DNA of 64,000 bases, taken from assembly GCF_019633745.1 (NCBI RefSeq), contig NZ_CP037968.1, forward strand, positions 1,866,789-1,930,788. Reading direction: 5' to 3'. The first letter of the stretch is position 1, and each line of letters begins with the position of its first letter. The notes under the pieces were generated by a model, which was not told the DNA's origin, searched no databases, and saw only the letters and a program-made list of their open reading frames with translations. Positions 1-64,000 of the stretch are shown here, piece by piece. A program made the translations under genes and the position numbers. The DNA comes from Methanofollis formosanus. GTDB lineage: Archaea > Halobacteriota > Methanomicrobia > Methanomicrobiales > Methanofollaceae.

Positions 1-300
1 GGGGTGAAACCCCCCGGCGCGAGATGACCGGAAAGATTCTGCGATGAGGGCGGCACGCCTGATCACCACGCCTTCCCCCATCTTCTCGCCGGGGGCTCTG
101 CCCCCGGACCCCCGGGATGAAGATAGGGCCGGGAAGGCACAATCAATGACCATGGAGAGCGTATTGCCGTCCGCCACCCATCGCTCGCGCGGGGGGACCG
201 GGGAGCGGCAAGCCCCCCGGCGAAGAGAACGATCGAGAGCAATTCTACAAAAATCGTTTTTCCAAACATTCTTCGGGAAGGGTACATCAGCCCCGAACCT
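1..300. repeat. GC-rich intergenic repeat, family B copy
   Basis: This stretch has no convincing gene. It contains a block (CCCCCCGGCGCGAGA, AAGATTCTGCGATGAGG, GCCGGGGGCTCTGCCCCCGG, then GGGCCGGGAAGGCA) that recurs almost word for word around 9105-9265. The GGGGGCTCTGCCCCC portion can form a hairpin. Short reading frames here are products of high GC. The 301-610 interval that follows holds a TATA-like stretch near 304 and a 27-codon reading frame from the ATG at 321 to a TGA at 402, which continues past the stop with plausible codons; I cannot tell whether it is a gene remnant. Confidence 0.6.
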
Positions 301-611
301 CTGACTATATATTCAGAGGCATATGAACACGACAGAGATTAGATCCGGACGGGCCGTGGTGGTTACGGCACCAGAAGAAGTCTGGCTCGCTCTTCAGGGG
401 AGGTGAGCCGATGTGACCGTCGCCGTCGGGCAGGCGTAATCCTCTGTTCCGACCACACAGGTTCCTTGTGCAATCCAGGGAATACCTCAACCATATATCC
501 GGCCGTCCATACAGGGAGGATGGAGCCGGAACCATACTCCTACAATTGCCAGATAATATTACCCTCCATCGGTTCCACGCACCCATCGAGAATTGAAGGA
601 GGAAGGATCCC

Positions 612-668
612 ATGTTTTCACGACTGGCCCTGCCGGTCGGACACCCCTTTTGTCTTCGGTTTCAATGA
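612..668 (+). CDS. Possible 18-codon leader peptide
   Basis: An ATG at 612 follows a strong GGAGG site at 598-602 with 9-base spacing and opens an 18-codon frame ending in TGA at 666-668. Its stop overlaps an ATG at 665 (ATGA) that lies in frame with the downstream HEAT-repeat gene. The pattern suggests translational coupling or a leader peptide. It could equally be chance. Nothing in the peptide itself is recognisable. Confidence 0.25.
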   Translation: MFSRLALPVGHPFCLRFQ

Positions 669-736
669 TCCCCCGGTGGACGCCACCAGAGCGACGAAGA
701 GATCCTTTTTTACCCCGCGGCCCGCATCTTCACCTG

Positions 737-1834
737 ATGGCGGACGTGCTCAGGGCGGTCGTTGTCGCCGCGCTTCTCGTCGAGATCGCACTCCTGCTGT
801 TCCTTCTGACCGGAGGTGCGCTCTCGGTTCCGTTTGTTCTCGTCGCCATGCTCGCCGGAGCGGCGCTCTTCGGCGCCGCCTTCCTCCTCCTCAGGCGTCG
901 GCCCGGCGAGGATCCGTACCGCGATCTCGGGAGCGGCGACCCGAGGGTGCGCTACCTGGCGGCGACGGCCCTCGGGGAGTCGGGCGACGCGGAGGCCGTC
1001 GGGCCCCTGAAAGAAGCCCTCACCGACCCGGACGAAGGGGTGCGGTGGGCGGCGCTGGAGGCCCTCGGGAAGATCGGCACCCCGGCCCTCCCGGTGCTGA
1101 CCGGTCTGCTCGGCGCGGAGGACGTCGACCTGCGGTGGGGGGCGGCGGTGGCCCTCGGGGAGGTCGGCGACGCGGCGGCTGTCGGGCCGCTGGGTGAGGC
1201 CCTCGGCGATCCCGACCGGTACGTGCGGACGCGAGCGGCCCTCGCCCTTGCGGCGATCGGGGCGGCCTCCTGCGACGTCCTCGCCGGCGCGGCCGGGTCG
1301 TCCGACGCGGGTACCAGGTGGGCCGCGGCCCTGGCCCTCGGTCGGATCCCTTCGCCCGCGTGCGTCCCCGCGCTCCGTTCCCTCCTTGCCGATCCGAACT
1401 CCGAGGTGCGGTGGAAGGCGGCCGAGGCCCTGGGGGCGATCGGGAGCGACGAGGCGGTCGCCGCCCTGGTCCCGCTCCTCGCCGACCCCGACCCAGAGGT
1501 GAAGGCCGGGGCCGTCGCCGCCCTCGCCGGGATCGGTGCCGATGCGGCGGCGCCGGTGGTCGAGGGCTTGAAGGTGCGGGACCGGTGGTTCGGTGCGGTG
1601 GACGTGCTCAGGGAGATGGGGAAGGCCGTCGCCGGTCCGGCACTCCGTGCCGCCCTCGGCCGCAAAAGCCCCTGGGTGCGGATCGGGGCGGCGATGGTCC
1701 TCGCCGAGGAAGGCGAGCAGGCCGGGGTCGACGTCCTCTTCGCCGCCCTCGACGATCCCGACCCCGACATCCGCGACGCCGCCAGGCAGACCCTCTCGGC
1801 GGGGCTCAGGCGGGAGGGTGCCGGGGAGGGGTGA
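737..1834 (+). CDS. Membrane-anchored HEAT-repeat protein
   Basis: A protein of about 365 residues with two N-terminal hydrophobic segments (about residues 5-26 and 30-52), a short basic stretch (LLRRRPGED), then about ten HEAT or PBS-lyase-type repeats to the end. The repeats show the pattern VRWAALEALGKIG and VRWKAAEALGAIG. Such alpha-solenoids are protein-binding scaffolds; here the solenoid would be tethered to the membrane, probably facing the cytoplasm. The start at 737 puts the first membrane segment at the N-terminus. An in-frame ATG at 665, coupled to the short upstream frame, would add 24 residues rich in Arg and Pro. The partner is unknown. The long frame on the opposite strand is a GC artefact. 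Confidence 0.8.
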   Translation: MADVLRAVVVAALLVEIALLLFLLTGGALSVPFVLVAMLAGAALFGAAFLLLRRRPGEDPYRDLGSGDPRVRYLAATALGESGDAEAVGPLKEALTDPDEGVRWAALEALGKIGTPALPVLTGLLGAEDVDLRWGAAVALGEVGDAAAVGPLGEALGDPDRYVRTRAALALAAIGAASCDVLAGAAGSSDAGTRWAAALALGRIPSPACVPALRSLLADPNSEVRWKAAEALGAIGSDEAVAALVPLLADPDPEVKAGAVAALAGIGADAAAPVVEGLKVRDRWFGAVDVLREMGKAVAGPALRAALGRKSPWVRIGAAMVLAEEGEQAGVDVLFAALDDPDPDIRDAARQTLSAGLRREGAGEG

Positions 1835-1837
1835 TGA

Positions 1838-2230
1838 TCAGGACGTGCCGCCCTTCATCGCTGAATCTGTTCTGCCATCTCGCGAGAAGATAGGACAGGG
1901 GACAGCATGGAACGCGTGATCCTGCTGAATGATGATTCGCCTCTTTTCCGTCCAGGGTCAATCTTCGGGGTCATGAAAGCGGGACGGCGTGATGATCAAA
2001 ACGTGCCGCCCCAATCACTGAATCTGTTCTGTCGTTTCGCGAGAAGATAGGGCGGGGGCGGCACGGGGGGTGTTCATGTCTGCTGTTCTGTTGTGACGGG
2101 AGGAGTCGGGTGGCCCTATCTTTGGGGTCATGACGATGGGGAGGGTGTGGTGATCAGGCGTGCCGTCCCCCTATCATCGGATCTTTCTGCCCTCTCGCGA
2201 GAGGATAGGGCGGGGGGCGGCGTGTATTTC
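1838..2230 (+). repeat. Family A tandem hairpin repeats (3 units)
   Basis: Three copies of the roughly 155 bp unit, with hairpins starting near 1846, 2004 and 2158. Each has a left arm like GTGCCGTCCCC, a middle containing GAATCTGTTCTGCC and the palindrome TCTCGCGAGA, and a right arm like GGGGGACGGCAC. The linker between units contains ATCTTCGGGGTCATGA. No gene is visible between 1835 and 2358. Confidence 0.8.
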
Positions 2231-2358
2231 TGTTGTTCTGCCATGATCTGACGGGCGAGGCCTGCCCTCGATGACCATCAATCATGCGGTGTCGCAGAGG
2301 CATGCCCAGAGTTCATGCGCCACCCATCTTATTGTTCTTTGCCGACGACCTGATCCCC

Positions 2359-5300
2359 ATGGTAGCGGTCTCGCCGTCGATGGCCGGGTACTTCAAACTC
2401 CTTGAACAGAACCTCAACGCCGTCCTGAAAGTAGCGGAAGCGGCGCGGGCCAGAGGCTACGACCCGCGCATGAAGATCGAGATCCCGCTGGCCAACGACC
2501 TCGGCGACCGGGTCGAGGCCCTCCTCGGGATCGAGGGGGTGGCCGCGCGGATCCGGGAACTCGAGAAGCAGATGTCCCGTGAGGAGGTCTCGCTCAAGAT
2601 CGGCGACGACTTCGCCGCGAAGATGTTCGGCGAAGAGACGCGGGAAGAGATCGTCGACCACGCGATCAGGACCTCGATGGGTCTGCTCACCGAGGGCGTG
2701 GTGGCGGCGCCGACCGAAGGGATCGCCAAGGTCGGGTTCGGCAAGAACGACGACGGCACCGAATATCTCAAGGTCTATTATGCCGGGCCCATCCGGTCGG
2801 CCGGGGGGACGGCGCAGGCGCTCTCGGTCCTGGTCGCCGACTATGTCCGCCAGCAGATCGGGATCGACCGCTACAAACCCAGGACCGAAGAGGTGGAGCG
2901 CTACGTCGAGGAACTCAAGCAGTACAACGGCATCCAGTCGATGCAGTATATGCCCAGCGACGACGAGATCCGCCTCATCATCCGGAACTGCCCGGTCTGT
3001 ATCGACGGCGAACCGACCGAGCGTGAGGAGGTCTCCGGGTATCGCAACCTGGAGCGGGTGGAGACGAACACCGTGCGGGGCGGGATGTGCCTGGTCGTCG
3101 CCGAAGGCCTGGCCCTCAAGGCCCCCAAGGTGATGAAGAACGTCAGAAAGATGAAGATGGAAGGCTGGGACTGGCTCCAGCAGATCATCGACGGGGCCTC
3201 GAGTTCCAGCGACGACGAGGAAGAGGAAGAGCCCGGCGTCCACCCGAAGGACAAGTATATCCGCGACCTCATCGGCGGCCGACCGGTCTTCTCGTACCCG
3301 ATGCGCACCGGCGGGTTCAGGCTGCGATACGGCCGCTCCCGGAACACCGGGTTTGCTGCCGCCGGGTTCAACCCGGCCACCCTCCACATCCTCGGCGACT
3401 ACCTCGCGGTCGGGACGCAGATGAAGACCGAACGTCCGGGCAAGGCGGCCGGGGTGGTGCCGGTCGACAGCATCGAGGGCCCGACGGTCCGCCTGAAGTC
3501 GGGCGCGGTGCGGCGGGTCGACGACACCGAGGAGGCGATACGGATCGTCCCGCAGATCGAGAAGATCCTGGACGTCGGCGAGATCCTGATCAGTTACGGC
3601 GAGTTCCTGGAGAACAACCACCCCCTCATCCCGCCGACCTATTGCGAGGAGTGGTGGCTCCTGGAAGGCGGTCCCCGCCACCCGGAGAGCGAACTCGAAG
3701 CGATCGAGTTCGCCCTCGAAGGCGCCCCGCTCCACCCGGCCTACACCTGGTTCTGGGACGACCTTGCGCCTGACCGCATCCGCTGGCTCGCCGGGTACGT
3801 CGCCGCTCACGGCCGGGTCGCGGGCGGGGCGCTCAGGATCGAGGACGGCCCCGAACTCAGGGACGTCCTGGACGTGCTCCTCATTCCCCGCACCGTCGAG
3901 GACGGCGAGGTGGTGCTCAAAACCTTCCTGGCCTTCCTCGCCTGCCTGGGGCTCACCCTCACCCTGGAGAAACGCCTGGTCTGGGAGGACGCCCCCGACG
4001 GCCCGTCTCTCGACCTCGTATCACACCTCTCCGGCTTTGCCGTCAGGTCGCGGGGCGGGATCAGGATCGGCGGCCGGATGGGCCGGCCAGGCAAGTCCAA
4101 ACCGCGTGAGATGAAGCCCGCACCCCACGTCCTCTTCCCGGTCGGCGAGGCCGGCGGGGCCAGGCGGTCGGTGCAGGCGGCCAGTTCGTACCGCCCGCGG
4201 AGCAACCGGGACGGCGGGACGATCCACGCCGAGGTGGGCGAACGCCGGTGCACCGCCTGCCGCCGGGTCACCTTCAAGAACCGCTGCCCGGTCTGCGGCG
4301 GGCACACCGAAGCGGTCTGGCGGTGCCCCAAATGCAACCGCGAGGCCGAAGGCCGGATCTGTCCGGCCTGCGAGGGGAAGACGGTCTGCCTGGAGGAGAC
4401 GGACCTCCCGATCAAGGAGGAGTACGACGAGGCTCTCAAGGCCCTCCAGATGAACCACAACGCCGTGCAACTGGTCAAGGGTGTCAAGGGCATGATCTCG
4501 GCCGAACGGACGGTGGAACCGATCGAGAAGGGTATCCTCCGGGCGCTGCACGGGCTGTACGTCTTCAAGGACGGCACGACCCGCTACGACATGATCGACC
4601 TCCCGGTCACCCACTTCCGCCCGCAGGAGGTCGGGGCGAGCGTCGAGCAACTCAGGGCGATCGGCTACACCCACGACTACGACGGCGTCGAACTGACCGG
4701 GCCCGACCAGGTGCTCGAACTGCGGTGCCAGGACATCATGGTCTCCGAACTCTGCGGCGAGTGGCTCCTCCGGGTCTCCCGGTTCGTCGACGATCTTCTG
4801 GAGCGGTTCTACGGTTTGCCGCGCTTTTACAACGCCGAGAAACCCGCCGACCTCATCGGGCAGATGCTCATCGGCCTCGCCCCGCACACGAGCGCCGGGG
4901 TGCTCTGCAGGCTCATCGGGTTCACGAAGGCGCAGGTCGGGTACGCTCACCCCTTCTTCCATGCGGCCAAACGGCGCAACTGCTTCCAGGGCGACACCCT
5001 CATCAGGGTGATGGAGGGCGGGCACTGGCGCGAGGTGCCGGTCAGCCAGTTCGTGCTGGAAAACTTCGACCTCGGCCGTCCTGGCCTGGACCAGGCCGGG
5101 ACCCACTGGTCGGAACCGCGCCGGCGGGCCACGGTGCTCGCCGTCGACTCGCAGGGCAATGTCAGGCCCCGCCGGGTGACGGCGGTCTCGGTCCACCGCG
5201 CTCCCGACCACCTCATCAGGTTCGAGACGGCGCGGGGCCGGGCGCTGGAGGTGACGCCCGACCACACGATGCTGGTCTGGGACCTCTGCTATCTCAGGAA

Positions 5301-6228
5301 GATCATGGCGATGGAGGTGAAGGTCGGCGACCGCGTCCCGGTGATGGAGGGCGGGGGCGTGGTCTCCGACACCGTGACCGGCGTGGACTATCTCAGGTGC
5401 CCGGACGAGGCGGTCTACTGCCTGACCGTCGCCGAGGACCACACACTCGCGGCGAACGGGATCTTCTGCGGGCAGTGCGACGGCGACGAGGACTGCGTGA
5501 TGCTTCTCCTGGACGGGCTGATCAACTTCTCCAGGTCGTTTCTGCCAGAGACGCGGGGTGGGTCGATGGACGCCCCGCTCGTGCTCACCTCCCGCCTCGA
5601 CCCCAAAGAGGTGGACAAGGAGAGTCTCAACGTCGACGTCGTCGATCACTACCCGCTCGAACTCTACGAGGCGGCGCTCGCCTTCGCCCCGGCGAAGGAT
5701 CTGGAGAAGGTGATCGATCATGTCGATCTCCGCGTCGGCACGCCAGCGCAGTACGAGGGCTTCCGGTTCACCCACGACACCGCTGACATCTCGGCCGGGC
5801 CCCTGGAGTCCACCTACACGATGCTCGGTTCGATGCTCGATAAGATGCAGGCCGAACTCGACCTTGCCGAGATGATCCGGGCGGTGGACCAGGACGACGT
5901 GGCCGAGCGGGTGCTGAACACCCACTTCATCCGCGACCTGATGGGCAACCTCCGGGCCTTCGCCTCGCAGACAGTGCGGTGCACAAAGTGCGGTCAGAAG
6001 TACCGCCGCATGCCGCTCTCGGGGCGGTGCACGAAGTGCGGCGGCAAGATCCTCCAGACGGTCCACGAGGCCTCAGTGAAGAAGTATCTCACGATGAGCC
6101 GCAACCTCTGTGAGCAGTACGCCGTCTCGGAGTACACCAAACAGCGGGTCGAGGTGCTGGACATGGCGATCCTCTCCACCTTCGGCGAGGAGAAGGAGAA
6201 GCAACTCGGGCTCGCGGACTTTATGTGA
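2359..6228 (+). CDS. polC: DNA polymerase II (PolD) large subunit DP2 with mini-intein
   Basis: Catalytic large subunit of the archaeal replicative polymerase PolD. The total is 1,289 codons; without the intein about 1,124 residues remain, normal for DP2. The N-terminus ([24 protein letters not shown]) and [19 protein letters not shown] are typical. There is a central Zn-binding region (CTACRR, CPVCGG, CPKCN, CPACEG) and a C-terminal CTKCGQ...CTKCGG zinc motif. The catalytic NCDGDED segment is interrupted by an intein at 4981-5475. I chose the ATG at 2359; ATG 2380 is also possible, and the upstream frame to 2284 looks non-coding. An acidic linker ([13 protein letters not shown]) lies near residue 295. 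The small subunit DP1 is not in this window. Confidence 0.95.
4981..5475 (+). other. Mini-intein in PolD large subunit
   Basis: An in-frame insert of 165 codons splits the catalytic motif: the left extein ends KRRN, the insert starts CFQGDT (Cys1, block A) and ends FCGQ, and the right extein resumes CDGDED. Block B is visible as [13 protein letters not shown] and block F/G as [23 protein letters not shown]. The last intein residue is Gln rather than the usual Asn, as known for PolII inteins of other methanogens. There is no room for a homing endonuclease, so this should splice but not home. Boundaries follow from the conserved extein sequence. Confidence 0.92.
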
Positions 6229-6239
6229 AGGACGGGACG

Positions 6240-6700
6240 ATCGGGAAGGGCATGGTTGATCGCCACACCTTTCCTATCGTCGTGAACCCGGGGATTGGGC
6301 CGGGGCGGGAGATGGCTGATCTTTTTTCGGATGGATCATGCGTGATGCCGCCCGTCCCTATCCTCTCGCGAAATGACGGAACAGATTCGGTGAAGAGGGG
6401 CGGCACACCTGATCGTCATGCCATCCTGTTTTCATGACCCTGAAGATAGGAACGCCCGACTCCTCCCGTCACAAAAGTACAGCAGACACGAACACCACCC
6501 CCTGCCGTCCCCCGCCCTATCTTCATGTGAGATGGCAGAACAGATCCGGTGGGGTGGGACGGCATGTTTGGATCATCATGTTTTCCCGACGTCGCGACCC
6601 TGAAGATCGGAACCAGACGGAAGAGAGTCGAACTTTTTTCAGGGGGATCACGCGTGATGCCTCCCCCGCCATTCCCTTCACGCGAGGCGAGAGCATGCTC
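6240..6700 (-). repeat. Family A repeats in inverted orientation
   Basis: Two clear and one decayed family A units lie between the convergent polC and NYN genes. They read on the minus strand compared with the other islands: the GGGGCGGCAC arm and CAGATTCGG come after CTCTCGCGA. Copies lie near 6338-6410 and 6499-6570, with a degenerate one near 6645-6720. Confidence 0.75.
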
Positions 6701-6741
6701 TCATCGGATCATATCGGCGACCCTGTGTTCTTCACGCGTCC

Positions 6742-7272
6742 CTAATCCCGCTGAATCCGCTCGAAAAATGCCTCGTCCATCTCGCGCCGCTCGTCGACGG
6801 CCGAGAGGAGTTCGTTGTGCGCGGTCTTCTTCGAGTAAAAGAGGGTGACGATCACGCCGGCGTCCTTCGCTGCCTCGACGGCCGGGACAAAATCGCTGTC
6901 GCCGGTGACGACCGCCGCATACTCGATCTGCCCGGTCCAGCTGAGCCGCACCAGGTCGACGGCGAGAAGGATGTCCACCCGCTTCTGCTCATAGGTCTCG
7001 CCGACTCCTTTCTGCAGCCGTCCGAACCGCATCTGAAACCTGGGCAGGCCTTCCATGATGTCCCTGAACTTGCAGTACTGGGCGTAGCGGCGTTTCTCCT
7101 CCTCGGTGGGCGGGTCGCTCTGGTAGGGCATGCAGTCGTAGAAGTAGGTGCGCAGCCGCTCTCTTCCCTCGCAGGCTTCGTCGGAGAACTTTTCAAAGTC
7201 GATCTTGGTTCCTTCCGGCGAGACCTTCGAGAGGTACCCGTTGTCGATGAATACGGCCGCCCTCCCGGTCAT
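6742..7272 (-). CDS. NYN domain (LabA/DUF88-type) protein, putative RNase
   Basis: A protein of 176 residues with the PIN-like NYN fold. The expected metal-binding acids are visible: FIDNGYL near the start, KRVDILLAVDLV in the middle and VVTGDSDFVPAVEAAKDAG later. Family members are metal-dependent ribonucleases or RNA-binding proteins; the substrate cannot be told here. Start: ATG at 7272 begins MTGRAAVFIDN, the proper fold N-terminus; the open frame runs 48 codons further upstream but that part looks non-coding. No Shine-Dalgarno is seen, and a TTTATTC stretch about 30 bases upstream suggests a leaderless transcript. The gene converges with polC across repeat DNA. Confidence 0.85.
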   Translation of the reverse strand: MTGRAAVFIDNGYLSKVSPEGTKIDFEKFSDEACEGRERLRTYFYDCMPYQSDPPTEEEKRRYAQYCKFRDIMEGLPRFQMRFGRLQKGVGETYEQKRVDILLAVDLVRLSWTGQIEYAAVVTGDSDFVPAVEAAKDAGVIVTLFYSKKTAHNELLSAVDERREMDEAFFERIQRD

Positions 7273-8076
7273 GGAGGATGAAAAGGATCGATACAAGAAT
7301 AAACTATCGTCCGGGGGGAGGACGATAGCGAGTATGATAGTATACTTGTCTCCTCGGCGAGATATAAATTTTCTGAAAGACGAAGCATACAGAGGCAAAT
7401 TAGTATTCAAATCCATAAATATAATTTATTTTTGTTTATCTCTGGCCTGCAGAAAGGATCATAGGGCGGAATGGAAGGCCGCCCTCTGAAAAACCCGTTC
7501 CTCTTCTCCTCTGCGTGAAGCGTCCCTCCCCGGGCACCCGGCAAAGTCTGGTTTTTTGTTTTGGGATTGGCGATTCCATATGAATTTTTATTCAGAGCAT
7601 ATCCCCAAACTCTCTGAGGTTGAACATCTCCCCGGACTGAAGTGCTTCCTTCCAGAAATTCCGATCCCTATTCTCCACCCGGGGGCCTGCCGCCCCCCCG
7701 AGCGCGAGCGTGTGGGAAGGGTATGGATGCAGATTTGCGCAACAAAGAGGTGAGGCTCTCTCAACCACCATCCGTCGTCGCTATCTTCTGCAAGAGGGGG
7801 GCCGGAGAGTTTTGGGATGGCCTCTCAGATATGATTGAAGATAGGGGGCGGGGGCGATCGCCCTGAGAGGGAAAGGGCCCCCTTCAATCGTCGTCCCATC
7901 GGTCAGGTTCCTTCCCTTTACCTTCGGGCACCTCCTGATCTGATGAGCAGCCGGACGGGGCCTGTGGGGTGACAATGTCATGCGCTCCCTTCTTCTCCCT
8001 CCCTTCCTCCAGCCCCCCCGACCTCCCTCGATTAGAAGCTCTCAAATACCGTGACCGCGAATCTATAATGCACACT
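7273..8076. other. Intergenic region without a recognised gene
   Basis: About 800 bases between the NYN gene and tRNA-Pro. The first part (7280-7440) is AT-rich and carries the promoter of the minus-strand NYN gene. The middle (7660-7870) is GC-rich, with a GGGGGCCTGCCGCCCCCC hairpin near 7681 and fragments resembling the intergenic repeats (ATAGGGGGCGGGGGCGATCG). The last 50 bases before the tRNA include ATCTATAATG, a possible promoter. Short frames here show no protein-like sequence. Confidence 0.5.
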
Positions 8077-8151
8077 GGGGTCGTGGGGTAGCCTGGTCCA
8101 TCCTATGGCGTTCGGGACGCTGTAACCTGAGTTCGAATCTCAGCGACCCCA
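8077..8151 (+). tRNA. tRNA-Pro (CGG)
   Basis: Cloverleaf read by eye: acceptor GGGGTCG pairs with CGACCCC, followed by discriminator A. The D-arm is GGGTAGCCTGGTCC, the anticodon arm TGGCG-TTCGGGA-CGCTG gives anticodon CGG, and the T-arm is CTGAG-TTCGAAT-CTCAG. Length 75 without encoded CCA. No intron is needed. It is a clean canonical gene next to the Dsr-like protein. Confidence 0.92.
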
Positions 8152-8309
8152 TTTTCACTCATTCTTCTGATTTCGTCTCTCACAAGCCGCGGGCTTCGGC
8201 ACCCTGTTCTTCCTCCGCGGACTCTGCCGCACGACCGCTCCGTCCTCCCCCTCTCCGAAAGGTATATCTCTCCGCCTCCCTCTATCCGTCCAGAAAGGGG
8301 GGAAACGTG

Positions 8310-8978
8310 ATGATGCCGATAGAAGAAGAAGGACCGCGGGGGGCGATCCTCCAGCGCGACCTGGAGACCTACGCGATCGTGCCGCGGACACCTGCGGGCC
8401 TGGTCTCCACCACCGACCTTGAGAACATCGTAAAAGTGGCGCGCCGGTACGAGGTGCCGGTCCTCAAGATCACCTCGGGCCAGCGGATGGCCCTGGTCGG
8501 GATCAAGAAGGAAGAGGTCGATCAGATCTGGTCTGAACTCGGGATGACCGTCGGCGAGGCGACGGCGCCCTGTCTCCACTACGTCCAGGCCTGTCCTGGC
8601 ACCGAGGTCTGCAAGTACGGCGTGCAGGACTCCCTGGGCCTGGGCACCGAGGTGGAGGCGGTTTACCGCGACCTCAACCTCCCGGCCAAACTGAAGGTCG
8701 GGGTCTCGGGGTGCCCGCGCTGTTGCGGCGAGAGTTATGTGCGCGACATCGGCGTGCTCGGGACGACGAAAGGGTGGACCGTCATCTTCGGCGGGAACTC
8801 GGGCGGCCGCCCGCGGATCGGCGACGTCATCGCCACAGACCTCAACCGCGACGAGGTCCTGGACCTGGTGCGCCGGCTGCTCGAATATTATCAGGTCCAC
8901 GGCAAACCCGGCGAGCGCACACACCGGATGGTGGAGCGGGTCGGGATCGAGGCGGTGAAAGACGCCGTCCTCGGTTAA
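8310..8978 (+). CDS. Small sulfite/nitrite reductase-like siroheme protein (Dsr-LP)
   Basis: A protein of 222 residues with one ferredoxin-like half-domain (GAILQRDLETYAIVP through KITSGQRMALVG) followed by the siroheme-[4Fe-4S] region. Cysteine ligands are seen as CPGTEVC and GCPRCCGES. It matches the size of the short dissimilatory-sulfite-reductase-like proteins of methanogens, whose reaction is not established. It is much shorter than assimilatory enzymes or F420-dependent Fsr and lacks extra ferredoxin or F420 domains, so an electron donor must be separate. GGGGGG at 8296-8302 places the start at ATG 8310; GTG 8307 is an alternative. A T-rich tract (CTTCTTTTTTG, about 8981) directly after the stop probably terminates the transcript. 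Confidence 0.85.
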   Translation: MMPIEEEGPRGAILQRDLETYAIVPRTPAGLVSTTDLENIVKVARRYEVPVLKITSGQRMALVGIKKEEVDQIWSELGMTVGEATAPCLHYVQACPGTEVCKYGVQDSLGLGTEVEAVYRDLNLPAKLKVGVSGCPRCCGESYVRDIGVLGTTKGWTVIFGGNSGGRPRIGDVIATDLNRDEVLDLVRRLLEYYQVHGKPGERTHRMVERVGIEAVKDAVLG

Positions 8979-8999
8979 TCTTCTTTTTTGTTCTCCGGG

Positions 9000-9300
9000 C
9001 TTTGTAGAATTCAGCATGAGGCGAGCGCGCGCCTCTTTCTTTTCAAGACGAGAGAATCGGGGGAGGCCTTGTTCCATCGCCGTCCCACGCCTATCCTCGT
9101 CGTGGGGGGTCCGGGGGGCACTTGCCCCCCGGCGCGAGACGCCGGTGAAGATTCTGCGATGAGGGGCGGCGGGTCTGATCATCACACCTTCCCTCATCCT
9201 CCCGCCGGGGGCTCTGCCCCCGGAACCCCCGGGATGGCGATGGGGCCGGGAAGGCAGAGGGGCGATCGATCAGAGGTTGCTGCCGTCCGTCCCATTCCCT
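9000..9300. repeat. Family B GC-rich intergenic repeat
   Basis: No gene between 8979 and 9323. The segment 9105-9265 repeats the block at 1-150 (AAGATTCTGCGATGAGG, GCCGGGGGCTCTGCCCCCGG, GGGCCGGGAAGGCA). The segment 9010-9120 (GCATGAGGCGAG, TTTTCAAGACGAGAG, GCCTATCCTCGTCGTGGGGG) recurs at 51293-51425. So the complete family B unit is perhaps 300 bp and other copies are partial. Confidence 0.65.
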
Positions 9301-9323
9301 CTCAAATGTGCGTTGGAAGATCT

Positions 9324-9851
9324 CTACTCTTCTTTTTTCCCGCCCCACTCCTCGACCCGTTCGGTGGCGAGGCCGACGACGACCGAGAACCCGAGCATGA
9401 AGACGGTCAGGACGGCGGTGTAGAGCCAGCCGAAATAGTAAACCATCAGCGGGACCAGGGGCAGTTTCACCGACCGGCAGTACAGGAAGGCGGCGGCCAG
9501 GGCCGGGCGCATCCCGTTTTTCCTGAGGTCGGCGAGGAGCGGGAACCAGAGATAGACCGGACCGGTCGAGACGACGCCGACGACGGTGGCGATCAGCCAG
9601 CCGCGTGCGCCCGCCTCCCGGCCCAGCGCCCCGGCCACCCGTTTGGGTGTGAGAAAAAGGTCGACGGCGAAGAGGAGGAGAAAGACCAGGACGAGCGCCG
9701 GGATGACCTGGCGGAGGAGGGCCGCGAACCGCGCGAGCGATCGGGCGGCGAGGTCGGGGTCGAGGATGAAAACGACGGCGTACACCAGGAGCACGACGGC
9801 GAGGAAGAGGGCGGGGTACGGCGAGATTTTTCCTTTCTGCTCCGGGTTCAT
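9324..9851 (-). CDS. Permease, C-terminal half protein of a split pair
   Basis: A protein of 175 residues with about five hydrophobic segments (for example FLAVVLLVYAVVFIL, ALVLVFLLLFAVDLFL, GWLIATVVGVVSTGPVYLW). The GVVSTGPVYLWFPLLADL stretch resembles the conserved pore region of the YraQ/DUF318 (ArsP-like) permease family, in which archaea often encode the two halves separately. Its ATG at 9851 overlaps the stop of the other half (ATGA at 9848-9851), so the two are translated together and probably form one transporter. The substrate is unknown. Family members have been linked to arsenic or metal efflux, but no such marker gene is next to it. Confidence 0.75.
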   Translation of the reverse strand: MNPEQKGKISPYPALFLAVVLLVYAVVFILDPDLAARSLARFAALLRQVIPALVLVFLLLFAVDLFLTPKRVAGALGREAGARGWLIATVVGVVSTGPVYLWFPLLADLRKNGMRPALAAAFLYCRSVKLPLVPLMVYYFGWLYTAVLTVFMLGFSVVVGLATERVEEWGGKKEE

Positions 9852-10276
9852 GGGCTCGCCCCCAGACCTGAGAGGACCAGGACGACGAGCACGGCCATCA
9901 GCACGGCGCAGAGAAAACTGATCGCGTTGCGGGCCAGGGCGAAGCGCCGGCCCATCACTTCCATCTCGGCCGGGAGACTGACCAGCCCGACACTCACCCA
10001 GGCGACGATGAAGGCCGTCACCGCCGTCAGGCTCACGCCCACCCTGAGGAGCTCGCCGCCGATCACATAACTGGTGACCGGGTTGCCCGCGGCCACGCTC
10101 CCTGCCGCCGCCCCCACGAGGGGGTCGAGGACCGGGTGGCCGGTGAAGAGCGCGGCATAGGCCTCCTCGGGGATCGCGGCGGTGAGCAGACTGACCAGGA
10201 GGAGCACCCCGGCGATCATCGGGACGATCTGGAGAAAGGACTTCGCCGTCTTCTTCGCACTGCTCCTGATCTCCAT
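9848..10276 (-). CDS. Permease, N-terminal half protein of a split pair
   Basis: A protein of 142 residues and about four membrane segments (SFLQIVPMIAGVLLLVSLLTA, LVGAAAGSVAAGNPVTSYVIGGE, ALSLTAVTAFIVAWV-type, and a C-terminal helix). The GSVAAGNPVTSYVIGG loop is the typical conserved stretch of the YraQ/DUF318 permease repeat and mirrors the GVVSTGPVYLWFPLL loop in the partner gene. The start at ATG 10276 (MEIRSSAKKTAKSF) was chosen because it begins at the first cytoplasmic basic helix; the longer frame upstream is not protein-like. Divergent from a MerR-type regulator 133 bases away, which is the obvious candidate to control it. Confidence 0.75.
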   Translation of the reverse strand: MEIRSSAKKTAKSFLQIVPMIAGVLLLVSLLTAAIPEEAYAALFTGHPVLDPLVGAAAGSVAAGNPVTSYVIGGELLRVGVSLTAVTAFIVAWVSVGLVSLPAEMEVMGRRFALARNAISFLCAVLMAVLVVLVLSGLGASP

Positions 10277-10409
10277 GGGCTGATCTGGGCGCGGGGAGGA
10301 TTTGAGATGTGTGGTCGGCACAAGGTTCATGACCGGCCTCTCCCACCTTTCCCCGGGGCAGACTGCGGCATATGATGACCGGCGCCCGCCCACATCTCAG
10401 GTGAACACC

Positions 10410-11234
10410 ATGACCGTCGAACAGATCCCCATCGGAAGGTTCTCCAGGATCGTGCACCTCACCCAGAAGGCCCTCCGCCTCTATGACCAGAAGGGCCTGC
10501 TGGTGCCTGAGGCGAAAGACCCGATCACTGGCTACCGCAACTACACGATCAGGCAACTCGAGGCGGCGGTGCGGGTCAGGACCCTGGCGAGCCTCGGGTT
10601 CTCGCTCGAAGAGATGAAGGCCGTCCTGGACGGGGAGGCCAACGACGGGATGGTGGGGAGGCGCCTGGCTGCCGTGCGGCAGGAGGTGGCGCATCTCGCC
10701 AGGATCGAGGAGGTCCTGTCTGCCAGGACTTCCCTTGAGGAGTTGTTTGCTATGTCGCTGTCAGAACCAGTTGTCAAGGAGATCCCTGAACTCCGGGTGA
10801 TCAGCAAGAGAGAGAAAGGAACCTACGAGGACGTCTGCCACCGGGTCATCGAGGAGTTGATGGCCGCGGTGTACAGTCCGGAAAACCAGCGGAACGGCGT
10901 GCGGATCGTCGGGCCGGTGATGATGCTCTGTTACGACGAGGAGTACCGGGAGACCGACGCCGACCTCGAACTCGCGGTCCCGGTCGCCGGCCGGGTGAGC
11001 GTCGGCGAGGGGGTAGAGGTGAAGGTTCTCCCGGCCGTGGAGGTTGTCTCGGTCCTGTATACCGGGCCGTATTACAATCTCACCTCTGCCTACAGGAAGA
11101 TCCAGGAGTACGCCGCGGCCGCCGGCCTCGGCCTCCGGGGCCCGGACCGGGAACTCTTCTACAACAGTCCGCACGAGGTCTCGCCCGAGGAACTGAGGAC
11201 CGAGGTGCAGTACCCGGTCGTGCGGGCCGCGTGA
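10410..11234 (+). CDS. MerR-family regulator with GyrI-like effector domain
   Basis: A protein of 274 residues. Residues 1-75 form a MerR winged helix (KALRLYDQKGLLVPEAKDPITGYRNYT), followed by a linker helix (MVGRRLAAVRQEVAHLARIEEVL) and a C-terminal GyrI-like/SOUL-type ligand-binding domain (about 120-274). This layout is that of BmrR- and TipA-like sensors, which bind hydrophobic or cationic drugs and activate export genes; ligand here unknown. No metal-site cysteines of the ZntR/CueR kind are present, which argues against metal sensing. AGGTG eight bases upstream supports ATG 10410. It is divergent from the split permease, its probable target. MerR proteins are uncommon in methanogens, so bacterial origin is possible. 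Confidence 0.85.
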   Translation: MTVEQIPIGRFSRIVHLTQKALRLYDQKGLLVPEAKDPITGYRNYTIRQLEAAVRVRTLASLGFSLEEMKAVLDGEANDGMVGRRLAAVRQEVAHLARIEEVLSARTSLEELFAMSLSEPVVKEIPELRVISKREKGTYEDVCHRVIEELMAAVYSPENQRNGVRIVGPVMMLCYDEEYRETDADLELAVPVAGRVSVGEGVEVKVLPAVEVVSVLYTGPYYNLTSAYRKIQEYAAAAGLGLRGPDRELFYNSPHEVSPEELRTEVQYPVVRAA

Positions 11235-11280
11235 CCGTCCCGCCGAAGGGTTCATATGGCGGGGCGGTGTCTGGGGGAGC

Positions 11281-11502
11281 ATGGAGGAGATCACCGGGGT
11301 GAAGAAACTGGCCAACGGAGTATTGGTCGAGTACCGCCAGAAGGGGGGGCGGAGGACCGCCGGGTTCACCTACCAGGAGCTCATCGACATGCGGGTCAAC
11401 GCCTTCGACCTCGTCGAGAACCCGGACGACTACCTCATCGAACCCATGAGCCGGCAGATCGAGGCCAGGCCGGACAAGTGCGAGCGTCATATCGTCAGGT
11501 AG
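11281..11502 (+). CDS. Small conserved-looking hypothetical protein
   Basis: A 73-residue soluble protein starting MEEITGVKKLANGVLVEYRQ and ending with PDKCERHIVR. It has good archaeal codon use and a single Cys, with beta-rich N-terminus and a helical middle (TYQELIDMRVNAFDLVE). No family recognised. It lies 46 bases after the MerR regulator and 38 before an acetyltransferase on the same strand, so the three may be co-transcribed. Confidence 0.65.
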   Translation: MEEITGVKKLANGVLVEYRQKGGRRTAGFTYQELIDMRVNAFDLVENPDDYLIEPMSRQIEARPDKCERHIVR

Positions 11503-11540
11503 GGGAAAACGTCTTCCCTTCTTTTTTCCAGGATCTAGGA

Positions 11541-12008
11541 ATGCACGAGGAGCAGGTGCACCTCCGCCGGGGGGTCGCGACCGACGCTGCGGTGATCGCG
11601 GAGTACAATATTGCCATGGCGCTGGAGACCGAAGCGAAAATCCTCGACCCGGCGACGGTTCGTCGAGGTGTCGAGGCGGTGATCGCCGACCCGGCGAAGG
11701 GCTTCTATCTTCTCGCCGAGACGGACGGTCTGGTCGTCGGGCAGGCGATGGTCACCTTCGAGTGGAGCGACTGGCGCGACGGGCTATTCTGGTGGGTTCA
11801 GAGTGTCTATGTCCACCCGGACGCCCGGCGGCAGGGGGTCTTCGCCCGTCTCTTCGGTGCCCTCGAGGCCGAGGGCCGGCGCCGGCCCGAGGTGGTGGGG
11901 CTGCGGCTGTACGTCGATCAGGAGAACCTGGCCGCCCAGAAGACGTACCGACGGTTGGGGATGGCGGTGTCGAATTATGCTCTTATGGAACGGGAGTTCG
12001 AGGAGTGA
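11541..12008 (+). CDS. GNAT-family N-acetyltransferase
   Basis: A protein of 155 residues with the GNAT fold. It shows the beta4 strand FWWVQSVYVHPDARRQGVFARLFGALE, which is the acetyl-CoA pyrophosphate loop (R-R-Q-G-V-F, a slight variant of Q/RxxGxG/A), and the C-terminal LYVDQENLAAQKTYRRLGM segment typical of the family. It transfers an acetyl group to an amine of unknown identity. ATG 11541 is chosen because MHEEQVHLRRGVATDAAVI is the classic GNAT opening; an out-of-register upstream extension is not real. Confidence 0.85.
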   Translation: MHEEQVHLRRGVATDAAVIAEYNIAMALETEAKILDPATVRRGVEAVIADPAKGFYLLAETDGLVVGQAMVTFEWSDWRDGLFWWVQSVYVHPDARRQGVFARLFGALEAEGRRRPEVVGLRLYVDQENLAAQKTYRRLGMAVSNYALMEREFEE

Positions 12009-12094
12009 TCTCGTTGTGTCACGGTTTTGAATCGCTGTTCCGGAGGTTTTTCGGCGTATGGGTGAACACGGGTTTCGGGCACGCCGGATAATCG

Positions 12095-12345
12095 CCCGTG
12101 CCGTCCCCGATCACCGGATCTTTTCCGCTGTCTCGCGAGAAGATAGGGCGGGGGACGGCGTGATGATCAGAACATGCCGCTCCCCCATCATCGAATCTTT
12201 TCCGCCGTCTCGCGAGAAGATAGGGCGGGGAGCGGCACGCGGAGGTGTGCTCCTCCCCTGAAAGTAATGATCGCCCCTTTCCTGTCCCACTCCAATCTTC
12301 GGGGTCATGATAACGGGACGGCGTGATGATCAGGAAATGCCGTCC
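12095..12345 (+). repeat. Family A hairpin repeats (2-3 units)
   Basis: Units with hairpins near 12099-12160 and 12174-12240, and a truncated third near 12290-12345 (CAATCTTCGGGGTCATGATA). Both complete copies have CCGTCCCC or CCGCTCCCC arms, the TCTCGCGAGA core and matching GGGGGACGGC or GGGGAGCGGCAC arms. The second copy has compensating changes in both arms (CTCCCC with GGGGAG), which supports a structure being kept. Here two hairpins are only about 75 bases apart, so the linker is missing. Confidence 0.8.
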
Positions 12346-12405
12346 TCCCGACGCCATGCTTTTTATCGGGTGGCGGCGATGCTCTCCTGAACGAGGAACG
12401 AGATC

Positions 12406-12741
12406 ATGAGCGACGAGGTACGTGCTGAACTGAAGGGGAAGGTGCTCCGCCTGAAAGATCTCATCGAGTACCAGGACGGGACGGTGGCGAGCAGGATGAT
12501 CGTCAACCGGCCGGTGGGGACGATCACCCTCTTCTCCTTCGACGAGGACGAGGGGCTTTCCGAGCACACGGCGCCGTACGATGCGGTGGTGACGATTCTC
12601 GACGGGGAGTGCGAGGTCTGGCTCGCGGGCGAGACCCACCAGATGAAGGAGGGCGAGACGATCATCTTCCCGGCAAACGCTCCCCATGCCCTCTCGGCGG
12701 TGACGCGCTTCAAGATGATGCTGACGATGGTCCGGGAGTGA
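12406..12741 (+). CDS. Cupin-domain protein
   Basis: A single-domain cupin of 111 residues. The motif pair is partly present: EHTAPYDAVVTILDGECEV (motif 1, E-H...D...E) and ETIIFPANAPHALSAV (motif 2, P...H). A metal-binding His and the late His are there, so metal binding is plausible but the function is open. Families of this size act as small-molecule binders or isomerases. It starts a compact run of four genes: the stop overlaps the region used as ribosome site by the next gene, which suggests an operon with the Cys protein, the C_GCAxxG_C_C protein and acylphosphatase. Confidence 0.85.
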   Translation: MSDEVRAELKGKVLRLKDLIEYQDGTVASRMIVNRPVGTITLFSFDEDEGLSEHTAPYDAVVTILDGECEVWLAGETHQMKEGETIIFPANAPHALSAVTRFKMMLTMVRE

Positions 12742-12746
12742 ACGGC

Positions 12747-13025
12747 GTGCCCGACGAAGGTAAATACTGCACCATCTGCGGCGGCGCCGTGCCGGCGGGT
12801 CCGGAGATCAGGAAGGTCCTGGTCGATGGGAAGGCGACCGGGATCGACCGTCTCGACCGGATCCTCGAGGACGTGATCGCCCTCGGCCTTGAGCGCGAGG
12901 ACGAGATCAGGGCGGCGCTCCTGGAGCGGGTGAAGGCCTTCAACTATGTCCCGACAAAGAAGGCCGACGCCTACGCGGGGGCGTTGATGGCGGAGTACCG
13001 GGCCGCACTGGCCGCCCGGAGGTGA
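12747..13025 (+). CDS. Small Cys-pair protein, function unknown
   Basis: A 92-residue protein starting at GTG 12747, with GGGAG eight bases upstream inside the end of the cupin gene. An N-terminal CTICGG is a half zinc ribbon or disulfide site, then the sequence is mostly helical (IDRLDRILEDVIALGLEREDEIRAALLERVKAFNYV). No second Cys pair follows, so zinc would need a dimer. Context in a row with a cupin and a C_GCAxxG_C_C redox protein suggests a role in redox or metal handling, which is inference only. I do not recognise the family with certainty. Confidence 0.7.
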   Translation: MPDEGKYCTICGGAVPAGPEIRKVLVDGKATGIDRLDRILEDVIALGLEREDEIRAALLERVKAFNYVPTKKADAYAGALMAEYRAALAARR

Positions 13026-13031
13026 TCGTCG

Positions 13032-13478
13032 ATGTCTGATCGATCCGAACGGGCTGCGGCGTCGTTCACCGGCGGGTTGAACTGCGCCCAGGCGGTGGCC
13101 GGGGCGTTTGCCGAGGAGTGCAGGGCGGACGAGGCAACGGTGCGGAAGATGGCGTGTGGGTTCGGCGGCGGCCTCGCCCATACGGACCGGACCTGCGGGG
13201 CGGTGAGCGGGGCGGTGCTCGTCCTGGGCCTGACCCGCGGCACCGCCATCCCCGGCGATGCGGAAGGGAAGGAAGCATGTTACGTGCTGGTGCGGGAGTT
13301 CCTCCGCCGGTTTGCCGGGCGCCACGGTTCGACGGAGTGCACGGCGCTCATCGGTTACAATCTCTCCGACCCTGAGGCCCTCGCGGCGGCGAAGGAAGCC
13401 GGGGCGTTTGCGGCGCGGTGCACCGGGTATGTGCGGGACGCGGTGGAGATCGTCGAAGAGGTGCTGCGGGAGTCATGA
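13032..13478 (+). CDS. C_GCAxxG_C_C family putative redox protein
   Basis: A 148-residue protein with the pattern that names the family: [10 protein letters not shown] near residue 18, [23 protein letters not shown] and later [11 protein letters not shown] and [10 protein letters not shown]. The spaced cysteines probably bind a metal or iron-sulfur cluster or do disulfide chemistry; no activity is established for the family. GGAGGTGAT at 13018-13026 supports ATG 13032. It overlaps acylphosphatase by four bases (ATGA). The family is often found near oxidoreductases in anaerobes. Confidence 0.85.
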
Positions 13479-13750
13479 AGGCGCGGGTGCATGTTTTCGT
13501 CAGCGGCCGGGTGCAGGGGGTCTTCTTCCGGGACGCGACGAGCGAGGAGGCGGCGCGGCACGGGGTGACCGGATGGGTGCGAAACCTCCCCGACGGTCGG
13601 GTGGAGGCGGTCTTCGAGGGCGAGGCGGAGGGTGTCGAGGCGATGCTTGGTTTCTGTCGTCGCGGCCCGCCGGCGGCGCGGGTGACCGGCGTCGAGGTGG
13701 CTGACGAGGCGTATGCCGGGGAGTTCGTCGGGTTTGCGGTGCGGCGGTGA
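13475..13750 (+). CDS. acyP: Acylphosphatase
   Basis: A 91-residue acylphosphatase that hydrolyses the carboxyl-phosphate bond of acyl phosphates. The signature [18 protein letters not shown] contains the catalytic Arg, and [25 protein letters not shown] the catalytic Asn. ATG at 13475 overlaps the previous stop. The length is the standard for the family. After the stop, CCGATTTTTTTCTTAAGATTTTTC near 13763 looks like a T-rich terminator for the cupin-to-acylphosphatase transcript. Confidence 0.93.
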
Positions 13751-13833
13751 GCGCGGTGCACCGATTTTTTTCTTAAGATTTTTCATAATACAGGCCCCAA
13801 TAAAGAGGCAACTACGATAGAGGTCTGATCTGA

Positions 13834-14349
13834 TTGATTCGCCGTTCGAAACTCGAAGATGCCGATGCCATCTATGGATTATATGCTGAGACCGCCGCCG
13901 TGCCGGGTGGGCTTGCCCGCTGCCGGGAGGAGATCACCCCCACCTATATCCATACGTTTCTGAGAAGATGCATCGCCGACGGCCTTTCCCTCGTCGCTGT
14001 GGACGACGACGGCCGGGTCGTGGGGGAGGTGCATGCCTCCCGCTGCGGGCTGCGAGTCTTCGGGCATGTGCTCACCGACCTCACCATCTCGGTACACCCG
14101 GTGTGCCAGTCGCACGGGTGGGGCCGGCAGCTCTTCGAGCAGTTCATCCGGGTGGTGACCGAGGAGATGCCCGAGATCAACCGGATCGAACTGAGCGCGA
14201 GGGAGAGCAACACGCGGGCGATCCGGTTCTACGAGTCGCTGGGGTTCGTCGTCGAGGGGCGGATGAGGGGCCGCATCTACGGCGTGAGCGGACTCTACGA
14301 GGACGACATCCAGATGGGGTGGCTCAGGGCGCCGGGCTCCGGGTCGTGA
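13834..14349 (+). CDS. GNAT-family N-acetyltransferase
   Basis: A protein of 171 residues with the GNAT fold: an opening MIRRSKLEDADAIYGLYA, a beta4 region HVLTDLTISVHPVCQSHGWGRQLFEQFI with the Q-S-H-G-W-G acetyl-CoA loop, and IELSARESNTRAIRFYESLGFVVEGRMRGR. The last part resembles phosphinothricin- or ribosomal-protein-type acetyltransferases. The start is a TTG at 13834 preceded by AGAGGT; no ATG fits the conserved N-terminus. Substrate unknown. A TATA-like AATACAGG/AATAAAG stretch lies near 13785-13805. Confidence 0.82.
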   Translation: MIRRSKLEDADAIYGLYAETAAVPGGLARCREEITPTYIHTFLRRCIADGLSLVAVDDDGRVVGEVHASRCGLRVFGHVLTDLTISVHPVCQSHGWGRQLFEQFIRVVTEEMPEINRIELSARESNTRAIRFYESLGFVVEGRMRGRIYGVSGLYEDDIQMGWLRAPGSGS

Positions 14350-14464
14350 GCGGTGCGGGGCCGATCTTTTCTTTTCCCGCGATGGTTCCGGGCGTATCCG
14401 GCGATCTATCCCGCATCCTGCTTCGAATGTCTGTTTTTCATCGGGACATTGGTAATATCCAAAA

Positions 14465-14489
14465 GTATATCATAACTATTTGATAATAC
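14465..14489. promoter_or_regulatory. Dyad in AT-rich promoter of FmdE-like gene
   Basis: In an AT-rich stretch, GTATATCA at 14465-14472 faces TGATAATAC at 14481-14489 with an 8-base spacer, an almost perfect inverted repeat. It lies about 80 bases before the secreted FmdE-like gene and may be an operator for a dimeric, perhaps metal- or oxyanion-responsive regulator. No regulator is identified. Confidence 0.35.
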
Positions 14490-14568
14490 GAAAATTGTAT
14501 CCTGTGTGAATTTTGCCGTGCCCACCCGGTCTTTTCAGCGCCGGGACGGCGCGGAGCAGGTGATCGTT

Positions 14569-15672
14569 GTGACGAAGATGCGATTATGTATGGTTATGCT
14601 CCTCCTTCTGGCGGCGGTGCCCGGGATCGTCCTTGCCGACGATGCGACAATGGAGGCGATCGGTACGAAGGCGGCGACAGTGGCGATGGACCAGCTCGGT
14701 TCTGCAAAGGGCGATGCACATCTGCTGGCGATGACCGACGCCGGTTGTGCGATGATCGGGAAAGAAACAACTGAAAAGTGTCTGAACGGGGTGACCGACG
14801 CGAGCGGGTGCACTATCGGCGACGCGAATCTCCTCATGCCCCAGAGGAGCAAGTTTTCGCCGCTGTGGTTCTTCTTCTACAAGAAAGACTCCGGCGAGGC
14901 GGTCTTCCTCCAGGTGAACGGCACGGCGACGGCACGTTCGGCCGCCGAGATCACGAAGATGCCGGCCGATGAGGTCTTTGCCGTCATGGCAAAGAAGAAG
15001 ATCGATGCGGCGTACATCCTGAAGAACCAGGGTGTGTGGACCGAATACCTTGAGAAGAAGGTCTTTGCCGGGAACGAGTTCAGTCTCATCACCATCGCCA
15101 ATGTGTGGGCCGATCCGGCGACGACGTACGATTTCCTCAGGGTCGCCTCGTTCCACAACCACCTCTGTCCGGGCGTGAGCAGCGGCTACCTCATCTCCCA
15201 TTATGTGGAGGAGAAACTTCCCATCGAGAGTCCGAAGCAGAGTTATAAGGTCATCGCCTGCCCGGTCTGGTGCAAGGACGATCTCTTCCCGATTGTGTGG
15301 GACGCGACGGCGGGGAAGCGGGGTTTCTTCGCGAAGGATCTGAGTGCGGTCGAGAAGGATGCGTTGCAGAAGAAGTACGGGACCAATGTCGCGGGCATTT
15401 ATGTCAGGTGGGACGAGGCGACGAAGAGCGGCGACGGTCTGGTCGTGGCGTACAACATGACACGGAGCAATGAACTGACCGGCACTGCCGGTTGGAAAGG
15501 GGATCCGCTCCTCTCGAAACTGGTGATGGACCTCGAACTGATCGACTACGTCGACCGGCCCGAGGAATTGGTCACCACAGTCAAGGAGTTCAGGTGCGAG
15601 AGCCCGGAGGAGTTTGCGATGCTCACCTACGCCGGGGTCAACCCGCTGAAGGTGCTGGGCGTGGAGGGCTGA
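14569..15672 (+). CDS. Secreted FmdE-family protein
   Basis: About 367 residues with an N-terminal signal peptide (MRLCMVMLLLLAAVPGIVLA, cleavage before DD). The C-terminal half carries the FmdE domain signature ASFHNHLCPGVSSGYLISHYV and a conserved Cys-rich stretch CPVWCKDDLFP. FmdE proteins are named after co-expression with molybdenum formylmethanofuran dehydrogenase; their role is unproven and metal or cofactor binding is suspected. Export is unusual compared with the cytoplasmic FmdE at 32769. The start is GTG 14569 (AGGTGA at 14558-14563) or ATG 14578. An AT-rich promoter with a dyad precedes it, and a long T-rich tract follows. Confidence 0.85.
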   Translation: MTKMRLCMVMLLLLAAVPGIVLADDATMEAIGTKAATVAMDQLGSAKGDAHLLAMTDAGCAMIGKETTEKCLNGVTDASGCTIGDANLLMPQRSKFSPLWFFFYKKDSGEAVFLQVNGTATARSAAEITKMPADEVFAVMAKKKIDAAYILKNQGVWTEYLEKKVFAGNEFSLITIANVWADPATTYDFLRVASFHNHLCPGVSSGYLISHYVEEKLPIESPKQSYKVIACPVWCKDDLFPIVWDATAGKRGFFAKDLSAVEKDALQKKYGTNVAGIYVRWDEATKSGDGLVVAYNMTRSNELTGTAGWKGDPLLSKLVMDLELIDYVDRPEELVTTVKEFRCESPEEFAMLTYAGVNPLKVLGVEG

Positions 15673-15689
15673 GGAGTTTCTGCCTGCCC

Positions 15690-15735
15690 GAAGATTTTCT
15701 CTTCTCTTTTTTCACCTTCTTTTTTTCTTCTCATT
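15690..15735 (+). terminator. T-rich terminator
   Basis: Directly after the FmdE-like gene come several pyrimidine runs (GATTTTCTCTTCTCTTTTTTC, then CTTCTTTTTTTCTTCTC). Archaeal transcription ends at such oligo-T tracts. Confidence 0.55.
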
Positions 15736-15792
15736 GTGCCGCCGGGAGCGATAGATATTAGAGGATGGGTGGCGAAAACCATAGGTGCAGGC

Positions 15793-15875
15793 GCGAGAGT
15801 AGTGAAGCGGCCAAACACGGGGGACTCAAGATCCTCTCCCGTAGGGGTTCGTCGGTTCGAATCCGGCCTCTCGCA
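15793..15875 (+). tRNA. tRNA-Leu (CAA)
   Basis: Acceptor GCGAGAG pairs with CTCTCGC, discriminator A. The anticodon arm GGGGA-CTCAAGA-TCCTC gives anticodon CAA. A long variable arm (CTCCCGTAGGGGTTCG region) marks it as class II, and the T-arm is GTCGG-TTCGAAT-CCGGC. Length 83, CCA not encoded. tRNA-Leu genes are common integration sites, and an unusual gene-free element begins about 200 bases downstream. Confidence 0.9.
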
Positions 15876-16087
15876 TTTCTTTTAAATAGTGATTTGGGGA
15901 GGGCTCCCCCTCCCCTAATTCCACGCCCTCACCTCCCTCGCATAACTCCGATCGCAGAGTTTCCCCCACCCGTCACCCGAACAGTACACCGCCTTCCCCT
16001 CATTACCCCCATCGCAACGGCCCAGGTCGGTCCTCACCCGTGTGAACTCCCGGCGGTCCAGGACCCCCGCGAGCGGCAGGACCTTGT

Positions 16088-16122
16088 TTGCACGTGTGCA
16101 CCGGATTGCACCGGGTTGCACT
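16088..16122 (+). repeat. Left iteron array (TTGCACC type)
   Basis: TTGCACG at 16088, GTGCACC at 16096, TTGCACC at 16106 and TTGCACT at 16116: the last three are spaced exactly 10 bp, one helical turn. The array faces a matching one in opposite orientation at 16364-16405. Nothing coding is evident between 15876 and 16713. Confidence 0.7.
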
Positions 16123-16202
16123 CTGAAAGTGCCACCGAACGGGGGCATATTATATGCCTGTTTATCGATCGGAACGACCTCGTCGGGATCATTGTCCTCG
16201 TG

Positions 16203-16285
16203 TGCACCAGAACGCCGATCGCACCCACCCTCACCCGGAGACCCCGACCGATCAGGGGTGGTGGGTGCGTCCCCGTTCTGGTGCA
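16203..16285. repeat. Nested palindrome, 83 bp, cruciform-capable
   Basis: The outer arms TGCACCAGAACG (16203-16214) and CGTTCTGGTGCA (16274-16285) are perfect complements. The middle arms GCACCCACC (16221-16229) and GGTGGGTGC (16260-16268) are also perfect. The inner arms ACCCC (16241-16245) and GGGGT (16255-16259) close the top. The outer arms start with the same TGCACC word as the flanking iterons. An 18-bp perfect palindrome GAGAGAGATATCTCTCTC follows at 16298-16315. Confidence 0.8.
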
Positions 16286-16363
16286 ATAGAGTACTATGAG
16301 AGAGATATCTCTCTCTCTTCTCTCTAGAATAGGTACTCCGGGGCCGTTCTTCCGTCCCCCTGC

Positions 16364-16405
16364 TTTGCACGTTCTCAGTGCAACTTCGGTGCAACCCAGG
16401 TGCAA
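16364..16405 (-). repeat. Right iteron array, inverted
   Basis: On the minus strand TTGCACC-type words stand at 16377-16383 (AGTGCAA on the plus strand), 16388-16394 and 16399-16405 (both GGTGCAA), an 11-bp period. A plus-strand TTTGCAC at 16364 mirrors the TTTGCAC at 16087. Together with the left array this makes an inverted pair about 320 bp across. Confidence 0.7.
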
Positions 16406-16713
16406 ACGTGCCATCGTCCAGTGGGTCGGGGTCGGAGTCGCGATCGAGCCAGACATGCGCCCCCGCCGTCCGCCGCCGGGATCACGGGCACCCCTCCGGG
16501 ATCAGACCGACAGATATTACATCGTCGTGCGACGACAGAGACATGGCAGACCTCCTTGAACCGGTGTTGGCGCACGATTCGTTCCGGGGGCTGCCGTCTC
16601 TTCTCGTCAGAGATGGTTTTTTCATGGTTGTCGTACCTCGGTGCGGCCCGCCGAATGCCAAAAATCGTATTTTTATAATCTTCATTGCCCGGACGGAAAG
16701 ATGGCCCCCCGCC

Positions 16714-17931
16714 CTACCCGGCCAGGCGCCGCATCTGCCGCTCCAACGCCTCCAGGTCGCGCTCGACCCCGTCGATCTCCCGCGAGAGCTGCTCGGCTTC
16801 GCCGTCCAGCTGTGCCACCACCACCCGCTGCTCGTTGATCCTCTCCTCCATCCTCTCGGCGTCCTCATACTCCTGGGGGGTGAGCCACCGGCCTGCATAT
16901 CGCTCATTGTGCGAGTCGATGAGATCGTTGAGCTCTTCGAGTTCGTCGTTGTATCTCTCGACCTTGCGGTTGTACCGCTTCTCCAGGTCATCGTACTGCT
17001 CCACTCCCGCATTGTACCGGTTCGAGAGGTCGATGAACTCCTTGAACCCTCGAGGTGTATCGAAGAACCACCCCTCCTGGTACTGCTCGTCGTCGTCGAC
17101 GACGAACCCCCCGGTCGTCTCCAGGGCCGTCCAGACGCCGGGCGAGGTCTCGGCCAGCACCCAGGCATGGTCGGCCTCGTGGAGTTCTTCGCCGCTCCGC
17201 TCCACGTCGCCGATGGCGATCTTCGCGTCGATCCCCCTCGTCTCGATCATGTTCCAGACGTCCAGCGCCATGTCGGCGCAGACGAAGAAGTCGGCGTCGC
17301 TGTAGGTGTGGGTCTCGCGGTAGGTCTCGACGATCTCGCGTACGACGGCGACGTTCGCCTCCCCCTCGGTGAGCACGACGACGGTTAGGTTCTCAGCCTC
17401 GCCGGTGCCCAGGCTCGCGGTGAGACGGTACCGTCCGCCCGGCATCGTCCCGGTCGGGAGGCGGTACTCGAAACCGTACTCCGCGTCCACCTCGACCTGG
17501 TACGACTGCGGGACGAAAGACCCGTCCCCGTCGATCGGCTCGACTGTGAGATTGACCTGCTTCCAGGGGGTGACGGCGCGGCCCGTGACGACGATCTCTT
17601 CGCCCTGAAGATAGTCGCCAGGCCTGTCGCACGCAAGGTCGACCTCGGGGACCAGGTTCTCGGCGAGGTCGGCGACGACCCCGGCCTCCTCGCCCATCCT
17701 CACCTCGATCTCGGTCTGCCAGGTCGGATAGCGTTCGTGCCGGAGTTCGAGGGTATGGCTCCCGGCATCGAGGTCGCGCACGGTGCAGGGGGTGGTGCCG
17801 CAATACTCGCCGTCGAGGTAGACGGCGGCGTCCGCCGGTTCCGAGGCGATCTCCAGCGTCCCCGAAAGGGCACCGCATCCGGTGGTCAGGACAAATCCGA
17901 TGGTCAGGAGAAGGAGCGGGAGGCGTTTCAT
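16714..17931 (-). CDS. PEGA-domain lipoprotein with transglutaminase-like region
   Basis: A lipoprotein of 405 residues. Signal peptide MKRLPLLLLTIGFVLTTGC ends in a lipobox (TTGC), so it is anchored to the outer face of the membrane. Residues about 22-85 form a PEGA repeat (GTLEIASEPADAAVYLDGEYCGTTP). After a beta-sandwich region, residues about 200-300 (DADFFVCADMALDVWNMIETRG, then ADHAWVLAETSPGVWTALETTGG) resemble a transglutaminase-like Cys-His fold; a clear third catalytic Asp is not certain. The C-terminal 100 residues are coiled coil (NRYNAGVEQYDDLEKRYNRK). It probably holds or trims surface proteins or polysaccharide. Start ATG 17931 is leaderless-looking. The very long antisense frame upstream across acs is not real. 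Confidence 0.82.
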   Translation of the reverse strand: MKRLPLLLLTIGFVLTTGCGALSGTLEIASEPADAAVYLDGEYCGTTPCTVRDLDAGSHTLELRHERYPTWQTEIEVRMGEEAGVVADLAENLVPEVDLACDRPGDYLQGEEIVVTGRAVTPWKQVNLTVEPIDGDGSFVPQSYQVEVDAEYGFEYRLPTGTMPGGRYRLTASLGTGEAENLTVVVLTEGEANVAVVREIVETYRETHTYSDADFFVCADMALDVWNMIETRGIDAKIAIGDVERSGEELHEADHAWVLAETSPGVWTALETTGGFVVDDDEQYQEGWFFDTPRGFKEFIDLSNRYNAGVEQYDDLEKRYNRKVERYNDELEELNDLIDSHNERYAGRWLTPQEYEDAERMEERINEQRVVVAQLDGEAEQLSREIDGVERDLEALERQMRRLAG

Positions 17932-18051
17932 GAATTGGGATCTATACGACGATCGATATGTATCTTCGCCCGCGCCCGCGTCCCGGTGCGGCCCCCGGCA
18001 TAGGTTTATCTCCCCGCCTCGCAAGGGAGGAGACGAGAGGAGGGGGACGAG

Positions 18052-19944
18052 ATGACAGCAGAGTTTGAGGTGAGCCTGGAGAGCAGGGTGGTCAGGCCCG
18101 ACCCCGTCTACCTGGAGACCTCGGCCCTCGGGCCGTGGAAGCAGGCGTACCGCCGGTACCTCGAGGACCCCGACGGGTTCTGGGCGCAGTACGCCGGCGA
18201 ACTCGAGTGGGTCGAACCCTGGGACCGGGTGAAAGACTGGGAGTACCCCTATGCCCGCTGGTTCGTCAACGGAAAACTGAACATCACCATCAACTGCCTG
18301 GATCGTCACGCCGCGGGCGAGCGCAGGAACAAGGTGGCGCTCATCTGGCGGGGCGAGGAGGAGGGCGTCGAGCGGGTGCTCACCTACCGGCAACTTCACC
18401 GGCAGGTGATGCGGTTTGCCGGCGCCCTGAGAAACCTCGGCGTCGGCCGCGGAGACGTCGTCTGCATCTACATGCCCCTCGTCCCCGAACAGATCGTCGC
18501 CATCCTCGCCTGCGCCCGGATCGGCGCCGTCCACTCGGTGGTGTACGGCGGGTTCGGCGCCGACGCACTCAACACCAGGATCCGCGACGCCGGGGCGAAG
18601 GTCGTCGTCACCGCCGACGTCGGGTATAGACGGGCCACGCGGATCCCGCTCAAGACCATCGTCGGCGAAGCGGTGCGGAACGCCCCGAGCATCGAGAAGG
18701 TGATCGTGCTCAGGCGGACCGTGCCGCACGTCGCCCTCCACCCCGAGATGGAGATCGACTTCCAGGAGTGCATGGCCGCCGCCCCCTCGCACGTCGACCC
18801 CGAGGTGATGGACGCCGAAGACCCGCTCTTCATCCTCTACACCAGCGGCACCACCGGCCCGCCCAAGGGCATCGTCCACACCTGCGGCGGCTACATGGTC
18901 GGCACCTACTACACCGCGAAGTACATCTTCGACCTCAAGGAGAACGACGTCTACTGGTGCACCGCCGACCCCGGCTGGATCACCGGCCACTCGTACATCG
19001 TCTACGGCCCGCTCGCCGCCGGGGCCACGGTGCTCATCACCGAGACGGTCCCCGACTACCCCGATCCCGGCATCTGGTGGCGGGTCATCGAGGACTTCGG
19101 GGTGACGGTCTTCTACACCGCACCCACTGCGGTGAGGATGTTCATGAAGTACGGCGATGAGTGGCCGGCCCGCTCCGTCCTCGACTCGCTCCGGGTCATC
19201 GGGTCGGTCGGCGAACCCCTCAACCCGGAGGCCTTCGAGTGGTACCACCGGGTCATCGGCCAGTCCCGCTGCCCGGTGCTCGACACCTGGTGGCAGACCG
19301 AGACCGGCATGCACATGCTCGCCACGCTCGTCGGCGAACCGATGAAGCCGGGGTTCGTGGGCCGCCCCATCCCCGGCGTCTCGGCCGAGGTGGTGGACCG
19401 CGAGGGCAACCCGGTGCCGCCCGGCACCGGCGGGTTCCTGGTGCTCACCGAACCCTGGCCGGCGATGATGCGCACGGTCTACAAAAACGACGAACGCTAC
19501 CGGAAATACTGGACCACGGTCGACACCCTCTACCTGGCCGGCGACCTCGCGGTGAAAGACGAGGACGGCTATATCATGGTCCTCGGACGCGCCGACGACA
19601 TCATCATCGTCGCGGGGCACAACCTGGGCACCGCCGAGGTGGAGTCGGCCCTCGTCGCCCACGAGGCGGTGGCCGAGGCGGCGGTGATCGGCGTCCCCGA
19701 CCCGGTGAAGGGCCAGGCGGTGAAGGCCTTCGTCATCCTGAAGGTGGGGTACGCCCCGAGCGAGAAACTGAAGACCGACCTCATCTATCATGTGCGCATG
19801 AGCATCGGCCCCATCGCGATGCCCTCGGCGGTCGAGTTCGTCCTGTCGCTCCCCAAGACCAGGAGCGGCAAGATCATGCGCCGCGTCCTGAAGGCGCAGG
19901 AGATGGGCGTCGACCCCGGCGACATCTCGACGCTCGAGGTGTAG
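18052..19944 (+). CDS. acs: Acetyl-CoA synthetase (AMP-forming)
   Basis: A 630-residue enzyme that makes acetyl-CoA from acetate, ATP and CoA via acetyl-AMP. Motifs are complete: LYTSGTTGPPKGIVHT (A3), TWWQTETG (A5), YLAGDLAVKDEDGYIMVLGRADD (A8) and the catalytic Lys in TRSGKIMRR (A10). CoA-ligase conformity is high and the length is standard. The start ATG 18052 has GAGGGGG upstream. Four bases after its stop a carrier protein starts, so the two form an operon. In a methanogen that grows on hydrogen, formate or alcohols, the enzyme assimilates acetate; acetate may also be produced by the aldehyde oxidoreductase locus at 52.5-64 kb. Confidence 0.96.
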   Translation: MTAEFEVSLESRVVRPDPVYLETSALGPWKQAYRRYLEDPDGFWAQYAGELEWVEPWDRVKDWEYPYARWFVNGKLNITINCLDRHAAGERRNKVALIWRGEEEGVERVLTYRQLHRQVMRFAGALRNLGVGRGDVVCIYMPLVPEQIVAILACARIGAVHSVVYGGFGADALNTRIRDAGAKVVVTADVGYRRATRIPLKTIVGEAVRNAPSIEKVIVLRRTVPHVALHPEMEIDFQECMAAAPSHVDPEVMDAEDPLFILYTSGTTGPPKGIVHTCGGYMVGTYYTAKYIFDLKENDVYWCTADPGWITGHSYIVYGPLAAGATVLITETVPDYPDPGIWWRVIEDFGVTVFYTAPTAVRMFMKYGDEWPARSVLDSLRVIGSVGEPLNPEAFEWYHRVIGQSRCPVLDTWWQTETGMHMLATLVGEPMKPGFVGRPIPGVSAEVVDREGNPVPPGTGGFLVLTEPWPAMMRTVYKNDERYRKYWTTVDTLYLAGDLAVKDEDGYIMVLGRADDIIIVAGHNLGTAEVESALVAHEAVAEAAVIGVPDPVKGQAVKAFVILKVGYAPSEKLKTDLIYHVRMSIGPIAMPSAVEFVLSLPKTRSGKIMRRVLKAQEMGVDPGDISTLEV

Positions 19945-19947
19945 GGG

Positions 19948-21177
19948 ATGGACGAGCCCTCCCTCTTCGGGATGCCCGCCGCAAAGGGTCGGTGGCTGCT
20001 GGTCCTCTGCGGGATGCTCATCAACCTCTGTCTCGGGAGCATCTATGCGTGGAGCGTCTTCGTCGCACCGCTGACCGCCCACTTCACCGAGAGCCTCGGC
20101 CGCGAGGTGACGGCGACAGAGGTGCTCATGCCTTTCTCGGTCTTCCTCCTCGTCTTCGCGGTCACGATGCCCCTGGCCGGGCGGTTGATCGAGTCCCTGG
20201 GCCCGGCGAAGACGGCGGCCCTCGGCGGTGTGCTGACCGGCCTTGGCTGGATCTTCGCCTCCTTCGCCGGGTCGGTGGAGGCGCTGTACCTCGGCTACGG
20301 CGTGGTGGGCGGCGTGGGCGTCGGGATCGCCTACGGTGTGCCGGTCGCCGTCTCGACGCGGTGGTTCCCTGACCGCCGCGGCCTGGCCGTCGGGCTGACC
20401 GTGCTGGGCTTCGGGTTCTCCGCGGTCGTCACCGCCAACCTCGCCGGTCTCCTCATCGAGGCCGTGGGGGTGATGGCCACCTTCCGCGTCTTCGGCCTCG
20501 CCTTCCTCCTGCTCCTCGTCATCCTGGCGCTGCCCCTCTCCTTCCCGCCAGGGCAGGGTCTGGCGGCGACCGGCGTCGCCGCCTGCGAGTTCGACCGCGG
20601 CCGGATGCTCAGGACCCGGGCCTTCTACGGGCTCTGGGGCTGCTACTTCATCGGGTGTCTCGCCGGACTGATGGCCATCTCCATCGCCAGACCGGTGGGC
20701 ACCGAGGTGGCCGGGATCGAACCCGCCCTTGCCACCGCGCTCGTCGGGTTCTTCGCGGTCTTCAACGGCGGGGGCCGCCCGCTCTTCGGGGCGTTCACCG
20801 ACCGCTTCACCCCGCGGGCCGCGGCGATGCTCTCCTTCTTCCTCATCGGTGCGGCCTCCCTTGCCATGTGGTGGTACCCGGTGCCGGCGACCTACGTCGT
20901 CGCCTTCGCGCTGCTCTGGGGATGTCTCGGCGGCTGGCTCGCCCTCGCCCCGGCGGCGACGGCGCAGTTCTTCGGCACCTGCGACTATCCCCGCTGTTAC
21001 GGCGTGGTCTTCCTGGCCTACGGTGCCGGTGCCCTCGCCGGCCCGCAGTTTGCCGGGCTCGTCAGGACGACGACCGGCGGCTACCTCGGCGTCTTCCCGG
21101 TCGTTGCGGTGCTCGCACTCGTCGGGCTCGTGACGGCCTTCGCCCTGCTCAGGCCGCCCTCAGAAGCGCCCGGATAA
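19948..21177 (+). CDS. MFS transporter, OxlT-like; probable monocarboxylate carrier
   Basis: A 409-residue, twelve-helix major facilitator. The N-terminus (GRWLLVLCGMLINLCLGSIYAWSVFVAPLT) is typical of the oxalate/formate antiporter (OxlT) subfamily, as is the loop RWFPDRRGLAVGLTVLGFGFSA. Starting 3 bases after the acetyl-CoA synthetase stop, it is translationally coupled, which points to acetate or another short carboxylate as substrate. The direction of transport cannot be told. Stop is at 21177, and no clear terminator is seen before the next gene. Confidence 0.85.
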   Translation: MDEPSLFGMPAAKGRWLLVLCGMLINLCLGSIYAWSVFVAPLTAHFTESLGREVTATEVLMPFSVFLLVFAVTMPLAGRLIESLGPAKTAALGGVLTGLGWIFASFAGSVEALYLGYGVVGGVGVGIAYGVPVAVSTRWFPDRRGLAVGLTVLGFGFSAVVTANLAGLLIEAVGVMATFRVFGLAFLLLLVILALPLSFPPGQGLAATGVAACEFDRGRMLRTRAFYGLWGCYFIGCLAGLMAISIARPVGTEVAGIEPALATALVGFFAVFNGGGRPLFGAFTDRFTPRAAAMLSFFLIGAASLAMWWYPVPATYVVAFALLWGCLGGWLALAPAATAQFFGTCDYPRCYGVVFLAYGAGALAGPQFAGLVRTTTGGYLGVFPVVAVLALVGLVTAFALLRPPSEAPG

Positions 21178-21217
21178 TTTCGGCACCTTCAAGGGGGTTG
21201 CCTTCCACCCTTCGGTC

Positions 21218-21748
21218 ATGGTCATATTTTCAGTGCTCCTCATCTTTTTCCCGGTCTATTTTCTCTGCGGCGTCTGCGCCGCGGTCTATACGGTGCTCCT
21301 CGAAAAAATTCCGTACCGGCGCCTTGCGGTCGTCGTCCCGTTTGCGGTCGTGGCGCTCTGGGTGGTCTGGGCTGCGGCGTACACTGCGGTGGGGGAGTCT
21401 TCTGTCGCCGCCAACCTCAGCGCCTTCTTCGTCTTCCACCCGATGATCGTCGTCGCTCTCCTCCCCCTTGTCAGGCGCTACGCCCACCCGCATCGTGCCT
21501 GGGCCTGGGCAGGCGGCGTCGCGGCGGTGGTGCTCATCGTCAGGCTGATCCAGGGGGCGCTCATGCCGTTCATGGTCCCGGTTCCCCCGCCGGTCCCCGG
21601 GTTTGAGGGGTTCCTGAACGAACTCGTGGAGTGGTGCGTGAACGCCCTCAAGACGGCCGGGTATGCCCTGGTCGGGTATGCGGCCCTTGCGGTGCTGGTG
21701 CATTGCTACCGGGAGGGCAAAGCGGTTGAGGGAGCAGGCGAGGAGTAG
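21218..21748 (+). CDS. Integral membrane protein, function unknown
   Basis: A 176-residue protein with four or five hydrophobic helices (VIFSVLLIFFPVYFLCGVCAAVYTVLL, LAVVVPFAVVALWVVWAAAY, AWAWAGGVAAVVLIVRLI, TAGYALVGYAALAVLVHCY). A Pro-rich extracellular loop (PVPPPVPGF) sits before the last helix. No family recognised. It lies 40 bases after the MFS gene on the same strand and may be read through from it. Confidence 0.7.
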   Translation: MVIFSVLLIFFPVYFLCGVCAAVYTVLLEKIPYRRLAVVVPFAVVALWVVWAAAYTAVGESSVAANLSAFFVFHPMIVVALLPLVRRYAHPHRAWAWAGGVAAVVLIVRLIQGALMPFMVPVPPPVPGFEGFLNELVEWCVNALKTAGYALVGYAALAVLVHCYREGKAVEGAGEE

Positions 21749-21794
21749 CGGCGAATACCGTGGGTCGATCAGAGGAGTCGCCCCAGAAGGATGA

Positions 21795-22460
21795 TTGATG
21801 CGAACCCGGACTCTCGCGCCGGGGGGAGACCCCCGGACCCCCCCACGACGAAGATAGCGGGAGGATAGCAGGGTTTTTGATCCCGCTGAAACGTGATCGG
21901 CTCTCTCTCTCGTTCTATCCTCGGGGTCGTGAGGACAGGACAAGGGTGATGATCGGATGTGCCGTCCCCTCATCACCGGATCTATTCTGCAATCTCGCGA
22001 GAGGATAGGACGGGGGACGGCACGGAGCGCGTGATCCCACTGAGAAGCGATCGGCGTTCTTCCGTCCGGGTTCTATCTTCGGGGTCATGACGACGGCGAG
22101 AGCGTGGTGATCAGAATGTGCCGTCCCCGATCAATGAATCTTTTTTGCCATCTCGCGAGAGGATAGAACGGGGGACGGCCTCACGCGTGTTCCCGATGGG
22201 AAAATAGATCAGCCGTCTTTCATCTGGTTTCTCTCTTTGAGATAGTGGGGATGGGAGAGGCGTGGCGATCAGAATGTGCCGTCCCCAGTCATCGGATCTG
22301 TTCTGCCCTCTCGCGAGAAGATAAGGCGTGGGCGGCATCATGCGTGATCTCTCCGAAAAAAGATCAGCCGTCTTCCGTCCCGATCCGATCTTCGGGGTCA
22401 TCACGACGGGACGGCGAGGCGATCAGACCATGCCGCACTTTTTTGGAGAATCTTTTCCGC
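21795..22460 (+). repeat. Repeat island: family B fragment and family A units
   Basis: A short family B fragment (CTCTCGCGCCGGGGGGAGACCCCCGGACCCCCC) lies near 21812-21842, then family A hairpins start near 21958, 22109, 22276 and a truncated one near 22430. The spacing is about 151-167 bp. The island sits between a plus-strand membrane protein gene and a minus-strand acetyltransferase gene. No gene is seen in it. Confidence 0.75.
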
Positions 22461-22490
22461 CCTCTCGTGCGGTTGCCGGCACCGCTCTCT

Positions 22491-23093
22491 TCACGTCCGT
22501 TGATCATCCCTCTGGGGCTCCCCGAACCGCTCCCCGAGCGCCGCCAGCCTCCCTTTGGTGAGGTCTTCGCGCAGCAGCCCGAAGAGGAGACGGTCGTGGT
22601 AGCCGCCGCGGGCGTGCCAGTACTTCCGCTGCCGCCCCTCCTCGACGAACCCGCACTTCTCCATCACCCGCACCGATGCGACGTTCCCCTCGGCGCAGTC
22701 GCCGTTCAACCGGTAGCCGCCGAGGAGATTGAACCCGGCGTGGACCAGAAACTCGCAGGCCTCTGTCCCGTACCCCTTCCCCCAGAAGGGTTCGTCGATC
22801 TGGTAGCCGATGAGGTAGGCGCCGGGGCTGAACTCGACCGGGAGGAGGGCACACTGCCCGACGAAGGCGCCGGTCTCTTTCTCCCGGATCGTGAAGACCG
22901 GGCACTCCGGGTTCCGTCCTTCGGTCAGGGCCACCTCGATCCCCTCGACCAGGGGGAGGAAATAGCCCTCAGTCGTCTCCGGCGTGTTGGGCCCGAAGAA
23001 CATCCACTCGCAGACGCTCTCTTTTGCCAGCATCCCGGCGACCGCCGGGACGTCGTCTCTCGTAAGATAGGTGAAGGTGAGTCCGGTCGTCAT
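22491..23093 (-). CDS. GNAT acetyltransferase, RimJ/RimL-like
   Basis: A 200-residue protein with the RimJ/RimL layout: GYQIDEPFWGKGYGTEACEFLVHAGF (acetyl-CoA loop G-K-G-Y-G-T-E), then NLLGGYRLNGDCAEGNVASVRVMEKCGFVEEGRQRKYW. Such enzymes acetylate N-terminal alanines of ribosomal proteins or antibiotics; the substrate here is unknown. Start ATG 23093 has GGTGAT four bases upstream. It is divergent from the MazF-like gene. The C-terminus ends in a charged tail rich in Arg and Asp. Confidence 0.85.
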   Translation of the reverse strand: MTTGLTFTYLTRDDVPAVAGMLAKESVCEWMFFGPNTPETTEGYFLPLVEGIEVALTEGRNPECPVFTIREKETGAFVGQCALLPVEFSPGAYLIGYQIDEPFWGKGYGTEACEFLVHAGFNLLGGYRLNGDCAEGNVASVRVMEKCGFVEEGRQRKYWHARGGYHDRLLFGLLREDLTKGRLAALGERFGEPQRDDQRT

Positions 23094-23159
23094 CGTGATC
23101 ACCATGATCTTCGCCTGAGAAGAGATGGATGTTCTCATTCTGCGCCAACCGTTGCGCTT

Positions 23160-23534
23160 ATGGCCGGTGAAGTCAGACCTGTTCAGGCTATGGCGCAGTA
23201 CTCACCCGGGGACGTGGTGCTGGCCCCGGTCAGGTTCGGACGCGGCGAAGGACCGAAGGTGCGGCCCGCCGTCATCGTCGGCGAAGAGGCAGGCGGGTTC
23301 ATCGAAGTTTGCCCGGTCTCGAGCACCCCACCCACCGACGCCCCCTTCGTACCCATCGACCTCGACGACTTTGCGCACGGCGGCCTCGACCTCTTTGAGG
23401 AGAGTTATGTCCTCACCGCCCACCTCTCCACCCTCAGGTGCCGCGAGGTCCGCGGGAAGAAAGGTCGACTGAACGCCGGGATCGTCGATAGGATCGTCGG
23501 GGTGATCCCGGGCCGCCAGCGTGCCCGGTGGTAG
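23160..23534 (+). CDS. MazF/PemK-like protein
   Basis: A protein of about 124 residues (114 if ATG 23190 is used). It shows the MazF fold landmarks in order: YSPGDVVLAPVRFG, KVRPAVIVGEEAGGFIEVCPVSS, FVPIDLDDF, LFEESYVLTAHLSTL and KKGRLNAGIVDRI. MazF toxins are ribonucleases. Here no antitoxin reading frame lies beside it: the gene upstream is a divergent acetyltransferase and repeats follow. It may be a solitary regulator-like relative. No Shine-Dalgarno is visible; leaderless translation from ATG 23160 is plausible. Confidence 0.75.
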   Translation: MAGEVRPVQAMAQYSPGDVVLAPVRFGRGEGPKVRPAVIVGEEAGGFIEVCPVSSTPPTDAPFVPIDLDDFAHGGLDLFEESYVLTAHLSTLRCREVRGKKGRLNAGIVDRIVGVIPGRQRARW

Positions 23535-23544
23535 GCGACGTGAT

Positions 23545-23790
23545 CGAATGTGCTGTCCCCCCTTTCACCGCATCTGTCCTCCCCTCTCGCGTGAGGATCG
23601 GGCGGGGGGGCGGCACAGGGCGCGCGATCCCGCCGGATAATGATCGACCCTCTCCCATCTTGGTTCTATCTTCGGGGTCACTTCAGCGAGACGGCATGGT
23701 GATCAGAATGGGCCGCCCCCTCATCATCGAATCTTTCCCGCCGTCTTGCGAGAGGATAGCCGGGGACGGCGAAGGGTGACGATCACCGTC
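23545..23790 (+). repeat. Family A hairpin repeats (2 units)
   Basis: Two units with hairpins near 23550-23615 and 23708-23772, separated by about 158 bp, between the MazF-like gene and thyX. The first arm reads GTGCTGTCCCCCC and its partner GGGGGGGCGGCAC. Confidence 0.8.
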
Positions 23791-23849
23791 CCGTCCCCCT
23801 CTCTATCGATCCCACAACCCTCTTATCGACCCCTGACATACCCGATAGT

Positions 23850-24479
23850 GTGTCGATAAAGGTAGAACTGCTTGCCATCACCCCTGACGCCGAACGGTTG
23901 ATCGAGAGCGCCGGAAGAACCGCCTACCGCTCCTTCGACCGCCAGGCCCCGGGCAGTGAGAAGAAATTTATCAGGATGATCGTGAAAAACGGGCACGAGT
24001 CCGTGCTCGAACACGCCTACGCCACATTCAGGATCTCGGGGATCTCCCGCGCCTGCTCCCACCAGCTCGTCCGCCACCGCCTCTGCGCCATCACCCAGCA
24101 GTCGCAGCGCTACGTCTCCGAAGACGACTTCCCGGCCGTCGAACCCGCGTCCGTCGCCGGGAACGAGGAGGCGCACGCCCTCTACACCACATACCTCGAA
24201 GAGACGCGTAAGGCTTACAAAGCGCTCGCCGACCTCGGCGTGAGGCGGGAAGACGCCCGGTTCGTCCTCCCCAACGCCACCGAGACCGAGATGGTCGTCA
24301 GCGCCAACATGCGCGAGTGGCGCCACATCGTCGGGCTGCGGGGGAGCCGCGGGGCGCAGTGGGAGATCAGGGCGCTCGCCATCGAACTCCTCCGCATCTT
24401 CCAGGGTCACGTCCCGACGGTCTTCTGCGACTTCGAGGTGGACGAAGAGCAGCAGGTGATCAGGCGGGTCGAGGTCTGA
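23850..24479 (+). CDS. thyX: Flavin-dependent thymidylate synthase
   Basis: A 209-residue ThyX that makes dTMP from dUMP using methylene-tetrahydropterin and FAD/NAD(P)H. The signature RHRLCAITQQSQRYV (RHRxxSxxxxSxR variant) and NGHESVLEHAYATFRI are present, and LRGSRGAQWEIRALAIELLRI is the C-terminal substrate region. In the signature the usual first Ser after RHR is Ala-Ile rather than Ser; catalytic residues otherwise intact. In methanogens the folate is replaced by tetrahydromethanopterin or tetrahydrosarcinapterin. Start is GTG at 23850 with no ribosome site, so leaderless. A minus-strand lipoprotein gene converges 7 bases after the stop. Confidence 0.94.
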   Translation: MSIKVELLAITPDAERLIESAGRTAYRSFDRQAPGSEKKFIRMIVKNGHESVLEHAYATFRISGISRACSHQLVRHRLCAITQQSQRYVSEDDFPAVEPASVAGNEEAHALYTTYLEETRKAYKALADLGVRREDARFVLPNATETEMVVSANMREWRHIVGLRGSRGAQWEIRALAIELLRIFQGHVPTVFCDFEVDEEQQVIRRVEV

Positions 24480-24486
24480 AGGCCCG

Positions 24487-25209
24487 TCACCCCTCCCTGA
24501 TCAGGCTCCCCGACCCCGAAATATCCTGGGTCACCGCCGGGTCGCCGCGGTAGGTGACCGTCCCGCTGCCCGCAATCTGGACGTCGAGCGCTTCGGTCGC
24601 GAAGACCTCCGCCTTCCCCGACCCGCTGATCGCCAGGTTCGTCTGTTCTGTCGTCAGGTCGAAGCCCTTGATCGTGCCAGACCCGCTGATCCCGGCATCG
24701 TGTTCGGCCGCCGTCCCGGAAAAGAGCGCCTCTCCAGAACCCGAGATGGTGCTCTCCAATGTGCTCACGTTCATATCGAGGTCGAGGTTGCCCGACCCGC
24801 TGATAGCCGTCTCCAGACGTTCCCCGACGATCTCGTTCTCGCCCAGGACGGTGCCCGACCCGCTCACCGCGAGGCGTTGCACCTCCTCCATCGACACCCT
24901 GACGACGACCGGCGTGGTGTTCCTGACACACGCGGCGTCGTGGTCGATGACCAGCACGCCGTCGGAGACTCGCGTCCGCAGCAACGGGATGATGTTGTCC
25001 TCGGCCTCGATCACCACCGGCGCGGCCGCGCCCTGCGTCACCAGCACCGTCGCGAAGGAGGTGAGTTCCACGCTCTGGAACGTCCCCACGTCCCGCGTCT
25101 CAGAGGTCACGTTCCCGGACCCGATCGTGCAGGGCGGCTGGACACACCCGGCCGCCAGCACGAGGCCGAGCAGCACTGCCGCCGCGAAAAGGTATCGTAT
25201 CACCACCAT
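24487..25209 (-). CDS. Lipoprotein with GIN (DUF2807) domain
   Basis: A 240-residue lipoprotein. The signal peptide ends LVLAAGC; the rest is one right-handed beta-helix-like GIN/DUF2807 domain built from repeats with the word ISGSG or VSGSG (LAVSGSGTVLG, TAISGSGNLDL, STISGSGEALF, AGISGSGTIKG, LAISGSGKAEV, VQIAGSGTVTY, DISGSGSLI). In bacteria such domains sit in surface adhesin-like or anti-sigma proteins. It probably acts at the cell surface. Start is ATG 25209 with AGGTG directly ahead; GTG 25203 gives better spacing. It overlaps no gene and is 44 bases downstream of the Cache lipoprotein, probably the same transcript. Confidence 0.85.
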   Translation of the reverse strand: MVVIRYLFAAAVLLGLVLAAGCVQPPCTIGSGNVTSETRDVGTFQSVELTSFATVLVTQGAAAPVVIEAEDNIIPLLRTRVSDGVLVIDHDAACVRNTTPVVVRVSMEEVQRLAVSGSGTVLGENEIVGERLETAISGSGNLDLDMNVSTLESTISGSGEALFSGTAAEHDAGISGSGTIKGFDLTTEQTNLAISGSGKAEVFATEALDVQIAGSGTVTYRGDPAVTQDISGSGSLIREG

Positions 25210-25253
25210 CACCTGCTCCCTCTCATGGTGGGGTGCGATAAAAAAAGATAGGT

Positions 25254-27032
25254 CTACAGACTCTCGTCCACGACCGCCGCGACCGGTACCCCGGCCCCGA
25301 TCCACCACTCGCCGTCCACCGGGAGGACGTAATCGAGGCGCTGCCCGCCGCCCTCCGGGGTGGAGATGAGATACCCCCCGCCCCGCTCCGCCATCGCCGC
25401 GCCCTCCGCGACGTACCTGACCCCGTACTCACCGACGGCGTTCGAACAGTCGGTATCCCCGGCCTCGGGCCGGGTGGAGTCGGCGAGGAGCACGCCGTCC
25501 CGGGTGAAGGCATAGACCGGGTGGCCGCCGGCGACGAACTTCCCGGTGGGGTCGCGGAAGGCGGCGAGCGCCGCGTCTTTCCCCTCCTGCAGCGCATATT
25601 CTCTTGCTTCCTCGACCGCACCGGTGAGGTCGGCGAGGATGGGGAGGGTTCTGCCGGTCGCCGGGTCCACGAGGTCGGCGAGATAGACGCCCGACCCGAT
25701 CCACCAGTCGTCCCCCGCCTTCTTCACGTACCCGAGTTTTGGGGTGAGGGTGAAGTTGTCGCCCGGGTCCTGATACATGAACATGAAGAAGCCCTCGCCG
25801 GTCGCCGCCGTCTCGCAGAGTCCTTTGACCAGGAAAAGGCCCTGCGGGTCGGTGGCGTTCATCCTGGACACCCCGACCTTCTGCGGGTGGATGGGGTGGG
25901 CGAGGGTCGTGCCGTTGAAGTCCTCGACGTACAGGTAGAGGTTTCCGTCCACGAACGCGCCGTCGCGGTCGCCGAAATCCTTGAGCGCCTGCTCCTTCCC
26001 GACCGCGTCCGCGTGCTCGCAGGCGCCGGCGACGAACGCCACCACATCGTTCAGGGTCCGTTTCTCGGACACGGCCGCGTCGTCGTCCTCACCGAAGATG
26101 TCGCTGAGGTACAGCCCGGACCCCACCCAGCAGTTCCGGTTCACCGGGAGGACGTAGCCGAGTTTCAGTTCGGGCGCCCCGCCTTTTTCCGGGTTCTCCC
26201 ACCCGAAGACATAGAACCCGCCGCCGTTCCGGGCGATCTCCGCACCCTTCTTCACCGGCATGACGCCGTAGGGCCCCATATACTCCGAGAGATCGGTGCC
26301 GACCATGCCGGGTGCGAGGTACGGGTGGGCGAGGAGGGTGCCCTCGTAGTTGTAAGCGTAGAGATAGAGGTTGCCGTCCGTGAACCGGCCGTCCTGTTTG
26401 TCGATCTCGGACAGGAGTGCGGCGGTGCCGTTCGTATGGGCGTAGGCGACCGCCGAACGGGTGAGACCGGTCATGTCGGTGATCTCGGCGGGCAGTTCCC
26501 CGGTCGCCCCGTCGATATAGTCGGAGAGATAGATCCCCGACCCGATCCACCAGGTTTCGTCCACCTTCTCGATATATCCCAGTTTAACCTCGTAGAGGTT
26601 CTTCATCGCCTCGTCGATCTCCCGCTCTTCGTCGGGCGGCGGGTACAGGTAGACAACGTACCCGCCCCCGTGTCCGGCGATATCGTTTGCCGCCTGCACG
26701 AAACGGAGGCCGTTGGGGGTGGTCCAGTTCGTCCGGTCGGTCCCGACCTTCTCGGGCTGATACGGGTGGGCAAGGAGGGTGTTGTTGAAGTCGTAGGCGT
26801 AGAGGTAGAGGGTGTCCCTGACAAATTCCTCGTTTTTATCTGAGAATGCCGCAAGGGCCTCGTCTTTCTCGACATTCCGGGCGTAGGCCGCGGCGTCGTG
26901 GACATATGCTTCCAGATCGTCCCCGGTGGTGCCGGTGCTCCGGGGTGTCTCTTCGGTCGTGCACCCGGCGCAGCAGAGTGTCAGGAGAAGGACGGCTGTA
27001 GTCGTAATGAAGAGGACGGCGGACCCGTTCAT
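25254..27032 (-). CDS. Lipoprotein with four tandem Cache domains
   Basis: A 592-residue protein with a lipoprotein signal (TLCCAGC) followed by four Cache repeats of about 140 residues. Each repeat has a helix (DEALAAFSDKNEEFV, AALLSEIDKQDGRF, EQALKDFGDRDGAFV, DAALAAFRDPTGKFV), LYLYAYDFNNTLLAHP, a GGGY or GGGF strand and DETWWIGSGIYLSD. Cache domains bind small ligands, often carboxylates or amino acids, outside the cell. There is no membrane segment at the C-terminus, kinase or methyl-accepting domain here, so it is a binding protein that must signal or deliver ligand through others. The repeat 4 helix-strand word is more diverged (HPVYAFTRDGVLLADS). A leaderless start ATG 27032 is chosen. 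Confidence 0.88.
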   Translation of the reverse strand: MNGSAVLFITTTAVLLLTLCCAGCTTEETPRSTGTTGDDLEAYVHDAAAYARNVEKDEALAAFSDKNEEFVRDTLYLYAYDFNNTLLAHPYQPEKVGTDRTNWTTPNGLRFVQAANDIAGHGGGYVVYLYPPPDEEREIDEAMKNLYEVKLGYIEKVDETWWIGSGIYLSDYIDGATGELPAEITDMTGLTRSAVAYAHTNGTAALLSEIDKQDGRFTDGNLYLYAYNYEGTLLAHPYLAPGMVGTDLSEYMGPYGVMPVKKGAEIARNGGGFYVFGWENPEKGGAPELKLGYVLPVNRNCWVGSGLYLSDIFGEDDDAAVSEKRTLNDVVAFVAGACEHADAVGKEQALKDFGDRDGAFVDGNLYLYVEDFNGTTLAHPIHPQKVGVSRMNATDPQGLFLVKGLCETAATGEGFFMFMYQDPGDNFTLTPKLGYVKKAGDDWWIGSGVYLADLVDPATGRTLPILADLTGAVEEAREYALQEGKDAALAAFRDPTGKFVAGGHPVYAFTRDGVLLADSTRPEAGDTDCSNAVGEYGVRYVAEGAAMAERGGGYLISTPEGGGQRLDYVLPVDGEWWIGAGVPVAAVVDESL

Positions 27033-27169
27033 GGGGTTTCATCTACCTCATCTCTTTTGACTCTTTTGAAATCACGCTCGATTTTTATCGTTTTGTAGGA
27101 ATAGAATGCGGGTGCGGCCTGCCCGCCATGTATATCGGCAGCGTGGACCCATAGATAGGATAGCATCTC

Positions 27170-28255
27170 ATGGCCGACCCCCGCCGTCTCTCCTATCTCT
27201 ACGCCCTCATTGCCGCGTTCCTCTTCGGGAGCGGTGCGCCGGTGGCCAAACTCTTCCTCGGCGACGTCCCGCCGGTCACCCTCGCCGCCCTCTTCTACCT
27301 GGGCAGCGGGATCGCCCTTGCCCTGTACCTGACAACTTGCCGCGCCCTGGGCCGCGACCGCCACGGCGCCGAGGCCCCGCTCGGCAGGGCCGATCTCCCC
27401 TGGCTTACCGGGGTCGTGCTCTTCGGCGGTTTCCTCGCCCCGGTCACCCTCATGTGCTCCCTTGCGTCCACGCCGGCCGCGACCGCGGCCCTCCTCCTCA
27501 ACTTCGAGGCCGTGGCCACCGCTGCAATCGCCGCCTTGCTCTTTGCTGAGGCGGTCGGGAAGCGGACCTGGGCGGCGCTCGGGCTGATCACCGTATCGTG
27601 CGCGATCCTCTCCTGGGAAGGCAGCGGCGCCGCCGGGTTTTCGGTGGCGGCCCTCGGCGTCCTCCTCGCCGCCACCTTCTGGGGGATGGACAACAACCTC
27701 GCCCGCAACCTCTCGGCCAGGGATCCGCTTGCCATCGTGACCGTCAAGGGCCTTTGCGCCGGGACGCTCTCCCTCCTCGTCGCCACCCTCCTCGCCGAAC
27801 CCCTTCCGTCCCCGACGACCTGCCTGGCGGCGATGGCGGTCGGGTGCATCAGCTACGGCGGCCTGACCAGCATCCTCTTCATCCTCTCGCTGCGGAGCGT
27901 CGGGACGGCACGGACCGGTTCGATCGTGGCCATCGCCCCCTTCTTCGGCGTCGCGGCCTCGTTCGTCCTCTACGCCGTACCGATCGATCCCGGGTTCTAC
28001 CTCGCCCTCCCGGTGATGGCCCTCGGCGCCTGGTTCCTGGTCACCGAACGCCACGCCCACCCTCACCGCCACCCGGCGGGCGTCCACGAGCACCGGCACC
28101 GGCACGACGACCTCCACCACGAGGGCCACGACCACCCGCCCGGCACCCCGCCGCTCGACGCCCGGGGCTACCACTCCCACCCCCACGCCCACGAGGAGGT
28201 CGTCCATGACCATCCCCATGTCCCCGACATCCACCACCGGCACCGGCACGAGTGA
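27170..28255 (+). CDS. EamA/DMT-family transporter with His-rich C-terminal tail
   Basis: A 361-residue protein. Residues 1-290 are ten hydrophobic helices in two EamA repeats (LIAAFLFGSGAPVAKLFLGDVPPVTLAALFYLGSG, GVLLAATFWGMDNNLARNLSA, LRSVGTARTGSIVAIAPFFGVAASF). The remaining 70 residues are very rich in His (HAHPHRHPAGVHEHRHRHDD; HPHAHEEVVHDHPHVPDIHHR). DMT carriers move nucleotide sugars, amino acids or other small molecules; a His-rich tail is typical of zinc, nickel or cobalt transporters, so metal transport or metal-gated regulation is a reasonable guess. The tail ends in HRHE at the stop. ATG 27170 sits next to a TATA-like ATAGATAGGATAG. Confidence 0.85.
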   Translation: MADPRRLSYLYALIAAFLFGSGAPVAKLFLGDVPPVTLAALFYLGSGIALALYLTTCRALGRDRHGAEAPLGRADLPWLTGVVLFGGFLAPVTLMCSLASTPAATAALLLNFEAVATAAIAALLFAEAVGKRTWAALGLITVSCAILSWEGSGAAGFSVAALGVLLAATFWGMDNNLARNLSARDPLAIVTVKGLCAGTLSLLVATLLAEPLPSPTTCLAAMAVGCISYGGLTSILFILSLRSVGTARTGSIVAIAPFFGVAASFVLYAVPIDPGFYLALPVMALGAWFLVTERHAHPHRHPAGVHEHRHRHDDLHHEGHDHPPGTPPLDARGYHSHPHAHEEVVHDHPHVPDIHHRHRHE

Positions 28256-28520
28256 GGGTTTTTTCCGGTGCAGCGTCACCGGCGAATGAATGGTGCCCTC
28301 CCTCTCACCGTCTCTTGAGGAGAGCAGGGTCAGAGATCCTTCTCCATCCCGAAGCACCGCTCAGAACAATGTTCGGCCGGGATGCCCGGGGCGTGCGTTC
28401 GCTTCATGAGCGATTCAACAAACCGGTCATGGAGTGATTTCCCTCCGGTTTCAGAGTTTATTCCATGTTTTAGCCGGCATAATGCAGATAACCGTCAGAT
28501 CATCCCGAGAAGAAGATACA

Positions 28521-28553
28521 CTTATATTCTCTCAGCAGAAAAGGGTGCAGGAG
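28521..28553 (+). promoter_or_regulatory. TATA element and ribosome site of aIF1A
   Basis: CTTATATT at 28521-28528 is a good archaeal TATA box, placing transcription start near 28550. AGGAG at 28549-28553 then sits 5 bases before CTG 28559 and 8 before ATT 28562. The only canonical in-frame start codons lie upstream of this TATA box and would not be on the message. The rest of 28256-28520 shows no gene. Confidence 0.5.
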
Positions 28554-28561
28554 TAGATCTG

Positions 28562-28894
28562 ATTCGTGGAGTTGATTACCTGAGCGATTTTCGAAACAAG
28601 AAAAAGAACACAACTGAGGGAGAGGTCGTACGAGTCCGCCTGCCGAACAAGAAGAACAAGGAGATGTTTGCGAGCGCCGACCTGATGCTCGGAGCCAACC
28701 ATATCCGTGTCCGCTGCTTCGACGGGACCACCCGTGTCGGCAGGATCAAAGGAAAGATCAAGAAGCGCGTCTGGATCCGTGAAGGCGACGTCCTGATCGT
28801 CGTGCCCTGGGACTTTCAGGCCGACAAGTGCGACATCATCTACCGCTACACCCGTCCGCAGGTGGACTGGCTCCGCGGTCACGGATATCTGTGA
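28562..28894 (+). CDS. eif1A: Translation initiation factor aIF1A, non-canonical start
   Basis: Archaeal homologue of IF1/eIF1A, which binds the ribosomal A site during initiation. The conserved body is complete: NKKKNTTEGEVVRVRLPNKKNKEMF, LGANHIRVRCFDGTTRVGRIKGKIKKRVWIREGDVLIVVPWDFQ and RYTRPQVDWLRGHGYL. From ATT 28562 the length is 110 residues, normal for the family. No ATG, GTG or TTG in frame exists between 28409 and the conserved region; an upstream ATG at 28406 would add about 50 unlikely residues. AGGAG at 28549-28553 is best spaced for ATT 28562 (CTG 28559 next best), so a rare start codon is inferred. Confidence 0.9.
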   Translation: MRGVDYLSDFRNKKKNTTEGEVVRVRLPNKKNKEMFASADLMLGANHIRVRCFDGTTRVGRIKGKIKKRVWIREGDVLIVVPWDFQADKCDIIYRYTRPQVDWLRGHGYL

Positions 28895-28915
28895 AAAAAG
28901 ATTTTTTCCGGGTGC

Positions 28916-29686
28916 TCAGATGCCGAGCACCTGGACCTCATATTTTTTGACGATCAGTCGGTCGACACCGCCGAGGGTGTAGGTATTGTCCCCGCTCTTA
29001 TTCATCTTCAGGGTGCCGGTGAGATAGTTTTCCCAGGCCCTCGAGAACTCGCCGGTGGAGGTATAACTGACCGCCACGGTCTCTTTGGGGAGGTTCAGGG
29101 ACGAAACCGTAGAATTATTAAGCTTCATCCGCACCGTCCCCATCCCGTTCCTGGACATCTCGGTGCTCGCGTTGAGGGCGACGAGGTTGATGACAAAGGT
29201 CTTCTCGCCGTTGTTAGTATCGATGTACCACCGTGGCTCGGCGATCATTGAGGATCCCCCGGCCTGCGCCCTGATCACCGCTCCGTTCTCCAGGGCGAGG
29301 GTGGCGTCCTGGGAGTCGGCGGTGTAGACGAAGGCGCCGGGGCTGAAGAGTTCTGTAGTGTTGATGGTTCCATCGTTTTTGATCACACTGATATTGAACC
29401 GCTTCCCGGTCGCGGTGGCGTTCTCCATGGTGAGCACTCCGCCGGCCACCTGGAGGGAGGTCTCCTTGTAGGGCACGCTCTTGTAGCAGAGGCTCTTGAT
29501 GTCGTTCTGGAGCACCACCATCGTCTGTTCCATGTTGCGCACGTCGGCGTTGCTCTGCTGCTGCAGGAGCATCGGATAGCCGTACAGGGTGATGAGGGCG
29601 ATCCCGGTCATCACCAGTCCGAAGATGATGATAAACCCGATCGCCTCCGAGACCCCGTCATCGTTTATGATCTGAAATGCCTTCAT
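28916..29686 (-). CDS. Type IV pilin-like protein (last gene of operon)
   Basis: A 256-residue protein with an archaeal pilin N-terminus: IINDDGVSEAIGFIIIFGLVMTGIALITLYG, charged residues followed by a single hydrophobic helix that ends the signal and starts the filament core. The remainder is a beta-rich extracellular domain with many N-x-S/T sites. It ends the six-gene minus-strand operon; the gap to the upstream gene is 4 bases. The likely role is a pilin or pseudopilin of the cell surface. The exact peptidase cleavage site (before the Glu or Gly after DD) cannot be fixed. It converges with aIF1A 21 bases away. Confidence 0.78.
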   Translation of the reverse strand: MKAFQIINDDGVSEAIGFIIIFGLVMTGIALITLYGYPMLLQQQSNADVRNMEQTMVVLQNDIKSLCYKSVPYKETSLQVAGGVLTMENATATGKRFNISVIKNDGTINTTELFSPGAFVYTADSQDATLALENGAVIRAQAGGSSMIAEPRWYIDTNNGEKTFVINLVALNASTEMSRNGMGTVRMKLNNSTVSSLNLPKETVAVSYTSTGEFSRAWENYLTGTLKMNKSGDNTYTLGGVDRLIVKKYEVQVLGI

Positions 29687-29690
29687 CCGT

Positions 29691-30137
29691 TCAAACCCCG
29701 CTTGAGTTGTAGGAGATCCGGTTGATCCCGGTCCCGGTGGTGTTCCCGGCCACCCCCATCGTCGCCCCGATCCCGGCGATGGAGATCCTGCTCATGACGT
29801 CGTCTCGCGAGACCACGACCTTCTGGTCGGAACTGTGTCGGTCGACGTCGAGGCTGACCTGATAATCCTGCCCGGCGACGTCGTCGGGGATGTTGAATGC
29901 GGTGGTGATCGAGCCGTTGTCCGGGGCGAGCACGTAGACGTCGACGATCCGCGTCGAGATCCCGTTGCCGATGTCGACGAAAGAGTGGTAAGCGAGGCGG
30001 TCTGACGGGCCTTCCATGAAGATCGCGTTCACCGAGAAGGTCATGACGATGAGGAGGACCACCAGGATCCCGGAGATGGTCATGTACTCCACCAGGTTGG
30101 AGACGCCCTCGTCGTCAGTAATAGACCGTCGCGTCAT
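29691..30137 (-). CDS. Pilin-like membrane protein
   Basis: A 148-residue protein starting MTRRSITDDEGVSNLVEYMTISGILVVLLIVMTFSV. A DDEG motif stands before one hydrophobic helix, then a small extracellular beta domain (VDVYVLAPDNGSITTAF, DYQVSLDVDRHSSD). It overlaps the upstream gene by 23 bases, so it is translated with it. The pattern of a short charged leader plus helix is that of archaeal type IV pilin subunits. Function not known beyond that. Confidence 0.75.
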   Translation of the reverse strand: MTRRSITDDEGVSNLVEYMTISGILVVLLIVMTFSVNAIFMEGPSDRLAYHSFVDIGNGISTRIVDVYVLAPDNGSITTAFNIPDDVAGQDYQVSLDVDRHSSDQKVVVSRDDVMSRISIAGIGATMGVAGNTTGTGINRISYNSSGV

Positions 30138-30501
30138 AGACTGTCACCCCGTTGTTGAAATGGAACACGGTTTTGTTGTACGTTTTCCCGGACAACTCGG
30201 TTTTTTCGACCGAGTAATCCACGATGGCGTTGTTTCGCACCTCTTCAAGCCTGACGATGTCGTTTCTGATCTCCTCGTCCATCGTACCATCGGCGGCATA
30301 GACGTCGCCCGAATCGACGAGGGTAGCGACTTCGGCGGTGAAGTCCCTGATCTCCTCTTTCGGGAACTCGAGCACGCCTTCGGCGGTGGTCTGCCCGACC
30401 AGGGTGGACTGGTTGATGACCAGGGCCAGGAAGAAGAAGGCCACCGCCACCATGAAGCCCATCAGCACGATCCACTGTGCTTCGTTGTCTAACTTCTCCA
30501 T
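30115..30501 (-). CDS. Pilin-like membrane protein
   Basis: A 128-residue protein: MEKLDNEAQWIVLMGFMVAVAFFFLALVINQS is a leader and single helix with NEAQ in place of the DDxG motif. The extracellular part is rich in charged residues (FPKEEIRDFTAEVATLVDSGDV) and ends in VYDATVYY. It overlaps both neighbours (23 bases downstream, 13 upstream), consistent with tight translational coupling in the operon. Probably a minor pilin; no known family assigned. Confidence 0.72.
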   Translation of the reverse strand: MEKLDNEAQWIVLMGFMVAVAFFFLALVINQSTLVGQTTAEGVLEFPKEEIRDFTAEVATLVDSGDVYAADGTMDEEIRNDIVRLEEVRNNAIVDYSVEKTELSGKTYNKTVFHFNNGVTVYDATVYY

Positions 30502-30986
30502 ATCAGCACCTCCAGGAGCACGACCTGTGGTCGGGTTTCCATTGGGGGATTTGCCGTGTCGATCTTCACCAACCGCGTCACCCGCACCGCCTGCTCGTAA
30601 CCGGTCGGATCCTGCGATGAAACGAACGTCACGGTCTGCACGGTGTCGGTATCGTTACGATACGAGACCGAGGCGGCAAACTGGAGGGTGTCGTCGGTTC
30701 CGGAAGTCCGTTGATTGAGCAAAGCGGTGAAATTGTCCTTGAACTCACCGGTTTTCCAGCCTGTGATCTCTTCCTGAAGGACGCTCTTATCCCCCTGGGT
30801 CGTCGGCGTGTCCATCACCGCCAGGACGTCGCTCCCGATCTGTTCGAGCTGCATGTCGGCGATATGCGAGTCGCCGGGGGTGTAGATGCTCATCGTCCCG
30901 CCGACGAGGTATGCCGTCGCCAGAATGATGAACGCCGCCGCAAACCCTTCGATGGTGTAAAGCTGCGCCGAGTCGTCTGTTACCAT
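30489..30986 (-). CDS. Pilin-like membrane protein
   Basis: A 165-residue protein: MVTDDSAQLYTIEGFAAAFIILATAYLVGGTMSIYTP shows the DDS leader and one helix, then an extracellular domain (HIADMQLEQIGSDVLAVMDTP, YEQAVRVTRLVKIDT). The QLEQIGSDVLAVMD part is similar to a segment of other small pilin-like proteins in methanogen surface operons. It overlaps the next gene upstream by 7 bases. Confidence 0.72.
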   Translation of the reverse strand: MVTDDSAQLYTIEGFAAAFIILATAYLVGGTMSIYTPGDSHIADMQLEQIGSDVLAVMDTPTTQGDKSVLQEEITGWKTGEFKDNFTALLNQRTSGTDDTLQFAASVSYRNDTDTVQTVTFVSSQDPTGYEQAVRVTRLVKIDTANPPMETRPQVVLLEVLIWRS

Positions 30987-31990
30987 ACGGCCACCTCCAG
31001 GACGGCGGGGACGAGGGAGGGAGACGTGGAGCTGTACTCCGAGTTCCCGGCGAGATAGTGCGGGATGTTGTTGCCTGTTGTGTTGTCAAAAGAGAACTGT
31101 ATATCCACGGTCCTGCTCGGATCGACCATATTGAGGGTGAAGAATCCCGGGTCAAGGGTGATGGTGATGGTGTTGTTTACCTTCTCCGGCAGGTTGTCTA
31201 CAGGGGTCGTATTCCCGTCGATTTTTAGGGTTGATTTCGGAGTCTGAAAGGGATTGTAGAACGTCGTTGTTCCTGTGTCCGTGTGCTTGATGAGTGTTAA
31301 ACTCGTTAAATTGATATCTGTGTGAATATTATCGAGGTTTTCAAGTCTCACCTCGATCGTGTCTTCATAGGGGTTGACCCGGTACGCCGCGGGTTTTTCG
31401 AGCATCGCCGGGAAGTTCAGGGTGACGGTGAAATTTCTCCTGTCTCTGGTGGTGTCGATGGGATTGCTGTTCCCGTTGATGACAAGCGATGCGTTCTCTT
31501 TGATCATCACCGCCCGCCGGATCGATCCGTAGTCGGTGGTGTCGGCGGGGAGCGGCGCCCCGATAGGCGGGGGGGTTTCGCCGGCCTTCTTCAGCGAGAT
31601 GTTGAAAGCGTACGGGTAGTCCGAGAAGAAGACCTTGCTCCTGTAATCGGATTCCGGCCTGTCCTGGAAGAACCGCTCCACCTTCGCCGTCGAGAGGATG
31701 CCGGGTGCGTCCTTCGAGACCGCAAGTCCCATCCGCTGGATCGCTCCCTCCTGTTCGCCTTGCCAGTGGGAACCGGTCCTCCCGCTGGTATCCTCGAACC
31801 ACCCCGGATCCTCTGCCAGGATCACGCCGGTGCGGTAGGCGACGGCGTCGTAGTCGACGCTCGAACTCTGGAGCGAGGCGAGCATGCCCGGGACCATCGA
31901 GGCCGCGATGATGAAGGCGAGGAGGAAGACGGTGAACCCCGCGAGAAAGTCGATGGAGAGGAGGGCGGAGTCGTCGTCCCGTAGCCTCAT
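30980..31990 (-). CDS. Large pilin-like surface protein
   Basis: A 336-residue protein starting MRLRDDDSALLSIDFLAGFTVFLLAFIIAASMVPGML: a basic leader, DDDS, and one hydrophobic helix. The ectodomain is large, with many Asn-x-Ser/Thr sites (NISLKK, NASLVINGNS, NLTSLTL, NNTITITL), which fits S-layer-type glycosylation. It carries a long beta-sandwich-like C-terminal half. ATG 31990 overlaps the stop of the lipoprotein upstream (ATGA). It is the largest subunit of the operon and may be the tip or main subunit. Confidence 0.75.
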   Translation of the reverse strand: MRLRDDDSALLSIDFLAGFTVFLLAFIIAASMVPGMLASLQSSSVDYDAVAYRTGVILAEDPGWFEDTSGRTGSHWQGEQEGAIQRMGLAVSKDAPGILSTAKVERFFQDRPESDYRSKVFFSDYPYAFNISLKKAGETPPPIGAPLPADTTDYGSIRRAVMIKENASLVINGNSNPIDTTRDRRNFTVTLNFPAMLEKPAAYRVNPYEDTIEVRLENLDNIHTDINLTSLTLIKHTDTGTTTFYNPFQTPKSTLKIDGNTTPVDNLPEKVNNTITITLDPGFFTLNMVDPSRTVDIQFSFDNTTGNNIPHYLAGNSEYSSTSPSLVPAVLEVAVW

Positions 31991-32526
31991 GCCGTCGCCT
32001 CCCCGGACAGTGCGTCGAAGGATATGGAGTCGGTCTGTGTCTCCTTCGACCTGACCGTATAGATCGTGCCGACGAGGGTGAGGTCGGTCGCTTCGCCGAG
32101 GGATCGGATCTCGGCGGCGTGCTGCCGGTAGAGGGGGGCGGGCAGGATGGCGGCGTCCAGGTCCAGCGGTTCGTCCGGGAGCGGACCGTGCCAGACATAC
32201 CGCGACCACCCTCCTCTGGAGTGGACCAGGAGGGAGGTGTTCCCGGCCTGCCGCACCCCAAGCGTCCAGGTGGTTGCGTTCCCGGTCAGGTCGACGTCCG
32301 ACCCGCTCACCATGACGATCTCCATGCCGGTCAGGTCTTCCAGGCCCTCGCCGTCGAGGACTTCGAGTTCTCTGAGGGCCTCTTCGAGTCCGATCCGATC
32401 GTCGGCGGGCTCGGTGGTAATGTCCTGGATTCCGCCCCCGCCGGCGGGCGCCGAGGTGCACCCACAGGTCCAGGCAAGGACCAGGATGCAGAGGCCCAGG
32501 AGGGGGGCGAGGTGCGCGAGCTTCAT
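31987..32526 (-). CDS. Lipoprotein, first gene of pilin-like operon
   Basis: A 179-residue lipoprotein: signal MKLAHLAPLLGLCILVLAWTCGC with lipobox TCGC, then a mixed domain (VSGSDVDLTGNATTWTLGVRQ, WSRYVWHGPLPDEPLDL, LTLVGTIYTVRSKETQTDS). It starts the operon and is coupled to the large pilin-like gene by an ATGA overlap. It may be an accessory or anchor for the assembled structure. No family recognised. The upstream 200 bases are AT-rich with possible TATA sequences (GGTATATATG near 32550). Confidence 0.72.
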   Translation of the reverse strand: MKLAHLAPLLGLCILVLAWTCGCTSAPAGGGGIQDITTEPADDRIGLEEALRELEVLDGEGLEDLTGMEIVMVSGSDVDLTGNATTWTLGVRQAGNTSLLVHSRGGWSRYVWHGPLPDEPLDLDAAILPAPLYRQHAAEIRSLGEATDLTLVGTIYTVRSKETQTDSISFDALSGEATA

Positions 32527-32768
32527 ATTATGGATCCATTTTGGGACGGTTGGTATATATGTTGTTCGAATTTCAATTGCGTCACTCTGCCGTTTGATTC
32601 GTTGTTTTTCCGATTATAATGCCGGATGTCCCCTTCCTCTCAGGCGGTGCCGGGCGACGGGGGGTGCTGAGGTGACGACCCCTATTTGATTTTCATCACC
32701 CTTTTTCAGAGAATGTCAGACCCGGACCATCCTCTATCACAAAGCGTATCTCGGATCAGACTGAACCC

Positions 32769-33389
32769 ATGACCATGGATTGTACATGTCCCGACTTCGA
32801 CGATGTCGTCCGCTTCCACGGCCACCTCTGCCCTGGCGTTACCTTCGGGTACCGGGCCGCCCTCATCGGGATGGAACGGACCGGCGCGACCCGTGCGCCT
32901 GACGAGGAGTTTGTCGCCATCGTGGAGAACGACGCCTGCGGCGTCGACGCCGTGCAGGTGATGACCGGGTGCACCGTCGGGAAGGGCAACCTCATCCTCA
33001 GGGACGTCGGCAAGAACGCCTGGACCTTCATCAACCGGACGAATGGGAAGGCCGTGCGGGTGGCGAGCCGGGGCGACGTCACGATGGACACGCTCGACCC
33101 GGAGTTCCACCCGCTCAGGGAGAAGGCCCGTTCGAGTCAGGCGACGCGGGAGGAGCGGGAGGAGTATGTCCGTCATCTCCACGCTCTCTGCGAGGCGATC
33201 AAGACCATGCCCGCAGAGAAGATCTTCCAGATCCAGGATGTCGCTCCCGAGGTGCCGGAGCGGGCCAGGATCTTCCGGTCCTATATCTGTGCGAAGTGCG
33301 GGGAGCAGGTCTCCGAGGCGCGGGCGCGGCTCGTCGACGGCGAGGTGCTCTGCATGCCGTGTGCCGGCGAGTACACCCGCGGCTGGTGA
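32769..33389 (+). CDS. FmdE family protein with C-terminal zinc ribbon
   Basis: A 206-residue cytoplasmic FmdE. The N-terminal domain has FHGHLCPGVTFGYRAALIGMERTG, then VENDACGVDAVQVMTGCTVGKGNLILRDVGKNAWTFINR, whose Cys and His residues form the metal site of the family. Residues about 170-206 are a zinc ribbon (CAKCGEQVSEARARLVDGEVLCMPCAGEY). The role in formylmethanofuran dehydrogenase function is suggested by name and co-occurrence only. Start at ATG 32769 (ATG 32775 also possible). A secreted cousin with a related domain is at 14569. Confidence 0.9.
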   Translation: MTMDCTCPDFDDVVRFHGHLCPGVTFGYRAALIGMERTGATRAPDEEFVAIVENDACGVDAVQVMTGCTVGKGNLILRDVGKNAWTFINRTNGKAVRVASRGDVTMDTLDPEFHPLREKARSSQATREEREEYVRHLHALCEAIKTMPAEKIFQIQDVAPEVPERARIFRSYICAKCGEQVSEARARLVDGEVLCMPCAGEYTRGW

Positions 33390-33454
33390 AAGAGGAAAAG
33401 TTCGGCCCTGTAGGGACCGTCGAGGCCGACGGATTACAGGGGGCGGCCGGCCCC

Positions 33455-33540
33455 CACCGACGTATTTTCACTGCCCTCTCGCGCCGGAGGTTTCATCCCG
33501 AACCCCCACGACGACAATAGGCGGAGGACGGCAATCTCTT
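33455..33540. repeat. Repeat fragment related to families A and B
   Basis: A partial copy containing TTTCACTGCCCTCTCGCGCCGGAGG, CCCGAACCCCCACGACGACAATAGGCGGAGGACGGC. It combines words found in both families and is truncated. There is no gene between 33390 and 33625. Confidence 0.5.
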
Positions 33541-33625
33541 CCTTCAGGATCGTTCGCTCTGCCTACTGGGTCCCATCAGCCATCCCGGAGGTCCGGGCAC
33601 ATGCTTCCGGCGCAAAAAAAAAGAT

Positions 33626-34897
33626 TTATTCCTTCTTCCCCTCGCCCAGAGTGTGAATCACCAGGCCGGAGAGAAGTTTGGGTTCGAACCACGTCGACTT
33701 CGGGGGCATAACCATCCCGGCGTCGGCGATGTTCATCACCGTCTCCACGTCGACCGGCTGCATCGAGAAGGCAAGGGCGAACTCGCCCGAGTCGACCTTT
33801 GCCTCGAGGTCGGCGAGCGGCCTGGCGCCGCCGAGGTACTGGAGCCTGGGGTCGCCGCGGGGGTCGGTGATCCCGAGCATCCCTTCGAGCACCTGTTTCT
33901 GGAGGGCCGAGACGTCGAGAGACCCGGTGAGGTCATCGGGGTTCTCCACCGGGGCCGAGAGTTCGTACCATGCGCCGCCGAGGTACATGTGGACGACGTG
34001 CGTCCCTGCGGCCTCGCGGAGCGGTGCGATCTTGAAGACCGTGTCGTCGATCTCGCCGTACGGCCGCACCTCGAACTGCTCTTTGAGCGCGGCGAGGAAG
34101 GTCTCGGGCGTGTACGTGCCGAGGTCCGCGACCAACCTGGAGTAGCCGTGGATCTTCACCCGCTTGTGGGCGAAGAGGATGGCCATGAACCGCCCGTCCT
34201 CGGGCTCGTAGGTGCCGTCCTCTCTCCGCTCCTCCGCGACCGTCACCGCGGACCGCGCCCGGTGGTGACCGTCGGCGATGTAGGTGGCCGGCACCCTGGA
34301 GAAGGCGTCCTCAAGGTAGCTGAGGCTGACCGGATCACTGATCTTGAAGAGCTCGTGGACCACGCCGCTCTCGGTCTTGACCACCGCGTCGGGCTCACCC
34401 TCCGGCAGGATCGACTCGGTGTACCCGAAGATCTCGCCCTCGTCCGGGTACAGGATGACGACCAGACCGGTGTTGGCGTTCGTGGCCTCGATGTGGCGCG
34501 TGCGGTCGCGCTCCTTGTCGTAGCGCGTGTGTTCGTGCTTCTTGATGGCGTCCTCAAGGTAGTCGTCGACGTCCACGCAGGCGACGAGCCCGAGGTAGAG
34601 GTTGCCGCCCTGCTTGACGCGGTAGAGGTACATCGAGGGCTCTTCGTCGCGGGTGAGGATCCCCTGATCTTCCATCTCCTGGAGGTTCTCGCGGGCGGTC
34701 TCGTAGATCTTCTCGTCGTCGGCCGGGATGTCCCTGAGCAGGGCGTCGGTCCTGACGACCCGCAGGAATGAACTCGGGTTTTTCTTGAGGATCACTTCGG
34801 CTTCGTCTGTCGTCACGACGTCGTAGGGCACCGAGGCGATCGCTGCAGCCTGTGCGCGGTCCGGCCGCAGTCCGGAGAAACGGTATATCTTCACCAT
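33626..34897 (-). CDS. DUF1015 family protein
   Basis: A 423-residue protein with the family marks: GLRPDRAQAAAIASVPYDVV near the start, and HEHTRYDKERDRTRHIEATNANTGLVVILYPD and YIADGHHRARSAVTVAEERRE in the middle. The charged repeated HH/R motifs suggest a nucleotide- or phosphate-binding enzyme, but no reaction is known. ATG 34897 begins MVKIYRFSG. A longer open frame upstream (to 36040) is GC artefact. It is divergent from rimI by 79 bases. Confidence 0.85.
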   Translation of the reverse strand: MVKIYRFSGLRPDRAQAAAIASVPYDVVTTDEAEVILKKNPSSFLRVVRTDALLRDIPADDEKIYETARENLQEMEDQGILTRDEEPSMYLYRVKQGGNLYLGLVACVDVDDYLEDAIKKHEHTRYDKERDRTRHIEATNANTGLVVILYPDEGEIFGYTESILPEGEPDAVVKTESGVVHELFKISDPVSLSYLEDAFSRVPATYIADGHHRARSAVTVAEERREDGTYEPEDGRFMAILFAHKRVKIHGYSRLVADLGTYTPETFLAALKEQFEVRPYGEIDDTVFKIAPLREAAGTHVVHMYLGGAWYELSAPVENPDDLTGSLDVSALQKQVLEGMLGITDPRGDPRLQYLGGARPLADLEAKVDSGEFALAFSMQPVDVETVMNIADAGMVMPPKSTWFEPKLLSGLVIHTLGEGKKE

Positions 34898-34975
34898 GGG
34901 GATCACAGTCTCCTGAAAGTGGGTAGTACTTACACCTGCGTCAATATATTTGCTCGTGGAGCGTACTCTCCTATA

Positions 34976-35437
34976 ATGTCTGAGACCAGGGTATTCCTGC
35001 GGCGAGCGATGGTCACCGACCTTCCCGCCATCGCCGCCATCGAACGGGAGTCCTTTGTCGACCCGTGGAGCGAGGAGACCTTCCTCCAGGCGCTGGAGGT
35101 CTGGGCCGACATGTTTTTCGTAGCCGAGGTGGGCGGCGAGGTCGCGGGATTCCTTGTCGGCGGCGTGGAGGACACCGGCGAGGCGGTCTACGGGCACATC
35201 TGCAACTTCGCCGTGGCCGAGAAGTACCGGGGCCGGGGCATCGGCCGTCTTCTTCTCAACCGGGCCGAGCACCAGTTCGCCGTCCGCCTGGCCGAAGGAG
35301 TGCAGCTCGAGGTGCGGGTCTCGAACACCCATGCCCAGGCGTTCTATCGGAAAAATGGGTACCAGGCGGTGTTCGTCGTCGCGGGCTATTATGCCAACGG
35401 TGAGGACGCCATCCTGATGATGAAGTGGTTTTTTTAG
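34976..35437 (+). CDS. rimI: Ribosomal-protein-alanine N-acetyltransferase RimI-like
   Basis: A 153-residue GNAT with the archaeal RimI/Ard1 pattern: FVDPWSEETFLQAL, ICNFAVAEKYRGRGIGRLLLNRAEHQF (acetyl-CoA loop R-G-R-G-I-G) and LEVRVSNTHAQAFYRKNGYQAVFVVAGYYANGEDAILM. It acetylates protein N-termini, probably in archaea a broad Nat enzyme. ATG 34976 with a TATA-like TATAATG just upstream suggests a leaderless message. Length is standard for the family. Confidence 0.9.
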   Translation: MSETRVFLRRAMVTDLPAIAAIERESFVDPWSEETFLQALEVWADMFFVAEVGGEVAGFLVGGVEDTGEAVYGHICNFAVAEKYRGRGIGRLLLNRAEHQFAVRLAEGVQLEVRVSNTHAQAFYRKNGYQAVFVVAGYYANGEDAILMMKWFF

Positions 35438-35493
35438 ACCTTCCAATCGCGTGACGATCGGCAGAGGGGGGAAGGAACCGAGTTCGCCCTCGC

Positions 35494-36723
35494 TCATCCC
35501 CGTCCGAGTTCCTGGTGCGCCCGTGCGAGATGGTGCGCGGCGAGGGCGCCGAGGAGCGAGAGTTCGCCGGCAAGCACCCCGACGCCGACCAGTTCGGCGA
35601 AGGCCTTTGCATTCGCGCCTTCGGGTTCGCCGCCGCCCGCCACACCCAGGAGACGGAGACACGCCGCCTGGGTGTCGATCCCGGTGCCGCCGCCGACCGT
35701 CCCGACCTGGACGGCCGGGAGGGTGACCGAGACGTAGACCCCGCCGTCGCCGGTCGCCTCGACGGTGGTGATCGCGCTGCTCCCCTCGACGACGTGGGCG
35801 GCGTCCTGGCCGCAGGCGAGGTACATGGCGGCGACGAGGTTCGCGGCGTGGGCGTTGAAGCCCAGGGCGCCGGCACGGGCCGAACCGATGAGGTTCTTGC
35901 GGTAGTTCACCTCGACGAGCGTCGCCGCATCGGTCTTGAAGAATTTCGTGATCTGGTCGTCGGAGAAACGGACGCCGGCGACGACGGTCTTGCCCCGGCC
36001 TTCGATGAGGTTGATGGCCGCCGGTTTCTTGTCGGTGCACATATTTCCTGAGAGGGCGATGAGCCGCGCCCCGGTCTCCGCCTCGACGAGGTCGGCGATC
36101 TTCGCGGTGGCGATGGTCGCCATGTTCATCCCCATCGCGTCCTTGGTGTCGTAGGCGCAGCGGAGGAAGACGCTGGTGCCGGTGATATAGGGGGTGATGG
36201 AGAGGAGTTTGCCCCGCGAGGTGGTCGTCTCTGCGGCGGCGGCGAGGTCGGCGACGTGGGCGGTCGCCCAGTCGGCGATCTCCTTTGCGTGCACGATGTC
36301 GCGGGCCGCGAAGACTGGCGCCCTGGTCATCCCGTCCCTGACCACCCTGACATCCGCCCCGCCGGCCTTCGTGATCGCCGAGGCCCCGCGGTTGGCTGAG
36401 GCGACGAGCGCCCCTTCGGTGGTGGCGAGCGGGAGGTAATATTCACCCTTTGCGTATTCGCCGTTCACCTGCACCGGCCCGGCCACGCCGACCGGCACCT
36501 GGACCGCCCCGATCATGTTCTCGATGTTCCGCCTGACCACCCGGTCGATGCCGATGGAGAAGGAACCGAGGGCCGCCAGGTCGGTCCCGCTCTCCTCCTC
36601 GACAAAGGTCCGCCGCACCCTGATGGCCTCTTCGGGCGGAAACTCCTTTTCAAGGGCGTAAAGTTTGAGGGTTCCTTTTTTTAGTCTTGCAAGAGCATCT
36701 TCCATGGAAGTATAGAGGGACAC
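35494..36723 (-). CDS. hmgA: Hydroxymethylglutaryl-CoA reductase (NADPH)
   Basis: A 409-residue class I enzyme that makes mevalonate for archaeal lipid isoprenoids. Motifs: ENMIGAVQVPVGVAGPVQVNG (substrate site), MGMNMATIATAKI, CTDKKPAAINLIEGRGKTVVAG (catalytic Lys) and HVVEGSSAITTVEA, plus GTVGGGTGIDTQAA (NADP loop). Starts at GTG 36723 with AGAGGT upstream, or ATG 36705. It is a single gene here; HMG-CoA synthase and thiolase are 2 kb away in another operon. Confidence 0.95.
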   Translation of the reverse strand: MSLYTSMEDALARLKKGTLKLYALEKEFPPEEAIRVRRTFVEEESGTDLAALGSFSIGIDRVVRRNIENMIGAVQVPVGVAGPVQVNGEYAKGEYYLPLATTEGALVASANRGASAITKAGGADVRVVRDGMTRAPVFAARDIVHAKEIADWATAHVADLAAAAETTTSRGKLLSITPYITGTSVFLRCAYDTKDAMGMNMATIATAKIADLVEAETGARLIALSGNMCTDKKPAAINLIEGRGKTVVAGVRFSDDQITKFFKTDAATLVEVNYRKNLIGSARAGALGFNAHAANLVAAMYLACGQDAAHVVEGSSAITTVEATGDGGVYVSVTLPAVQVGTVGGGTGIDTQAACLRLLGVAGGGEPEGANAKAFAELVGVGVLAGELSLLGALAAHHLARAHQELGRG

Positions 36724-36819
36724 GATACCTCTTGAACTTATGGAATCCTCTGTTCCGGGGTTTTCGTAAGGTTTCAGGGCGGTATCGGGCCCTTATCGGT
36801 GAGGGAGATACAGGGTATC

Positions 36820-37746
36820 ATGGATGACGAAGAGCGGGTGCGGCGGTGGTGTCGACGGGTGGAGAAACGGCGTGCGGAAGCGGAGCGGCAGGCCCTGATC
36901 GCCGGCGGGTTGCTGGACCGGGGGGTGCGGCCCTGCGCCGACGGCGACGACCTCCTCCTCCCGCTCGTCGAGCGGGTGGAGGGCGCCGAGGAGGCGATGT
37001 TCAAACCTTTCCCGCACCACGAGGACCTGCCCAGGCACGAACTCGTCGGCGGGATCGCGATCATGCAGGAGGAGGACCGGGCCGGTGCCGCCCGCGTCCT
37101 CGCCTCCCGCCCGTCGCTGCACACCGTGCTCTTCCCCACCTCCGCGGTGGAGGGAGAGTTCAGGACCAGGGAGTTCCTGGTGCTTGCCGGCGAGGAGACG
37201 ACTCAAACGGTGGTCACCGAGCACGGCCACCACTTTGTCGTCGACCTGGCCCGCGCCTATTTCTCGGCCCGCCTCTCCACCGAGCGCCAGCGGGTCTGCG
37301 ATGAGATGACGGAGGGTGAGCGGGTCGTCGATATGTTCGCGGGCGTCGGGCCCTTCGCCCTCACCCTCGCCGACCGCGCTTCTCTCGTCGTCGCCGCCGA
37401 CCTCAACCCCGCGGCCGTCTCTCTGCTCTGCGAGAACATCAGAAAGAACCAGAAGACCAACGTCATCCCGGTCCTCGCCGACGCCATCCACCTGCCGGGC
37501 GTCTTCGGCCGGACCTTCGACCGGGTGATCATGAACCTCCCGATGGAGTCGGTCCAGTTTCTCGGGGCCGCCTTCGCCCTCTGCCGTCCGGGCGGGACGA
37601 TCCATTTCTATGCCCTGGTGGACGAGGAGGGGAAGTATCTCGATGCGATCCGGGCCTTCCCGGTGGCGGAGGTGCGGGAGCGCCGCGTGCGGAGTTACTC
37701 GCCGGCTGAGTGGCACGCGGTGTATGAGATTGAGGTCGGGGGGTGA
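36820..37746 (+). CDS. trm5: tRNA (guanine37-N1)-methyltransferase Trm5
   Basis: A 308-residue class I SAM methyltransferase that makes m1G37, which prevents frameshifting. Motifs VVDMFAGVGPFALTLADRASLVVAADLNP (SAM motif I and post I) and RVIMNLPMESVQFLG (NLP catalytic motif) are clear, and the N-terminal domain (LHTVLFPTSAVEGEFRTREFLVLAGEETTQTVVTEHGH) is D2-like. The D1 domain is reduced, as is common in archaeal Trm5b-type proteins. Start ATG 36820; GTG 36799 in frame is an alternative. Confidence 0.88.
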   Translation: MDDEERVRRWCRRVEKRRAEAERQALIAGGLLDRGVRPCADGDDLLLPLVERVEGAEEAMFKPFPHHEDLPRHELVGGIAIMQEEDRAGAARVLASRPSLHTVLFPTSAVEGEFRTREFLVLAGEETTQTVVTEHGHHFVVDLARAYFSARLSTERQRVCDEMTEGERVVDMFAGVGPFALTLADRASLVVAADLNPAAVSLLCENIRKNQKTNVIPVLADAIHLPGVFGRTFDRVIMNLPMESVQFLGAAFALCRPGGTIHFYALVDEEGKYLDAIRAFPVAEVRERRVRSYSPAEWHAVYEIEVGG

Positions 37747-37884
37747 GTCTCTTTTTTCGGTTTGTGAAGGGATGTTTCACTGGGAGCAGCGCCGCCGTCT
37801 CCAGGGCGGTATGAAGATCAGGTGTGCCGTGCTCCTGCTGATAAAGATCAGGCCTCCCTGTCCCGGTTCGATCTTCGGGGTCAT

Positions 37885-38270
37885 GACAACGGGGGGGGTG
37901 TGGCGGTCAGAACGTGCCGTCTCCCATCGCACGATCTTTCCTGTTGTCTCGCGAGAGGATAGGACGGGGGACGGCATGAACAGGTGATCCTACTGAGAAT
38001 TGATCAGCACTCTCCCGTCCGGGTTCTATCTTCGGGGTCATGAAACCGGGATGGCGTGGTGATCCAAACGTGCCGTCCCCTCATCACTGAATTTGTTCTG
38101 ATATTTCGCGAGGGGATAGGACGGGGGACGGCACGAGGCGCGTGATCCCGCTGAAAAAAAGATCAGGTCTCCTTTTCCTGGTTCTATCTCCGGGGTCATG
38201 ACAACGGGAAAGGTACGATGATCAGAACCTGCCGCCTCCTCATCACAGGATCTTCATCGCCCTCTCGCGC
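37885..38270 (+). repeat. Family A hairpin repeats (3 units)
   Basis: Hairpins start near 37914, 38070 and 38226 (the last decayed), spaced 156 bp, between the convergent trm5 and DUF35 genes. The 37747-37885 segment has the lead-in GATCTTCGGGGTCATGACAA. The rest of the interval to 38392 shows no gene. Confidence 0.8.
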
Positions 38271-38392
38271 TGCGGGTCTCCGGATCCGGTCGTCGCTCTG
38301 CCATAGGGAAAGTTGATCGAGGAATTCACCAGAACCGGAAAAAAGAGAAATCGGAGGTATCGTTTTACACAGGAGGAATCACGAAGTCCCGC

Positions 38393-38782
38393 TCACATCG
38401 GAGCGAACTTCGTTCCATAGTAGATGACCCCGCTCTCGCCCTCGGCGCCGATCTTGCGGAAGACCCCTTTGACCGGCATCCCGATCGAGACCTCTTCGGG
38501 CGCACAGACGAGCTGCGTCGTCAGCCTCGGGCCTTCCTCGAGTTCGACGATGGCCAGGACATAGGGCGTCAGGGCCGAGAACTGGTCGCTCGCTGTCCTG
38601 ATCACCGAGTAGGTCACGACCTTGCCGACACCCTTGAAGGTGTGGTTGACGATCGTGCCCTCGCGCCGGCAGTCAGGGCAGATGTTCCTGGGCGGATAGA
38701 AGTACCGCCCGCAGGTCTCGCAGTGCGTCCCCTCCAGGTTGTAACGCTGGGGGATCTTTCTCCAGAAGCGTGGTACCGACAT
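38393..38782 (-). CDS. DUF35 OB-fold and zinc-ribbon acyl-CoA-associated protein
   Basis: A 129-residue protein with an N-terminal zinc ribbon (CETCGRYFYPPRNICPDCR) and an OB fold (VGKVVTYSVIRTA, YVLAIVELEEGPRLTTQLV). In archaea this partner forms a channelling complex with thiolase and HMG-CoA synthase. It starts 1 base after the thiolase stop, in the same order as in other methanogens. It binds CoA-ester intermediates and bridges the two enzymes. Start ATG 38782 begins MSVPRFWRKIPQRYNL. Confidence 0.92.
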   Translation of the reverse strand: MSVPRFWRKIPQRYNLEGTHCETCGRYFYPPRNICPDCRREGTIVNHTFKGVGKVVTYSVIRTASDQFSALTPYVLAIVELEEGPRLTTQLVCAPEEVSIGMPVKGVFRKIGAEGESGVIYYGTKFAPM

Positions 38783-38783
38783 C

Positions 38784-39950
38784 TCAGGCCCTCCCGAAGA
38801 TATGCGCGGCGACCGTCGCACCGGTCCCGCCGACATTGTGCGTCATGCCGATCTCGGCCCCGTCGACCTGCCGCTTCCCGGCCTCGCCGCGGAGCTGGAG
38901 CACGGCCTCGCAGACCTGCTTGATACCGGTCGCACCGACCGGGTGACCGCAGGCCTTCAGCCCGCCGCTGGTGTTCACCGGGATCTGGCCGCCCAGGGCG
39001 GTGGCGCCTTCTTCGGTGAACTTCCCGGCCTCGCCCTTCTTGCAGAAGCCGAGGTCTTCGATGGCGCAGATCTCTGCGATGGTGAAACAGTCGTGGACCT
39101 CGACGAAGTCGATCTCTTTTCGCTCAAGCCCGGCCATCTTGAAGGCCCGGTTGCCCGCGGCCACGCTCGCGTCCAGGGTCGAGATGTCCCGGCGGTCATG
39201 GAGCGCGATGGTGTCGCTGGCCTGGGCGGTTGCGAGCACCTTGATCGGGGTGTCGGTGAACTTCTTCGCCATCTCCAGCGGTGCGACGACCACGGCCGCC
39301 GCCCCGTCGGTGATCGGCGAACAGTCGAAGAGCCGCAGCGGGTCGGCGACCATCGTCGAGTTGGTCACCGTGCCCAGGGAGATCTCCTTCTGGAACTGTG
39401 CGATGGGGTTGCGTGCGCCGTTGTAGTGGTTCTTCACCGCCACCTGGGCGAGCTGCTCTCTGGTCAACCCGTACCGGTGGATATAGTCGTTGGCGATCAT
39501 CGCATACAGACCGGGGAAGGTCGCCCCGGCAAAGCTCTCCCACTCGCGGTCCGCCGCCCCGGCCAGGGCGTCGGTGGAGAGACTGGTGTCGACGTCGGTC
39601 ATCTTCTCGACCCCGGCGGCGACGACGATGTCGGACATTCCGGAGGCGACCGAGATGACCGCCTCGCGGAAGGCAAGGCCGCCCGAGGCGCAGGCCGCCT
39701 CGACACGGGTCGCGGGGATGTGTTCGGAGGCGAGCCCGGCGTAGTCGGCGATGAGCGCGCCGATGTGTTCCTGCTCGATAAACCGGCCGGCGCTCATGTT
39801 GCCGACGTACATCGCGTCGATCTGTTCGCCCGCGAGGTTGGCGTCCTCGATGGCGCTGACGCCTGCCTCAACAAAGAGGTTCCTGAAGGAACGGTCCCAC
39901 CATTCGCCGAATTTGGTGCAGCCGATCCCGATTACTGCTACGTCTCTCAT
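38784..39950 (-). CDS. Acetyl-CoA C-acetyltransferase (thiolase)
   Basis: A 388-residue archaeal thiolase that condenses two acetyl-CoA to acetoacetyl-CoA for HMG-CoA. The nucleophile Cys is in [16 protein letters not shown], with the later catalytic HDCFTIAEI and GHPVGATG. It overlaps HMG-CoA synthase by four bases. Both products act with DUF35 in one complex that pulls the unfavourable condensation forward. Length standard. Confidence 0.94.
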
Positions 39951-41002
39951 TTTTGCACCATGATCTTACCCTTGTGCTTGGCATACTGTGCATAGTCGAG
40001 ATAGATCGGGTTGGCGAGGAGGTCTTCCACCGACGGCGCCGCCGCCCGGTCGAAGACGGTGGTGTCCGCGATCAGGTCGGTGACCGTGATGTCGAAGGCG
40101 TCGCTGCCCGCACCCGAGCCGAAGGAGGTGACGAAGATCCGGTCGCCCGGTTCGGCGACGTCGAGGGTCGCCGCAAGCCCGACCATCGAGGCGCCCGAGT
40201 AGGTGTTGCCAAGGCGCGGCACGACGAGGCCGGGTTTGATCTGCTCTTTCGTGAACCCGAGCATGCCGGCGACGCGGGAGGGGAACTTCGCGTTCGGCTG
40301 GTGGAAGACGGCGTAGTCGTAGTCGGAGGGCGAGGTCCCCATCTGTTCGAGCATCATCCTGGCCGCGCCCTGGACGTGCTTGAAGTAGCCGGGGTCGCCG
40401 GTGAACCGTCCGCCGTGGCGGGGGTACGCCTGCCCTTCCCGGCGCCAGAAGTCCGGGGTGTCGGTGGTGAAGGAGCAGGTGTGGTTGATCTCGGCGATCG
40501 GATCTTTCGAGCCGATGACCATCGCGCACCCGCCGGCCGCGGCGGTGTACTCGAGGGCGTCGCCGGGCGCGCCCTGGGCGACGTCGGCGCCGACGGCGAT
40601 GCCGTATGTCACCATCTCGCTCCCGACCAGACCCATGCAGGTCTGAACGGCGGCGGTGCCGGCCTTGCATGCAAACTCGTAGTCGGCCGCGGTCATCACC
40701 GGGGTCGCCCCGATGGCCGCGCCGACGGTCGCCGCCGTCGGTTTGACGGCGTACGGGTGGGACTCGGAACCGACATAGATTGCGCCGATGCCGTCACGGT
40801 CGACGTCTCTTCTGAGGAGTGCGTTTCTGGTCGCCTCGACGGCGATGGTTGCGGTGTCTTCGTCGAGGTCGGGGACCGACTTCTCCTGAACGCCGAGACC
40901 GCCGGAGATGTCCTTGGGGTTGTCCCCCCAGACCCGGGCGATCTCCTCGACCTTGATCCTGAACCTGGGGATGTATGCCCCATAACTGATGATGCCTACC
41001 AT
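39947..41002 (-). CDS. mvaS: Hydroxymethylglutaryl-CoA synthase
   Basis: A 351-residue archaeal HMG-CoA synthase. It shows [16 protein letters not shown] at the start, catalytic Cys in [21 protein letters not shown] and the [17 protein letters not shown] segment. It condenses acetoacetyl-CoA with acetyl-CoA for mevalonate. Start ATG 41002 overlaps the regulator stop by 7 bases; the upstream frame to 41326 is not used. The operon order regulator, synthase, thiolase, DUF35 is characteristic of archaea. Confidence 0.95.
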
Positions 41003-41709
41003 TCTTTTTCCCTCAATGTGCTCACGATTTCTTCGACGTCCATCGATGTACAGAGAACGGTGATACGGTCCCGTTCCGCCAGTTTCGGGACCAGAGGGTG
41101 GACCTGCTCGACTTCGAGTCCTTGCAGGAAGATGCACCGCGGTTTGAAGGGGGTCACTCTGATCGCCACCAGCGGGGACTTCCCGGTCGAGACATTGGTG
41201 AAGATGAGCGCACGTTCGGTGCTCCAGCCGTAGATGCGGTTGAACTCGTTGGAGGAGAGTTGCATGATCGCGTTGAGGCTGTTGACCACGGTGTACCCGA
41301 AGATCGAGAGGTCTTCTGATCCGCACAGTCTTCGCGCCTCCACGGCCTCCGCAAACTCGGTCAGCGGGACTGAGGATGCGTAGTCGTGGATGTCGTAGAT
41401 GACGTCGTCGTCGTCAAAGGCGTTGTAGAGGATCCTGGAGAATCGCTGGATGTATTTTCCGCCGTTCTCCTCGTCGATGGAGAGGATGGTGTCGACGATC
41501 TTGCCGACCACGGCGGTCCCGGGACTTTTGCGCCTGCCTCCCTCGTAGTCGGAGATGACCGAGGGAGAGACGCCGAGCCGCTCGGAGAGCACTCCCTGGG
41601 GAATGCCGAAGCTCATGCGCCATTTTTTCAGGGCTTTTCCCGGTGAGTCCGAGAGCGTAATCTCACCCGCCATCTTCTCGGCAAGCTGCTTACGCAGTTC
41701 GGAGTTCAT
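40996..41709 (-). CDS. HTH (Xre-type) transcriptional regulator of mevalonate operon
   Basis: A 237-residue regulator. The N-terminal 100 residues have a cro/C1-type helix-turn-helix ([35 protein letters not shown]). The C-terminal part (YSRILYNAF through [29 protein letters not shown]) is an archaeal domain of unknown ligand, perhaps a CoA ester. It overlaps HMG-CoA synthase by 7 bases and is likely to regulate the operon. The gene starts at ATG 41709 and is divergent from rbkR; the 110-base gap holds both promoters. Confidence 0.87.
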
Positions 41710-41819
41710 GAGGATAGATGTTTACCAGGCAGATTAAATAATTAACGAATCGGCCATCGACAATCTACGAAGTGATCGGGACAAACCCATAAATAGGATG
41801 CATCTCAATTTTGAAATAC

Positions 41820-42488
41820 ATGATGGATGCAGGAGATCTCCAGTGCCTGAAGGTCGTTGCGCTCATGGGCGGTCTGCGGAGTTCTGCCTGGATGTCTTCG
41901 CAGTCTCTGGCCAATGCCCTGAACATCAGCCCTCAGACGGCCTCCCGCCGCCTCAAGGCTCTCGAAGCGGCCGGGTTGATCACGCGCACGGTCAGGACCG
42001 ACGGGCAGTACGTGGCCGTCGCCCCTGCCGGAGAGGAAGAACTCAGGCGCGAGTACTCGGCGTACTCGCGGATCTTCTCGCCGGAAGGCGGGTACTATGT
42101 CCTGAAAGGGGCGGTGATCAGCGGCCTCGGCGAGGGACGCTACTACATCGACCATCCCCAGTACCGGGACCAATTCATCGAAAAACTCGGGTTCAACGCC
42201 TATCCGGGCACGCTCAATGTGCGCCTCGACCCGGAGAGTGTCCGGATGAAGCGCCGTCTCGAGGCCCTGGTCTGGATCGGGATCGAGGGTTTCGAGGCCG
42301 ACGGCCGGTCGTTCGGGAGCGCACGATGCCTGCCGTGCCGGATCGGCGAGTGCCCGGCCGCGATCATCGAGCCCGGACGGAGTCATTATCCTGAAGAGAT
42401 CATCGAGATCATCTCGCCGGCACCGCTGCGCGAGACCTTTGGTCTGCATGACAACGATATTGTTAGTGTGGAGGTAACCCATGATTGA
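41820..42488 (+). CDS. rbkR: CTP-dependent riboflavin kinase with HTH regulator (RbkR)
   Basis: A 222-residue fusion. Residues 5-85 are a winged HTH (SLANALNISPQTASRRLKALEAAGLI); residues about 95-222 are the archaeal riboflavin kinase, with GYYVLKGAVISGLGEGRYYIDHPQYRDQFIEKLGFNAYPGTLNVRLD and the HDNDIVSVEV end. The kinase makes FMN from riboflavin using CTP; the HTH controls riboflavin genes. It overlaps ribB by 8 bases. TATA-like CCATAAATAGG at about 41788 precedes it. Start ATG 41820; TTG 41811 and ATG 41823 are alternatives. F420-dependent methanogens need FMN for many enzymes. Confidence 0.94.
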   Translation: MMDAGDLQCLKVVALMGGLRSSAWMSSQSLANALNISPQTASRRLKALEAAGLITRTVRTDGQYVAVAPAGEEELRREYSAYSRIFSPEGGYYVLKGAVISGLGEGRYYIDHPQYRDQFIEKLGFNAYPGTLNVRLDPESVRMKRRLEALVWIGIEGFEADGRSFGSARCLPCRIGECPAAIIEPGRSHYPEEIIEIISPAPLRETFGLHDNDIVSVEVTHD

Positions 42489-43164
42489 AGACGCGTGTTC
42501 CGCCCTCAGAGAGGGCAAGATTGTTCTGCTCTACGACTTCGACGACCGCGAGCGCGAGACCGACCTGATCATCAGGGCCGACGCCGTCACGCCGAAAGAC
42601 GTGTTGACGATGCGCCGCGACGGCGGCGGCCTCATCTGCACCGCGGTCCACCCCGAGGCGGCAAAGCGGCTCGGTCTTCCCTTTGCCTCCGACCTGATGC
42701 AGGGCTTCGGGGCGGTCGAACACCTCGGCGACATCCCGTACGACCGGAAAAACCACTCGTCCTTTTCGATCTGGGTGAACCACCGGAGCACCTATACCGG
42801 GATCCCTGACCGCGACCGGGCGACGACCATCAACGCCATCGCCGATCAGGTGAAGATATCGCTCAACGGCGGCGGCCAGAACTTTGCCGCAGAGTTCAGG
42901 ACGCCCGGCCATGTGGCGATCCTCAGGGCGGCCGAGGGCCTCCTCGATGTCCGCCGCGGGCAGACCGAACTCTCGATCGCCCTTGCCGAACAGGCCGGGT
43001 TGACGCCGGCGGTCGTGGTCTGCGAGATGCTCGACGACGAGACCGGACTCGCCCTCACGAAAGAGGACGCCATGGCCTATGCGGAGGAGCACGGCCTCGT
43101 CTTCATCGAGGGGAAAGAGGTGCTTGAGCACTGGGAAGAAATGAACGCTGCCAGAAATGCTTGA
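42481..43164 (+). CDS. ribB: 3,4-dihydroxy-2-butanone-4-phosphate synthase
   Basis: A 227-residue RibB that makes the four-carbon unit of riboflavin from ribulose 5-phosphate. Landmarks: YDFDDRERETDLIIRADAVTP (Mg site), GGGLICTAVHPEAAKRLGL, DRATTINAIAD and RTPGHVAILRAAEGLL with TELSIALAEQAGLTPAVVVCEML. It starts at ATG 42481 overlapping the end of rbkR, so they form a riboflavin operon. Strong T-rich DNA follows. Confidence 0.95.
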   Translation: MIEDACSALREGKIVLLYDFDDRERETDLIIRADAVTPKDVLTMRRDGGGLICTAVHPEAAKRLGLPFASDLMQGFGAVEHLGDIPYDRKNHSSFSIWVNHRSTYTGIPDRDRATTINAIADQVKISLNGGGQNFAAEFRTPGHVAILRAAEGLLDVRRGQTELSIALAEQAGLTPAVVVCEMLDDETGLALTKEDAMAYAEEHGLVFIEGKEVLEHWEEMNAARNA

Positions 43165-43189
43165 ATTTCTTCATTTATTTCTTTGAATC

Positions 43190-43240
43190 GGTATTTCCCG
43201 ATTTTTTTATTATTTTTCTTTATGGTGTTTTTTTTATAGC
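43190..43240 (+). terminator. T-rich terminator of riboflavin operon
   Basis: GGTATTTCCCGATTTTTTTATT, then TTTTTCTTTATGG and GTTTTTTTTATAG: three strong T runs within 50 bases of ribB. The AT-rich zone continues to 43290 and also contains the promoter of the next gene. Confidence 0.7.
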
Positions 43241-43290
43241 AGTTGTCGAGGATCGCAACAGATAAATGGTCCTGAATTTTAATATTTTTT

Positions 43291-43938
43291 ATGAAGAAAG
43301 ATGCCGTGGCCTACCTTTCTACCCGGAAAAGGGGCGATATGGAGCATCATCGGGCAATTGTCGAAGAATTTTGCAAATATAAGTTTAGCATCAATAGGGT
43401 CTTCACCGACCATCGGGTGAACAGTATGCCACCCAGAAAACGGGAGGGTTATGGTGAAATGCTTGCGTATTGTCAGAAACACGGGATCAAATATGTCCTG
43501 TTTTTAAATCTCTCGTCGCTCTCCCGAAATCTCGACAACGGTCTCGAAGAACTGAAACTCCTCCTCAGCGAAGAAATCGTTCCATACTTCGCCGAAGACG
43601 ATTTTATTGCGAATGTCGACGACCCGGCAGCGCGGGTGGGGGACTTCAAGAACTTCCTTGCCTACATGAACACCTACCGCGAGTTCGCCCGCAAGAACGT
43701 GTCGAACCATGTACGCCCCGCCTCCCAGCCGAAGGGCAGCATCGGCCGCCCGCGGGCCCTGAACGACGGGCAGATCGAGGCCCTGATCACGGTCAGGCGT
43801 TCGGGGATCAGCATCTCCCAGATCTGCCGGATGTTCAATGTGAGCAGGAGCACGGTCTCCAAGATCCTTGCCGACTATCCCGAGTTGAAGGGCGAGTGGA
43901 AAGGGGCGCAGTCGTCCTCCGAGGCAAAGAGCGAATAA
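43291..43938 (+). CDS. Serine-recombinase-like protein with C-terminal HTH
   Basis: A 215-residue protein with a resolvase-type N-terminal domain: AYLSTRKRGDMEHHRAIVEEFCK (Ser in place of the usual catalytic motif RvSt), then REGYGEMLAYCQKHGIKYVLFLNLSSLSRNLDNGLEELKLLL, resembling the D-x-L-x-R signature. The C-terminus is a Hin-like HTH (GRPRALNDGQIEALITVRRSGISISQICRMFNVSRSTVSKIL). The usual catalytic Arg cluster seems weak, so activity is uncertain. AT-rich upstream sequence differs from the host average, which suggests transfer. No other phage or transposon gene adjoins; it may be an orphan invertase or regulator. Confidence 0.82.
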   Translation: MKKDAVAYLSTRKRGDMEHHRAIVEEFCKYKFSINRVFTDHRVNSMPPRKREGYGEMLAYCQKHGIKYVLFLNLSSLSRNLDNGLEELKLLLSEEIVPYFAEDDFIANVDDPAARVGDFKNFLAYMNTYREFARKNVSNHVRPASQPKGSIGRPRALNDGQIEALITVRRSGISISQICRMFNVSRSTVSKILADYPELKGEWKGAQSSSEAKSE

Positions 43939-44165
43939 TCTTTTTTCGGGCCGGGAAATACTCCTGCTCGGGAGTGGGGATGGCGCGGGGAGAGACCCCC
44001 GGACCACACACAACTGATAGGATCAGGGACGGCATCATACTCTTCCGGATCTCTTCTGCTTATCACGATCTTCGACGTGGTCGTCCTGCTTCGATCCCTT
44101 CCCGGCGCGGGATCGAGGGTGTCACCTCAAGAAGGCCGGGATCAAACCGTTCCAAAAAAAAAAGT

Positions 44166-44750
44166 TCAGAGCTGGATCTGCCGGAGAGCCTCAAAGGCCA
44201 TCCTCCGGTAGACCCCCAGGTCCACGCCGGGATACTGTTCCCGCGTGAGCGCGGCGTCCTTGCTCTGGTCGAAGTTCTCGATCCGGTTCAGCGTGCTTTC
44301 GGCGGCGTCCAGAACCCAGCAGTCCCGCATCTCCTTGTCGACGACCGTCACCGACTCGGCCCGCACCGAGACGAACTTCCTGCCGTCCGGTGCCTCGTAG
44401 ACGTTGGGTTTGCCCACGATCGCCACGAATGCCGGCGGCTCGATCCTGGAGACCTGCTGCATCGCCTCCTGCTGGAAGGAGGAGGCGGTGACGAAGAAGA
44501 TCCCGCTCGGGTCGGCGACGCGGATATTGTAGAAGATGTTCTGGTCGCCGCGCTTCTCCTTCTGGGTCATCGACCCGATGATAAAGACCCGGTTGCACCG
44601 CTCGCCGGTGGGCAGGAGCACGTAGGCTGGGCTCTTCTCGTCCTCGCCGTCCTTGAAGTGGTAGGTGGCCTCGCGCAGTTCCGACGCAAAGACCCGGCGG
44701 GCCGGTTCGCGCTCGTACCGTTGCTGGTTGAACCGTCCCTCACTCGGCAT
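44166..44750 (-). CDS. RPA-associated protein (COG3390)
   Basis: A 194-residue OB-fold protein, the archaeal partner of replication protein A. It shows RVFASELREATYHFK, RCNRVFIIGSMTQKEKRGDQNIFYNIRVADPSGIFFVTASSF and FVAIVGKPNVYEAPDGRKFVSVRAESVTVVDKE. It overlaps the RPA gene by 11 bases, so both subunits are made together. It helps RPA bind single-stranded DNA. The start ATG 44750 (MPSEGRFNQQRYERE) is preferred over an upstream frame extension that is antisense to RPA. Confidence 0.9.
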   Translation of the reverse strand: MPSEGRFNQQRYEREPARRVFASELREATYHFKDGEDEKSPAYVLLPTGERCNRVFIIGSMTQKEKRGDQNIFYNIRVADPSGIFFVTASSFQQEAMQQVSRIEPPAFVAIVGKPNVYEAPDGRKFVSVRAESVTVVDKEMRDCWVLDAAESTLNRIENFDQSKDAALTREQYPGVDLGVYRRMAFEALRQIQL

Positions 44751-45975
44751 CTGCCTCACCTCCCAGGCGGTTGAGCAGTTCGGCATGTCGATCGGGATCG
44801 AAGGTGACCGGCGCACACCCCTTGATCAGGACCGTTTCGCCGAGATCGTTGCCGGTGCAGGTGAAATATCGTCCCATCATCGTATCCTTGAGGCGGTATA
44901 AGACGTCGTCCAGGCCCATCGGGCTGCTCTCGACCGTTTCGACCGCTTCCTCAAGCGTAAGCCCGGTCGCCGCCTCGACAACCTCGCGCTGCATCAGGAT
45001 GTTGTGCGCCTTCTCCCCGTCGTCGAGGACGCCCTTGATCCGCAGGTCGTACCTGAAGCCGCTCTGCATCTCGTGCACCGGACAGTAGTTCATCCGTGAG
45101 AGAACGCGGTTGCATCCCTCCACCGGACAGCGCTTGATCACGCCCGAGCCCGGCCCGATGGTGATGATCGCGCCCTGGTAGGTCGCGCCGCCGGTGCCGA
45201 CCTCGATCTCCCCCTCTTCATCGGGGAAACACTTGGCCTCGTTGAGGGTGATGCTGAGACGGCCCTGGAATTCGCTGACCGCGGCGTAAAAGATATTGTA
45301 CACCGTGCCCGTCTCGAGGGCGGTGGCGTCGTCGTCCTTCCAGATGGTGAACTTGATCGTCCCCGACTCGTCGCCGACCAGTCCGGTCTGGAAGATCCGG
45401 TCGTGACGGGCCTCCCACTCCTGGACCATCTTCACCCGCATGCTGGCGACCCCCGGCCGCAGGTCGGCGACCCTGGTCATCTGCGGGATGGCCGCTACGT
45501 TCTCGTCAAGCAGGGTGATCGTCGTCCCGGCGTGGAAGTTCAGCTTCGGCACGCCCCGGTAATCATCCACGACCGCGGACTCGATCCGGTAGGACTGTCC
45601 CTCCTGGAGGAGAGGAGCGTTTGCCCGCGCCCAGGCCGTGAACTGGATCGCCCCGGTGGCGTCAGCGAGGATCCCGGTCTGGCTGATGGTGGGTGAGAAG
45701 GGTTTTGAGAGCCCGACGACTTTCGCCTCGATCGTCGCCCACTCGCCGGGGAGGAGCGACCCGATCTCGCGCTGTTCGGCGTTCTGACGGGGAATGCTCT
45801 CCAGGCCGTGCTCCTTTGCGATGTTCTCGATCACCGTCTTCTCGGCCTCCGCGAGGTTGACCCCGAACTGCTCTACAAGAATCCGGAGTTTCTTCTCAAT
45901 GGCGGCCGCATCGACCTCGACAGACTGCGATTTGAACTTCTGGGAGATTCTTTCTGATGCTTCGGATAGGTCCAT
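44740..45975 (-). CDS. rpa: Replication protein A (single-strand DNA-binding, OB folds and zinc finger)
   Basis: A 411-residue RPA with several OB folds: residues about 60-150 (EWATIEAKVVGLSKPFSPTISQTGILADATGAIQFTAW), 165-260 (RVKMVQEWEARHDRIFQTGLVGDESGTIKFTIW) and a C-terminal OB fold with a zinc finger inserted (CPVEGCNRVLSRMNYCPVH). It covers single-stranded DNA in replication and repair. Start ATG 45975 has GGAG six bases upstream (minus strand); ATG 45987 and 45981 are also in frame. Paired with RPA-associated protein downstream. The 106 bases to the next gene carry the divergent promoters. Confidence 0.94.
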   Translation of the reverse strand: MDLSEASERISQKFKSQSVEVDAAAIEKKLRILVEQFGVNLAEAEKTVIENIAKEHGLESIPRQNAEQREIGSLLPGEWATIEAKVVGLSKPFSPTISQTGILADATGAIQFTAWARANAPLLQEGQSYRIESAVVDDYRGVPKLNFHAGTTITLLDENVAAIPQMTRVADLRPGVASMRVKMVQEWEARHDRIFQTGLVGDESGTIKFTIWKDDDATALETGTVYNIFYAAVSEFQGRLSITLNEAKCFPDEEGEIEVGTGGATYQGAIITIGPGSGVIKRCPVEGCNRVLSRMNYCPVHEMQSGFRYDLRIKGVLDDGEKAHNILMQREVVEAATGLTLEEAVETVESSPMGLDDVLYRLKDTMMGRYFTCTGNDLGETVLIKGCAPVTFDPDRHAELLNRLGGEADAE

Positions 45976-46081
45976 ATACATCTCCACAGGAGCATCGGCG
46001 TCATGGGTATAAAGCTGATCGGGTGGGGTGTGAAAGTGATCCGCCGCCGTGTTTAAGTACTCCTGAGTTCAAATTCTGGAT

Positions 46082-46273
46082 ATGGCGATCACCGCTGACA
46101 GTACGATCCTGGAACTGCTCCAGGAGAAGCCGGAATCTGCAGATGTCCTGATGCGCTTTGGCATGGGCTGCCTTGGCTGTGCCATCGGCAGGGGCGAGAG
46201 CATCCGCCAGGCCGCGGCTGCGCACGGCATTCCGCTCGAAGAACTCGTTGCCGCGCTGGGCATTGAGGAGTAA
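46082..46273 (+). CDS. DUF1858 domain protein
   Basis: A 63-residue protein consisting of one DUF1858 domain: ITADSTILELLQEKPESADVLMRFGMGCLGCAIGRGESIRQAAAAHGI. The pair CLGC may bind a metal or form a redox disulfide; the domain often accompanies hybrid cluster or sulfur enzymes. TTTAAGTAC about 30 bases upstream is a TATA candidate and no ribosome site is seen, so the message is probably leaderless. Converges with cbiZ 6 bases away. Confidence 0.88.
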   Translation: MAITADSTILELLQEKPESADVLMRFGMGCLGCAIGRGESIRQAAAAHGIPLEELVAALGIEE

Positions 46274-46279
46274 AATAAT

Positions 46280-47185
46280 CTATTTTTTCGGGTTCTCCTC
46301 AAGGGACGCCCGATATTTTTTGAGTTCTTTGAGGTTCGCCTCAGGATTGCGCTTGAAGTAGGCCGCGACCTCGGGTTCGTGGAGGAGGGTGCACCGGCTG
46401 CAGCTCCAGATCTGGCCGCCGCTTGAACTCTCGACCCAGTCGCCGAGCGACTCGTCGCGGCACGGGTAGAAAGGACAGTAACAGAAATCACAGACCTGCC
46501 CCTCGAAATGGCAGGGATAATACGGACACCCTTCGGGCTGCCACTCCACCCAGTGGTCGCCGCCGTACCGGCTGAAGATGAAATAGGTGGGACGTTCTCT
46601 GACGACCCGGCCTTCCTGCCGGTCGAGGGCCTCGCGCACCCCGTGGAGCACCGCGGCGTACACCCGGCGCCCGACCTCGGTGAAGGTGCCGGCATAGACG
46701 TGGTCGACCTCCCCCTCGGAGGCCACGACCACGGCGTCGGTCGTCGTCCCGGTGAAGGACCTTCCGGCCTCGCGCAGGGCCATCGCCTTCGCCTCGGTGG
46801 CGGTGATGATCGTCTCGAGGAGCGCCCCGTCGCCGAGTCCTTCCCTGGAGGTGACGATGATGTTGATGGTATGGGGCCGGGCAGGATCGGGGTCTGGGTT
46901 CGGGTTGGTGACCCCGGCGGTCACGAAGACGGTGATGAAGTCATATTGCAGGACACAGAGATGGCGCATCGAGACCGCGGTGAGCAGCCCGAAATAGTCC
47001 GGGCCGTACCCCCTGGAGGCGGCGAGCTCCCAGAGATACTTTGCCGGGTCGGTATGGTCGAAGTCGGTCGTGACCGTATGGTTGAAGATGGTCGTGACCC
47101 TCCCGACCCCGCCGGCGATCCCGGTACTCGCCGCTCTGAAGTCCCCCCTGACAAAGAGCGTGTCAGGAGTGTAGTAATACTTCAT
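46280..47185 (-). CDS. cbiZ: Adenosylcobinamide amidohydrolase CbiZ with Cys-rich C-terminal domain
   Basis: A 301-residue protein. Residues 1-205 are CbiZ (FNHTVTTDFDHTDPAKYLWEL, VTAGVTNPNPDPDPARPHTINIIVTSREGLGDGALLETIITATEAKAMALREAGR), which removes the aminopropanol arm of adenosylcobinamide for B12 salvage. Residues about 215-280 are a Cys-rich module (CPYYPCHFEGQVCDFCYCPFYPCRDES, then WSCSRCTLLHE) with about ten Cys, probably metal-binding; fused CbiZ-Cys domains occur in methanogens. It overlaps the NrdD-tail gene by 4 bases, suggesting joint expression. Cobamides serve the methyltransferase Mtr. Confidence 0.9.
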   Translation of the reverse strand: MKYYYTPDTLFVRGDFRAASTGIAGGVGRVTTIFNHTVTTDFDHTDPAKYLWELAASRGYGPDYFGLLTAVSMRHLCVLQYDFITVFVTAGVTNPNPDPDPARPHTINIIVTSREGLGDGALLETIITATEAKAMALREAGRSFTGTTTDAVVVASEGEVDHVYAGTFTEVGRRVYAAVLHGVREALDRQEGRVVRERPTYFIFSRYGGDHWVEWQPEGCPYYPCHFEGQVCDFCYCPFYPCRDESLGDWVESSSGGQIWSCSRCTLLHEPEVAAYFKRNPEANLKELKKYRASLEENPKK

Positions 47186-47544
47186 GCGACAGTGTACCGT
47201 ACCCTGTCCTTAAGTTCCTGCTGTTTTCCGGCGTTCCACCCGGAGACGTCCTGGAGGTAACCGGTGACCCGGCTGATCTGGGTGACGTCGTGCGACCCGC
47301 ACTCCGGGCAGACGGCGGCGCCGCAGAGGGGGCAGTAGTCGATGCCCGAGACGATCTCGTGGGAACAGTGGGTGTGGTCGAGGGGGCACATGATCTCGAG
47401 TTCGGTCTCGCCGCAGACCGGACAGGGGGTGCTCTCGACGACATGGTTACAGGTGTGGCACTTGTACCGCCGCTCTTCAACCGGGATATCCGTCAGTTTT
47501 CGGTATTTCTTCGCCAGCGCCAGGTGCTCGTCGCTCCACTGCAT
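47182..47544 (-). CDS. Stand-alone C-terminal tail of class III ribonucleotide reductase (NrdD-like)
   Basis: A 120-residue protein that matches only the end of NrdD. It has zinc-ribbon Cys pairs (YKCHTCNHVVESTPCPVCGE, DYCPLCGAAVCPECGSHDV) and then RVTGYLQDVSGWNAGKQQELKDRVRY, the loop in which full NrdD carries its glycyl radical (RVxGY). No catalytic (alpha/beta-barrel) region is nearby in the window, so it may be a radical-module partner, a zinc protein, or a remnant. The start ATG 47544 is good. Tight overlap with cbiZ shows it is expressed. Why a cobamide salvage gene is coupled to it is unknown. Confidence 0.85.
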   Translation of the reverse strand: MQWSDEHLALAKKYRKLTDIPVEERRYKCHTCNHVVESTPCPVCGETELEIMCPLDHTHCSHEIVSGIDYCPLCGAAVCPECGSHDVTQISRVTGYLQDVSGWNAGKQQELKDRVRYTVA

Positions 47545-47674
47545 GCATTATCCTTCCAGTTGAAATTATATAGAGATTCGGACCCGACCAAAAGGGATGT
47601 CTCATCGGGGGACGGGTGGGCCGGTCTGAGAGGAAACCCAAGGTATATCATCCCCATTGGCCTATGGATCACTG

Positions 47675-49231
47675 ATGCTGTACCCTACGGAACGTCTCTT
47701 TCTTCTGACGTTTTTGTTGATGATAGGTCTTGGAGTACCATGTATGGCAGGGAACGGTACCCTCGTGCCGGACCTGCCGATGGTAAACCAGAGTCTCGCC
47801 GCCTTCGATACCCTTTCTGAAGATGAAGTGCTGTATGTCCCTCCCGGCGCGGAGGACTACTCGGCCACCGCTGAATACCTGGTCTTCGGGGCATGTGCCG
47901 GATGTACGGGCCCGGCTGCCTCGGCGAAGACGGTTAAGGTCACCGCCTATCCGGTGATCGTCGACCCTGACCTGGCCGATCCGGTCCACCTGGGACGCGC
48001 CCACGGGGTGAAGGTCGACGTCTTCCCTGCGGGCGACCTCGAGACCTTTCAGGGATCGCTTGGCGGGTATGAGGCCGACGCGACCGCGATTGCCGGGACA
48101 CTCTTCAACGGCGACCTCGGGACGAGGACCGCCTTCGTCGCTGTTTTCTTCAGGGACGGGACCCCCGGGAAATATACCGCGAGGTTCATTCTCAACGCTG
48201 CGGATGCCGCCAGGTTTGGCGACCAGTGGGAGAACGGATCGTACATCAGGCTCAGGGACTGGTCGGAGGCTTCGGTCCCTGCGGAGAAGGCACTTCTCGG
48301 CTACGAGAAACCCGGATTAGCACTGAAACCAACCGGTCCTGCTCAGGCCCAGGCGAAGATTCAGTTTCCGGAGTCCTGCGACGACGGAGCGTTGCGGCAG
48401 CGGATGTCCGAGACCGCCGACGACCTGGCGGCTACGGTGAGCGACCTCTCCCTCACGGCCGGTCGCGGGGACCACGCGAAAGCGGCCACCCTCGCGATGG
48501 GCCTGACCTGCTCGGCCCGGTCGTACGCCACCGACTTCAAAGGCCTGGAGGTCCCGGAGAGTTCGGAGGGAGCGAGGACTGATTTTGTCAGGGGGCTGGA
48601 TGCCTATGTGGAGGCGGGTTCGGCGCTCTGGTATGGGGCCAAGTTCGAGAACTCGACGGTGTATGACGAGGGGGCAACCGCCCTCGCCGAGGCGCGGGAC
48701 ACCCTGAACGGAGTCCTCGGAGCCCTCAACCTCCAGACCCTCGACGATCCGACCCTTGAACTCGGGTCGACCGAACTCTACCCCGATGCCCTCCCGCTCG
48801 GGAAGGCGTATGTCTATGCCGATGCCGGCAAGGTGCATAAACTCTCGGTGAAGCCGGAGTCGTACAAGTACTGGAAGTCGTATTCCGTGAACGGAGAGGA
48901 GGTAACGGCACCGTACGGGAAGACGTTCTTTATGCTCCTGACAGAGGTCAACTATGTCGCCTATTACGGCGGCGGGAGTTCGAAGGTCAAGACGCCGGCA
49001 CCCCAGGCCTTCAGCCTGCTCGCCGACGGCGAGACCTATACGCCGGCGAAGGTCTCGGCCTCCTATCTCAGGAACATCGGGACAGTCTACCAGAGCGTCA
49101 ACCTCGACCGGGACGACCGCCGGGCGGTCGGGTACCTGATCTTCGAGGTGCCCGAGTCCTTCGACCCCGCGAACGCCCATCTCAAGGCGAACTTCGGGGC
49201 GGCAGGGTCGCCGGTCTGGGAGATCAGCTAA
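47675..49231 (+). CDS. Large secreted protein, function unknown
   Basis: A 518-residue protein with an N-terminal signal (LFLLTFLLMIGLGVPCMA, cleaved near GNG). A CAGC pair at about residue 74 is followed by beta-rich segments (KVTAYPVIVDPDLADPVHLGRAHGVKVDVFPAGDLETF), a helical middle (RMSETADDLAATVSDLSL) and a C-terminal beta domain (SLLADGETYTPAKVSASYLRNIGTVYQS, RAVGYLIFEVPESFDPANAHLKANFG) like DUF4352. No C-terminal membrane segment, so it is probably free or S-layer-attached. Family not identified. The start ATG 47675 gives the best signal peptide. Confidence 0.8.
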   Translation: MLYPTERLFLLTFLLMIGLGVPCMAGNGTLVPDLPMVNQSLAAFDTLSEDEVLYVPPGAEDYSATAEYLVFGACAGCTGPAASAKTVKVTAYPVIVDPDLADPVHLGRAHGVKVDVFPAGDLETFQGSLGGYEADATAIAGTLFNGDLGTRTAFVAVFFRDGTPGKYTARFILNAADAARFGDQWENGSYIRLRDWSEASVPAEKALLGYEKPGLALKPTGPAQAQAKIQFPESCDDGALRQRMSETADDLAATVSDLSLTAGRGDHAKAATLAMGLTCSARSYATDFKGLEVPESSEGARTDFVRGLDAYVEAGSALWYGAKFENSTVYDEGATALAEARDTLNGVLGALNLQTLDDPTLELGSTELYPDALPLGKAYVYADAGKVHKLSVKPESYKYWKSYSVNGEEVTAPYGKTFFMLLTEVNYVAYYGGGSSKVKTPAPQAFSLLADGETYTPAKVSASYLRNIGTVYQSVNLDRDDRRAVGYLIFEVPESFDPANAHLKANFGAAGSPVWEIS

Positions 49232-49479
49232 AAACTATTCTCTATTTTTATGCTCTCACAAAATCTTCTGGTTGGTCGGTTAGAAGTTTCAGGGTCGTCG
49301 GGTTCATGGCCGACCGGGTCGGGGTGCTCACGGAGGGGAAGGTGGTGGAGGGCTAGACCTCTGCTGGAAAGAGCGGTTAGAAAAGAACGAGCAGGCCGGG
49401 GCAGGCCCCGACCCGTCGCCTCAGAGGACTCATAGGGTTCGTCAGCGCCGGACGCACCGGCTCGGAACGGTCAATCTCA

Positions 49480-50115
49480 TCATCGGCGATAGGGGGCGTA
49501 GACCCTTGCCGCCGCGGCCGGGTCCGCCGCACCGTAGATAGCGCGGCCGACGATCATGCCGTCGACGAGGGGTGCGACCTCGGCCGGGTCGCCGCCCTGT
49601 GCCCCGACGCCCGGGGAGAGGATCTTTCTCTCGCCGATCAGATCCCTTAACGCTCTGATCCTGGCGGGCCGCGTCGCCGGAGCGATGATCCCGTCCGCGC
49701 CGGTCTCCACCACGAGACGGCAGATCGCCTCGGGCACCCCTTCTGAGAAGAAGGTAAGGGCGCCCGGGTGGCTCATCTCTGCGACGACATAGCACTCGCC
49801 GCCATGGGTATGGGCGCTCTCCACGCATGCGACGACGGAGTCGGGGCCGGGGAAGGCCTGGGCGATGACCGCCGAGAACCCGGCCGCGAAGACCTGGTCG
49901 CAGATGAGGGTGTTGGTGTTGGGGATGTCGGCGACCTTGAAGTCGGCGATGAGCGGGATTCCGAGGTCCGCGAGGTCGCGGGCGATCCCGAGCCCGGCGC
50001 CGAGCACCAGGGGGTAGCCCACCTTGATCGCGTCGACGTCTTCTGCGCAGGCGCGGGCGATTCTGAGGGCGGATGCCCGTTCAGTGACGTCCAGAGAGAG
50101 GACGAGGTCAGTCAT
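49480..50115 (-). CDS. pyrF: Orotidine-5'-phosphate decarboxylase
   Basis: A 211-residue TIM-barrel enzyme that forms UMP from OMP. The catalytic motif ADFKVADIPNTN (D-x-K-x-x-D) is present, with VGYPLVLGAGLG, LSPGVGAQGG and MIVGRAIYGAADP as phosphate and substrate loops. Start is ATG 50115. Short repeat-free intergenic DNA (66 bases) separates it from deoxyhypusine synthase upstream, so an operon is possible. The interval 49232-49479 shows no gene. Confidence 0.95.
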   Translation of the reverse strand: MTDLVLSLDVTERASALRIARACAEDVDAIKVGYPLVLGAGLGIARDLADLGIPLIADFKVADIPNTNTLICDQVFAAGFSAVIAQAFPGPDSVVACVESAHTHGGECYVVAEMSHPGALTFFSEGVPEAICRLVVETGADGIIAPATRPARIRALRDLIGERKILSPGVGAQGGDPAEVAPLVDGMIVGRAIYGAADPAAAARVYAPYRR

Positions 50116-50181
50116 GCTCCTATGCTCCTTTGAGATGGTATTTAAGGTTGCTGAAATGTGACGTCCGGGGAGCGGACGAGT

Positions 50182-51129
50182 TCAGTCATGCTCCAGCCTC
50201 TCCAGGACCGCGGCGGTGATGAGGGGCAGGTTGATGGTCGCGTCGCCGTACACCGTGATCGCCGCGGCGTCCTCGTTGATCTTGCCCCAGGACTGTGCCT
50301 CGGTGAGGGTCGCGCCCGAGAGCCCGCCGAGGTCGGGACGGTCGCCGGTGAGCTGCACGGCGTAATCGAAGCCCGAGGGGGTGATGAGTTTGTTCTGGAA
50401 GATGAAGTTCTTCGGCACCCCGCCGCCCACCAGGAAGGCGCCGGCATGCTCGGCCGCGTAGCAGCGGTCGATGATATCTTTCATGTCGCCGAAGGCGTCG
50501 ACGGTGATATGGTGCATCTGGTTGTAGAACCAGAACTGCAACCCGAGCATCGAGTCCTGGATCGCCGGGCAGAAGACGGGAATGTCGCACTTCGCCGCGG
50601 TCGCCAGGATCCCGTGGTCCAGGTGCTCGCCGATGTGCCGGAGAAGTCCCGAGATCGTGACCGTCGTTTTGTCGGGGATCTCGGAGAGACACTCCTGCAT
50701 GAACTCCTCGAGGTGGATGAAGGCCTCGTCAGGGAGGAAGATGTCGTAGATCCGGTTGATCTCCTCGTGGCGCAGTTCGATGTCGTCGCAGACCGAGGTG
50801 CCGTGGTAGTGGTGGCACCCGATCGCCTCGATGGTGTCGTGGGTGAGGTTGGCGCCGGTCGAGACCAGGATGTCGATGTGACCGCGCTCGATGAGGTCGC
50901 TGACGACCCCGCCCATCCCGGCCGGGACCATCGCCCCGGCAAGCCCGAAGAACTTCGTCGCCGTCTCGTCCCTGAGCATCGCTTCGTAGATGTCGACCGC
51001 CTGGGCAAGCGCTCCGCCGTTGTATGCGCCCGCTCCTTTGATCGCCTGGACAAGAGCGTCGGCCGTCATGCCGGGAACGAGTTTGAGCTGCCTGACCGGG
51101 TCTCCGCATTCTTCTGTATTGGATTCCAT
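50182..51129 (-). CDS. dys: Deoxyhypusine synthase
   Basis: A 315-residue enzyme that modifies aIF5A with the aminobutyl group of spermidine using NAD. Conserved parts: GATVPAGMGG-like loop (AMVPAGMGGVVSDLIERGHIDILVSTGANLTHDTIEAIG), GGGVPKNFIFQNKL and AQSWGKINEDAAAITVYGDATINLPL, in which the SWGK Lys is the catalytic residue. Start ATG 51129 begins MESNTEECGDP. Length is normal for archaea. The region upstream to 51230 has a TATA-like stretch at about 51137-51160 on the minus strand. Confidence 0.95.
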   Translation of the reverse strand: MESNTEECGDPVRQLKLVPGMTADALVQAIKGAGAYNGGALAQAVDIYEAMLRDETATKFFGLAGAMVPAGMGGVVSDLIERGHIDILVSTGANLTHDTIEAIGCHHYHGTSVCDDIELRHEEINRIYDIFLPDEAFIHLEEFMQECLSEIPDKTTVTISGLLRHIGEHLDHGILATAAKCDIPVFCPAIQDSMLGLQFWFYNQMHHITVDAFGDMKDIIDRCYAAEHAGAFLVGGGVPKNFIFQNKLITPSGFDYAVQLTGDRPDLGGLSGATLTEAQSWGKINEDAAAITVYGDATINLPLITAAVLERLEHD

Positions 51130-51229
51130 AGAGCACCAGATTGTCTATGATCTTCGTCCCGTGATCCATTAACAGTTTTGACCAGGACAACCGGTGGAAT
51201 AAAGGGCAGTGTGAGATTTTTCTTCAGGG

Positions 51230-51440
51230 GTGCGGAGGGGGAGGGAAGACGTGATGATCGGATGTGCCGCATTTATTTTATAGAATCGGGCATGAAGCGA
51301 GGGGGCGCCTCAAGCATATGGAATGAAAATTTTTCGTCGCTTGATCGCTCTTTTTCAAGACTGGAGACTCGATGGAGACCTCGTTCAATCGCCGCCCCGC
51401 CTATCCTCGTCGTGGGGGTCCGGGGGACGGCATCACGCGT
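51230..51440. repeat. Family B repeat copy
   Basis: GCATGAAGCGAGGGGGCGCCTC, TTTTTCAAGACTGGAGAC and CCTATCCTCGTCGTGGGGGTCCGGGG align with 9013-9120. The copy lies upstream of deoxyhypusine synthase and directly before the largest family A array. Confidence 0.6.
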
Positions 51441-51489
51441 GTTCTCTCCGAGAATAGATCAACTCTCTCCCTTCCTGGTTCTATCTTGG

Positions 51490-52215
51490 GGGTCATACCG
51501 GGGGTGAAGATGTGGTGATCAGAATATGCCGTCCCTTATCACCAGGTCTGTTCTGCTGTCTCGCGAGAAGATAGGGCGGGGGACGGCGCGGGGTGGTGTG
51601 ATCCCCGGAATAATGATCGGCCCTTCCCGTCTCGGTTCTATCTTCGGGGTCATGAAAATTGAACGGCGTCATGATCTGAATTGCCGTCCCGCCATCACCG
51701 AACCTGTTCTGCTGTCTCGCGAAAAGATAGGACGGGGGACGGCATGGGGTGGCGTGATCCCCGGAATAATGATCGGGCCTTCCCGTCTCGGTTCTATCTT
51801 TGGGGCCATAATAACAGGACGGGTGTGATGATCGGATGTGCCGTCCCCTCATCACCGGATCTGTTCTGCCATCTCGCGAGAGGATAGGGCGGGGGACGGC
51901 AGGTCGTGTGATTCCTCTGTGAATAGATCGACTCTCTCCCTTCCCTGTTCTATCTTGGGGGTCATGCCGGGTGTGAAGATGTGGTGATCAGAATATGCCG
52001 TCCCTTATCACCAGGTCTTTTCTGCTGTCTCGCAAGAAGATAGGGCGGGGGACGGCATCACGCGTGTTCCCTCAGAGAATAGATCAACTCTCTCCCTTCC
52101 CGGTTCTATCTTGGGGGTCATGCCGACGGGAAAGCGTACTGATCAGAACGTGCCACTTTCATCGCACGATCTTTCTGCCGTCTCGCGAGAGGATAGGGCC
52201 GGCAGGGTGCATGAC
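51490..52215 (+). repeat. Largest family A tandem array (5 units)
   Basis: Hairpins start near 51528, 51680, 51838, 51994 and 52148, spaced 152, 158, 156 and 154 bp. Arms GTGCCGTCCC or CTGCCGTCC pair with GGGGGACGGC and the centre is TCTCGCGAGA or TCTCGCGAAA. Linkers carry TATCTTCGGGGTCATG or TATCTTGGGGGTCATG, then GATCAG. It lies between deoxyhypusine synthase and the alcohol dehydrogenase locus. Confidence 0.85.
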
Positions 52216-52538
52216 CCCTCTGAAAATTCAACAAAATCGAACCGAAAAAAGAGATATGTGATATATATTGTATTGGCGTTGTATCCGAATTCCCCAGTAT
52301 ATGATCCATTCATTGGCGGCGATATGGATCTATTATTGTAGTACCTTATATTGGGGGAGGTGCCTGACCCCCTACTATTGTATCCTGTATTTTTGCTCCA
52401 CTTCTTCCGAGTTTCCGAGGCTTTTGCGTGTATGTGATCTCAGGAGCCGCCGTTTCCGGCGGCCCCTTCTTCTCTCCATGCTGGTGTCATCAAGGGACGA
52501 ACGTTAGGGTGGAGATGTGCAGACCTTCACCGGTCGTC
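52216..52538. other. AT-rich intergenic region with hairpins
   Basis: No gene is recognised. TAGTA near 52339 and TACTA near 52374 flank GGGGG/CCCCC arms (near 52354 and 52369), a nested inverted repeat of about 40 bases. GCCGCCG at 52446-52452 and CGGCGGC at 52457-52463 form a perfect hairpin with a TTTC loop, which may terminate the minus-strand alcohol dehydrogenase message. An AT-rich block (GATATATATTGTATTGG near 52259) could be a promoter, but no gene follows it. Confidence 0.45.
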
Positions 52539-53687
52539 TTAGAAGGCGGCCTTGTAGATGGCCATGACCTCTTCCTTCGTCGCGATGCGCGGGTTGGTGA
52601 GGGAACAGGCGTCCTTCATGGCGTTGTCGGCCAGGGTCGGGATGTCCTCTTCCTTGGCACCGAGTTCCGCCACGCCTGACGGGATACCGACGTCAGCAGA
52701 GAGCTTCTGGATGGCGGCGATGGCCTTCTCTGCGGCTTCCATGGTGGAGAGCCCCTCGACGTTCTCGCCGAGTGCCTTCGCGATGTCGACGAAGCGCTCG
52801 GGTGCGGCGAGCAGGTTGAACTTCTCGACGTGCGGCAGGAGGATGGCGTTGCAGACACCGTGCGGGAGGTTGTAGAACCCGCCGAGCTGGTGGGCCATGG
52901 CGTGGACGTAGCCGAGGCTGGCGTTGTTGAAGGCGATGCCGGCGAGGTACTCGGCGTGGGCCATCATGTCGCGGGCCTGGATGTCGGTGCCGTTGGCGAC
53001 GGCCGGGCGGAGCCACTTGCTGATGAGCTCGATCGCGCCGATCGCGGCGGCGTCGGTGGTCGGCGTGGCGATGGTGGAGACGTAGGCCTCGACGGCGTGG
53101 GTGAGGGCGTCCATACCGGTGGCGGCGGTGAGTGCCGGCGGCATGCTGACCATCAGTTCGGGATCGTTGATTGCCACGTTCGGGGTCATCTTCCAGTCGA
53201 CAAGGACCATCTTGACGTGCCGGCGGGTGTCGGTGATGACGGCGAAGTTGGTCATCTCGGATGCGGTACCCGCGGTGGTGTTGACGGTGATGAAGGGCGG
53301 CAGGGCTTCGGCGACCTTGGCGACACCCTCATAGTCGTAGATCTCCCCACCGTTGGTGGCGACGATGCCGACACCCTTGGCGCAGTCCATCGGAGACCCG
53401 CCGCCGACGGCGACGATCATGTCACAGGCTTCCTTCTTGTAGATCTCGGCACCCTCGTGGACCGAAAGGTCGGTCGGGTTGGGCTCGGCGCCTGCGAAGA
53501 CGTGGAAGTCGACACCGGCTTCCTTGAGGAGAGCACCGACATCTTCGGCGAGTGCCTTGCCGTGGCGACCCTTGCCTGAAACGATCAGGGCCTTCTTGGC
53601 GTTGAGCATCTGTGCCCAGGTTCCGATCTCCTTCACTGCACCAGCGCCCATGAGGGCGACTGCCGGGTTCAGATATGTGTATACCAT
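52539..53687 (-). CDS. Iron-containing alcohol dehydrogenase 1
   Basis: A 382-residue group III (Fe-type) alcohol dehydrogenase. Metal ligands are in the usual places: GMDALTHAVEAYVSTIATP (Asp and His) and GYVHAMAHQLGGFYNLPHGVCNAILLPHV (His, His). Nucleotide loop: VGGGSPMDCAKG and NTTAGTASEMTNFAVITD. Where NAD-type enzymes have Asp the protein has IVSGKGRHG (Gly), suggesting NADP. It turns primary alcohols such as ethanol into aldehydes. Start ATG 53687 has GGAG eight bases upstream. It has its own TATA (CTTTATATCG on the minus strand, 53755-53764). Fno lies 462 bases upstream. A close paralogue is at 60958. Confidence 0.93.
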   Translation of the reverse strand: MVYTYLNPAVALMGAGAVKEIGTWAQMLNAKKALIVSGKGRHGKALAEDVGALLKEAGVDFHVFAGAEPNPTDLSVHEGAEIYKKEACDMIVAVGGGSPMDCAKGVGIVATNGGEIYDYEGVAKVAEALPPFITVNTTAGTASEMTNFAVITDTRRHVKMVLVDWKMTPNVAINDPELMVSMPPALTAATGMDALTHAVEAYVSTIATPTTDAAAIGAIELISKWLRPAVANGTDIQARDMMAHAEYLAGIAFNNASLGYVHAMAHQLGGFYNLPHGVCNAILLPHVEKFNLLAAPERFVDIAKALGENVEGLSTMEAAEKAIAAIQKLSADVGIPSGVAELGAKEEDIPTLADNAMKDACSLTNPRIATKEEVMAIYKAAF

Positions 53688-54149
53688 TATTCCCACTCCA
53701 TTTGAGGACGCTCTGTTGTTCCGAGCATCCTATGATCGAAGACTCCACATGGGGCGATATAAAGGGTGGAGATTTCATTCCAGGTCTACGTGCTTTTATA
53801 TGATTTATTTATAATGATTAATCCTTTAATTATCAAAAGGTTGGCAAAACGGGCATGAATGTCCGTGCAACCCTCTCGAGATCTCCATTTATACTATAAT
53901 GGTCTATGATGGTAATTTGTGGCCAGAACTCTGATATGCCATGAAAAATCATGAAAAATGGCGATTTTTGCGGGAGAATTCCGGTATTTTTGCTGCGCGG
54001 CCACTTCGAAATCTGCGCGCTCCCCGGGGGGGTGGCGGGGGGTGCCGCACCCGCCGGGATGGCGTGTACTCGGGTGGTGACGGGTTCAGAAAGGGAAGTG
54101 AACAATATGTGAAGGAGGATAATTTGAAAAAAATTGGTCGGGATGTATT
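53688..54149. promoter_or_regulatory. Promoter region between fno1 and adh1
   Basis: A 462-base gap without a gene. The minus strand holds the TATA candidate of adh1 at 53755-53764. The segment 53790-53840 is very AT-rich (TTATATGATTTATTTATAATGATTAATCC). The other end (54000-54120) is GC-rich with a GGGGGGGTGGCGGGG run and is not repeat-like; the end part ending in AAAAAAATTGG may be the terminator of fno1 on the opposite strand. Confidence 0.45.
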
Positions 54150-54797
54150 TTATTTGAAGTAGACCCCGACGTCCCGCTTCTTGCTGAACCTAGCGATGTT
54201 GATGACAAGGGGCGTGATGGCCTCGATGTACGGCGAGACCGCCAGCGGCCCGGCGTTCACTGCTTCAAGTTCGGAGATCGAGTTGACCAGTTCCATGGTC
54301 TTCTCCTTGGCATCCTCGTGGTCGGAGCAGACACAGACCGAGTAGTCGAGGGGCTCGGAGAGCTTCTGCCACTTGCCGGCCGGGATGTTGTTGAAGGCGG
54401 CGACGATCTTCGAGTCGGGCAGGAGCTTCTGGAGTTGGATGGCCGCGGAGCCTTCCTCGGGCGGGTTGTACTTGAAGTAGTCGGTCCTGATCATCGGGTT
54501 CATCAGGCTGACGATGATCTTGCCCTCGAGTCCGGTGAGGGAGTCGATGGTCCTCTCCAGGTTCTCGGCCGGGATCGAGAAGACGACGATCTCGGAGTTG
54601 TCCACGACGCCCTGGTTGGTCGTCGGGTTGAGGTCGAAGGGGAGGCCGAGGACCTTGAGAGCGTAGCCGCACATCTCGCAGGCGGCCTGGGCCTTCTCTT
54701 CTTTGCGCGATCCGATATAGACGGTGTGGTTCTGCGAGAGCCGCAGTGCCATACCCTGTCCGATTCCACCGGTTCCACCGATTATTCCTACTTTCAT
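54150..54797 (-). CDS. npdG: F420:NADP oxidoreductase 1 (Fno/NpdG)
   Basis: A 215-residue enzyme that moves hydride between NADPH and F420. The dinucleotide loop is GIIGGTGGIGQGMALRLS and the NADP 2'-phosphate region YIGSRKEEKAQAA; F420-site parts include FSIPAENLERTI, SLMNPMIRTD and AAFNNIPAGKWQ. With the NADP-type alcohol dehydrogenase it gives F420H2 for methanogenesis. It is 89% identical (24 differences in 215) to Fno2 at 62549 by hand count. Start ATG 54797 has no ribosome site; AATAATAATTAC about 35 bases up may be TATA. It is divergent from the NuoE-like gene. Confidence 0.93.
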   Translation of the reverse strand: MKVGIIGGTGGIGQGMALRLSQNHTVYIGSRKEEKAQAACEMCGYALKVLGLPFDLNPTTNQGVVDNSEIVVFSIPAENLERTIDSLTGLEGKIIVSLMNPMIRTDYFKYNPPEEGSAAIQLQKLLPDSKIVAAFNNIPAGKWQKLSEPLDYSVCVCSDHEDAKEKTMELVNSISELEAVNAGPLAVSPYIEAITPLVINIARFSKKRDVGVYFK

Positions 54798-55306
54798 GGT
54801 CGATGTGTGGCTTTCCGGCGGTAATTATTATTTTCGGTTTGCAATCTTTCCAATATGTCTAAATATTTGCTAAAAATCGTGAAGAATTGATTGGGCGGCG
54901 GATCGGCGGATATATCAACAATCAGAAGGATTTAAAGCCCCGGACCTCCGCCTGATTCCTGGCCTCTCGAAGGGCGGGAGGCCCTCCTCCCGGCCTGCAC
55001 TCCCGGGCTCGGGTGATGGAAATCTCCTCAAAATGCTCCCCGATCGGCTGCGCGCCCCGCTGGGGTCGGTTCGTTTCTGGCTGTCGTTGGCCCGCTCCAT
55101 CTCTCTCTGGAGAAATAAATTCTAATCTTTTAAAAAAATAATGATCACGTTATACTGCATTTATCCTGTTTAATCATGAAAAACACCCTAATACGCAGGG
55201 ATATCAACAGACGTAAATAGTTGAAGATTTTTCATTAATTAGACCCAGATCATATCAATATCATGGAGGGTTTGAAACGACAGAGACACAAGAACAGATA
55301 CTGACG
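54798..55306. promoter_or_regulatory. Divergent control region of fno1 and nuoE1
   Basis: About 500 bases. TAAATATTTGCT at 54860-54871, followed by ATTGATTG, matches TAAATATTCGCT at 58472-58483 followed by ATTGATC, upstream of the ferredoxin gene, so it may be a common regulator site. A GC-rich hairpin block (GGGCGGGAGGCCC and CCTCCCGGCCTGCACTCCCGGG) lies at 54970-55030. AT-rich promoter-like DNA is at 55130-55260. A small ATG frame at 55263-55304 is in a different register from nuoE1. Confidence 0.5.
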
Positions 55307-55756
55307 GTGCGTCAGATCATCGAAGGCTACCCCAAAGAGCCTCGCTATCTGCTCGCAGCGTTACAGGATATCCAGGAAAATCAAACGTACCTGTCTGTCG
55401 AGTCGATGAAGCTGGTCGCCGAGTATCTCGGCGTTCCAGAGAGCCGGGTCTTCAGTGTCGCTACTTTTTACAAAGCGCTCAGCCTTGTCCCCCAGGGCAA
55501 GAAGGTAATCAAGGTCTGCAACGGCACGGCATGTCACCTCCGCGGTGCGCCCAAGCTCGTTGAGGCCCTGGAACAGGAACTTGGCATCAAGAACGGCGAG
55601 ACGACCGAAGACGGTCTCTTCACGATCCAGACGGTGAACTGTGTCGGAGCCTGTGCGATGGCGCCGGTGGTCATGGTCAATGACCGGGTCTACGGAAAGG
55701 TGACCATCTCACAGATTCCGGAAATTATTGAGGAGGAGAGGAAAGATGCGGCTTGA
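55307..55756 (+). CDS. NuoE-like [2Fe-2S] subunit 1
   Basis: A 149-residue thioredoxin-fold [2Fe-2S] protein like NuoE, HydC or HndA. The ligands are [14 protein letters not shown] and [18 protein letters not shown]. The N-terminus is the helical bundle ([30 protein letters not shown]). GTG 55307 is the only standard start here. The sequence upstream is protein-like ([12 protein letters not shown]) and a one-base insertion in the GGG at 55268-55270 would join it to ATG 55263, so the true start may be upstream and hidden by an indel or error. Overlaps nuoF1 by 11 bases. Confidence 0.85.
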
Positions 55757-57620
55757 GACGATAAAAGACCTCGAAGAATACCGTGCAGGGCTTCTTACCT
55801 CTGCGCCTGATGTTCCCCGCATCTGGGTCTGTGCGGGGCCAGGCTGTCTTGCCAACGGCAGCATGGAGATCTACGAGGCCTTCATGGCATATGCCGACGA
55901 GCACGACCTGAAAGCCGACATCGACCTCAAGGCCGAAGCCACCGGTTGCCAGGGGCTCTGCGAGCGCGGTCCCCTCGTCACCGTCCACCTCGCGAAGGAC
56001 GCCGACGAGATCTTCTACCAGCATGTCCGGGTCAAGGACGTCGCTGAGATCATGGAGAAGACCGTCCTCGGCGGCAGCATTGTCGACCGGCTCCTGTACC
56101 GCGACCAGGCGACCAAGTCGAAGATCGCCTCGACCAAGGCCATCCCGTTCTACGCACACCAGAAGAAGATCGTCCTGAAGAACTGCGGGCACGTCAACCC
56201 GCTCTCCATCGACGAGGCCATCGCCGCCGGCGCCTATGCCGGACTTGCGAAGGCGCTCGCCATGGAGGCTGCAGAGGTCGTGAAGGTCGTCAAGGACTCC
56301 GGTCTTCGCGGCCGCGGCGGTGGCGGTTTCCCGACCGGCGTGAAGTGGGAGTCGGCCGCCGTCGTCGACGCCCCGCAGAAATATGTCGTCGTGAACGGCG
56401 ACGAGGGTGACCCCGGTGCGTTCATGGACCGGGCCGTCATGGAAGGCGACCCGCACACCATGCTTGAAGGGCTTGCCATCGGCGGGTATGCCATCGGCGC
56501 GACGCGTGGCCTGATCTATGTCAGGAACGAGTATCCGATCGCCGTCGAGCACCTCAGGATCGCCATCGAGCAGGCGCACGAGTACGGCCTCCTGGGCAAG
56601 AACATCCTGGGCAGCGGTTTCGACTTCGAGATCGAGATCGTCCGGGGTGGCGGTGCATTCGTCTGCGGTGAATCGACCTCCCTCATGACATCCATCGAGG
56701 GCCGGGCCGGTGTCCCGCGGGTCAAGTACATTCGTTCGACCGAGAAAGGTCTCTGGGAAGGCCCGACCGTCCTCAACAACGTCGAGAGCTGGGCGAACAT
56801 CCCGCAGATCCTGATCAATGGTGCCGACTGGTTCAAGAGCATGGGCACCGAGAACAACAGCGGGACCAAGGTCTTCTCGCTCGTCGGCAAGGTCAAGAAC
56901 AGCGGCCTCGTCGAGGTTCCGATGGGCGTCACCCTGCGCGAGATGATCTACGACATCGGTGGCGGCGTGCTCAACGACCGCGAGTTCAAGGCCGTCCAGA
57001 CCGGCGGGCCGTCGGGCGGTTGTCTCCCGGCAAGCGAACTCGACCGGCCGGTCGACTTCGATCAGCTCAAGGCCGCCGGATCCATGATGGGTTCAGGCGG
57101 GATGATCGTCATGGACGACCACACCTGCATGGTCAATGTCGCCCAGTACTTCGTCGACTTCCTGGTCGAGGAGTCGTGCGGCAAGTGCACCCCCTGCCGC
57201 GAAGGGCTCAAGGCCATGCAGACGCTGCTCCACGGCCTCACCTCGGGCACCGCCAAACCCGGCGACTGCGCCCTGCTCAAGGAGATCGCCGAGCATGTGC
57301 GCGACACCGCGCTCTGCGGACTGGGCAAGACCGCCGCGAACCCGGTGCTCGCGACGATGAACTGGTTCCCCGAAGAGTACGAGGAGCATGAGAAGGAAGG
57401 CTTCTGTCGGGCCGGGGTCTGCAGCGGTCTCTATGACCTCGAGATCGATGAAGACCTCTGTACCGGCTGCACGCTCTGTGAGCGGGTCTGTCCGGCCGGT
57501 GCGGTCTCCGGCGAGAAGAAAATGACGCACACCATCGACAAGCACGCCTGTGCTACCTGCGGCTCGTGTATCGACGTCTGTCGGTTCAAGGCGATCAAGG
57601 TCGTGAGGAGGAGTGAGTAA
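55746..57620 (+). CDS. NuoF-like NAD(P)H-FMN iron-sulfur subunit 1
   Basis: A 624-residue subunit like HydB/HndC/NuoF. Residues 25-110: [2Fe-2S] thioredoxin-like domain (Cys29, Cys34, Cys68, Cys72). Then the NuoF core with NADH/FMN sites ([46 protein letters not shown]) and the 4Fe-4S motif [10 protein letters not shown] (Cys478, 481, 484 plus a later Cys). The end is an extra two-[4Fe-4S] ferredoxin domain ([31 protein letters not shown]). Typical of electron-bifurcating complexes, so it probably links NAD(P)H, flavin and ferredoxin. ATG 55746 with GGAGAGG; overlaps nuoE1. A two-domain partial paralogue starts at 63841. Confidence 0.92.
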
Positions 57621-57621
57621 C

Positions 57622-58386
57622 ATGGTTGAAGTGACGATCGACGGGCAGAAAATTGAGGTTGAGAAGGGAACGACCGCCCTGGAGGCGGCGCGTGCCCTGG
57701 GCATCGAGATCCCGACCCTCTGTTACCACGAGGGTCTGCCGCCCGACGGCAACTGCCGTCTCTGCCAGGTGGAAGTCACCGACCGCGGCCGCACCAGTCT
57801 GGTCATCTCGTGCATGTACCCGATCAAGGGACCGGTCGAGATCAAGACCGACACCGAACGGGTCCGCGACGCCCGCGCCTTTGTGGTGAGGCTCCTCCTC
57901 GCCCGCTCGCCCGACTCCCCGGTCCTCCAGCAGCTTGCGGAGGAGTACGGGGTCGAGCCCCTGGACGCACGCTTCGTCCCTGAAGGCGAGAGCGATCTCT
58001 GTATCAGGTGCGGTCGGTGTGTCCGGGCCTGCGCCACCCTCGGCAACGACTGCATCGAGTTTGTCTGGCGTGGCTGGGAGAAAGAGGTGAACACCCCCTT
58101 CAAGGAGCCTTCGAAGACCTGTATCGGCTGCGGCTCCTGCGCCCAGGTCTGCCCGACCGGTGCGATCCGCGCCACCACGGACGGTCTCACCCGGACGATC
58201 TGGGGCCGGACCTTCGACCTCGTTGCCTGTGAGCGTTGCGGCGATCATTTCGCGACGCCTGAGCAGCTCGAGGCCGCCAGGCAGGAGTTCGAGGAGGCGG
58301 ACGGGCGCGTGCTCTGTCAGCGGTGCCGCAAACTCGAGCAGGCGCGTGCGGTCGCGTCTGGCCTGGGAGCGCACGAAGAGAGTTGA
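57622..58386 (+). CDS. NuoG N-terminus-like [2Fe-2S]/[4Fe-4S] subunit (HoxU/HndD-type without hydrogenase domain)
   Basis: A 254-residue Fe-S protein. Ligands: [2Fe-2S] Cys34, 45, 48, 64; [4Fe-4S] Cys127, 130, 133, 137 and Cys167, 170, 173, 177. The usual His-Cys3 cluster between them (HPxDCxxC) is missing: the segment reads RSPDSPVLQQLAEE. There is no [FeFe] H-cluster. The C-terminus adds CERCGDHF and LCQRC (Cys203, 206, 232, 235), a zinc ribbon or rubredoxin-like site as in HycF/HyfA. It would carry electrons from NuoF to a partner. GGAGGAG eight bases before ATG 57622. It ends the nuoEFG operon. No second copy is in the window (it would be past 64000). Confidence 0.9.
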   Translation: MVEVTIDGQKIEVEKGTTALEAARALGIEIPTLCYHEGLPPDGNCRLCQVEVTDRGRTSLVISCMYPIKGPVEIKTDTERVRDARAFVVRLLLARSPDSPVLQQLAEEYGVEPLDARFVPEGESDLCIRCGRCVRACATLGNDCIEFVWRGWEKEVNTPFKEPSKTCIGCGSCAQVCPTGAIRATTDGLTRTIWGRTFDLVACERCGDHFATPEQLEAARQEFEEADGRVLCQRCRKLEQARAVASGLGAHEES

Positions 58387-58558
58387 AGGAAGGTTAACTA
58401 AACCCCTTCACCTCTGTTCAAGATCTAATCGGGGTATGTTGACTATTCTCACATAATTTATCATTAAAAATTAAATATTCGCTCATAAAATCTCGATTGA
58501 TCATAGAAATGATTAAATAAACAATATGTTAATCCTCAATCTGTAGGAGTGTACAACC
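58387..58558 (+). promoter_or_regulatory. Promoter region of the ferredoxin-AOR operon
   Basis: Very AT-rich (ACATAATTTATCATTAAAAATT near 58451). TAAATATTCGCT at 58472-58483 is repeated upstream of fno1/nuoE1. The start codon is preceded by GTAGGAGTG. A separate promoter means that the aldehyde genes can be expressed apart from nuoEFG. Confidence 0.55.
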
Positions 58559-59047
58559 ATGGAGAAAACTGAGAACCTGCTGCTGATCACCCCTGAGCGG
58601 TGCATCGGCTGTGGGACCTGCGAACTGGCATGCTCCATCGGACATGTCGACGAATTCAAGCCGACTGTCGCGAATATCTCGGTCCTCAGATTTGAGGCCG
58701 GTGTGAACGTGCCCATGGCCTGTCTGCAGTGCGACAAGCCCGCCTGTGTTGCTGCGTGCAAGAGCGGCGCCCTCGAGAAAGACCCCGCTACCGGCCTTGT
58801 CAGCGTCAACGGCGCCAAGTGTATCGGGTGCCGGATGTGCGTGATGGCCTGCCCCTTCGGCAACATCACCTACAACGCTGCTGCAAAGCAGGCCCTGAAG
58901 TGTGACCAGTGCGGCGGCCACCCGATGTGCGCCGAGTTCTGCCCGGCAAACGCCATTGAATACCTGCCCGCCGACACCGCCACCGTGCAGAGGAAGAAGG
59001 CGTTCGCTGCAAAACTTGCCGCCGGTATCTCGGAGGTGAATGTATAA
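58559..59047 (+). CDS. Polyferredoxin with four [4Fe-4S] sites (HycB/CooF-like), AOR partner
   Basis: A 162-residue ferredoxin with 16 or more Cys: [38 protein letters not shown] and [15 protein letters not shown]. Proteins of this size accept electrons from molybdenum or tungsten enzymes (here from the AOR). ATG 58559 follows TAGGAG. Its stop overlaps the AOR ATG (TAATG), so both are co-translated. It would move electrons from aldehyde oxidation to soluble ferredoxin or to the NuoEFG-like complex. Confidence 0.92.
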
Positions 59048-60855
59048 TGTATGGATGGACTGGAACGGTGCTCCGCGTCAACCTGACCGAGGGCACGGTC
59101 AAGAAGGAACCCCTCAACAAGGACTTCGCAGAGAACTACATCGGCGGGCGTGGGCTCGGCGAGAAGTACTTCATCAGCGAGGTCGACGCTGCGGTGGACG
59201 CGCTCTCCCCCGAGAACAAGCTCATCTTCGCCACCGGCCCGCTGACCGGGACGATGGGCATCTCCACCGGGCGCTACGACGTCGTCGCCAAGGGCCCGCT
59301 GAACAACACCCTCGCCTCCTCTAATTCCGGCGGCTACTTCGGCCCGGCGATCAAGTACGCCGGCTACGACCTGATCATCTTCGAGGGGAAGGCCGAGAAG
59401 CCGGTCTACCTCTGGATCAACAACGACGCTGTCGAACTCCGTGACGCCTCCCACCTCTGGGGCAAGACGATCTACGAGACCGACGACGCCGTGAAGGCCG
59501 AGACCGACCCCGACGCAGAGGTCGCCTGCATCGGCCCCGCCGGCGAGAAGCTCGTCCTCTTCGCCTGCATCATGAACGACAAGCACCGTGCCGCCGGCAG
59601 GACCGGGATCGGTACGGTGATGGGCTCCAAGAACCTCAAGGCCCTTGCCGTCCGCGGCACCGGCGGGATCAAGGTCGCCGATAAGGAAGGCTACCTCAAC
59701 GCCGTCCGCGCCGCCAGAAAGAAGATCGCTGAGAACCCGGTCACCTCCCAGGGTCTGCCGACCTTCGGGTCCAACATCCTGGTCAATATCATCAACGAGT
59801 CCGGTGCGCTCCCGACGAAGAACTGGCGTGAAGCCTACGACCCCGAAGCCGACAAGATCTCCGGCGAGACCCTCAGCCGCGACAACCTCCTGCACAACAA
59901 GGGGTGCGCCTCCTGTGTCATCGGGTGCGGGCGTGTCGCCAAGGCCAAGGGCCGGTTCAACGAGATCGGTGAAGGGCCCGAGTACGAGTCGGCCTGGTGC
60001 TTCGGCTCCGACTGTGGCATCCACGACATGGACGCCGTCCTGAAGGCGAACTTCCTCTGCAACGAACTCGGGATGGACACCATCTCCCTGGGCTCGACCA
60101 TCGCCTGTGCGATGGAACTTGTCGACATCGGCGCTCTCGAGGGCGAGAAGACCGGGTGCGACCTCAAGTTCGGCAACGCCGATGCGATGGTCGAGATCAC
60201 CCGCGCCACCGCCTACCGCGAGGGCTTCGGCGACGAGATCGCCGAGGGTTCCTTCAGGCTGGCCACGAAGTACGGCCACCCCGAACTCTCGATGACCGTC
60301 AAGAAGCAGGAGATGCCGGCCTACGACCCGCGTGCCGTGCAGGGTATCGGCCTGGAGTACGCCACCTCCAACCGTGGCGGCTGCCACGTCCGTGGCTACA
60401 CCATCTCGCCTGAGATCCTCGGCCTCCCGATGAAGATGGACCCCTCGGTCACCGAAGGTAAGCCCGAGATCCTCAAGATCTTCCAGGACCTCACCGGTGC
60501 GCTCTCCGCCTCCGGTACCTGTCTCTTCGCCTCGTTCGCGATCGGCGCCGACGAGATCGCCGCCGAACTCGCGGCCGCCACCGGCGTCGAGTTCACGACC
60601 GAGAAGGTCATGGAGATCGGCGAGCGGATCTACAACATGGAGCGGATGTTCATCGTCAAGAACGGCTACTCCGGCAAGGACGACGCCCTCCCGCCCAGGC
60701 TGCTCAACGACCCGATCCCGGCCGGTCCGGCAAAGGGCAATGTCAACCACCTGCCCGAGATGCTGCCGCACTACTACGAGATCAGGGGTTGGGACGTCGA
60801 CGGTATCCCGACGCAGAAGAAGCTTGAGGAGCTCGGCCTGGCCGACATGGCCTGA
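59047..60855 (+). CDS. aor: Tungsten-dependent aldehyde:ferredoxin oxidoreductase
   Basis: A 602-residue AOR that oxidises aldehydes to carboxylic acids and reduces ferredoxin. Features: [29 protein letters not shown], tungstopterin contacts (GAL-type loops such as [18 protein letters not shown]), [4Fe-4S] CASCVIGC and the later Cys of SDCGI-type loop, and [15 protein letters not shown] near the C-terminal domain. The length and motif order are normal. Acetaldehyde is the likely main substrate next to ethanol dehydrogenases. T-rich DNA (ATTTTTTTATC, then TCTCTCTTTTTC) at 60870-60893 may be the terminator. The converging adh2 ends 102 bases away. Confidence 0.95.
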
Positions 60856-60957
60856 GCCCCTCCTTCTCATTTTTTTATCTGTTCTCTCTTTTTCAGGGGC
60901 CGGGACGGTGCAGTTCCTCCTGCATACTCCGGTTTCGGTCCGGTTCTCACCGGTCTC

Positions 60958-62106
60958 TCACATCGCCTCTTTGTAAATCTCTATGACCTCTTCCTTCGTC
61001 GCGACACGCGGGTTGGTGAGGTTGCAGATGTCCTTCATGGCGTTCTCGGCCAGGGTCGGGATGTCCTCCTCCTTGGCGCCGAGCGACTTGACACCCGGCG
61101 GGATCCCAATGTCGGCCGAAAGCCTTCTGATGGCGTCGATAGCTTTGTTTGCGGCCTCGATGGTGGAGAGTCCTTCGACGTTCTCACCGAGTGCCTTCGC
61201 GATGTCGACGAAACGTTCGGGTGCGGCGATGAGGTTGAACTTCTCGACGTGCGGCAGGAGGATAGCGTTGCAGACGCCGTGCGGCAGGTTGTAGAACCCG
61301 CCGAGCTGGTGGGCCATGGCGTGGACGTAGCCGAGGCTGGCGTTGTTGAAGGCGATGCCGGCGAGGTACTCGGCGTGGGCCATCATGTCGCGGGCCTTGA
61401 TGTCGCTGCCGTTGGCGACGGCCGGGCGGAGCCATTTGCCGATGAGGCGGATGGCCATCAGGGCGGCGGCGTCGGTGGTCGGCGTGGCGATGGTGGAGAC
61501 GTAGGCCTCGACAGCGTGGGTGAGGGCGTCCATACCGGTGGCGGCGGTGAGTGCCGGCGGCATGCTGACCATCAGTTCGGGGTCGTTGATCGCGACCTTT
61601 GGCGTCATCTTCCAGTCGACGAGGGCCATCTTGACGTGCCGACGGGTGTCGGTGATGACGGCGAAGTTGGTCATCTCGGATGCGGTACCCGCAGTGGTGT
61701 TGACGGCGATGAGCGGCGGCAGGGGTTTTCCGACCTGGCCTGCACCTTCGTAGTCGTAGATCTGTCCGCCGTTGGTGGCAATGATCCCGATGCCCTTGGC
61801 ACAGTCCATCGGGGACCCGCCGCCGGCGGCGACGATCATGTCGCAGCCCTCTTTCTTGTACATCTCGGCGCCCTTGTGGACGGCGTTGTCGGTCGGGTTG
61901 GGCTCGGCGCCGGCGTAGATCACGAAGTCGACGCCCGAGTCCTTGAGGAGGGCGCCGACGTCCTCAGCGAGCGCCTTCCCGTGTTTCCCGATGCCGCAGA
62001 CAATGAATGCCTTCTTTGCCCCGAGCATCTTGGCCCAGGTCCCGATATCTTTCACCGCTCCGGCACCCATGAGGGCGACCGGCGGGTTCAGAAAGGTGGA
62101 TGTCAT
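60958..62106 (-). CDS. Iron-containing alcohol dehydrogenase 2
   Basis: A 382-residue paralogue of adh1, with all metal ligand segments kept (GMDALTHAVEAYVSTIATP; YVHAMAHQLGGFYNLPHG) and IVCGIGKHGKALAEDVG where NAD enzymes carry an Asp. Differences are concentrated at the N-terminal third and C-terminal helices. Start ATG 62106 follows GGAGGGG with good spacing. A possible TATA is AATCTTTTATG on the minus strand near 62172. Order and direction relative to fno2 are as for adh1 and fno1, so the pair was duplicated together. Confidence 0.93.
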   Translation of the reverse strand: MTSTFLNPPVALMGAGAVKDIGTWAKMLGAKKAFIVCGIGKHGKALAEDVGALLKDSGVDFVIYAGAEPNPTDNAVHKGAEMYKKEGCDMIVAAGGGSPMDCAKGIGIIATNGGQIYDYEGAGQVGKPLPPLIAVNTTAGTASEMTNFAVITDTRRHVKMALVDWKMTPKVAINDPELMVSMPPALTAATGMDALTHAVEAYVSTIATPTTDAAALMAIRLIGKWLRPAVANGSDIKARDMMAHAEYLAGIAFNNASLGYVHAMAHQLGGFYNLPHGVCNAILLPHVEKFNLIAAPERFVDIAKALGENVEGLSTIEAANKAIDAIRRLSADIGIPPGVKSLGAKEEDIPTLAENAMKDICNLTNPRVATKEEVIEIYKEAM

Positions 62107-62548
62107 CTCTTTTTCCCCTCCGTATGGAGCACCGCAGTGGGTGCCCTATGAGGGTGAGAGATCCTCTGGGAACATAAAAGATTTTGCCAGGTCTGCGAGA
62201 TTTTCCGGTTTTCTCCTCAAAATCTGTCTGAATCTCTTGAGGCCTCTGTCTCCTGCCAGCCGGGGTTGTGGGTCTCTGTTCTGAGGCTCAGGAGAAAAGG
62301 ATCTGGTTTGGGGGTATGGAGTGGCTGAATGTTGTCGGTGTGGTCTTTTCTCTTCTGGGGAGGCATGGTCTTCTCGGGGTACAGGGGGGCCTGGACCTGC
62401 ACTGTTCTGTCTTCCTCTATGTTCGCTTCGGGCGCTCGCGTCCTGCCCTCTCTCAGGATAGAAGGAGGAGGGCCGAGAGATGATCGTGAGGAATGTCGTG
62501 AGCCTCCCGTCGTCTCTCTCCCTCGATTAAAAAAGAAGAGTGCCGTGC
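62107..62548. other. Gap between fno2 and adh2
   Basis: A 442-base stretch with no recognised gene. It holds the adh2 promoter and ribosome site, T-rich sequences (GATTTTCCGGTTTTC near 62198) and no family A repeat. The fno1-adh1 gap is similar in length (462 bases) but I see no close base match, so the duplicated copies diverged outside genes. Confidence 0.5.
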
Positions 62549-63196
62549 CTACTTGAAATAGACTCCGACGTCCCGCATCTTGCTGAACCGTGCGATGTTG
62601 ATGACAAGCGGGGTGATGGCCTCGATGTACGGCGAGACTGCAAGAGGCCCGGCGTCCAGGGCTTTGAGTTCTGAGATCGAGTTGACCAGTTCCATGACCC
62701 GTTCCTTGGCGTCGTCGAAGTCCGAACAGACACAGACCGAGTAGTCGAGGGGTTCGGAGAGCTGCTGCCACTTGCCGGCCGGGATGTTGTTGAAGGCGGC
62801 GACGACTTTCGATTCAGGCAGGAGTTTCTGAAGTTTCAGGGCGGCCGAACCGTCCTCGGGCGGGTTGTACTTGAAGAAGTCGGTCCTGATCATCGGGTTC
62901 ATCAGGCTGATGACGATCTTGCCCTCCAGTCCGGTGAGCCCCTCGATCGTCCTCTCCAGATTTTCGGCCGGGATCGAGAAGACGACGATCTCCGATTCGT
63001 CCACGACCCCCTGGTTGGTCGTCGGGAGCAGGTCGAAGGGGAGGCCCAACACCTTCAGGGCGTAACCGCAGAGCTCGCAGGCGGCCTGGGCCTTCTCTTC
63101 GATGCGCGATCCGATATAGACGGTGTGGGTCTGCGAGAGCCGCAGTGCCATACCCTGTCCGATCCCCCCGGTCCCTCCAATAATGCCTACTTTCAT
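62549..63196 (-). CDS. npdG: F420:NADP oxidoreductase 2 (Fno/NpdG)
   Basis: A 215-residue paralogue of Fno1 with the same nucleotide loop GIIGGTGGIGQGMALRLS and YIGSRIEEKAQAA. It differs at 24 of 215 sites, mostly conservative. The F420 site residues visible in Fno1 are kept (IPAENLERTI, SLMNPMIRTD, NNIPAGKWQ). Start ATG 63196; divergent from nuoE2 by 175 bases, compared with about 500 bases at fno1. No shared TAAATATT site was seen in the shorter gap. Confidence 0.93.
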   Translation of the reverse strand: MKVGIIGGTGGIGQGMALRLSQTHTVYIGSRIEEKAQAACELCGYALKVLGLPFDLLPTTNQGVVDESEIVVFSIPAENLERTIEGLTGLEGKIVISLMNPMIRTDFFKYNPPEDGSAALKLQKLLPESKVVAAFNNIPAGKWQQLSEPLDYSVCVCSDFDDAKERVMELVNSISELKALDAGPLAVSPYIEAITPLVINIARFSKMRDVGVYFK

Positions 63197-63371
63197 GGCC
63201 GCATCCTACCTTTTTGTATCTCTTATGCTTTTCGCCTTAAGGACTTTGAGATCTGATCCTGCCTCTCGTGCCGGTTGCCGACTCTCCTTCTCGTGGTGAT
63301 ATCGCCTGGAGTCCCACACTCGAAGGTTTTTTCTATCCATAGACCCGGTGAGGGTAGCGTGGGGGGTTGAT

Positions 63372-63857
63372 ATGACCGGAGGCGTGGGAGATCAAACGGC
63401 GTTGCAGGAGATCCTCGGGGCCTATCCCCGGGATCCCAGGCATCTGCTCGCGGCGTTGCAGGACATCCAGGCCGAGTACAACTATCTCTCGGTCGAGTCG
63501 ATGAAAGAGGTCGCCGTCTATCTCGGCGTCCCTGAGAGCCAGGTCTTCAGTGTCGCCACATTTTACAAGGCGCTCAGTCTGGTTCCGCTGGGGAAGAAGG
63601 TGATCAAGGTCTGTGCAGGCACGGCGTGCCATCTCCGCGGGGCGCCCAGACTGGTCGAGGCCGTTGAAGGAGCACTCGGGATCAGGGACGGCGAGACCAC
63701 CGCGGACGGACAGTTCACTCTCCAGACCGTGAACTGCGTCGGGGCCTGTGCCATGGCGCCGGTGGTGGTGGTGAACGAACGGGTGTACGGCAAGATGGGG
63801 ATTGCCGATATCCCGGCGATGATCGAGAAGGAGCGTGAGGATGAGGCTGAAGAGTAA
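63372..63857 (+). CDS. NuoE-like [2Fe-2S] subunit 2
   Basis: A 161-residue paralogue of the NuoE-like protein: [48 protein letters not shown] with ligands [14 protein letters not shown] and [18 protein letters not shown]. Start ATG 63372 (MTGGVGDQTAL) has GGGGGG a few bases ahead. Its extended N-terminus supports the idea that copy 1 also starts upstream of GTG 55307. Overlaps nuoF2 by 17 bases, so the coupling is retained. Confidence 0.92.
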   Translation: MTGGVGDQTALQEILGAYPRDPRHLLAALQDIQAEYNYLSVESMKEVAVYLGVPESQVFSVATFYKALSLVPLGKKVIKVCAGTACHLRGAPRLVEAVEGALGIRDGETTADGQFTLQTVNCVGACAMAPVVVVNERVYGKMGIADIPAMIEKEREDEAEE

Positions 63858-64000
63858 AGAGGCGCTTGAGTCCTACCGCGCCTCGCTGCCGCCGAAGGGA
63901 GGCGGGGCTCCGGCATGGGTGCAGATCTGCGCCGGCACCGGGTGTCTCGCCTTCGGGAGCGCCGCAGTGCGGGAGGCCTTCGAGGAGGAGGCCAGGAAGA
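63841..64000 (+). CDS. NuoF-like subunit 2, truncated by window end
   Basis: The first 53 codons of a second NuoF-like gene. It starts MRLKSKEALESYRASLPP and has QICAGTGCLAFG, equal to the start and first [2Fe-2S] Cys pair of NuoF1 (Cys29, Cys34). It runs off the right edge, so the rest of the second module is not visible. Confidence 0.9.
   Translation, partial: MRLKSKEALESYRASLPPKGGGAPAWVQICAGTGCLAFGSAAVREAFEEEARK

Follow-up and report, generated by a model that had tools for sequence, protein, structure and literature searches.

The chromosome of Methanofollis formosanus contains, beside a tRNA gene, a compact set of direct and inverted repeats, and this locus raises the question of what such a structure is and where it comes from. 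The repeats lie at positions 16088 to 16405 of the window, i.e., the whole stretch of 64,000 nucleotides that was analysed. In the preliminary description they were taken either for a binding platform of a replication, partition, integration or chromosome-organising protein, or for the relic of an element integrated at tRNA-Leu.

The six repeat words listed in that description are all present. They are GTGCACC, TTGCACC and TTGCACT at 16096, 16106 and 16116, and AGTGCAA, GGTGCAA and GGTGCAA at 16377, 16388 and 16399. Each array holds a fourth word, at 16088 (direct) on the left and at 16363 (also in direct orientation) on the right. The left array (16086-16121, plus strand) is formed by four direct TTGCACC-type words and is conserved across the copies of the family, including those that retain the origin only. 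The right array (16363-16408, minus strand) is formed by one direct TTTGCAC and then three inverted GTGCAA words. The centre (16203-16285) is composed of a lone direct iteron TGCACC, the GC-rich arms CGCACCCACC and GGTGGGTGCG, and a lone inverted iteron GGTGCA. Its description as a three-step perfect palindrome was generous: the 12-bp arms (16203-16214 and 16274-16285) and the 10-bp arms (16220-16229 and 16260-16269) are perfect, but the two arm pairs are out of register with each other and 42 of the 83 positions match the reverse complement of the segment. Next to the centre is an AT-rich core (16286-16337; 63% AT vs. 37% in the window), the proposed unwinding element, which contains AGTACT and the 18-bp palindrome GAGAGAGATATCTCTCTC; the latter, at 16298-16315, is perfect as described.

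The clustering of these words is real and exceeds chance expectation. Counted with 5-bp words in place of 7-mers, the window copy has 12 TGCAC/GTGCA words in 371 bp, whereas 5000 dinucleotide shuffles contain 0.7 on average and 7 at most. In the intact copy of the same genome, simple 7-mer counts are not significant (p = 0.13), because the iterons are imperfect. A generic detector of at least three direct and at least three inverted 6-mers matches one place in the 64 kb, which is this structure, none in five shuffles and one in the reversed window. The earlier remark that nothing similar is seen elsewhere in the window holds, but it does not extend to the genome. The M. formosanus genome (2,965,921 bp) contains five further copies, partial or full, which brings the total to about six chromosomal copies, and the structure was rejected as a unique element on this search. 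The relatives also contain many copies, found in 11 of the 12 Methanofollis genomes, and the absence from all relatives that the preliminary description named as counting against it is not observed. Aligned copies follow one plan, with direct iterons, a spacer, a lone iteron with GC arms, an AT-rich AGTACT/GA-CT core, a second spacer and the right array.

In the intact copies, the structure lies in frame within the 3' part of a rep gene of about 900 codons. This in-gene segment is always 321 bp long and its reading frame is open; in six reps that were tested, the 50-bp stretch of the tail richest in AT ranks within the top 0.3% of the gene's windows. At the DNA level the TTGCACC version is nearly confined to Methanofollis, with one short match elsewhere. 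The protein is more widespread: matches to the Rep helicase are present in 88 of 150 Methanomicrobiales genomes and 28 of 35 genera. In relatives across Methanomicrobiales the same architecture, in a comparable arrangement, occupies the homologous place in rep with different iteron words. Circular plasmid contigs were also sought, and terminal overlaps were found in none of 19 whole contigs; a search for Rep in plasmid and phage records returned partial matches to the archaeo-eukaryotic primase (AEP) only. Two IMG/VR contigs of 39 and 42 kb (L105 and L106) have a match that is limited to the AEP-containing N-terminal part of the Rep family.

From the N-terminus on, the folds predicted for Rep from AlphaFold models are those of an AEP (PrimPol), an MCM-like AAA+ helicase and a winged helix, and a zinc ribbon forms the C-terminus. 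The model of the first domain has a pLDDT of 94 and a VIA Z of 16.8 to 6zp9 (S-2L PrimPol), with RepB' and PriS also listed, and its top Foldseek matches are all prim-pols; on these models, the N-terminal domain is of the AEP primase/PrimPol fold. The helicase part matches MCM AAA+ helicases in Foldseek (E 2.5e-10) and is preceded by conserved Cys/His residues. The HTH-type segment placed after it in the model is taken as the winged helix, and the C-terminus carries a CxxC...CxxC pattern in the sequences. Comparison of Rep with Pfam gave no match above the cut-off, NCBIfam gave no match and PHROGs gave no usable name.

The earlier statement that no gene overlaps the repeats is true of intact genes only, as the structure is placed inside a minus-strand remnant of a rep reading frame. 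The 3' remnant (15915-16482, minus strand) is open through the origin and corresponds to the C-terminal zinc-ribbon domain, with the cysteines partly lost (tblastn 70.8% to the intact Rep C-terminus); positions 15906-16478 have 84.6% DNA identity to the intact rep at G000:2682670-2685417. A remnant of the rep start (16472-16505, minus strand; 88% over 34 bp to L143 6656-6689) is deletion-fused to this 3' part, with a junction of short microhomology within 16472-16478. Next comes what is left of the sequence upstream of the rep operon (16497-16653, minus strand; 81.6% over 158 bp to L143 6058-6215). Judged from these alignments, the window copy is a near relative of the intact rep at G000:2682670 that has lost the rep core by two internal deletions and has kept the full origin. 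The winged helix is among the deleted parts, and therefore a working Rep cannot be made from this copy. Compared with the related remnant L039, the iterons are identical at 67 of 68 positions and the spacers at 95 of 121 (p = 4e-5). The L032 locus is orthologous to the site of the window copy (PEGA/acs flank).

The neighbouring tRNA-Leu (CAA; 15793-15875, plus strand) was identified with ARAGORN. The idea of a relic integrated there is right as to the relic, which is the rep remnant, and as to the adjacency, since about 40 bp separate the remnant from the end of the tRNA. An att repeat was not detected: the last 12 bp of the stretch tested for a direct repeat of the tRNA-Leu 3' end occur once in the 64 kb. 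The tRNA gene was rejected as the attachment site on the lack of a direct repeat in the 64 kb and on the fact that most other copies are not at tRNAs.

The connection between the repeats and Rep is given by the iteron words. The rep tails of several genera have their own words (TTGCACC, TTTCAGC, TTACAGC, TTGCAGC, TTGCAAC, TTTTCAT, ACTTCAA, CCTGCAA, TTCCGCT and TTCTGCA). These were assigned by k-mer enrichment; degenerate arrays occur among them, and roughly one rep in four gave no clear word. At least 15 word changes are placed on a tree of 34 reps. Six TTGCACC and six TTTCAGC reps of Methanofollis, interleaved on the tree, were compared. The alignment columns that separate the two groups number 0 of 618 in the core, 8 of 90 in the winged helix and 0 of 41 in the C-terminal zinc domain (p = 5e-8). 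Residues 743-744 are NG in 7/7 TTGCACC reps, including one that is not from Methanofollis, and 18/18 ..CAGC reps have SR there; overall, NG or NS goes with ..CACC and SR with ..CAGC. Residue 732 follows the first letters of the word in the Methanofollis clade: reps with H have TTG and those with Q have TTT. Thus, in a winged helix at about residues 700-790, the Rep at G000:2682670 (TTGCACC) has H and NG, and that at G000:399846 (TTTCAGC) has Q and SR; the hybrids L051 and L124, whose word is TTGCAGC, carry H and SR. The pairing at 743-744 also holds in Reps that had been set aside beforehand: L047-L049, from other genera and with H and N, have TTGCACC, and L116, L120, L122, L123, L131 and L133, with SR, have CAGC words. 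Five orthologues that lack the tail all have N and CACC words. Residue 732 is less regular in the set-aside and tail-less Reps (N, Q or H) and in Methanoregula (L, S or M). On these comparisons, winged-helix residues covary with iteron words in a residue-to-base specificity pattern. Joint recombination could add to the covariation, the winged helix being adjacent to the origin, but it is unlikely to be the whole cause, because hybrid words come with hybrid residues and other genera have the same pairing.

As the architecture is kept while the words covary with winged-helix residues, the structure is best explained as the in-gene origin of Rep, with iterons on both sides of an AT-rich core. Very probably it serves a family of integrated Methanomicrobiales replicons as their replication origin, and the window copy is a deletion derivative with the full origin. 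Rep would bind and fire this origin. The winged helix would read the iterons, and Rep would thereby be assembled by the two opposed arrays on either side of the AGTACT/GA-CT core. We infer that the core then melts and that the fused helicase and primase are loaded onto it, perhaps with the assistance of the element's own Orc1/Cdc6. Within the binding-platform proposal, the sequence evidence thus favours a replication protein, and the partition, integration and chromosome-organising readings are without support. The replication platform and the integrated-element relic of the preliminary description, which as a whole is partly supported, are the same thing.

An Orc1/Cdc6 gene (identified by NCBIfam) is often near rep, at 0.2-33 kb from several reps, and the intervals contain defence genes. 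A type I-E CRISPR-Cas operon, from cas3 to cas2, is placed between rep and orc1 at 2697.6-2706.3 kb (G000:C1:2682344-2716933, L143-L145), and BREX genes (brxC, a pglX fragment and pglZ) between orc1 and rep at 902-912 kb (G000:C1:898648-917785, L141 and L142). Near 397-399 kb, the interval between orc1 and rep contains an RmrA-like gene and a type I methyltransferase fragment. An ArdC-type anti-restriction gene is found at 894413-895306, just outside the BREX interval. Two conserved small ORFs (167 and 81 aa), neither with a Pfam match, accompany the element orc1 in three elements of the same genome (L141 4712-5580, L145 and L146). By eye, nucleotidyltransferase-like (MNT) reading frames recur beside orphan origins or reps (L032, L041 and L147).

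The window copy belongs to a large group of orphan origins. The 49 non-intact rep loci of the 12 genomes comprise 29 with the origin only, 9 with origin and core, 6 with the core only, 4 with the C-terminus only and 1 N-terminal locus; 3 of the 6 core-only loci (G001, G002 and G005) are of the tail-less type. Orphans are 318-323 bp long and most have stops in the old frame. Their identity averages 81.5% in the iterons and core, 49% in the main spacer and about 32% in the flanks, with a mean pairwise identity of 72.6% in the GC arms, and homology stops at the outer iterons. In four orthologous pairs whose ancestor, judged by the shared flanks, was already an orphan, the pooled identities are 243/272 for iterons vs. 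361/480 for spacers (p = 1e-6; one pair alone is non-significant). Orphans probably act as DNA sites, because the origin-only copies outnumber other rep fragments and the iterons are conserved after the loss of coding; on this sequence evidence, selection appears to maintain such origins in the chromosome long after rep itself has been lost. Orphans with different iteron words also occur in tandem (L032 2300-3580, L034 2751-3359, L035 and L038), with three types stacked at G001:1741k, two at G002:278k and two at G002:1407k/G008:C86. The tandem pair of L034 (G002:C1:275824-282022) is some 2 kb away from a chromosomal orc1 that is conserved and has 27.5% identity to the element Orc1.

Orphans, the window copy included, may instead be plain decaying relics in which the rep core was deleted first and the origin is not yet lost. 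Intermediates do exist, as the window copy, L027 and L039 retain pieces of the rep termini, and the zinc-ligand cysteines are lost in the window copy. This explanation is nevertheless rather unlikely: the core is about sevenfold longer, yet origin-only loci far exceed core-only loci; the spacers of orthologous orphan pairs change more than their iterons and core; and orphan homology ends at the outer iterons.

Alternatively, a resident Rep could act in trans on the orphans, which would then be live chromosomal origins or regulatory sites. A candidate for this role is a tail-less, origin-adjacent Rep paralogue, present in at least five Methanofollis species (G000, G001, G002, G005 and G010) at L147 7374-9680 (G000:C1:1563374-1565680), L127, L168, L169 and L128; its iteron origin lies downstream as non-coding DNA, and it is possible that this Rep is a domesticated initiator. 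Its words are mostly TTTGCACC, as in G000, which are also those of the orphans, and the AT-rich core is among the conserved parts. On the other hand, the word of the tail-less Rep has shifted to TTTACACC in G001 while the TTGCACC orphans there are unshifted, and we regard this alternative as unlikely. The chromosomal oriC was also considered for the structure and rejected, as such arrays are absent from the surroundings of the conserved orc1 at G000:2426705, of which 6 kb were examined.

A MITE-like transposable unit ending in the inverted iteron arrays would account for dispersed copies bounded by inverted arrays, but is highly improbable: 16 orphans lack a target-site duplication and share no flank longer than 6 bp, no transposase was seen among the neighbouring genes scanned, and the same architecture is found with other words at the homologous rep position across the order. 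That the region is a repetitive Rep coding segment kept for protein reasons can practically be dismissed, for although it is in frame in the intact genes, its peptide is poorly conserved, its DNA words persist in both orientations and past frameshifts and stops, these words change in concert, and non-coding copies contradict it.

The favoured, though unproven, function of the orphan origins is initiator titration or incompatibility: they would bind Rep in trans, as decoys or incompatibility sites directed against related elements. The preference comes from phage lambda, whose replication is blocked by an ectopic lambda ori carried on a plasmid, apparently through initiator binding alone (PMC4488673); that ori is on a multicopy laboratory plasmid, whereas the orphans are single chromosomal copies with a putative function. 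A firing origin, and not just a decoy, would also explain why the AT-rich core is conserved along with the iterons.

Several known systems resemble parts of this one. The Rep family was probably already described in 2014 as arCOG07809, a set of putative integrated elements of archaea including Methanomicrobiales (Mpal_2033 of Methanosphaerula palustris; PMC4158269), in which, by description, primase, helicase, HTH and Zn finger are likewise joined in one protein. The arCOG07809 helicase is called superfamily 1 there, whereas the fold predicted here is MCM-like AAA+; some members have an integrase and att sites, and origins or iterons are not mentioned for arCOG07809 (PMC4158269). The AEP-helicase replication proteins PrimPol-PV1/PrimQH combine an AEP, a Zn-binding domain and an ATPase, including MCM fusions, and their C-terminal winged helix was proposed to read the origin (PMC5862659). 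Unlike them, Rep has no Pfam match above the cut-off and no NCBIfam match, its origin is inside the gene and the recognition is backed by covariation. The lambda ori likewise has its iterons and the AT-rich segment beside them inside an initiator gene, gene O (PMC4488673), but the initiators are unrelated, and the lambda iterons lie on one side of the AT-rich segment while here two arrays are opposed. Chromosomal archaeal origins next to orc1/cdc6 are similar in having repeats near an Orc1-type gene, as do some copies here, and differ in that the window copy is not adjacent to one. The structure thus has two features of iteron replicons, namely an array of one word matched to what appears to be its cognate, a predicted DNA-binding initiator, and an AT-rich segment of putative unwinding, together with the lambda-type location inside the coding frame of the initiator. 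No description of the Rep origin, the word-residue code or the orphan origins was found in the freely accessible literature searched. These three appear to be new, whereas the protein family and AEP-MCM fusions in mobile elements are known.

The analysis supplies a candidate origin for a widespread replicon family of methanogens for which none was found described before, and offers a residue-to-base specificity pattern for a primase-helicase initiator. The parts may be of use in genetic tools for methanogens, a group with few of them. It is possible, though we propose it tentatively, that chromosomes store orphan origins of several specificities as inherited decoys against replicons with the matching Rep, an immunity that would be readable via the winged-helix/iteron code. 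The selected persistence of the orphan origins thus raises the question of whether hosts keep the origins of their parasites as decoys.
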